A stretch of 24,817 nucleotides of DNA from positions 1 through 24,817 of IMG/VR virus record IMGVR_UViG_3300022921_000099, one strand, 5' to 3'. Both the position numbers and the translations under genes were made by a program. The stretch is from a virus. The notes beneath the pieces are model-generated. The model saw only the letters and a program-made list of their open reading frames with translations. It did not search any database and was not told the DNA's origin. Positions 1 through 24,817 of the stretch are shown in pieces (the stretch's first letter is position 1; each line of letters starts with the position of its first letter).

Positions 1-147
1 CGGGTCTTTAGGACACGATTAAATAGTGAGTTGTCTTGTTGTTCGCTATTTTGCTTATAAGGCTCAATTACTTCTGTAAGGGTGTATCTTTGGTTTGTTT
101 GCGTACTTGCTTGTTCTTGTCTTTGGTTATGTACGTTCTTTTTTTTT
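1..147 (-). other. Open -1 frame after an A9 tract, running off the window
   Basis: On the minus strand the membrane-protein gene reads CAA AAA AAA AGA through nine A's at 139-147. In the -1 frame there is no stop from there to the window edge (about 46 codons). The frame begins just after a TAA and holds no ATG, GTG or TTG start. Either a downstream gene is reached by frameshifting, or a gene beyond the edge uses this reading, or the frame is open by chance. Position 1-67 holds no other gene. Confidence 0.3.
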
Positions 148-1648
148 GAAGTTCGGCTTCTTTAGTAAGTTCTTCTTTATAAAAAATTCGATTTCTAGTA
201 TTTGGAATTTCTTTTTCGACTTCGGCGGCTTGATTAGCGGCTTCAACCCATTCATTCCATTTATCTAGATTAGTTTCTGGATCGTCCATTGCTTCTTTAA
301 TTTGTTCACTTATTGAAGGTGATTCGTCCAAAGATTCGTTTTTTTTTGATTCCTGTATTACTTCTGCTTCTTCAGTTTCAGCCACAGTTGGATCAGTTTC
401 ATCCTGTCCTTGAACGCCTTTTTCATCTTGTGGCGCACTAGGTGTTTCAGTTCCTTCTTCTGTGTTTTCTGAATCTTCTGGTTCTGGTTCTGGATCGCTA
501 CTTGGTTCTGGATCCGGATCGGACTTTGGGGGCAAACTACCGCCTTTGTCTTCACGGTACCAATTGAATGTGTACTGTGATGCAATTAGAAGCAATACTG
601 CTAGTGGGTCGAATACAAATATAATAACAATAATAACCCAACGAACTGCTTCTTCTAATAAATTGTTATCTGCATTTTCACCGTAGATAAATTCTGCGAT
701 ATATTTGATAGGACCTACTTCTGCTTCTAGTTTACGATATTCTTTTTCGTAGCCAAACTTTTCTTCTCGAACGTCATCTATGTTCTTTTGTTCAGTTTCA
801 ATAAACCCTTCAAGTTCAGTAATACGTCCTTCGATATCCTGTGTCTTATTATTTGCTTGGTTACGTAAATCGTTAATACGTTTGTTAATTGAAGCAATGT
901 CTGTGGCATACTTGGCATCAATCTTAGCAAGGTCTTCATCTAACTTGGTGTTGATTTTTAATATCTCTGCTTGTGCTCTTGAAGCAACACTTAGTTCATT
1001 GTCCTTGGCTTTCTTAACTGCATCTTCGTATGCTTTAGTTCCGCCTAGGGATCCTTCAAACTTTTTCTCAGCCGCGGCAATTTCTGCATCACGTCTGTCC
1101 TGTGCTTGAGTAATACGTAATTGTTGTTGCTCTACTTCAAACTTAGCATCTGCTCTAAAGGCATCCTTCTCGCTCTTGATACGAGTATAAATTTTGTCTA
1201 GATTGTCCTGTTCGCTTGTAATTAGACTATCAACACGAACATCTTCGCCTTTCAACAAGCGATCAAGTTCTCCACGCCAGCGATCTATCTTGGCTTGACT
1301 TCGTGTTTCTTTGCCGTCGAGTGTATCAATAAGAGCAACTTGCTCTGTACTCATTGATGTTTGTTCAATATGTGCTTTAGATAAGAATCCAAATATACCC
1401 ATGCTTGTAATAAACATTAATACTAATACTGCAACGGATAGGTAACCTTTCATCCACCAAACAGCACGACTCCAATACCTGTGTAGCCAAACTGCTGTTA
1501 CAAGTTTACCAACTTCAAGTACACCGCCCATAATCATAATTGGAATTGCCGCCGCGGCGAAAATAGCCACTAGTCCTGCAACTGAGTAGTAAATAGCAAC
1601 TGCACTGATACACAATGCTGTTATAAATGTAATGATTCCAAAAAACAT
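68..1648 (-). CDS. Membrane-anchored coiled-coil protein with acidic Pro-rich tail
   Basis: This 526-residue protein has hydrophobic segments at about residues 4-45 and 68-92. A long charged coiled coil rich in K, E, D, A and Q follows (about 100-320), then another pair of hydrophobic stretches (about 335-362, with the motif FDPLAVLLL). The tail is very acidic, with D/E-P repeats, and ends in a Lys-rich segment. Transmembrane ends flanking a cytoplasmic or periplasmic coiled coil resemble the DUF4407 type of membrane protein, but that is a suggestion only. The start is well supported: TAGGAGA lies just before the ATG and a TATAAATA late-type box lies at 1666-1673. An A9 tract near the 3' end (139-147) leaves a -1 frame open to the window edge. 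The function is unknown; a role in the virion or at the host membrane is inference. Confidence 0.8.
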   Translation of the reverse strand: MFFGIITFITALCISAVAIYYSVAGLVAIFAAAAIPIMIMGGVLEVGKLVTAVWLHRYWSRAVWWMKGYLSVAVLVLMFITSMGIFGFLSKAHIEQTSMSTEQVALIDTLDGKETRSQAKIDRWRGELDRLLKGEDVRVDSLITSEQDNLDKIYTRIKSEKDAFRADAKFEVEQQQLRITQAQDRRDAEIAAAEKKFEGSLGGTKAYEDAVKKAKDNELSVASRAQAEILKINTKLDEDLAKIDAKYATDIASINKRINDLRNQANNKTQDIEGRITELEGFIETEQKNIDDVREEKFGYEKEYRKLEAEVGPIKYIAEFIYGENADNNLLEEAVRWVIIVIIFVFDPLAVLLLIASQYTFNWYREDKGGSLPPKSDPDPEPSSDPEPEPEDSENTEEGTETPSAPQDEKGVQGQDETDPTVAETEEAEVIQESKKNESLDESPSISEQIKEAMDDPETNLDKWNEWVEAANQAAEVEKEIPNTRNRIFYKEELTKEAELQKKRTYITKDKNKQVRKQTKDTPLQK

Positions 1649-1665
1649 ATTGTCTCCTAACTTAG

Positions 1666-1673
1666 TATTTATA
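1666..1673 (-). promoter_or_regulatory. T4-type late promoter box TATAAATA
   Basis: Minus strand reads TATAAATA, then CTAAGT, then TAGGAGA and the ATG of the membrane coiled-coil gene. In T4-like phages this octamer is the gp55-dependent late promoter. The tight spacing to the ribosome binding site supports the call. Confidence 0.65.
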
Positions 1674-1703
1674 GTAGTTCTACTAGGTAGAAAACTATTA
1701 CTA

Positions 1704-2138
1704 TTATCTTCTTAGGAAAGTCCATGCAGTCGAACCGTTACGACAGGCAGTTTCCTTAAAGTCTCTTAGTTTATTTTTGTAATTTATCTGTGAAAAAAGT
1801 ACTCTACAGTAACCACTACCTTGTGGGTAACTCATAACAATAGATACTTTACCACTACTATTAGTTTCGTTACTATACCATTCAATAACTTCGCCTTCTT
1901 GACTGTTATCTAATGCATAGAATACTGCTTGTTCTTGCTTAACTTGATCTTCGTATGGAAGTTTATACATCTCCCATTTAAAAAAGTTAGTTACAACATT
2001 AACATAACTTTTATTAGGTTGATAAGAGTTATTAGCACTACTGTTCACACTATTACTAATGTAAGTATCTTTAGATGTACCAGCACATCCTGCTAGTACA
2101 CTAATTAAAATGCTTACGATTAACAATCTCCCAACCAC
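1704..2138 (-). CDS. Predicted lipoprotein, third of three in a row
   Basis: The protein has a short hydrophobic N-terminus ending in the lipobox L-A-G-C, so it should be lipidated and anchored in the envelope. The mature part is about 125 residues, Ser/Asn-rich at first and without a motif I recognise. An ATG exists at 2150, but it has no ribosome binding site. The GTG at 2138 has GGAGGT five bases upstream and leaves a normal signal peptide, so I chose it. The gene overlaps the end of the preceding lipoprotein gene by about 38 bases, which suggests translational coupling. The function is unknown. Confidence 0.75.
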   Translation of the reverse strand: MVGRLLIVSILISVLAGCAGTSKDTYISNSVNSSANNSYQPNKSYVNVVTNFFKWEMYKLPYEDQVKQEQAVFYALDNSQEGEVIEWYSNETNSSGKVSIVMSYPQGSGYCRVLFSQINYKNKLRDFKETACRNGSTAWTFLRR

Positions 2139-2439
2139 CGTGACCTCCATTCTTATCTAATTTTTTACAGATAAATCCTCGTTTATATTCTTTACCTACA
2201 TAGTAATAATATTCACGACATGAATCTGCAATCCCGGACTTAACAATTTTCATGTTGTTAAGATTTGGTTTATCTGAACAAGTAACCACAGTTTCGCTTG
2301 AAACTTCTGTATTGTTTTTCTTTACAATCTTTTGATCTGTATAACAATACTGCGATTGGTCGACAGTTTGAACTTTTGGATTAGTTGCACTACAGGCTCC
2401 TAGAATGAGAGCAGTAGACAGTAATACAAGAAGTCTCAT
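2101..2439 (-). CDS. Predicted lipoprotein, second of three
   Basis: This 112-residue protein starts with a signal peptide ending in the lipobox L-G-A-C. The mature domain has several cysteines (about 32, 54, 74 and 91) that could form disulfides in the periplasm. It starts one base after the stop of the upstream lipoprotein gene, so the two are almost certainly co-transcribed and coupled. I do not recognise a family; attachment to the outer membrane is inferred from the lipobox alone. Confidence 0.75.
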   Translation of the reverse strand: MRLLVLLSTALILGACSATNPKVQTVDQSQYCYTDQKIVKKNNTEVSSETVVTCSDKPNLNNMKIVKSGIADSCREYYYYVGKEYKRGFICKKLDKNGGHGGWEIVNRKHFN

Positions 2440-2440
2440 A

Positions 2441-2932
2441 TTACTGTACCTGATTCTGTTGTTTTGCTTCGCTAATCAATGCGTCAAATGTTTCTTTAGG
2501 CATTTTTAACTTAACAAAAGTATAATGCTTTCCACCTAAAGTAAAATGACCCGACTCTCTTTGTAAATGTTCTCTAATGACTGTGTCTTTAACAACATAA
2601 GAAATCATAGTGTCAGTTGACTTAACGTCATTCTTAAACCCAATTTCAGTTTTAGAGTTTACTTTACTATTGATACGTTTTGCAAAATTATTCATTGCAA
2701 TCGCATACATTTGCTCTTCAGCCGCCTGTGCGTAGATACTCTCACCGGCACCACAAGCATATGCATAGTCTTTTTCCCACCAGAACCAACCTTCGGTACC
2801 TGATTCTTTGCATGAGTTATACCACTTAGGCTGTGCATAAGTGTCTCGCTCTGCGATAGTTGTCATTGAACTACAAGCCCCTAGCAAACTTACTAGAGCA
2901 CCTGTTGCTACAATTTTTAATACGCCTTTCAT
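2441..2932 (-). CDS. Predicted lipoprotein, first of three, LPP20-like
   Basis: The protein has 163 residues. The signal peptide ends in lipobox L-G-A-C followed by SS. The mature part begins with a short W-rich segment and a YACGAGES-type motif, then a helix rich in Ala and Gln. This layout resembles LPP20/LpoB-type lipoproteins, although the match is by eye. The ribosome binding site AAAGGAGG lies just before the ATG, and a sigma70-type promoter stands at 2968-2996, so this gene heads the three-lipoprotein operon. A phage-encoded envelope lipoprotein could modify the cell surface or block superinfection; that is inference. Confidence 0.78.
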   Translation of the reverse strand: MKGVLKIVATGALVSLLGACSSMTTIAERDTYAQPKWYNSCKESGTEGWFWWEKDYAYACGAGESIYAQAAEEQMYAIAMNNFAKRINSKVNSKTEIGFKNDVKSTDTMISYVVKDTVIREHLQRESGHFTLGGKHYTFVKLKMPKETFDALISEAKQQNQVQ

Positions 2933-2967
2933 ATTATAAAGCCTCCTTTAGCCTATTCATTTTATAT

Positions 2968-2996
2968 AGTATATACGATTTAAAATTAAAAGTCAA
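2968..2996 (-). promoter_or_regulatory. Sigma70-type promoter for the lipoprotein operon
   Basis: Minus strand TTGACT (2991-2996), a 17-base spacer and TATACT (2968-2973). It lies about 35 bases upstream of the first lipoprotein start, in an AT-rich gap. Confidence 0.75.
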
Positions 2997-3013
2997 GCAT
3001 TAATTTGCCAAAA

Positions 3014-3466
3014 TTATCCACGTCGCATTGTAGCAATTTCGGTTGCTTGTTTTTGTCCGTTCTTGTCATCATCGTCAGCAAAGATTGGAACCATATTTGA
3101 TTTATGCATAGTAGCAATACCTACAAGTCTACGTTCGCCTGTATATTGCATAGGTTCTTTTTTGGTACACGGCTCAAACCCATCTTTAGAAACATAACTT
3201 GGAATATTTTCTGTTTCTCTAACATAAGGTCCACTATGATGCCACGGAGTGCTAACAACGGATTCAGTTCTAGGTTTCAATTGCCCGTGAATATACTTTA
3301 CATACTCATCAAAGGTCATCATATGATTCTTCAAACCCAATCGTTTCATTTCTTTATTATGAATTCGATGTTGTTCTTGCCATTTGGCAATTTTAGCCTT
3401 TGTAGGTTTAGACTTTCTTACTCTAGTATTAAGAGTTGTAAGTCCTTGTGCTAAATGCATAGTCAT
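3014..3466 (-). CDS. Conserved phage protein of unknown function
   Basis: The protein has 150 residues. The N-terminus (MTMHLAQGLTT) leads into a basic helix, then a middle with HHSGPYVRET and a C-terminal part with GIATMHKSNMVPIF followed by an acidic DDDDK stretch and MRR. I recall proteins of this layout from marine T4-like phages, where they have no assigned role. No signal peptide or membrane segment is seen. The upstream promoter at 3501-3529 carries a perfect palindrome, so expression may be controlled separately from the lipoprotein genes downstream. Confidence 0.8.
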   Translation of the reverse strand: MTMHLAQGLTTLNTRVRKSKPTKAKIAKWQEQHRIHNKEMKRLGLKNHMMTFDEYVKYIHGQLKPRTESVVSTPWHHSGPYVRETENIPSYVSKDGFEPCTKKEPMQYTGERRLVGIATMHKSNMVPIFADDDDKNGQKQATEIATMRRG

Positions 3467-3500
3467 AATAATGTTGCCTCTATGTTACTTTAATTACTTT

Positions 3501-3529
3501 ATTGTACTATTAATAGTACAAGAAGTCAA
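3501..3529 (-). promoter_or_regulatory. Sigma70-type promoter
   Basis: Minus strand TTGACT (3524-3529), 17-base spacer, TACAAT (3501-3506). It precedes the gene starting at 3466. A 20-base palindrome covers the -10 box and most of the spacer. Confidence 0.72.
3502..3521. promoter_or_regulatory. Perfect 20-bp palindrome, possible operator
   Basis: TTGTACTATTAATAGTACAA is its own reverse complement and sits across the -10 box and spacer of the promoter at 3501-3529. A dimeric repressor bound here would block RNA polymerase. Which protein would bind is not visible in the window. Confidence 0.5.
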
Positions 3530-3559
3530 GAGTTTTTGGAGAAATTAATTTGGATTTGT

Positions 3560-3808
3560 TTATGATAAATTGTCTTTGGCTATATCATACCAATATTGGC
3601 CACTATCTCGCAGGCTTTCGTTTGCTCTACGTAGTTTTTCCAATGTCTTTACAATTTGCTTGTGTCTAAACTGGGTGTAGGTTCTGTTTGTTTCTAGGTG
3701 TTTTTCTAATTTAGTAATAACGCTGTCAATGTCCGGACAAGTTATATCAGGAACTTTAGGTGCTTTCTTTTTCCACCTCTGCCAGGACGTGAGTCGCTTA
3801 CGCTTCAT
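3560..3808 (-). CDS. Small conserved phage protein with TCPDID and RRANESLR motifs
   Basis: This 82-residue protein has a basic Trp-containing N-terminus, then TCPDIDSVI, then a helix ending in LRRANESLRDSGQYW. Small proteins with a C-P-x-I-D segment followed by a Leu/Arg-rich coiled coil and a W are common in tailed phages, with no known function. There is no clear ribosome binding site before the ATG at 3808, and a terminator lies just upstream at 3834-3857, so where its transcript begins is unclear. Confidence 0.7.
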   Translation of the reverse strand: MKRKRLTSWQRWKKKAPKVPDITCPDIDSVITKLEKHLETNRTYTQFRHKQIVKTLEKLRRANESLRDSGQYWYDIAKDNLS

Positions 3809-3833
3809 AATGTTATTTAAGCGATATAGTCAA

Positions 3834-3857
3834 ATATAGGCCCCGAAGGGCCTATAT
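3834..3857 (-). terminator. Intrinsic terminator with UUCG loop after the porin gene
   Basis: A perfect 10-bp stem, ATATAGGCCC / GGGCCTATAT, closes a UUCG loop when read on the minus strand, just after the porin stop codon. A short T run follows. The core is repeated at 24478-24503. Confidence 0.8.
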
Positions 3858-3868
3858 AATTGATTGAA

Positions 3869-4948
3869 TTAGAACTTGTATCTAATGCTTGCTAACACCT
3901 GCTGTGTTTCAGCGTATGCCGCACCAGTGAATACATTCGTTCCACTCTTATCGTGGAAGTATAGTCCCATTTCCAAACCATCCTGTTTGTCAGGACGCCT
4001 TGTTTCATCATAGTTTTGGTAGATATTATGGACAATACCGTAGTAGTTTCCATCGTATCCTAGATCATCGTTTTCAGTTCTGTGTGCTGTAACGTATGTT
4101 GATTGTGTTACATTATACATCACACCATAGTCTAGTCGATCATCTTTTGTGTATGTGCCTGTGTTACCATCGTCCCACAGTTCAACACCCCATAACATTG
4201 GAACACCAAATCTGTGTAGGCTTCCACCTACTGCATAACCTTCTTGATCCTTTGTACCTGCATCTTCAACGCCGTCGATACGCATATAGGATACATCTGC
4301 AAGTCCCATTAGGTTAATAGTACCAGTGTAGTAACCCACGTTACCATCATTGTCCCAACCTAGTGCAACACCCCACGGCTTGTCTCTTTTAATTCTATAT
4401 GAATCAAAGTCAAACTCGTTGTCATATTCCCAACCACCAAATGTGATTACAGTCTTTTCTCTGTGATCAATTCTGTAGTTTGTTTCAGTAAAGATAAGTG
4501 GTGCTGAAATCTTAGGAGTCTTTGCGAAACCCATTCTCTGTGCATCTGTTTCACCAAAGTAGATTCTTGCCGTGTCATTACCAACACCAATTTGCTTTTC
4601 CTGCACGGTGTTGTTTAGTGACGTATCAAGTGAGTAGTGTGTGTCGTAAACCATTGACGCACCTGCCCAATTAATGTTTAGTGAATTCTCTGGTAAGTCT
4701 GTTTCAATACCTAACTGTAATTCACCGCGTGAATCCCAACCCGAGTCATAAGTCTTGTCATCGTAGTATCCTTCCACTTCACCGTTTACAAAGAAGCCAG
4801 TAGGCAAGTTAGGAACGTTCTTCTCTAACTTCGCAACTCTGTCTTCTAGTGTTTCTGCCTTAGCCGGAGCCGTAAATAAGACTGCCGCAAACGCAATCAT
4901 TACTAACCCCAAAATGCCTAAAGCAATTTTATTATGATTTATTTTCAT
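3869..4948 (-). CDS. Porin-like outer-membrane beta-barrel protein
   Basis: This 359-residue protein has a classical signal peptide ending APAKA. A short heptad segment follows (LEDRVAKLEKN), as found before the barrel of several trimeric porins. The rest is a long run of alternating, aromatic, Gly/Asp-rich strands, and the last residue is Phe after ASIRYK, the usual outer-membrane assembly signal. It is predicted to form a pore in the host outer membrane. AAGGAAA precedes the ATG. The gene lies between a tRNA-cluster terminator (4980-5010) and a UUCG terminator (3834-3857), so it may be expressed by read-through or from a promoter I could not see. Phage porins are known in lambdoid phages, where they change the receptor surface; that role here is inference. 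Confidence 0.85.
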   Translation of the reverse strand: MKINHNKIALGILGLVMIAFAAVLFTAPAKAETLEDRVAKLEKNVPNLPTGFFVNGEVEGYYDDKTYDSGWDSRGELQLGIETDLPENSLNINWAGASMVYDTHYSLDTSLNNTVQEKQIGVGNDTARIYFGETDAQRMGFAKTPKISAPLIFTETNYRIDHREKTVITFGGWEYDNEFDFDSYRIKRDKPWGVALGWDNDGNVGYYTGTINLMGLADVSYMRIDGVEDAGTKDQEGYAVGGSLHRFGVPMLWGVELWDDGNTGTYTKDDRLDYGVMYNVTQSTYVTAHRTENDDLGYDGNYYGIVHNIYQNYDETRRPDKQDGLEMGLYFHDKSGTNVFTGAAYAETQQVLASIRYKF

Positions 4949-4979
4949 TATTTTTATATTTCCTTTTTCTTATTCGAAT

Positions 4980-5010
4980 AAAAAAGACACACCTGTAACG
5001 GTAATGTCTT
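4980..5010 (-). terminator. Intrinsic terminator after the tRNA cluster
   Basis: On the minus strand AAGACA pairs with TGTCTT around an inner ACC/GGT pairing, followed directly by six T's. It would end the tmRNA-tRNA transcript before the porin gene. A second hairpin (TGCACTC/GGGTGCA, 5023-5039) lies between it and tRNA-Thr. A 12-bp palindrome TTATTCGAATAA follows at 4970-4981. Confidence 0.6.
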
Positions 5011-5052
5011 CTTTAATAGTTATGCACCCAATGAGTGCAGGTATGATAAAAG

Positions 5053-5127
5053 TGGTGCCGACGGAGAGAATCGAACTCCCAATCTACTGATTACAAATCA
5101 GTTGCCTTACCATTCGGCCACGTCGGC
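5053..5127 (-). tRNA. tRNA-Thr (anticodon TGT)
   Basis: The cloverleaf closes fully: acceptor GCCGACG/CGTCGGC, D stem GCC/GGC, anticodon stem ACTGA/TCAGT with loop TTTGTAA, and T arm GGGAG-TTCGATT-CTCTC with one G-U pair. CCA is encoded (5053-5055). It decodes ACA and other A-ending Thr codons, common in AT-rich genes. Confidence 0.95.
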
Positions 5128-5150
5128 AATGTAGTATTTAATATAAAATT

Positions 5151-5224
5151 TGGAGCGGGTAAGGAGAATCGAACTCCTAGCATCAGATTGGAAATCTGAG
5201 GTATTACCATTATACGATACCCGC
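5151..5224 (-). tRNA. tRNA-Gly (anticodon TCC)
   Basis: Acceptor GCGGGTA/TACCCGC, D stem GTAT/ATAC, anticodon stem TCAGA/TCTGA with loop TTTCCAA, T arm AGGAG-TTCGATT-CTCCT. CCA is encoded after discriminator T. It reads GGA codons. Confidence 0.95.
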
Positions 5225-5228
5225 AATT

Positions 5229-5314
5229 TGGCATAGGTGGAGGGATTCGAACCCCCTAGCATCTCTGCTCTAGTTTTGGAGACTAGTGTGACACTCCAAC
5301 TTCACCGCACCTAC
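5229..5314 (-). tRNA. tRNA-Trp (anticodon CCA) with a long variable arm
   Basis: Acceptor GTAGGTG/CACCTAT (first pair G-U), D stem GTGA/TCAC, anticodon stem CTAGT/ACTAG with loop CTCCAAA, T arm GGGGG-TTCGAAT-CCCTC, discriminator G and encoded CCA. The anticodon loop and discriminator match tRNA-Trp. The variable region is 13 bases with a 3-bp AGC/GCT stem instead of the usual 4-5 bases. It begins five bases after the stop of the glycine-zipper gene. Confidence 0.9.
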
Positions 5315-5319
5315 ATAAA

Positions 5320-5754
5320 TTACTTGTTAAATCTTAAACTGTATTGTCTTCCATTGTGTGTAAACGTAACTGTTGAATGCGAATAAACCTCTTGATATTC
5401 TTCGTTATATCTAGTTTCAATATTACACTGTGTTCTAGTTCCGCCAGTTGCTTTACTGTTGTTATGTCCAAGAAAGCCACCTAGTAATGCTCCAACTGCT
5501 CCACCGTTTTCTACATTCTTAGTTACATTGTTACCAATAACTCCGCCAATGATTGCACCAGTTAGCATATCACCCGAACGGTCACCAGGTATGTGTACAT
5601 CTCGACATACTTCTACACGATAAGGGTCTTTCTTAATAACTTTTTTGTAATGATCTTGGACCACTTCAGCATTTGCTACACCAGATAACCCTAGTAAAAA
5701 GCCTACACCAATAGCGATGGCGATAGTATGAAAATAAACTTCTTTGTACTGCAT
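5320..5754 (-). CDS. Exported glycine-zipper (17 kDa antigen-like) protein
   Basis: This 144-residue protein has a signal peptide ending VANA (about residue 29). A zone of glycine repeats, GAIIGGVIGNN and GAVGALLGGFLG (about 66-97), fits the glycine-zipper 2TM domain of the Rickettsia 17 kDa surface antigen family. The C-terminal part is polar with two cysteines in total (about 54 and 109). There is no lipobox cysteine, so it is probably secreted to the periplasm or outer membrane without lipid. AAGGAAA lies upstream of the ATG, directly after a tmRNA hairpin. It shares the tmRNA promoter and precedes tRNA-Trp, an unusual place for a protein gene. Confidence 0.82.
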   Translation of the reverse strand: MQYKEVYFHTIAIAIGVGFLLGLSGVANAEVVQDHYKKVIKKDPYRVEVCRDVHIPGDRSGDMLTGAIIGGVIGNNVTKNVENGGAVGALLGGFLGHNNSKATGGTRTQCNIETRYNEEYQEVYSHSTVTFTHNGRQYSLRFNK

Positions 5755-5841
5755 TTGATATTTCCTTGCTCGATGAGCACTAAACGTTAAGGTGCAACTT
5801 TTCTGTTGCCAGGTAAGTTGCCAACCCCGTAGCCTAACTAA

Positions 5842-5871
5842 TTAGGCCGCAAGAGCAAAGTTTTCGTTTGC
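5842..5871 (-). other. tmRNA proteolysis tag reading frame
   Basis: GCA AAC GAA AAC TTT GCT CTT GCG GCC TAA encodes A-N-E-N-F-A-L-A-A. The ALAA end is the degradation signal read by ClpX and related proteases. The tag is one residue shorter than the E. coli form and lacks its Asp. Confidence 0.92.
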
Positions 5872-5955
5872 GTCTATAGATTTGCTTGATTTACGGTCAT
5901 CGCCTACCGGTAACTCCACTGCGCCTATGCCGTGTATCGATCCTGTTTCACCCCC

Positions 5956-6002
5956 ATCATAACTACATGAAAATTGTCTGTGTTAATCTCTCCATGTAGT
6001 TA
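5956..6002 (-). other. Intervening segment of the permuted tmRNA
   Basis: The 47-base spacer between the acceptor CCA and the coding 5' end holds a perfect 11-bp inverted repeat (ATAACTACATG / CATGTAGTTAT). In the precursor this helix would bring the two pieces together before processing at the CCA end and at the mature 5' end. Confidence 0.75.
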
Positions 6003-6070
6003 TGGTGGAGGTGGGCGGTACTGCCCCGCCGTCTACTCCGTCGTCAACGTGCTTCAACGTTACAAGTATA

Positions 6071-6099
6071 TTTATAACACCTTTATACGGTGATGTCAA
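6071..6099 (-). promoter_or_regulatory. Consensus sigma70 promoter for the tmRNA, overlapping a late box
   Basis: TTGACA (6094-6099), 17-base spacer, TATAAA (6071-6076). Transcription would begin near 6064, at the expected 5' end of the acceptor piece. The -10 overlaps TATAAATA (6069-6076), so late phage sigma factor could use the same site. The promoter covers the last codons of the upstream gene. Confidence 0.85.
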
Positions 6100-6382
6100 C
6101 CTCTTTTTTTGTTTTTTCTTTGGATTTTGATTGCCTAATTGGTTCTAACCAACTGTCTGCAATGTAGGCTTGTGGACTTGGTCCAAATAGAATAGACAAA
6201 TCGTCTGCTTCTATCCACCAGTAGTGATCTGTAATTACACAAGTGCAGGGCATTCCCCTAAACTGGAATTGCTCGTTCTGTTCAAATCGTCCGATGTACT
6301 CTTTTACCTTTACAATACGTCCGATGTTTTCTGGTCTTAGTGAAAATTTAATTTGGGCAAGGTCGCCCTGGTTGCACTTCAT
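6083..6382 (-). CDS. Small conserved protein, GDLA / NIGRIVKV type
   Basis: This 99-residue protein begins MKCNQGDLAQI, followed by ENIGRIVKVKEY, a WWIEADD segment and IADSWLEPIR. This order (C-x-G-D-L-A, N-I-G-R-I-V, W, then a D-S/A-W-L-x-P-I end) recurs in small proteins of proteobacteria and phages. It looks like a small beta-barrel fold, but no function is known to me. The tail is Lys-rich. Its ATG shares one base with the stop of the cold-shock gene (TAATG), so translation is coupled. The tmRNA promoter lies inside its 3' end. Confidence 0.78.
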   Translation of the reverse strand: MKCNQGDLAQIKFSLRPENIGRIVKVKEYIGRFEQNEQFQFRGMPCTCVITDHYWWIEADDLSILFGPSPQAYIADSWLEPIRQSKSKEKTKKEVDITV

Positions 6383-6597
6383 TATGATCTTTTAAGACTG
6401 CCTGCTACTTTTTTACCTCTGAAATCATTTTCTTCGTAGGTTAATGCCATGCCTTCAGTGATTTCATTTTCTGGAATACCTGCGTTTTTAAACTCGCTGA
6501 TATGTACAAATATATCAGGCTGAGACCCTTCAGGATCAGGTGTAATAAACCCAAAGCCTTTAACAGGATTATACCATTTTAATTTTCCGTTACTCAT
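6382..6597 (-). CDS. Cold-shock domain protein (CspA type)
   Basis: This 71-residue protein is one complete cold-shock domain, the normal size. RNP1 appears as KGFGFI (residues 13-18) and RNP2 as IFVHI (29-33), with the expected aromatic W8 and F residues. It should bind single-stranded RNA or DNA and melt RNA structure. It has a TATAAATA late-type box at 6624-6631 upstream and is coupled to the next small gene by a TAATG overlap. In a phage it may act as an RNA chaperone during infection; that is inference. Confidence 0.95.
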   Translation of the reverse strand: MSNGKLKWYNPVKGFGFITPDPEGSQPDIFVHISEFKNAGIPENEITEGMALTYEENDFRGKKVAGSLKRS

Positions 6598-6623
6598 ATT
6601 CTTATTAATACCCTCTTCGAAGT

Positions 6624-6631
6624 TATTTATA
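6624..6631 (-). promoter_or_regulatory. T4-type late promoter box TATAAATA
   Basis: Minus strand TATAAATA, 26 bases upstream of the cold-shock gene. It is flanked by AAGTTAT/ATAACTT arms that could form a small hairpin. Confidence 0.55.
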
Positions 6632-6651
6632 ACTTTTCAGCAATGAATATG

Positions 6652-6679
6652 GGGATAGCATAATTAAATATGCTATCCC
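6652..6679 (-). other. 11-bp hairpin between the 59-residue gene and the cold-shock gene
   Basis: GGGATAGCATA and TATGCTATCCC pair perfectly around a six-base AT loop. There is no T run after it on the minus strand, so it is not a clear intrinsic terminator. It could protect a 3' end or be a processing or binding site. Confidence 0.6.
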
Positions 6680-6694
6680 ACATTCTATATTGTA

Positions 6695-6874
6695 TTATAG
6701 AGAGTTTTTCTTCTCTTGGATTTCCTTACGTCTTTCTTTTGTAAGTTTACCCATTTCGCCTAATGCTTTTCTAGCACGAGCGGCCGCGGCTTTTACACCT
6801 TTAGTTTCAAATGCTTCTGATTCCTTTAAGTAGTCCTCAAATGCTTGTTTGATTGCGTCATGATTTGTTGACAT
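6695..6874 (-). CDS. 59-residue Lys/Ala-rich histone-like protein
   Basis: The sequence begins MSTNHDAIKQAFEDYLKE and continues through KAAAARARKALGEMGKL to a Lys-rich end, RRKEIQEKKNSL. It is helical and basic in its second half, like the short H1/Hc1-like proteins often seen in phages, which may bind nucleic acid. AGGAGAA sits four bases before the ATG. The gene overlaps the 3' end of the HAD-phosphatase gene by 17 bases, which points to coupled translation. The role is inferred from composition. Confidence 0.8.
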   Translation of the reverse strand: MSTNHDAIKQAFEDYLKESEAFETKGVKAAAARARKALGEMGKLTKERRKEIQEKKNSL

Positions 6875-7475
6875 ATCGTTCTCCTGTGATCAATTTATAA
6901 ATTGTGCTCCAAAACTTAGCAGTTGGAATTTCATTAGTATAAACATCTTTGTTATACTCATGCTCGACAATAATAGATTTCAATCCTAGGTTTTTACCTA
7001 CGATCGCATTTTCTACTTTATCTTCAATCCACCAGGCCCCTGAACCTTCATACTCTTTTAGTGCTTCGGTTTTATCAGCACCAGTAGGTAGGAAGGTGAT
7101 TTTAGAAATAGTGCCTTCTCCAAACGTTTCATCAAGGTTCATTTTACGTAACGCTTGTGCAGGCTTGTCTATATGCAAAGACGTAATTGCTTCAAAGGTA
7201 TAGCCTTGTCCTTTTAAAGCCTTTACTACTTCTACACTATCTCTTAGAGGATCTAGGAAGGCAATCCAAGCCGAACGATTAAAGTATTCAATTAAGAATT
7301 TACCCTTTTCCTCCGTAATCGGTTGTCCGTCTAAACCCTGGAACCACTCATGAACTTTATACTTTGTGGTATCCTTTTCTATCACTCTTTCAAGTGCAAG
7401 AAACTGTGTGAAACCGTTCTTCCAATCAAGAACAACTCCATCAATATCAATTAGAATTAATTTGCTGTCTGACAT
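6858..7475 (-). CDS. HAD-superfamily phosphatase
   Basis: This 205-residue protein has all four HAD motifs: DIDGVV with nucleophile D10 and D12, the TS of motif II (T98), a Lys near 135 and the acidic WIEDKVENA motif IV (E151/D152). It should be a soluble Mg-dependent phosphohydrolase. In the company of ribonucleotide reductase and glutaredoxin a nucleotide (5'-nucleotidase-like) substrate is plausible, but the sequence does not show the substrate. Its ATG shares one base with the stop of the Sm-like gene, and its 3' end overlaps the following small gene, so this is a tightly packed operon. Confidence 0.88.
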   Translation of the reverse strand: MSDSKLILIDIDGVVLDWKNGFTQFLALERVIEKDTTKYKVHEWFQGLDGQPITEEKGKFLIEYFNRSAWIAFLDPLRDSVEVVKALKGQGYTFEAITSLHIDKPAQALRKMNLDETFGEGTISKITFLPTGADKTEALKEYEGSGAWWIEDKVENAIVGKNLGLKSIIVEHEYNKDVYTNEIPTAKFWSTIYKLITGERYVNKS

Positions 7476-7765
7476 TAAATTTTAATCCCTGTTGTTGCTT
7501 CTGTATATTTTGATGCCATATCCTTTTGTGTTTGTGTAAAACACAATATACTAGTCTTTGGCATAGTAATATCTGCATCAGGATCGCCAGTCATCATAAA
7601 TGCTCCTAAAACCATTCCTTGTGGACTTTGTAATAAACTTAATGGTTTGTGTAACACATAACTATCATCGTGTATTTTTTGAATCCTAGCAATACATTCT
7701 TCACCAGTTACTAATTTTACTGATACTGTATCGCCTTCTTTAATTGGTGATGTAATTTTTAACAT
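7475..7765 (-). CDS. Small conserved phage protein with possible Sm-like fold
   Basis: The protein has 96 residues. The segment VSVKLVTGEECIARIQKIHDDSYVLHKPLSLL resembles the first Sm motif (G-E-x-h-x-x-x-h-x-x, then a strand), and the part after it, GMVLGAFMMTG, could be the second. The end KDMASKYTEATTGIKI is a tail I recall from many marine T4-like phage homologues of unknown function. If the Sm-like reading is right it may form a ring and bind RNA, as Hfq does. It lies three bases after the glutaredoxin stop and overlaps the HAD gene start by one base. Confidence 0.72.
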   Translation of the reverse strand: MLKITSPIKEGDTVSVKLVTGEECIARIQKIHDDSYVLHKPLSLLQSPQGMVLGAFMMTGDPDADITMPKTSILCFTQTQKDMASKYTEATTGIKI

Positions 7766-7768
7766 ATA

Positions 7769-8041
7769 TTATTGACCGTGTCCTGTTCCGTTAAATCCTG
7801 TTTCTTCTACATATTTGGCTAACTCGTTGTAGCCTCCTATATACTTACCGTTCAGGATAATTTGTGGGACTGATCTTGGTTGTGGTAAACCATTTGCTTT
7901 AAATTCTTCTGTAAGTTGTTGTACTGAAATATCTGAACCAACTTGAATTGATTCAAATTCAATGTTTAATGTTTTTAACAAGTGCTTTGCTTTATCGCAA
8001 AATGAACACATTGGTTTTGAATATACTACTGTTCTGCTCAT
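7769..8041 (-). CDS. nrdC: Glutaredoxin
   Basis: This 90-residue glutaredoxin has an active site C-S-F-C (C12, C15) close to the N-terminus, a cis-proline segment SVPQIILNG (P59) and the GG pair (69-70) that helps bind glutathione. It should supply electrons to the class I ribonucleotide reductase encoded just upstream. The ATG overlaps the nrdB stop (ATGA), which supports joint translation. Length is normal. The site is CSFC rather than the common CPYC. T4 calls its comparable gene nrdC. Confidence 0.93.
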   Translation of the reverse strand: MSRTVVYSKPMCSFCDKAKHLLKTLNIEFESIQVGSDISVQQLTEEFKANGLPQPRSVPQIILNGKYIGGYNELAKYVEETGFNGTGHGQ

Positions 8042-9141
8042 AATTTAAATCCTTTGAATGTGTCTTTTTCTACGTCTTGTTTGACACCGCCGATAATGTA
8101 AGACTCAACTTCAGTCTCTTGCGGTGCAACCTGCAAGCCTGCTGAACTTAACCAATGCTGTGTCCAAGGTAGTGGGTTAGTATTAAGTGGACGATCATAC
8201 AATGTCTTTAATCCAAGTGCTTTCAATCTCTTGTTAGCAATGAATTCTACATAAGCGTGTAATAAGTTTTCATTCAATCCAATGATTGAACCATCTTTAA
8301 ACAAGTAATCTGCCCAACGCTTTTCTTCATCAACACAGTCACGCCACATTTGATAAACTTCTTCTTCACACTCTTTTGCAATCTTAACAAAGTCTGGATC
8401 ATCGTTTCCTTTTGCCCAGTGCTTGAGAATGTGTGTACTCAAGTTTAAGTGTGTTGCTTCGTCACGTGCAATTAATGAAATAATCTTTGCTGAACCTTCC
8501 ATAAGTTTAAGTTCACCAAACGCAAACGTACAAGCAAAGGATACATAGAAACGTAAACCTTCTAAAATGTTTACAGTCATCATTGCTTTGTACAACGACT
8601 TCTTAACATCATAGATAGTGCCTTTACCATTATGGAAATAGTCGTCAGCAACTCTATTAAATTCGTCATAGTGTTTAGTAACACTTTCTGCACGTTCAAT
8701 AATTTTTTCGTCATCTAGGATAGTATCAAAAACATCACTAGGGTTTGCATAAACGTTTTTAACAATATGCGTATATGAACGACTGTGGATAGTTTCAAAG
8801 AAGTCCCAAGCAACAATACAACTTTCAAGTTCAGGTAATGAACAGTAAGGCAAAAATGCCAAACATGGGCCTCGACCTTGTACACTATCTAGTAGTGTTT
8901 GATACTTTAAGTTACTTGTAAAGATATGCTTCTGCTCTGGACGGAAGTCTGCATAGTCTCCTCGATCTTTTTGAAGACTAACTTCTTCCGGTCGCCAAAA
9001 ATAACCTAACATGGTTTGGTTAAGTTTATCAAACTCTGGAAACTTGAATGTATCGTATCGTTGTGTGTTTTGATCTTCACCAAAAAACATATTCTGCTTT
9101 GTGAAGTCTACTTTGTTTTTATTAAAAACTGTCTTTGCCAT
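8038..9141 (-). CDS. nrdB: Ribonucleotide reductase class Ia small subunit (R2)
   Basis: The 367-residue protein holds the di-iron carboxylate set: D85 (in LLDSVQGR), E116 and H119 (ETIHSRSYTH), E194 (NILEGLRFY), E228 and H231 (RDEATH). The radical Tyr is Y123, and the C-terminal relay Tyr is in VESYIIGG. It makes the tyrosyl radical used by NrdA to reduce NDPs to dNDPs for phage DNA synthesis. I use the ATG at 9141, not a TTG two codons upstream, because every R2 begins near this Met. A sigma70-like promoter lies at 9176-9204. It overlaps the glutaredoxin start by four bases. Confidence 0.97.
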   Translation of the reverse strand: MAKTVFNKNKVDFTKQNMFFGEDQNTQRYDTFKFPEFDKLNQTMLGYFWRPEEVSLQKDRGDYADFRPEQKHIFTSNLKYQTLLDSVQGRGPCLAFLPYCSLPELESCIVAWDFFETIHSRSYTHIVKNVYANPSDVFDTILDDEKIIERAESVTKHYDEFNRVADDYFHNGKGTIYDVKKSLYKAMMTVNILEGLRFYVSFACTFAFGELKLMEGSAKIISLIARDEATHLNLSTHILKHWAKGNDDPDFVKIAKECEEEVYQMWRDCVDEEKRWADYLFKDGSIIGLNENLLHAYVEFIANKRLKALGLKTLYDRPLNTNPLPWTQHWLSSAGLQVAPQETEVESYIIGGVKQDVEKDTFKGFKL

Positions 9142-9175
9142 TATCAATCGGTCCCTATTATGTACTATTCTTATA

Positions 9176-9204
9176 ACAATACACTCGTTGTTTCACTTTG
9201 TCAA
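9176..9204 (-). promoter_or_regulatory. Sigma70-like promoter between nrdA and nrdB
   Basis: TTGACA (9199-9204), 17-base spacer, TATTGT (9176-9181). The -35 overlaps the nrdA 3' end, giving nrdB and the genes after it a start of their own. The -10 box is imperfect. Confidence 0.55.
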
Positions 9205-9207
9205 GTG

Positions 9208-11523
9208 TTAAATTGCACAACTATCACAAAGTTCTTCATCTGTGCTAGTTGTTGGTTGTTCTACTTCAATTGGATTTGATGATTCTTCTTTAGGCTCATC
9301 GTCTTCCATTCCTTTAAAATCATATGTATTCTGATAGTAACTTGTCTTCCAACCATATTTGTATGTGTTTAATAAATCCTTAAACATAACACTCATTGGT
9401 ACTTCGTTATTTTCAAACTGCGTTGGATTGTATGACCAGTTACCACTAATGGCTTGATCAAAAAACTTTTGCATTACCGCAACAACGTTGATGTAACCTT
9501 CGTTGCTAGGCATATCCCAAAGCAGTGTATAATGGTTCTTCAGTGTAGTATACTGCGGAACAATCTGCTTAAGAGGCCCTTTCTTGGACTTTTTAATGGA
9601 CAAGTATGCTCTAGGTGGTTCAATTCCGTTTGTTGCATTTGACACAATGGAACTGCTCTCCGAAGGCATCTGTGCGGACAACGTTGAGTGGCGTAACCCG
9701 TGTTCCTTAATATCATTTCGTAGAGATTCCCAATCATAATGTAATTTAAACTTTCCTAACTCGTCAACGTCTTTCTTGTATGTATCAATTGGTAAAAGTC
9801 CGTCTGCGTATTTAGTACGTTCAAAATACTCGCACTTACCTTTTTCTTGTGCAAGTTCATTTGATGCTACTAACAAATAATATTGAAACGCTTCTGATAG
9901 TTCATGTACAAGTTTCCATGCTTGTTTGTCGCCATACTTAAATCCGTTACGGGCAAGATAGTGTGCAAGGCCAATGTAACCAACTCCTAGTGAGCGTCTT
10001 GCTTTAGTTGATATCTCAGCCGCCTTTACAGGATACTTCTGATAATCAATAATTTCATCTAATGCTCTTACTGCTAAATCGCATAGTTCTTCTAAATCGT
10101 CTAAGTCTTTTAGTAGTCCTACATTAATTGCTGACAAAATACAAAGTGCAATTTCACTTTCTTCGTCATCAATATGTTGTAGTGGCTTAGTTGGTAATGT
10201 AATTTCTTGACACAAATTGCTCATGTAAACTGTGTCTTTAAATGAACTATGTGTGTTAGCATGATCAACGTTCATAATATAGATACGTCCTGTTTCAGCA
10301 CGTTCTTTTAATAAGTCACCAAACAAGTCCATTGCTTTAACAGTTTTCTTTCTAAGTGTTGTACTCTTTTCATATTTCTTATACAACTTTTCAAATTCTT
10401 CTTGGTCACTGTAAAATGCTTCATATAGATCTTCTACATCATGTGGCGAGAAAAGAGTGATATCTCCGTTAGACAAAAGTCTTTCATACATTAGTTTATT
10501 AAGTTGAATTGAATAATCTAGTTTGCGTACACGATTATCTTCAGTACCTTTATTGTTCTTTAGTACTAAGATATCTTCAATCTCATAATGCCATAATGGA
10601 AAATGGACAGTAGCACTACCACCACGTACACCGTTCTGTGTACAACAACGTACTGTGCTTTCGAATTTCTTTAGAAAAGGAACCACTCCTGTATGTGCTA
10701 CTTCTCCGCCTCTAATTTTTGAGTTGATCGCTCGTATTCTTCCTGCGTTAATTCCGATTCCTGCTCTCTGGGCAGTATAACGTCCGATAGCCATATCAGA
10801 ACTAAAAATGGAATTGAGAGTATCGTCACTGTCAACAAGAACACAACTAGCAAACTGACGAATAGGAGTTCGTACGCCAGCCATAACGGGTGTGGGGATG
10901 TTGATTTTAAAAAGTGAGGTCGCATCGTAGTATCTCCTTACATATTGCATTCTAACTTCACTAGGATAGTTTGCAAATAGTGTTGCCGCAATCATCATGT
11001 ACATATGCTGAGGAGTTTCAAACAGTTGACCTGTTGATCTATCTTGACATAGGTACTTGTCTACAATTTGTCTCAATCCTGCATAGGTAAAGTTTTCATC
11101 ACGGTTACGTTTAATATAATTGTCTAATACATCGAGTTCTTCTTCGCTGTAGTTTTTAAGGATTTCAGAATCATATACGCCTCGTTCAATATTAATCTTA
11201 ATCATGTCATTAAGGGTTTTACCTTTGAACTCACCATATACATCTTTATATGTTGCATACAATAACAATCGTGCCGCAACAAATTGATAGTTGGGGTTAT
11301 CTAGTGTAATCAAATCATTTGCTGACTTGACCATAATATCTTGAATTTCTTTTGAGGTCATACCATCATAAAATTGAATGTGTGATGACATTTCAACTTG
11401 TGATGCACTAACTCCTGCTAATCCTTCACAAGCAAATTCTACTACTTTGTGGATTTTATTAACGTCTAATGGTTCGCTTGTTCCATCACGTTTAACAATA
11501 TTAATTCCTGTTCCGTTCGACAT
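9208..11523 (-). CDS. nrdA: Ribonucleotide reductase class Ia large subunit (R1)
   Basis: This full-length 771-residue R1 has an ATP-cone domain at residues 7-95 for allosteric control. Catalytic residues are all present: redox Cys C227 (FASCVLVD), N436/C438/E440 (NLCQE), second redox Cys C461 (ALCILSA) and the radical-transfer pair Y729-Y730 (TSYYQN). The C-terminal redox pair is C766-x-x-C769 (CDSC). It works with NrdB and glutaredoxin to make dNDPs. GAAGGAAG lies before the ATG, and the gene follows the 142-residue gene at 11561-11989 by 37 bases. No intron or homing endonuclease interrupts it, although phage nrd genes often carry them. Confidence 0.97.
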   Translation of the reverse strand: MSNGTGINIVKRDGTSEPLDVNKIHKVVEFACEGLAGVSASQVEMSSHIQFYDGMTSKEIQDIMVKSANDLITLDNPNYQFVAARLLLYATYKDVYGEFKGKTLNDMIKINIERGVYDSEILKNYSEEELDVLDNYIKRNRDENFTYAGLRQIVDKYLCQDRSTGQLFETPQHMYMMIAATLFANYPSEVRMQYVRRYYDATSLFKINIPTPVMAGVRTPIRQFASCVLVDSDDTLNSIFSSDMAIGRYTAQRAGIGINAGRIRAINSKIRGGEVAHTGVVPFLKKFESTVRCCTQNGVRGGSATVHFPLWHYEIEDILVLKNNKGTEDNRVRKLDYSIQLNKLMYERLLSNGDITLFSPHDVEDLYEAFYSDQEEFEKLYKKYEKSTTLRKKTVKAMDLFGDLLKERAETGRIYIMNVDHANTHSSFKDTVYMSNLCQEITLPTKPLQHIDDEESEIALCILSAINVGLLKDLDDLEELCDLAVRALDEIIDYQKYPVKAAEISTKARRSLGVGYIGLAHYLARNGFKYGDKQAWKLVHELSEAFQYYLLVASNELAQEKGKCEYFERTKYADGLLPIDTYKKDVDELGKFKLHYDWESLRNDIKEHGLRHSTLSAQMPSESSSIVSNATNGIEPPRAYLSIKKSKKGPLKQIVPQYTTLKNHYTLLWDMPSNEGYINVVAVMQKFFDQAISGNWSYNPTQFENNEVPMSVMFKDLLNTYKYGWKTSYYQNTYDFKGMEDDEPKEESSNPIEVEQPTTSTDEELCDSCAI

Positions 11524-11560
11524 GATTCTTGACTTCCTTCTTTAATTTCTTGTTTAATAT

Positions 11561-11989
11561 TTAGTGGGTGTCTGACATAGGATACACCTTTTGTGATATC
11601 CATGATGCCGGAACATCCGTTCTATTAAAAACTTTACCTAACATTGGATTGATGACTTCTTCATCCACTGCCAAAAGCATAAAGGTTTCTTTAGTTTTGT
11701 TATCCGTACTAATATGTATCTCGAACTGACTCTTAGAAAACCTTTCAGTTAATTGTAAAGTATAACATATTCCGCAAATAATGCAAGTATCTGTATAACC
11801 ATTTTTGTAAATTAATTGCCAAGGACCTGGCCAAGTCTTCTGATCCCACATATCTACACTCTTGTCGTGTATTCTTGGTGCTAGGGAATATGCACGGAGG
11901 ACCTCTTCGAAAGGAGTATCACTGTATTGTAATTTTTCTCTTAGAGATCGCCAATGTCGTAATCGTTCTTCAAATACTTCTGAAAACAT
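11561..11989 (-). CDS. Conserved phage protein with CIICGIC cysteine cluster
   Basis: The protein has 142 residues. The N-terminal half is helical (EERLRHWRSLREKL). The middle WPGPWQLIYKNGY leads into CIICGIC (three Cys in seven residues), followed by YTLQLTERFSKSQFEIHIS. I recall the W-x-L-I...YTLQLT...FEIHI layout from marine T4-like phages, but no function. The close cysteines could bind metal, although one more ligand would be needed. It lies nine bases after the tailspike gene and upstream of nrdA in the same direction. Confidence 0.72.
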   Translation of the reverse strand: MFSEVFEERLRHWRSLREKLQYSDTPFEEVLRAYSLAPRIHDKSVDMWDQKTWPGPWQLIYKNGYTDTCIICGICYTLQLTERFSKSQFEIHISTDNKTKETFMLLAVDEEVINPMLGKVFNRTDVPASWISQKVYPMSDTH

Positions 11990-11998
11990 TTATTATAT

Positions 11999-13612
11999 CT
12001 AACTTTTAATTTTGACTTTGTATGTGAAGTTTGCATCTTCACTATTAACTGTATTCTTCATTTTGATACCAACTGTATCGTAAATTGTATCGCCGTTTAC
12101 ATCTAATAGTTGACCTTTTAATTCTAAAGTGTCTTTAAACCCGTCTTCACCATTGTAATCATAAGTGTCAGTATATGTAACCGTGTTAGTTGATTTGTTA
12201 ACAATAACTTCTAAAGTACCTTGACGCATTGCATCTACTTGATTACTCTTGTATTGATAGTCAATTAAGTATGTTCTTGTAAAGTCACCTGGTAGTTTAA
12301 AGATAGTCTCAAATGCGTTTTGTTGATTAGTATTAAGTGTTGTACTTGTTAAGTATGATGAGTAGATAGGTCCTTCTATTTCTGAAATATAAGGAATAGT
12401 ATCAAACGCAACATCTAATGATAAGTCTTTAGTTCTACTAAACCAATCATTAGTTGATGTGTTACCAGCAACAAAACTTTTAATAATTGAATATGCCGCC
12501 GCTGAACTTGTACCACCATTGTTACCTATATTAATAAATTTATTATTTAAACTTACATTGTAAGATCCAGTTTCCCAAATAATTGCATTCTTGTCAATAT
12601 TTCTAAATATTGAATTTTCAAATGTATTTTGTTCTGGACCAGTTTGTTGTCCTTGAGAACCAACATTAGTATTCGCACCAAAGTGTACACCATAAGCCAT
12701 GTCAGTAAATAAACATTTACTAAATGTATTTTCGTAAACATCATAGTCTGAAGTAATACCGTATCCCCATCCTTGGAACTCTACATGATCAAAAACATTA
12801 TCAAAACACCCAACAACAGAACTAAAGTTAGTCATTGTTACTGCAATATGATTGTTACTTGGAGTAATACCTGTTGTCCATGTGCTTTTAATAATTAAAT
12901 CTTTAAAAATACTATCTTTACAATCTACTAGTTTTAATCCATTAGAATTAATAGTTGTTGATTCTAATGTTATGCCTTCAATTGTAATACGTCTTGCTTG
13001 ATTAAGTGAAGTAGTAGAACTATTGTCAGCATATGAACCCGGAGTTGAAGTTCCGTTTACAGTTTCAATAATAGGATTGTCTGATGTTTGTTTAATAATT
13101 GTTTTATCAGCACCTGCTCCAATAATAGAAGCATGAGGGGGAATTTTTAATGAGTTTGAAATAACATATGTTCCGGCTTCTAGATGCAATTTAACTCTGC
13201 TTCCAGTTGTGCCTTTGGTAGAAGTATTAATATAAAGTTGATCAATTGCTCTTTGTAATACTGCTGTTTGATCTGTTCCATCACCTGTACCACCAAATGA
13301 ACGAATACTAACAATATCATCTAATCTTTCTTGTAGTGTTCTTTTGATAGGTCCACTTACAGTAGCACCTGTTTGAAGTTCGCCTGCTTTATAGGTGTAT
13401 TGGTCTGCAAGTGTGAATAGGTTGTCGTTCTCAGTAAGTACCTTAGTGTTACCTACTGCTGGCGATCCTTCTGATACTGCACCATTACCAATGTAAAGTT
13501 CTTGTGAATCTACTGCCCAGCCAAACTCACCACTTGCTAGTTGTGGTATCCCGGAACCTGTATTCTTACGTCCTCTACGTACTTGAATTTTTGATATTTG
13601 AACAACAGCCAC
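11999..13612 (-). CDS. Tail fibre or tailspike with right-handed beta-helix
   Basis: The 537-residue protein begins with the short attachment domain typical of phage fibres (ISKIQVRRG, then LASGEFGWAVDSQELYIGNG, residues 1-60). A pectate-lyase-3 type start follows at about 95-125 (IRSFGGTGDGTDQTAVLQ), then strands of a parallel beta-helix with GTYVI, repeated Asn and short turns to about 350. The end is a smaller beta domain. It should be a trimeric receptor-binding or polysaccharide-degrading virion protein. The start is GTG with AGGAGT seven bases upstream and a CATAAATA late box at 13638-13645, which fits late expression. No catalytic residues can be assigned. Confidence 0.9.
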   Translation of the reverse strand: MAVVQISKIQVRRGRKNTGSGIPQLASGEFGWAVDSQELYIGNGAVSEGSPAVGNTKVLTENDNLFTLADQYTYKAGELQTGATVSGPIKRTLQERLDDIVSIRSFGGTGDGTDQTAVLQRAIDQLYINTSTKGTTGSRVKLHLEAGTYVISNSLKIPPHASIIGAGADKTIIKQTSDNPIIETVNGTSTPGSYADNSSTTSLNQARRITIEGITLESTTINSNGLKLVDCKDSIFKDLIIKSTWTTGITPSNNHIAVTMTNFSSVVGCFDNVFDHVEFQGWGYGITSDYDVYENTFSKCLFTDMAYGVHFGANTNVGSQGQQTGPEQNTFENSIFRNIDKNAIIWETGSYNVSLNNKFINIGNNGGTSSAAAYSIIKSFVAGNTSTNDWFSRTKDLSLDVAFDTIPYISEIEGPIYSSYLTSTTLNTNQQNAFETIFKLPGDFTRTYLIDYQYKSNQVDAMRQGTLEVIVNKSTNTVTYTDTYDYNGEDGFKDTLELKGQLLDVNGDTIYDTVGIKMKNTVNSEDANFTYKVKIKS

Positions 13613-13637
13613 TTGTTTACTCCTAAATTGTTAATAG

Positions 13638-13645
13638 TATTTATG
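13638..13645 (-). promoter_or_regulatory. Late promoter box CATAAATA for the tailspike gene
   Basis: CATAAATA on the minus strand, 25 bases before the GTG start and followed by AGGAGT. It matches the NATAAATA form of the T4-like late promoter and fits a structural gene. Confidence 0.6.
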
Positions 13646-14321
13646 CGAACTTATCGTAATACAAGTAGACCCTATCCCACCATTTAGACTCGCACTCTGC
13701 AAATTTTTCAGGTGTTAAATCAAACTGTTGATACTGTAGATCTCTGCTACACATAAACACATGGCCTTCACGTATATTAGTGCCGTAAACTTCATTATGT
13801 GCTAGTGCATATGCAACTAACTGTAAGTAATAATCTTCAACCCATTCTTCTTTCTTGGGTTTGTTAGTTTGCTTAAAATCCATAATTGCAGGCTGTCCTT
13901 TGTATTGTCCTACAAGGTCGGTAGTACCTGCATAAATTTGAGGGTGGTATAGATTAATTTCACTCCCCCATATTTCGTCTACATCTATCATAGCATTTTC
14001 TTTAATTTGTTCTGCCATCTTGTGTGCTTGTTGAGCAAACGGATTGCTTCCAGGAGTAGGCCATTCACCAAACTCAATGTAGTCTTCTAAATACTTGTGC
14101 ATACGTGTGCCTACACCTGCGGCTTCGGTAACAATCTCTTGTGCTTTTGCTTCACCAACACGTTTCTTCCAGGCAATTAATCCTGACTTGTCTTTTGTTT
14201 TATCTAAGATCGTAGTAACACTTGCGACAGCATTGCCGTCTGGACAAGCATACAATCTCTTACCGTCTACTTGCTGTCGTTTGATTTCGCTATAAGAGTA
14301 GCGTTCTGTTATTAATGACAA
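13641..14321 (-). CDS. PD-(D/E)XK superfamily nuclease (RecB/Exo5 type)
   Basis: The protein has 226 residues. The motifs follow the RecB-nuclease order: GTRMHKYLE (71-79, the G-T-x-x-H motif), an acidic E121, GTTDLVGQY with D135, MDFKQTNK with D148-F149-K150 (the D/E-x-K core), and QLVAYAL with Q167 and Y171 (motif Q-x-x-x-Y). It should be a metal-dependent DNA exonuclease. The TTILDKTKDKSGLIAWKKRVG N-terminus is normal for phage members. The exact task in replication, recombination or packaging is not shown by sequence. It lies two bases before the 2OG oxygenase gene's stop. Confidence 0.9.
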   Translation of the reverse strand: MSLITERYSYSEIKRQQVDGKRLYACPDGNAVASVTTILDKTKDKSGLIAWKKRVGEAKAQEIVTEAAGVGTRMHKYLEDYIEFGEWPTPGSNPFAQQAHKMAEQIKENAMIDVDEIWGSEINLYHPQIYAGTTDLVGQYKGQPAIMDFKQTNKPKKEEWVEDYYLQLVAYALAHNEVYGTNIREGHVFMCSRDLQYQQFDLTPEKFAECESKWWDRVYLYYDKFA

Positions 14322-14323
14322 AA

Positions 14324-14881
14324 TTATTTCCTCGTTGTATATTCTATATCGTAAACTACTGTACGTCTAATAGTATCTGTAGGATAAACTCCATGCCATA
14401 CTCTACCGTCTAAGGCTACTACACCTCCTGCAAGACTTTGATAATGTCCTGGCATTTGGAACCCATTTGGATAAGGCATAATACTAAAAAGCATTCCATT
14501 AAATTTATTCTTTTCATGTGGTATAACAGTGTCTAAATGAATGACTGCACTAAACGTAGTGTAATCTGGATCTCCTGTATGCACATGGAGTCCTTGATAA
14601 CCTCCGTCAGTGTAAGCGATTGTCCAACCTCTAATACATTTAAAATCATACATACCACGGTGCAATAATTTAAATTCTAGATATTTAAAAAACTTATCTC
14701 GAGGTTCGTCAAATTCGGGCACACCATCTGGAATATCAATTTGTCTTCCAGAAACTGTTGTCGTAGTTTTACTATAATCAGAGCCAGAAACTTTTTCGAA
14801 GATAGTTTCAAACTCTTTATAGTTTGGATAATGTGTATGCAGGACAAATTGTTGTCCTAATGATTTATAATCGTCTTCCAT
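14324..14881 (-). CDS. 2-oxoglutarate/Fe(II)-dependent oxygenase-like protein
   Basis: The protein has 185 residues. The jelly-roll core is seen from about 85: GWTIAYTDGGYQGLHVH gives the first iron-side His (H99 or H101), then FSAVIHLDT, GMLFS and GGVVALDGRVWHGVYPT with the distal His H163, then RRTVVYDIEY with the Arg that holds 2-oxoglutarate (R172/R173). The H-x-D/E pair is not perfectly clear (HVHTGD), so iron binding is probable rather than certain. Such enzymes are frequent in marine T4-like phages, where substrates are mostly unknown. A strong sigma70-like promoter is at 14904-14932. Confidence 0.82.
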   Translation of the reverse strand: MEDDYKSLGQQFVLHTHYPNYKEFETIFEKVSGSDYSKTTTTVSGRQIDIPDGVPEFDEPRDKFFKYLEFKLLHRGMYDFKCIRGWTIAYTDGGYQGLHVHTGDPDYTTFSAVIHLDTVIPHEKNKFNGMLFSIMPYPNGFQMPGHYQSLAGGVVALDGRVWHGVYPTDTIRRTVVYDIEYTTRK

Positions 14882-14903
14882 TTGATACCTATACTTTCTT
14901 TAT

Positions 14904-14932
14904 AGTATAGCGTATTTAGAAAGAAAAGTCAA
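14904..14932 (-). promoter_or_regulatory. Sigma70-type promoter for the oxygenase gene
   Basis: TTGACT (14927-14932), 17-base spacer, TATACT (14904-14909), 23 bases before the ATG. The hexamers are the same as in the promoter at 2968-2996. Confidence 0.78.
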
Positions 14933-14936
14933 GTAG

Positions 14937-15245
14937 TTATTGATTCATGGCATTAGCAGTTGCTGATTGAGCCATTTGATCAACTGCACCTGCTGAATCT
15001 TGTCCAGCGTCTGCTGGTTCTTCGCCACCTTTGAGTGTTATACCTTCTTGATCGAAGTTGTTAACTATGTCTTGGATTTGTGGATCTTGGTCGTAAACTG
15101 CTTTGAAAGTTTCTTGGGAGTATTCTTCGTTACCCATATTCTGCATATACTTGTTAATTTCATCCCAAGAAACTTTGAGTTTTTTGTTTTGGAGTAGTAA
15201 GTTTAAGATTTTCAGCAGATTGGGTGATGCTGATTCAATTACTTT
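14937..15245 (-). CDS. -1 frame extension of the acidic structural protein
   Basis: This frame continues from the A9 tract at 15243-15251 through about 101 codons to the stop at 14937. An ATG exists at 15146, but it has no ribosome binding site, and the 32 codons before it (VIESASPNLLKIL ... SWDEINKYM) look like normal protein and run back to the slippery site with no ATG, GTG or TTG. The encoded part has helices, a YDQDPQIQDIVNNFDQEGI segment and an Ala/Gln-rich end. I read it as the C-terminal part of a fusion made by -1 frameshifting from the upstream gene (about 361 residues in all). A separate gene starting at 15146 is the alternative. Confidence 0.65.
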   Translation of the reverse strand, partial: KVIESASPNLLKILNLLLQNKKLKVSWDEINKYMQNMGNEEYSQETFKAVYDQDPQIQDIVNNFDQEGITLKGGEEPADAGQDSAGAVDQMAQSATANAMNQ

Positions 15246-15251
15246 TTTTTT
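15239..15251 (-). promoter_or_regulatory. Putative -1 ribosomal frameshift site (A9-G-stop)
   Basis: The zero frame reads TCA AAA AAA AAG TAA, so A-AAA-AAG, the slippery heptamer of E. coli dnaX, lies directly before the stop. About eight bases further on, TCAGCA and TGCTGA can form a 6-bp hairpin with a ten-base loop, a usual place for a stimulator. Slipping back one base joins the two reading frames. Confidence 0.6.
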
Positions 15252-16021
15252 GAATCGCCTAGTAATCTGCTCATGCGTCTTGAGCGTTCAATTGACTCAC
15301 GTTTTTCTCTGCCGGCTTCTTCTTCACCGCCAGTTGCAGGAGCCGCCGCACCAAACTCATCTTCGCCTTCTGCAGGTGCTTCTGCCTCTGCCTCTGCGTC
15401 AACTGTTGGTTCCATTTCTGGCTCTTCTGCTGGAGCCTCGGCACCCATTGCTTCAGGTGCGCCTTCGCCTGTTAAGATGGCTACACCACCTGTTAGTGCG
15501 TCACGTGTTGTTTCTAATGTTGTGAATAGTTGTTCTAGTGCTGGCTTAACTGTTCCAATAAATTGTTCTGATTGTTCACTGCCCATTTCATCGCGAATCT
15601 TGTCGCCAATTTCAAGCATTGATTCTGTTTGCATTTCTGCTGTGTCTTCCATCCAGCCTGTAATTCTATCAACCATATCTTTAGCGGCCATAACCAATGT
15701 TGCCGCTTCTTCTGCGCCTTCTTTAACTGTAGTCGGAGTTGCATCTTCTTCGATGTCTGCTTCGATAATATTTGATCTTTCTTCAATAGCCTGATTAATT
15801 ACTTTAAGGAACATATTTGTTTTTTGATACTCGTCGCCTTGGACTGCGTCAAATGATTCGTTTGTTTCAAATTCTTGTACTTTAGTACGTAGTTTGTTTC
15901 TAGCATCTTGTAATTGCTCTGTTGAAAAAGCATCGACGTTAATTGTTTCGCCAAATCGTTTCTCAAGGCTTTCATTAAGTGCCTTTGCTGTGATAGGTCT
16001 ATTAAATTGTGCTACTCTCAT
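15239..16021 (-). CDS. Acidic virion-type protein with Pro/Ala/Glu-rich tail
   Basis: The protein has 260 residues. The N-terminal third is helical (TAKALNESLEKRFGE, then STEQLQDARNKLRTKVQEFE), a layout I recall from marine T4-like phage structural proteins. The middle holds further helices. About 190-235 is a flexible Ala/Glu/Pro repeat zone, and the end is basic (KRESIERSRRMSRLL) with KKK before the stop. AAAGGAACG precedes the ATG, and GATAAATA/AATAAATA late boxes lie at 16042-16053, so it is likely a late gene. The A9 tract at the end gives a longer -1 fusion protein. A role in the capsid or its core is inference. Confidence 0.82.
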   Translation of the reverse strand: MRVAQFNRPITAKALNESLEKRFGETINVDAFSTEQLQDARNKLRTKVQEFETNESFDAVQGDEYQKTNMFLKVINQAIEERSNIIEADIEEDATPTTVKEGAEEAATLVMAAKDMVDRITGWMEDTAEMQTESMLEIGDKIRDEMGSEQSEQFIGTVKPALEQLFTTLETTRDALTGGVAILTGEGAPEAMGAEAPAEEPEMEPTVDAEAEAEAPAEGEDEFGAAAPATGGEEEAGREKRESIERSRRMSRLLGDSKKK

Positions 16022-16041
16022 TATATTCGTTCCTTTAACTA

Positions 16042-16053
16042 TATTTATTTATC
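16042..16053 (-). promoter_or_regulatory. Tandem late promoter boxes GATAAATA / AATAAATA
   Basis: The minus strand reads GATAAATAAATA, giving two overlapping NATAAATA boxes, 20-25 bases before the ATG at 16021 and followed by AAAGGAACG. They overlap the end of the upstream gene. Confidence 0.6.
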
Positions 16054-16476
16054 AAATAAGTAATTTTCGATCTGCTCTTTGACACGGTAGCATTCTTCTA
16101 TTGCTATATCATATCGCATCTCAGCGGCATCTTTCCTAACTTCATCTTTGCTATGTTCAAATGTGTACTTATGAAATATAGCATCATTGTAGTATTTACT
16201 CAATTTATTGTCTAAATACTTAATCTTTTGTATGTTATCGTATTTATTCGTTGCAAGTGAATGAGATAGTGCTAAAGCGGTAGCAAGAGAGTGGGAATAT
16301 TCGTGAAATTCCTTATCTGTTAAGTCAAAAATATGGTAACCGTGCTTGTTTTTGCGTACAATAGCATTTTTGATACGTATGCTATTACCTTTTTGCACAG
16401 GGACAGGATAACGAGTTACACCTTCTTCGATGATCTCGTTAAGAGATTTAATTATATCAAGGTTTGTAGTTTTCAT
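16045..16476 (-). CDS. Hypothetical phage protein
   Basis: This 143-residue protein, rich in Lys, Tyr and Asn, begins MKTTNLDIIKSLNEIIEEG. A short strand-rich part follows (IRIKNAIVRKNKHGYHIFDL), then a long helical C-terminal half with many charged residues (EHSKDEVRKDAAEMRYDIAIEECYRVKEQIENYL). No known motif, signal peptide or membrane segment. It overlaps the upstream 71-residue gene by 20 bases. Confidence 0.7.
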   Translation of the reverse strand: MKTTNLDIIKSLNEIIEEGVTRYPVPVQKGNSIRIKNAIVRKNKHGYHIFDLTDKEFHEYSHSLATALALSHSLATNKYDNIQKIKYLDNKLSKYYNDAIFHKYTFEHSKDEVRKDAAEMRYDIAIEECYRVKEQIENYLFDK

Positions 16477-16672
16477 TGGCGACCACTAATACACTTCCAT
16501 TACGAACTATCTTACTTACTAATGCTTTACGAATCAGAGACTCAATTACGAAACGTTCTCTTTCTGTATATGCGTGTATAACTTTAATGTCACTGCCCAT
16601 TTTGTCAAGCATATCACGTTCTTCGTTGCTCATCTGTATAGTAAATTTATTTAATAATTCGTTGATTTTCAT
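16457..16672 (-). CDS. Hypothetical small phage protein
   Basis: This 71-residue protein begins MKINELLNKFTIQMSNEERDMLDKM and ends in a small beta-rich stretch, NGSVLVVANENY. It is helical and charged, with no motif I recognise. It lies four bases after the Ala/Gly-rich gene and overlaps the next gene, in the same operon. The first ten residues resemble the N-termini of neighbouring proteins. Confidence 0.7.
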   Translation of the reverse strand: MKINELLNKFTIQMSNEERDMLDKMGSDIKVIHAYTERERFVIESLIRKALVSKIVRNGSVLVVANENYKP

Positions 16673-16676
16673 AATA

Positions 16677-17198
16677 TTACATTCCCGATAATTGTTTAAG
16701 GATCGGATCTAGATCTTTTTTATTATGAACTGTCTTAATTGGTTCGCCTGGTTTAGGCTTTGGATTTTTAAGGGTTACTTCAGCGCCTTTGACATCATCG
16801 ATTTCAAATTCTTGCTCTTTACCTTGTGCGTCAGGCATTGGAAGTTTTGCACCCTTCTTTAAAACTGCTTGAGCCATTTGGGCTCCTGCTTTGTTTGCTA
16901 CTGCTGTTGCGGCTTTTTGTGCAAGTTTTTGTCCTGCTGACTTAACTGCATTTCCAGCCATCTTGGCGGCACCTTTTACTGCGGCTTTACCCATTTGTGC
17001 GCCAACTCTTCCTGCTGTTTTTAATGCGGCACCAGCGGCTTTGCCAGCCACCTTAGCACCCATGGCTCCAACTTTTCCAAGTGCCATGCCAATTGCAGGT
17101 AAAATTTCATCTAGTTGTTCTTCAGAAAGATTAGGATATCGTTTTCTTGCTATTGCTTTTAAATCTTCTTCATTTAATTGAAAATCATTATATCTCAT
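16677..17198 (-). CDS. Ala/Gly/Lys-rich amphipathic protein
   Basis: This 173-residue protein opens with a short acidic start (MRYNDFQLNEEDLKAIARKR). A long segment from about 35 to 118 follows, made almost only of A, G, K, M and V with K at intervals (such as GKVGAMGAKVAGKAAGAAL), which would form amphipathic helices. The end is polar, with KNPKPKPGEPIKT. Such sequences can press against membranes or bind DNA. It begins right at the stop of the basic-protein gene upstream. Function unknown; a virion protein delivered with the DNA is a guess from context. Confidence 0.75.
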   Translation of the reverse strand: MRYNDFQLNEEDLKAIARKRYPNLSEEQLDEILPAIGMALGKVGAMGAKVAGKAAGAALKTAGRVGAQMGKAAVKGAAKMAGNAVKSAGQKLAQKAATAVANKAGAQMAQAVLKKGAKLPMPDAQGKEQEFEIDDVKGAEVTLKNPKPKPGEPIKTVHNKKDLDPILKQLSGM

Positions 17199-17527
17199 TA
17201 ACGTTTCCTCTTTCTACTTCTAGTCTTAGGTTTAATATTCCTTAGATTACGTCTTCCTGATTTATTAATTCTAGTTAGACGTTGTGTACTTCCTCTTGCT
17301 CTTTTAGTTCTCGAGGACTTAACTTTCATCACACTCCCTTTACGTGCCTTAGCCTTCTTGATGTTAATCATACTTTTAATTCGTTTAGGAGCATTACAAG
17401 TTGCAGGTTTAGCAACAATGCGTCCTTTACGACTTCCAGAAGTACAACGATACTTACGTACCAGTTTGTTTCCTTTGCGCCCCATAATCTGGATTGCGCC
17501 TTCTGTTAAAAGTTCTGCTACTTTCAT
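17198..17527 (-). CDS. Very basic protein, RYRCTSG-type paralogue 2
   Basis: This 109-residue protein begins MKVAELLTEG. It has the core KLVRKYRCTSGSRKGRIVAK and a second Cys in a CNAPK context, then a long Lys/Arg/Ser-rich tail. It is clearly homologous to the protein encoded just upstream (17524-17844): both share V-R-K-Y-R-C-T-S-G-x-R-K-G-R-I-V. The charge suggests DNA or RNA binding, perhaps packaged with the genome. The two Cys of the core could bind a metal or each other. Its start overlaps the upstream stop by four bases. Confidence 0.85.
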   Translation of the reverse strand: MKVAELLTEGAIQIMGRKGNKLVRKYRCTSGSRKGRIVAKPATCNAPKRIKSMINIKKAKARKGSVMKVKSSRTKRARGSTQRLTRINKSGRRNLRNIKPKTRSRKRKR

Positions 17528-17844
17528 CTTTTCTTAATTGCCTTACGTTTTGCTGAGCCTCTACTACCGCCTGCTTTATTAAGAGTACGAACTCTAATAC
17601 TTGTAGGATTAATACGTTTAGTTCTACGAGCCTTACGTGCCATCCTAGCACCTAGTCTTGCTCGTGTTTTCTTCATGCGTATCCTAGCCTTAATGTTCGG
17701 TGCCGCAAAGCACTGACCAACTTTAGAAACAATACGGCCTTTACGTTGTCCTGAGGTACAACGATACTTGCGGACAACTTTTTTGCCGCTTCTAGCCCAA
17801 ATTTGTTTCTCGTCTAGAGGTAAGGTAATTTCTTCTACTAGCAT
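17524..17844 (-). CDS. Very basic protein, RYRCTSG-type paralogue 1
   Basis: This 106-residue protein has an acidic start (MLVEEITLPLDEKQIW), then KVVRKYRCTSGQRKGRIVSK with C in GQCFAAPN, then an Arg/Lys-rich helix and tail (KKTRARLGARMARKARRTKR). It matches the next gene in the core and its Cys positions, so the pair arose by tandem duplication, and the N-termini and tails diverged. Proteins of this kind occur in marine T4-like phages with no proven role. A nucleic-acid-binding virion protein is the best guess. Confidence 0.85.
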   Translation of the reverse strand: MLVEEITLPLDEKQIWARSGKKVVRKYRCTSGQRKGRIVSKVGQCFAAPNIKARIRMKKTRARLGARMARKARRTKRINPTSIRVRTLNKAGGSRGSAKRKAIKKR

Positions 17845-17870
17845 AACACTAGTATTTAGCGTTTTAAAGT

Positions 17871-18107
17871 TTAGTTGAAGTTAATAAGAATGACTACAAT
17901 AGTTGAAAGTAGTCCTGCAACAATAGTACCTGCGGCGCCAACTAGTACTTTGACCATGGCCTTGTTGCCGTGTTGTATGTCGGCATGGATATGTTCGACT
18001 TTTTCTTCGATCTTAGTAAGACGACCCTCTAAGACTTCATAGCGTTGAGCGCATAAATCCACGTGGGCTTCTAAATTTTCTTTTTCTAAGTTTGTGGCTT
18101 TTGCCAT
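17871..18107 (-). CDS. Coiled-coil protein with one C-terminal membrane segment
   Basis: The start used is the ATG at 18107 (MAKATNLEKENLEAH). It has GGAGAG upstream, while an in-frame ATG at 18152 lacks any ribosome binding site. The 78-residue protein is a coiled coil (EVLEGRLTKIEEKVEHIHADI) ending in a single hydrophobic stretch (AGTIVAGLLSTIVVILI). This shape recalls XhlA-type phage membrane proteins. A role in lysis or as a membrane anchor is possible, but no partner gene for lysis is in view. Confidence 0.82.
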   Translation of the reverse strand: MAKATNLEKENLEAHVDLCAQRYEVLEGRLTKIEEKVEHIHADIQHGNKAMVKVLVGAAGTIVAGLLSTIVVILINFN

Positions 18108-18205
18108 CTTGTTCTCTCCATTGCTGATGCTTATGCATCGTTTATCGTGCAAGGGGCCTATTTGTACCTATATGTGATGTAAAGTTGCCTATGTTCTTAT
18201 GATAA

Positions 18206-18213
18206 TATTTATG
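18206..18213 (-). promoter_or_regulatory. Late promoter box CATAAATA
   Basis: CATAAATA on the minus strand, directly after the stop of the gene at 18214-18630. It stands about 100 bases before the membrane-protein start. The leader between holds a small hairpin, GATGC-ATAA-GCATC. Confidence 0.5.
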
Positions 18214-18630
18214 CTATTCAGTGTCTTCATTATCTGATAATATAAAAACTAAGTTAGTTAGTTCATTGTCTTTAGTTCTGAACATAGTATTATTTATTTC
18301 AACAGTCTCAGTTAAGTTAGGTATTACAGGAATTAAATCAAGATCGTTAATTAATGTTTTATGATCAATGCCTGCTACTGCTGTTTCTACTTCAAACTCA
18401 AATGTCCATACACTGTGCTTGCCTTTATATGCTGTTCCAAACCCTATACCTTCAACTGACTCTGTTGTAACTGTAGGGCTTACATCATAGTAAGGATTGA
18501 AACGCATACTCAAACAATTAAAGAAACTCATAAAGTTTGATTGTTGATTTACTTGTAACTTTTCAACGCAATTATGTTTGTGCTTTTTGGTTTCAGTGAT
18601 GTCCAATAATGTCTTAACAATGATCTTCAT
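18214..18630 (-). CDS. Conserved phage protein, likely structural
   Basis: This gene encodes about 138 residues from MKIIVKTLLDITETKKHKHN; an ATG six codons upstream (18648) sits on the U-tract of a terminator and looks unlikely. The middle has VNQQSNFMSFFNCLSMRFNPYYDVSPTV, then GFGTAYKGKHSVWTFEFEVE and DLDLIPVIPNLTETVEIN. I recall this arrangement from marine T4-like phage proteins of unknown function. No membrane segment. It is separated from the upstream gene by a strong terminator at 18649-18680, so its own transcript must start nearby or come by read-through. Confidence 0.75.
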   Translation of the reverse strand: MKIIVKTLLDITETKKHKHNCVEKLQVNQQSNFMSFFNCLSMRFNPYYDVSPTVTTESVEGIGFGTAYKGKHSVWTFEFEVETAVAGIDHKTLINDLDLIPVIPNLTETVEINNTMFRTKDNELTNLVFILSDNEDTE

Positions 18631-18648
18631 ACACTTACTTATGGTCAT

Positions 18649-18680
18649 AAAAAAAGGGCCCAGTAAAAACTGAGCCCTTT
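18649..18680 (-). terminator. Strong intrinsic terminator
   Basis: On the minus strand AAAGGGCTCAG pairs with CTGGGCCCTTT (one G-U pair) around a T-rich loop, followed by seven T's. It ends the long operon that starts near 23.1 kb. Confidence 0.88.
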
Positions 18681-18700
18681 AGTGTTAATACTAAAAAGTA

Positions 18701-19024
18701 TTAGTCTTCGATAGTGATCACGCCTGTGATATCTACGTTAGCAAAGTACTCTTCAGCAGTTGTGCTTGGAGTGCCTGTACCTTGAAGTACGATTGTAACT
18801 GCCGCATCACCTACTGCACCTGACATTCCTGCGAATGTAAATGCGTCTGCGTTAGTTAAACTGTCTGCTAAAGATACACCTGCTGTTACGCCTTGAACAA
18901 AACCGTCAAGTGTTGCTTGTGTGTGGTTTCCACCATCGTTTAGATCAACAGTACAGATATGTGTTTTACCACCTAATCCGTTTCCTGCTCTTACTTTTCC
19001 GTTTACGTCTGTAATTCCAGCCAT
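18701..19024 (-). CDS. Small acidic Gly/Ala/Thr-rich protein, possibly a capsid or tail decoration protein
   Basis: The protein has 107 residues. It is rich in Gly, Ala, Thr and Val with predicted beta strands (THICTVDLND, DAAVTIVLQG, NVDITGVITIED), one Cys and no membrane segment. The composition is like phage surface or decoration proteins, but I recognise no family. AGGAGAA lies upstream of the ATG. It is the last gene before the terminator at 18649-18680 and lies 106 bases after the next upstream gene, a gap that holds only small hairpins (AAGTGT/ACACTT; GAGAAT/ATTCTC). Confidence 0.75.
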   Translation of the reverse strand: MAGITDVNGKVRAGNGLGGKTHICTVDLNDGGNHTQATLDGFVQGVTAGVSLADSLTNADAFTFAGMSGAVGDAAVTIVLQGTGTPSTTAEEYFANVDITGVITIED

Positions 19025-19130
19025 TTTATTTCTCCTATATGTTTTTCTCTGAGAATGTATTCTCTCTTAAATGGCAACTAAGTGTTACTCTACACTTGTT
19101 GTTACTATTATTTAGTCTTTTTTGGAATAA

Positions 19131-20006
19131 TTACTTCTTATGCTGTTGTTTTGCACGTTTTTCGAGTGCTCTGAGCATAGAAACGAAGGCAGGACCGCCT
19201 TTTACTATATTATCTATAGTTACAATGGCTGGCAAATAGGCCTGTACAAATTGTTGTGGAATACTTTTACCATCCTTAGCAAGTTCAAGAAACTTCTTAG
19301 CAAGCATTAAATTCTTAGAGCCAACTAGGTATCTGTATAATGCTAAGTCTCTACCTGTAACAGTGATGTCAGGAACACTTACAGTTGGTTCTGGATCACT
19401 TACTTTGCTTGACTCTAGATCTTTTAATGCCGCAAGTTTTTCTAAGTATTCAATAATGTCACTTGAACGCAGTTTCGCTCTAGCCGCAAATAGTAAACGT
19501 GTTACTACTTGTTTCTTATCTGCTGTGCTTAACTTATTCAAGTTAAAAAGATATCTACGTATATCTTTGTAGTCTTGATTTGTAATAGACAATGCCGTTT
19601 CAATACGTGAAAATACTTGTTGATCATCAAGTGTAGATGCTTTGCCTGTTGATAGATTAGTCAAGTATCTATTAAAATTCATCAATGGTAGGGTTGTATT
19701 TTTTCTTCTAGCCATTGCTGACGCAGAGTCTTTTAACTTGTTAATAGCATCTTCATCGCCTGTAACAAAATAAGCAAAGTTATATAAGTCTGTGTTATAT
19801 GCTCTGAAGTGTTTGTAGTTGTCTTTGTCAATAGTCTTTTTAGCATAACCATGCGCCGAGGGAGCAAACTGTGGGAACTGCCTAAGTAGTTGTAACACTA
19901 ACATAGTCAGATACAAACGCTCGCAACAATCAGTATAGGATAGTACCCTTTGATTATCTGCATTGCGAGTCATTCTCGCTTCATGAAGTTCTGCTAAAAA
20001 TTCCAT
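19131..20006 (-). CDS. Conserved phage protein, mostly helical
   Basis: The protein has 291 residues. The start MEFLAELHEARMTRN leads into a helical domain with two adjacent Cys (DCCERLYLTMLVLQLL), then a long helical region with many Lys/Asp/Leu. An ALYRYLVGSKNLMLAKKFLELAKDG segment and a basic C-terminus follow. No known motif. The position in the operon with nucleotidyltransferase and ligase-like genes, sharing one base with the 143-residue gene before it, suggests a common function or packaging in the same particle; that is inference. Confidence 0.72.
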   Translation of the reverse strand: MEFLAELHEARMTRNADNQRVLSYTDCCERLYLTMLVLQLLRQFPQFAPSAHGYAKKTIDKDNYKHFRAYNTDLYNFAYFVTGDEDAINKLKDSASAMARRKNTTLPLMNFNRYLTNLSTGKASTLDDQQVFSRIETALSITNQDYKDIRRYLFNLNKLSTADKKQVVTRLLFAARAKLRSSDIIEYLEKLAALKDLESSKVSDPEPTVSVPDITVTGRDLALYRYLVGSKNLMLAKKFLELAKDGKSIPQQFVQAYLPAIVTIDNIVKGGPAFVSMLRALEKRAKQQHKK

Positions 20007-20437
20007 TATGCGTAGTTGCTTCTCTCAGGACTGTCTGGATTACCGTACTTAGATAAGAACGCTTTTACCATACCATTTTGATCTTTTGCTTGTAGCAACA
20101 TACCAAGTGTCTCACTATTCTGTACATCTTTAGTGAATGCACGTTTAACATCTGGTTTTACTTTGTCTGTAGTTAACAACATTTTGATAACGTTTGCTTG
20201 CATTGGATTTACCTTATGCTTTTTGCCATCATCTGTTGTAAGTTCTGTTATAGGATTAGGATTGCCTCTTGAGTCAAGTACCTTACCTACCTGTGTAATC
20301 ATTGGTGTTTGTTTAAAGTCTGGATCAAGTCCAGCATTATCATCATCAGCGGCATCTGGACCGCCAAGACCTAAGTCTCTCATATCGTCGTCGATTTCGT
20401 GCATCTTCACGTCATCTAACATTTCTTTTAGTTTCAT
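20006..20437 (-). CDS. Hypothetical acidic phage protein
   Basis: This 143-residue protein begins MKLKEMLDDVKMHEIDDDMRDLGLGG, very acidic at first (DAADDDNAG). A beta-rich segment (TQVGKVLDSRGNPNPITELTTDDGKKHKVNP) is followed by a helical end. No match recognised. It lies nine bases after the ligase-like gene and shares one base with the next gene, so the three are coupled. Confidence 0.7.
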   Translation of the reverse strand: MKLKEMLDDVKMHEIDDDMRDLGLGGPDAADDDNAGLDPDFKQTPMITQVGKVLDSRGNPNPITELTTDDGKKHKVNPMQANVIKMLLTTDKVKPDVKRAFTKDVQNSETLGMLLQAKDQNGMVKAFLSKYGNPDSPERSNYA

Positions 20438-20446
20438 AGTTTGCTC

Positions 20447-22096
20447 CTATCTCATTTGTGCTCTGTTAGCCGCACTAAATCCTCTGCGGTTAACTAGTTT
20501 CATATCCCCTGTAGGATCTGACAGCACATAGCCTTCACCTCCGGGTTGACCGTTAATTGTTGCAACTACATCGCTATCCTGAGTATCAAGTTGCGAAATA
20601 ATATTGTCTTTAACTTTCATAATGCCATTAACAGTATCCCATATAGCACTAAAAGTATTAACGTTTTCCTTAATATATTTAATCAAACGTTCTTGTTTAG
20701 GTTTACTTACCTTAGAGTTACTTAACCATTTAAGGAAGTCACGTCCTAAATTATCTAATCCTGTATCCACCTTGCTGTTTGTATATGTGTATAAGATGTT
20801 GCTGAAGTCAGAGACTTTCATCTGTGCGAGTTTATTTTTGTCAAGGAAACTGTCAATAGAACTTGCATTTTTATTAATGAGAGCCTCTAACTTGTTTAAT
20901 GAAGTTTCGTCAACCTTAGGGGCTTCGGAAACTGTTACAGGTGGTATAACAAATAACTCGTTACCCTGAAACATATCAAATTCTTTTAAGGGTGACTCAT
21001 TGCCATTTTCGTCTACTACTCTGTGAATTACAACACCAACTGAACTTTGTCCTATCCTCTTACCAATTTTGCTATCAGCCTTTACCATGTACTGTACAAT
21101 TTGTGGCTTAAACATATAGACATCTTGTTCTTTGTTAGGTGTGTTAAAATAAAGCATATCTCCTTTGAAATATCCTCTAAAATCTTTAGGTGTCGCCTTC
21201 TCCATTACAGAGTAAGCCTTTTTCATATTTGCCGCTAATGCTTTAAACCCATCTGGATTCTTCTGTGCGCCTGGTCTTGCAAGGAACATCTTTTCTACTG
21301 CTTCAGGACTTTTGTTTTTTCCATCGTATCCTTTTGCTCCGAATCCGCCTTTGTCGGTAAGCATAAACTTTCCATCTTCATCGCGACCAAAAATGACTGC
21401 GGGAGATCCATCCCATTTGATAGTAACTTTTCCTTGTCCACCACTTGCTAACTCCTTCAATTGTCCTAATGCACGTTTTGCACCTGCACTACCTTGAAAG
21501 AATACTAAATCTTCTGCGTGTTGAATACGTGCTTCTGCTTCTTTAATATTTTGTTTCGACTCTTCTACTTTAGTTCTTTGTTTTGATAAGTTAAAAATGT
21601 CAATACCTTTGTCTCTATTAATAGGACGTTTTGTTTTATCATTTGCTATCCAAGTTTTTGAACCTGCATCATATGTATATGTTGCGCCATCTTGTGCATT
21701 AACAAATGCACTACCGCCCCTAACTTCTTCAGGACCTAAAATTTTCTTTGTACTAAATTGCTTTGGCTTTGCGGCAGTCTGTGTTGGCTCTCCAGGACCA
21801 GTTTGTGGCTCTGAAGTTTTTTTAGGGTTTACTTCTGCTTTCGCGTCACCGTCGCCCTTAACTAACCCTTTTACGTCTTTACCAATTTGTCCAATGCTCT
21901 TAAGAATGGCTCCAGCATTAGGAGCGGCTTTATTTCCTGCTCCAGTCTTTGCAAACTTCTGTCCTGATTTCCATGCATCCTTAGTCTTAGACCAAAGACC
22001 TGGTTTCTTATCAGGATTGGTCAACTGCTGAGTAAACGTTTTTTGTTTAGGTGCCGGAGCAACAGGAGCCTCTGTTTTAAAATCTTTAAATCTCAT
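20447..22096 (-). CDS. Protein with ATP-dependent ligase-like motifs (perhaps DUF6267 type)
   Basis: The 549-residue protein has a disordered Lys/Ala/Pro-rich start (about 1-115). A domain follows with KWDGSPAVIFG (K227, like ligase motif I K-x-D-G), GYFKGDMLYF (about 308, like motif III), and near the C-terminus GEGYVL (E521, like motif IV) and MKLVNR (K533, like motif V). The order and spacing fit the covalent nucleotidyltransferase fold of DNA/RNA ligases, although motif V has a single Lys and the OB domain is not evident. Homologues that I recall in marine T4-like phages carry no function. It overlaps the nucleotidyltransferase gene by 11 bases, so the two are co-translated. Confidence 0.72.
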   Translation of the reverse strand: MRFKDFKTEAPVAPAPKQKTFTQQLTNPDKKPGLWSKTKDAWKSGQKFAKTGAGNKAAPNAGAILKSIGQIGKDVKGLVKGDGDAKAEVNPKKTSEPQTGPGEPTQTAAKPKQFSTKKILGPEEVRGGSAFVNAQDGATYTYDAGSKTWIANDKTKRPINRDKGIDIFNLSKQRTKVEESKQNIKEAEARIQHAEDLVFFQGSAGAKRALGQLKELASGGQGKVTIKWDGSPAVIFGRDEDGKFMLTDKGGFGAKGYDGKNKSPEAVEKMFLARPGAQKNPDGFKALAANMKKAYSVMEKATPKDFRGYFKGDMLYFNTPNKEQDVYMFKPQIVQYMVKADSKIGKRIGQSSVGVVIHRVVDENGNESPLKEFDMFQGNELFVIPPVTVSEAPKVDETSLNKLEALINKNASSIDSFLDKNKLAQMKVSDFSNILYTYTNSKVDTGLDNLGRDFLKWLSNSKVSKPKQERLIKYIKENVNTFSAIWDTVNGIMKVKDNIISQLDTQDSDVVATINGQPGGEGYVLSDPTGDMKLVNRRGFSAANRAQMR

Positions 22097-22850
22097 TTAA
22101 TCTATCCATTGTATTTCTAAACCATTCACCCGGCTCATATTGTACAGCCTCTGGCAACTTCAATCCATCTTTTTCAAAGTATTTCATTGCATCATCTACC
22201 ATTGCTTTGTAATTAGGATCGCTCTTAATTTTAGCAACAATAGTTTCAACACTATCCAAGTCCGGACCTTTAGCAGTATCACCTAAGAGATACTGTGCAA
22301 TCTCGTCTGGATTTTTTGTAATTGTTTTATTTGTAATTCTATCTACTAGTCCTGTCTGACTGTTAAACTTATATCCATGAAACTTAGCAATACTAGAAAT
22401 AAGAACTGCTCTATGCATACCTTTGTAAGGTGTGTTGTCCCCAGACCCTTTCATAGCAAACTTCATAAACTCTGGCTCACCAAACATTAAGTCTAATTGA
22501 GCAAAGCCATTCTTCTCATCACCTTTGATAGGAGTTCTAAAATGAACGTTAATTCCTGTTTTGGCTACCCATAATCTTGGATCATCGTTTGGGTGAGTTT
22601 TCTTAACCCAGGATACTAATTTTGCTTCAATGTCTTGTTTTGTATATTTGTCTTTGTCAACAGCAATATCCATATCACCGCTTGTGCTACGAATACCTGT
22701 TGATCCTAATTTATTATTAACAAGGTCTAGACCAAGAATCTTTTCAGCCCACTGTAATGTAGGATCGACATCTGCTTGATTAATTCGACCAGTTAGTGGC
22801 TTTTGTGATTCAGGATCTTTAAAAACATTACCGCCTTCTTTTAGTAACAT
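22086..22850 (-). CDS. Pol-beta superfamily nucleotidyltransferase
   Basis: This 254-residue protein has the signature GSTGIRSTSGDMDIAV (G49-S50, then D59-x-D61) and a third carboxylate in AQLDLMFGE (D120), giving the two-metal triad of Pol-beta type nucleotidyltransferases such as tRNA CCA-adding enzyme and minimal NTases. INVHFRTP (about 110) fits the third strand. The acceptor substrate (RNA 3' end, DNA or protein) cannot be read off. The gene shares one base with the small gene upstream and 11 bases with the ligase-like gene downstream, so the two enzymes are likely made together. No toxin or antitoxin partner is seen. Confidence 0.85.
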   Translation of the reverse strand: MLLKEGGNVFKDPESQKPLTGRINQADVDPTLQWAEKILGLDLVNNKLGSTGIRSTSGDMDIAVDKDKYTKQDIEAKLVSWVKKTHPNDDPRLWVAKTGINVHFRTPIKGDEKNGFAQLDLMFGEPEFMKFAMKGSGDNTPYKGMHRAVLISSIAKFHGYKFNSQTGLVDRITNKTITKNPDEIAQYLLGDTAKGPDLDSVETIVAKIKSDPNYKAMVDDAMKYFEKDGLKLPEAVQYEPGEWFRNTMDRLNEI

Positions 22851-23107
22851 TAACTTCCCCTTTTACTTTCTTGCACTTTTTGAACTCCACGTCTAAATTT
22901 TTTAGAGTCACCTGTTCTAATGCTGTTCAAAAATCTACGCTCTAGGTCTAATGCCTCTTCTTCAGTATATGTATCTCGCATTCTAGCGATTAGATTAACT
23001 GCACTTTCAATAATATTTGTGCCAGTTGTGGCGATCAGAGAATCATTATCTCTTGCTCGATGAAGATTGTTTAATTCTTCTAGAATTGATCTAGTTCGTT
23101 TTTTCAT
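22850..23107 (-). CDS. Small conserved phage protein
   Basis: This 85-residue helical basic protein contains IIESAVNLIARMRDTYTEEEALDLERRFLNSIRTGDSKKF, a pattern I recall from small marine phage proteins (E-S-A-x-N-L-I ... E-L-E-R-R-x-L-x-S-I-R). No function known. It has AAGGAAA and a CATAAATA late box (23127-23134) upstream and a sigma70-like promoter at 23178-23206. It is the first gene of the long operon ending at the terminator at 18649. Confidence 0.75.
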   Translation of the reverse strand: MKKRTRSILEELNNLHRARDNDSLIATTGTNIIESAVNLIARMRDTYTEEEALDLERRFLNSIRTGDSKKFRRGVQKVQESKRGS

Positions 23108-23126
23108 AATACAGTTTCCTTACTAC

Positions 23127-23134
23127 TATTTATG
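23127..23134 (-). promoter_or_regulatory. Late promoter box CATAAATA
   Basis: CATAAATA on the minus strand, 19 bases before the ATG at 23107 and followed by AAGGAAA. Together with the sigma70-like promoter upstream it gives the operon two possible start points. Confidence 0.6.
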
Positions 23135-23177
23135 GCTTTTACAAATAAAATTGTTTGAAGACGGAGCCTAGTTAAAC

Positions 23178-23206
23178 ACTATAGCACAACTCATACTGTA
23201 ATGCAA
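23178..23206 (-). promoter_or_regulatory. Sigma70-like promoter with extended -10
   Basis: TTGCAT (23201-23206), 17-base spacer, TATAGT (23178-23183) preceded by TG at the extended -10 position. It faces the long minus-strand operon. Confidence 0.6.
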
Positions 23207-23226
23207 ACATTATTTGTTCAAATTAT

Positions 23227-23234
23227 AATAAATA
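23227..23234 (+). promoter_or_regulatory. Late promoter box AATAAATA on the plus strand
   Basis: AATAAATA followed by AGGAGG and the ATG at 23257, the only such box seen on the plus strand and in the right place for the DUF1353-type gene. Confidence 0.6.
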
Positions 23235-23256
23235 TTCACATAACCAGGAGGGCAAA

Positions 23257-23727
23257 ATGGGTACATTTAACAATAAAATTATGGCTGAATTCAATCCGCC
23301 TAAGAAATGGGTTCTAGGGCGCGAATTATCGTATGATTGTCCTGAATTATCTAAAGATGAAGTCAAAGCATTAACTAACGTTGGCGTTAAAATGAAAGGT
23401 ACAAAAATAACTGTACCTGTAGGGTTTGTAACAGATCTAGCATCAGTTCCAAGAGCCATGTGGTGGTTGATTGCACCTTTCGACGTAGCAAGGGCGGCAA
23501 TCATTCATGACTTACTGTATAAAACTATTAGACAGTATCGTTGGAAAATGAAAGACAAGCAAGACAATGATTTAGTCAAAGCGGCTAAGATAGCATCTGA
23601 TTTAGTATTCTATCACGGTATGAATGATGCCGAGCCAGCAATTCCTAAGTGGAAGAAATATTCTGCTTGGAAGGCAGTAGATTTGTTTGGTAATGGATCA
23701 ATAGTTCCAAACGAAGACAACATTTAA
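23257..23727 (+). CDS. DUF1353-family phage protein
   Basis: This 156-residue protein has the family signature VPVGFVTDLASVPRAMWW (53-70), followed by ARAAIIHDLLYK (79-89) with the conserved His-Asp. Then a helical end with KYSAWKAVDLFG. DUF1353 proteins are frequent in tailed phages, but their role is not settled. AGGAGG stands six bases before the ATG, and a second Met lies eight codons later. This is the only plus-strand gene in the window. Its stop overlaps the stop of the nucleotide-sugar dehydrogenase gene on the other strand, so the genes converge with no space for a terminator. Confidence 0.9.
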   Translation: MGTFNNKIMAEFNPPKKWVLGRELSYDCPELSKDEVKALTNVGVKMKGTKITVPVGFVTDLASVPRAMWWLIAPFDVARAAIIHDLLYKTIRQYRWKMKDKQDNDLVKAAKIASDLVFYHGMNDAEPAIPKWKKYSAWKAVDLFGNGSIVPNEDNI

Positions 23728-24461
23728 ATCTTACGTATGCGGTTGTTATACTCGATCGCTTCTTTAATTATAGACAGGTCAACATTATCTCGTTGACCTG
23801 TTTGCACGATTGCTGAAGTATCTTTAGGAAAACAATGCCCGCCAAATCCTCGTTCTTCTGTAACTTGTGTATGGCTTTCTGTAATACGAGAATCCATTCC
23901 TGTATAGTGTGCTACTGCTTCATATTCAATACCAAGTGCTTCGCATAGATCATATACTTGATTAAAGAATGCAACCTTAGTTGCTAAAAAACTATTACGC
24001 ATATACTTTGCAAGAATAAGTTCTTTTGGATCTGCAATTTCAATATCTTTAGAAAAAACCTTACCCCAAAAACTACATGAGGTACCTCCGATGAGAATAA
24101 GTTCTGCATCTTGCAAATCCTGTACTGCTGAACTAGCACGTAGAAACTCCGGACTAAAGTTTAGCATCCGATTAGGAAATGTATCTATTAGCATATCCCA
24201 TCCTTCAACTGAAATTGTACTTTTAATTAAGATAGGTACGTCTGGTGCTCTTTCTATAACATCATACACATTGTCCATGTGACACGAACCATCTTCTCGT
24301 GGCGGTGTTGAAACACAAACAATAACTGCATCTGTGTCTTGCGGAATTGGTTTATTGTATTCTGGCCAAGCAGGATCTACAATAGTAATGTCATGCTTGT
24401 CTTTTAATACTTCTCGATGTGCTTTGCCTACAAAGCCATAGCCTGCTATCGTTATCTTCAT
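23724..24461 (-). CDS. Short nucleotide-sugar dehydrogenase (UDP-glucose/GDP-mannose DH family)
   Basis: The 245-residue protein has a Rossmann start GYGFVG (7-12), SPEFLR (103-108), the K-x-x-x-N-S-F-L-A-T-K-V-A-F helix around 152-165 and GFGGHCFPKD with the catalytic Cys C210. These are the NAD-binding and central domains of enzymes that oxidise a sugar C6 to the acid. Family members are usually near 400 residues; the C-terminal sugar-binding domain is absent. I place the start at 24461, since the frame upstream runs through a terminator and another gene. There is no clear ribosome binding site. It could act on host or phage polysaccharide precursors, with a partner or as a dimer. Confidence 0.85.
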   Translation of the reverse strand: MKITIAGYGFVGKAHREVLKDKHDITIVDPAWPEYNKPIPQDTDAVIVCVSTPPREDGSCHMDNVYDVIERAPDVPILIKSTISVEGWDMLIDTFPNRMLNFSPEFLRASSAVQDLQDAELILIGGTSCSFWGKVFSKDIEIADPKELILAKYMRNSFLATKVAFFNQVYDLCEALGIEYEAVAHYTGMDSRITESHTQVTEERGFGGHCFPKDTSAIVQTGQRDNVDLSIIKEAIEYNNRIRKI

Positions 24462-24477
24462 AAAATTATTTAAGAAA

Positions 24478-24503
24478 AGAATAGGCCCCGAAGGGCCTAT
24501 TCT
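24478..24503 (-). terminator. Intrinsic terminator with UUCG loop after the Gly/Asn-rich gene
   Basis: An 11-bp stem, AGAATAGGCCC / GGGCCTATTCT, with a UUCG loop on the minus strand, followed by CTTTTCTT. The core ATAGGCCCTTCGGGGCCTAT recurs in the terminator at 3834-3857. Confidence 0.82.
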
Positions 24504-24507
24504 GGTT

Positions 24508-24807
24508 TTACTTCTCTGCTGGGAAGTTATAAGCAGGATTACCGTAGTATGGTGGACGATAAACATCACGACCGTCACCTTGTGCGTTAACGTGTCCTGA
24601 AGTGTTGCCGTTGCCAGCAAAGTCACCTGCGGTGCGACCTTTACCTGAGAAACTCATAGTGAATGTTGCTTCACCTTCTGCGTTGCCGTTGCCTACTACT
24701 TCTCCGTTTGCGTTACCAGCACCATTGCCCATTGTCTGGCCTTCATTAAAGAAAGCGAATGCTGTTGTTGCGTTTAATACTAATGCTAATGCGATAATTT
24801 TTTTCAT
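24508..24807 (-). CDS. Secreted Gly/Asn-rich small protein
   Basis: The protein has 99 residues. A signal peptide (MKKIIALALVLNATTAFA) is followed by a mature part full of Gly, Asn, Ala and Thr with repeated G-N-G/G-N-A units (NGAGNANGEVVGNGNAEGEA), then a Tyr/Pro-rich end (RPPYYGNPAYNFPAEK). No cysteine. Composition recalls secreted Gly-rich and sulfur-globule-type proteins, but that is a loose resemblance. Near its own terminator and far from structural genes, it looks like a cell-envelope factor. The start is 10 bases from the window edge, so its promoter and ribosome binding site are not visible. Confidence 0.82.
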   Translation of the reverse strand: MKKIIALALVLNATTAFAFFNEGQTMGNGAGNANGEVVGNGNAEGEATFTMSFSGKGRTAGDFAGNGNTSGHVNAQGDGRDVYRPPYYGNPAYNFPAEK

Positions 24808-24817
24808 TTTAAATTTC

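Follow-up and report, generated by a model that had tools for sequence, protein, structure and literature searches.

The analysed stretch of DNA (the window; 24,817 nucleotides of IMG/VR virus record IMGVR_UViG_3300022921_000099) carries on its minus strand a complete circularly permuted (two-piece) tmRNA gene. Two Rfam families matched the gene over their full lengths, tmRNA_permuted (RF04321) at 6063–5842 (116.8 bits, E = 1.5e-22, positions 1–213 of 213; gathering score 47) and alpha_tmRNA (RF01849) at 6114–5791 (113.2 bits, E = 1.7e-30, positions 1–355 of 355 with the 3′ region and thus both ends included; cut-off 50). The acceptor piece (6063–6003), delimited by both matches, comprises the 5′ strand of helix 2, the T-arm GGCGG-GGCAGTA-CCGCC (6030–6014), the acceptor 3′ strand CACCTCC (6013–6007), a discriminator A (6006) and CCA (6005–6003). 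It is followed by a spacer of exactly 47 nt (6002–5956), supported by the fold, by identity to the spacer of a relative (L203) and by stem covariation, and then by the coding piece (5955–5791; the 3′ end is approximate and was taken from the alpha_tmRNA match to position 355), which contains the acceptor 5′ strand GGGGGTG (5955–5949), the tag frame and a 3′ ACCTGGCAACAGAA motif. Sequence, alignment and relatives agree on a 7-bp acceptor stem with a G3-U pair and on an acceptor piece lying 5′ of the coding piece. The tag frame (5871–5842; GCA AAC GAA AAC TTT GCT CTT GCG GCC TAA) encodes ANENFALAA, a ClpX-type ending, with the stop TAA at 5844–5842, and the identical tag was found in many relatives. 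All parts named in the original prediction, namely the acceptor piece, the 47-base spacer, the GGGGGTG coding piece, the G-U third pair and the full tag, were therefore recovered, as was the match to the alpha_tmRNA model on the minus strand. The GGGGGTGAAA...GAY...GGC core had an expected count of 0 in shuffled sequence, and the region of acceptor and spacer folded at −51 kcal/mol (z = −6.8). The spacer is predicted to be cut from the mature tmRNA and its hairpin to stack on the acceptor stem. ARAGORN called three tRNAs in the window and no tmRNA gene.

Upstream of the gene, the sequence and a scan for TATAAATA revealed a promoter (6099–6069, minus strand) with TTGACA at 6099–6094, a 17-nt gap and TATAAATA at 6076–6069, from which transcription is predicted to start at about 6063. 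TATAAATA combines a sigma70-type −10 element with the T4 late promoter octamer, and the model places the start of the RNA (6063) about 6 nt downstream of it; the consensus scanner, which requires a T as the sixth base of the second hexamer, did not list this promoter. The form TATAAAT was used for T4 late promoters in an earlier study (PMC9004378). Among the matches listed, 127 distinct regions lie upstream of phage tmRNAs, and 65 of these have the arrangement TTGACN-16/18-TATAAATA at a nearly constant distance. A palindromic gap of 17 nt, seen in some loci, proved marginal over 59 sequences (0.422, against a shuffled mean of 0.381 and maximum of 0.417) and was rejected as a feature. The window contains three copies of TATAAATA, all on the minus strand and upstream of genes, a count at chance level; the copies at 1666–1673, just upstream of the frame 68–1648, and at 6624–6631, just upstream of the cold-shock gene, are candidate T4-type late promoters.

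The order of genes on the minus strand is cold-shock protein (cspA-like; 6597–6382), 99-aa protein (phrog_2529; 6382–6083), tmRNA, glycine-zipper protein (144 aa; 5754–5320; assigned by Pfam PF05433 and related loci), tRNA-Trp(CCA), tRNA-Gly(TCC) and tRNA-Thr(TGT) (5314–5053; ARAGORN and Rfam), with thioredoxin-domain, NrdB and NrdA genes further upstream. The tmRNA had been proposed to share a consensus promoter with the three tRNAs; the promoter was borne out, and cotranscription is possible, but the glycine-zipper frame intervenes. In related phages, the cspA thermoregulator family gave a sub-threshold match upstream of the tmRNA (L093:5274–5586 and L097:5161–5586). The supposed T4-like origin agreed with the relatives, since NrdA shares 71% identity with that of Pelagibacter phage Mosig and T4-like cyanophages. 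The window also shares its DUF6267 protein with T4-like cyanophages and Methylophilales phages, and gp23 was present in one DUF6267-related contig. No T4 capsid or portal gene was found in the window, a 24.8-kb fragment, and the portal search matched nowhere at all and is uninformative; the label T4-like therefore rests on NrdA and the DUF6267 relatives.

Searching with the 99-aa protein, the conserved upstream neighbour of the tmRNA, yielded 80 viral loci. A finder based on a T-arm, a 7-bp acceptor stem with G-U and TCGAY detected 63 distinct permuted tmRNAs in the loci collected up to that stage, many of them directly 3′ of the 99-aa gene, and after an additional pattern scan the set comprised at least 144 distinct phage permuted tmRNA genes. 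A tmRNA downstream of the same 99-aa gene recurs in dozens of IMG/VR contigs. Rfam matched nearly all loci tested (L051 partially; L050 and L086 not at the gathering threshold). The acceptor pairing on which the original prediction depended was present, together with the T-arm, across 110 relatives; helix 2 pairs between the two pieces, which the finder did not use, covary, and the tags end in LAA or similar throughout. When the 1.4-kb region was compared with phage records by BLASTN, no match was obtained; with the tmRNA by itself the matches were short and weak, and included the SsrA of Methylophilales phage Melnitz. An exact search for a 36-nt core of the tmRNA in 84,980 bacterial and archaeal species, each represented by one genome, found nothing. 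Sinorhizobium phage Phosso, a 469-kb soil phage (L216), carries a candidate permuted tmRNA with a 410-nt spacer that is unannotated in its record. A glutamine riboswitch adjoins the tmRNA 3′ end at L241:1019–1072, as in Melnitz (L215:2847–2895), and a manA RNA lies at L203:2381–2588.

The at least 144 genes contained at least 121 distinct spacers of 25–410 nt. Nearly all spacers begin with a TAARCACA-like sequence and finish with a TGTGYTTATGAT-like one, so that the two ends form a helix predicted to stack on the acceptor. The pattern used to scan for the later loci included this 3′ end; the loci found via neighbour proteins, for which it played no part, have the same spacer base. The tips, by contrast with this base, are wholly different, and comprise hairpins in spacers of 25–39 nt, a shared-loop class of 41–47 nt, structured RNAs of 54–136 nt and frames of about 27–77 codons. 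Among the matches listed, 19 gene pairs had bodies at least 93% identical and unrelated spacers. L108 and L109, for example, are identical across 61 and 170 nt of the body, yet their spacers measure 106 and 164 nt, respectively; L082 and L083 share more than 99% identity over 1.5 kb upstream, and here the spacer lengths are 34 nt in the one and 104 nt in the other. Conversely, 92 of the listed pairs had spacers at least 85% identical and bodies below 80% in the multiple alignment, where body identities count gap columns; these pairs are not independent and fall into about 15 classes of cargo that occur with more than one body. The window spacer belongs here, being identical to that of L203 at 47 of 47 positions despite a differing tag and acceptor stem (the two bodies are at least 60% identical in pairwise alignment). 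Taken as aligned, these pairs show that cargo has been exchanged between phages, with the proviso that most relatives are metagenome contigs, in which chimeric assembly could mimic some of the swaps. The exchange probably proceeds by homologous recombination via the conserved flanks during co-infection, because in several pairs identity shifts on one side of the tmRNA.

Rfam tmRNA matches spanned the cargo in all 13 loci tested, and in six spacer-rich loci no other family was found within the spacer. For the window spacer, Rfam gave chance microRNA hits only, and a known RNA was thus discarded as its cargo. Structured RNAs, some with covarying pairs, recur as cargo in the groups L079/L113/L299, L220/L224/L234/L260, L097/L295/L252, L307/L248/L314, L059/L327, L093/L329 and L090/L308/L311/L247; these are possibly new RNA families. 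Judged by eye, the spacers of L122, L235, L238 and L246 contain a tRNA-like T-arm; ARAGORN found no tRNA within the first three, and in L246 it called a tRNA-Arg(TCT) that overlaps the tmRNA.

Other spacers contain reading frames, many with a Shine-Dalgarno-like motif and several with stops inside the stem base. Paired frames differ mainly at third codon positions (differences at the first, second and third positions: 12/4/30 in L321/L258, 24/14/44 in L227/L230 and 10/7/24 in L223/L276), and several cargo frames thus look to be under purifying selection. The pairs L091/L109 and L294/L301 were too similar or lacked the third-position bias, so coding is not proven for every frame. The frames of L091, L155 and Melnitz continue into the tmRNA. 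Pfam analysis of ten cargo proteins revealed DUF6356 in one and DUF2061, slightly below threshold, in another, and no endonuclease family in any of the ten. Spacer frames were also seen in L129, L223, L227, L258, L276, L291, L302, L321 and others; the one in Melnitz (L215:2526–2667) is unannotated in that record.

The spacer of the window folds into a hairpin whose 15-nt loop, GATTAACACAGACAA, is invariant. Among the matches listed, the loop occurred in 56 distinct contexts; in 48 of these 56 it was closed by a stem of 6 bp or more, as compared with 0.4% for 15-nt loops of the same DNA in general. In 29 representative stems all cells pair, both sides change in 9 of 11 pairs, and the covariation score was 0.863 compared with at most 0.152 for slid pairings; these 29 had been chosen for forming hairpins, so that their complete pairing reflects selection, whereas the 48 of 56 is an unselected figure. 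When the central seven loop bases were freed and one common stem type was fixed, all 49 sites still read AACACAG. Of 74 hairpins, 68 had the sense orientation and 72 were intergenic, often 20–30 nt past a stop codon. In the cultured Pelagibacter podophages HTVC019P, HTVC011P (one mismatch) and Eyrgjafa the hairpin lies between the capsid and tail tube A genes, and in HTVC109P upstream of the MarR and integrase genes. Its sites, which include 5956–6002 in the window, L171, L173 and L331–L445, are spread over several pelagiphage families. Rfam contains no family for the hairpin, and an exact scan of the bacterial and archaeal genomes for a 19-nt form of the loop (..AATTT, which is less common than ..AATC) found none. 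Its orientation and the covariation of its stem suggest that the hairpin acts as RNA, and our best guess is a processing or stability signal in phage RNA; attachment sites or terminators were also considered for the podophage hairpins.

These data lead us to regard the window gene, with high confidence, as a working two-piece tmRNA of a T4-like marine phage, in which the tip of the spacer is a place for exchangeable cargo. Excision of the spacer, leaving two pieces paired with each other, is established in two-piece tmRNAs. In the window, transcription would start near 6063 from the dual promoter (sigma70-type −35/−10 plus T4 late octamer), giving a precursor whose predicted fold stacks the spacer hairpin on the acceptor stem. 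Host RNase P and tRNA 3′ processing would then excise the spacer and leave the acceptor and coding pieces held together by base pairing. Because the G-U pair and the tag frame are present, we infer that the host alanyl-tRNA synthetase charges the RNA and that, with host SmpB, a tag ending in ANENFALAA is put on the peptides of stalled ribosomes; a search of ten related contigs, possibly fragments, revealed no SmpB gene, and host SmpB must therefore be assumed, also for the proposed replacement of host ribosome rescue. As the spacer is discarded, its tip may have become a place to carry and exchange small cargo, which in the window would be the hairpin shared with pelagiphages. The more specific reading, to which we give about an even chance, is that functional cargo is loaded into the spacer and exchanged there, in the form of small protein genes and of structured RNAs which tRNA-processing enzymes would set free, and that the window cargo represents a new phage hairpin class with an invariant 15-nt loop, found in T4-like and T7-like pelagiphages.

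The strongest competing explanation accepts the tmRNA as real and takes the spacer contents to be neutral, with anything harmless to processing tolerated and the diversity consisting of recently recombined debris. Absence of the spacer from the mature two-piece tmRNA and the many minimal hairpins of 25–39 nt fit such neutrality; the third-position bias of the cargo frames, the covarying pairs of recurrent structured cargo and an invariant loop that sits on covarying stems and is found outside tmRNA genes too speak against it, and we consider it unlikely, though a serious contender. A role directed mainly against the host, in which the phage tmRNA, instead of adding to ribosome rescue, would compete with host trans-translation or redirect it, has a precedent in mycobacteriophage DS6A, whose tag-less tmRNA-like RNA is reported to inhibit the endogenous tmRNA (PMC11915505), and would also suit the lack of a phage SmpB in the ten contigs. 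An inhibitor, however, would have no need of a tag frame, and the gene described here, unlike the DS6A form, has one that is complete and conserved, with a stop and an ending of the LAA type; this role appears improbable. Decay of a host-captured copy with loss of function might be read from the failure of ARAGORN to call the gene and from some helix 2 positions that are non-standard in the alpha_tmRNA alignment, but the acceptor stem, G-U pair, T-arm, tag frame and promoter are all intact and the gene is conserved across many divergent relatives, so that we think decay very improbable. A bacterial or chimeric contig with an alphaproteobacterial tmRNA, suggested by the match to the alphaproteobacterial model, is hardly credible given the flanking phage genes, the synteny across many phage contigs and the core without an exact match in the 84,980 species' genomes.

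A two-piece tmRNA in a T4-like marine phage had been thought unusual, a view overtaken by Buchholz et al. (2022), who described such genes in Melnitz, a T4-like marine phage, and in further phages from aquatic habitats (53 phage two-piece tmRNA genes, including 50 of marine or aquatic origin; PMC9004378). The Melnitz ssrA is, like the window gene, a permuted alpha-type tmRNA with the same type of upstream promoter and matches to the same two Rfam families. Its neighbours are a late-transcription coactivator gene and a glutamine riboswitch, whereas those in the window are the cspA-like, 99-aa and glycine-zipper genes and tRNAs, and its spacer is a 142-nt segment with a reading frame and no annotated gene, in contrast to the invariant-loop hairpin of the window. 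The tmRNA as such thus belongs to an already published type, and the spacer cargo looks to be the new part: the portions of PMC9004378 available to us do not describe it, and in the openly licensed literature we found no account of phage spacer cargo or of the invariant loop. The alphaproteobacterial two-piece tmRNA (RF01849) shares with the window gene the order of the pieces, the acceptor stem, the G-U pair, the GGCRGTA-type T-loop and the 3′ ACCUGGCAACAGAA motif, and differs in that the window gene is phage-borne, has a phage promoter and contains a variable cargo spacer (the spacers compared here are those of phages). Some tmRNA genes contain a group I intron, part of them with homing endonuclease genes (PMC11915505), which, like the phage spacer, is a removed segment able to carry reading frames; in the phages, what is removed is a permuted gene's spacer and not a T-loop intron, and no intron family was among the Rfam matches in the window or the scanned loci. 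In a nominally archaeal case that was called unique (PMC11915505), the intervening sequence of a permuted tmRNA contains a tRNA-Ala gene; this is likewise a second gene inside the spacer, but the phage cargo is widespread, diverse and exchanged.

To the known phage tmRNAs, the comparative set adds at least 144 distinct genes with a conserved dual-type promoter. The invariant-loop hairpin connects unrelated pelagiphage families. Our analysis indicates that in marine phages the discarded spacer of the tmRNA is a site where small genes and RNAs are carried and exchanged, and that annotation overlooks them, as exemplified by ARAGORN, which does not call the tmRNA of the window, and by the Melnitz record, which lists no gene inside the tmRNA.
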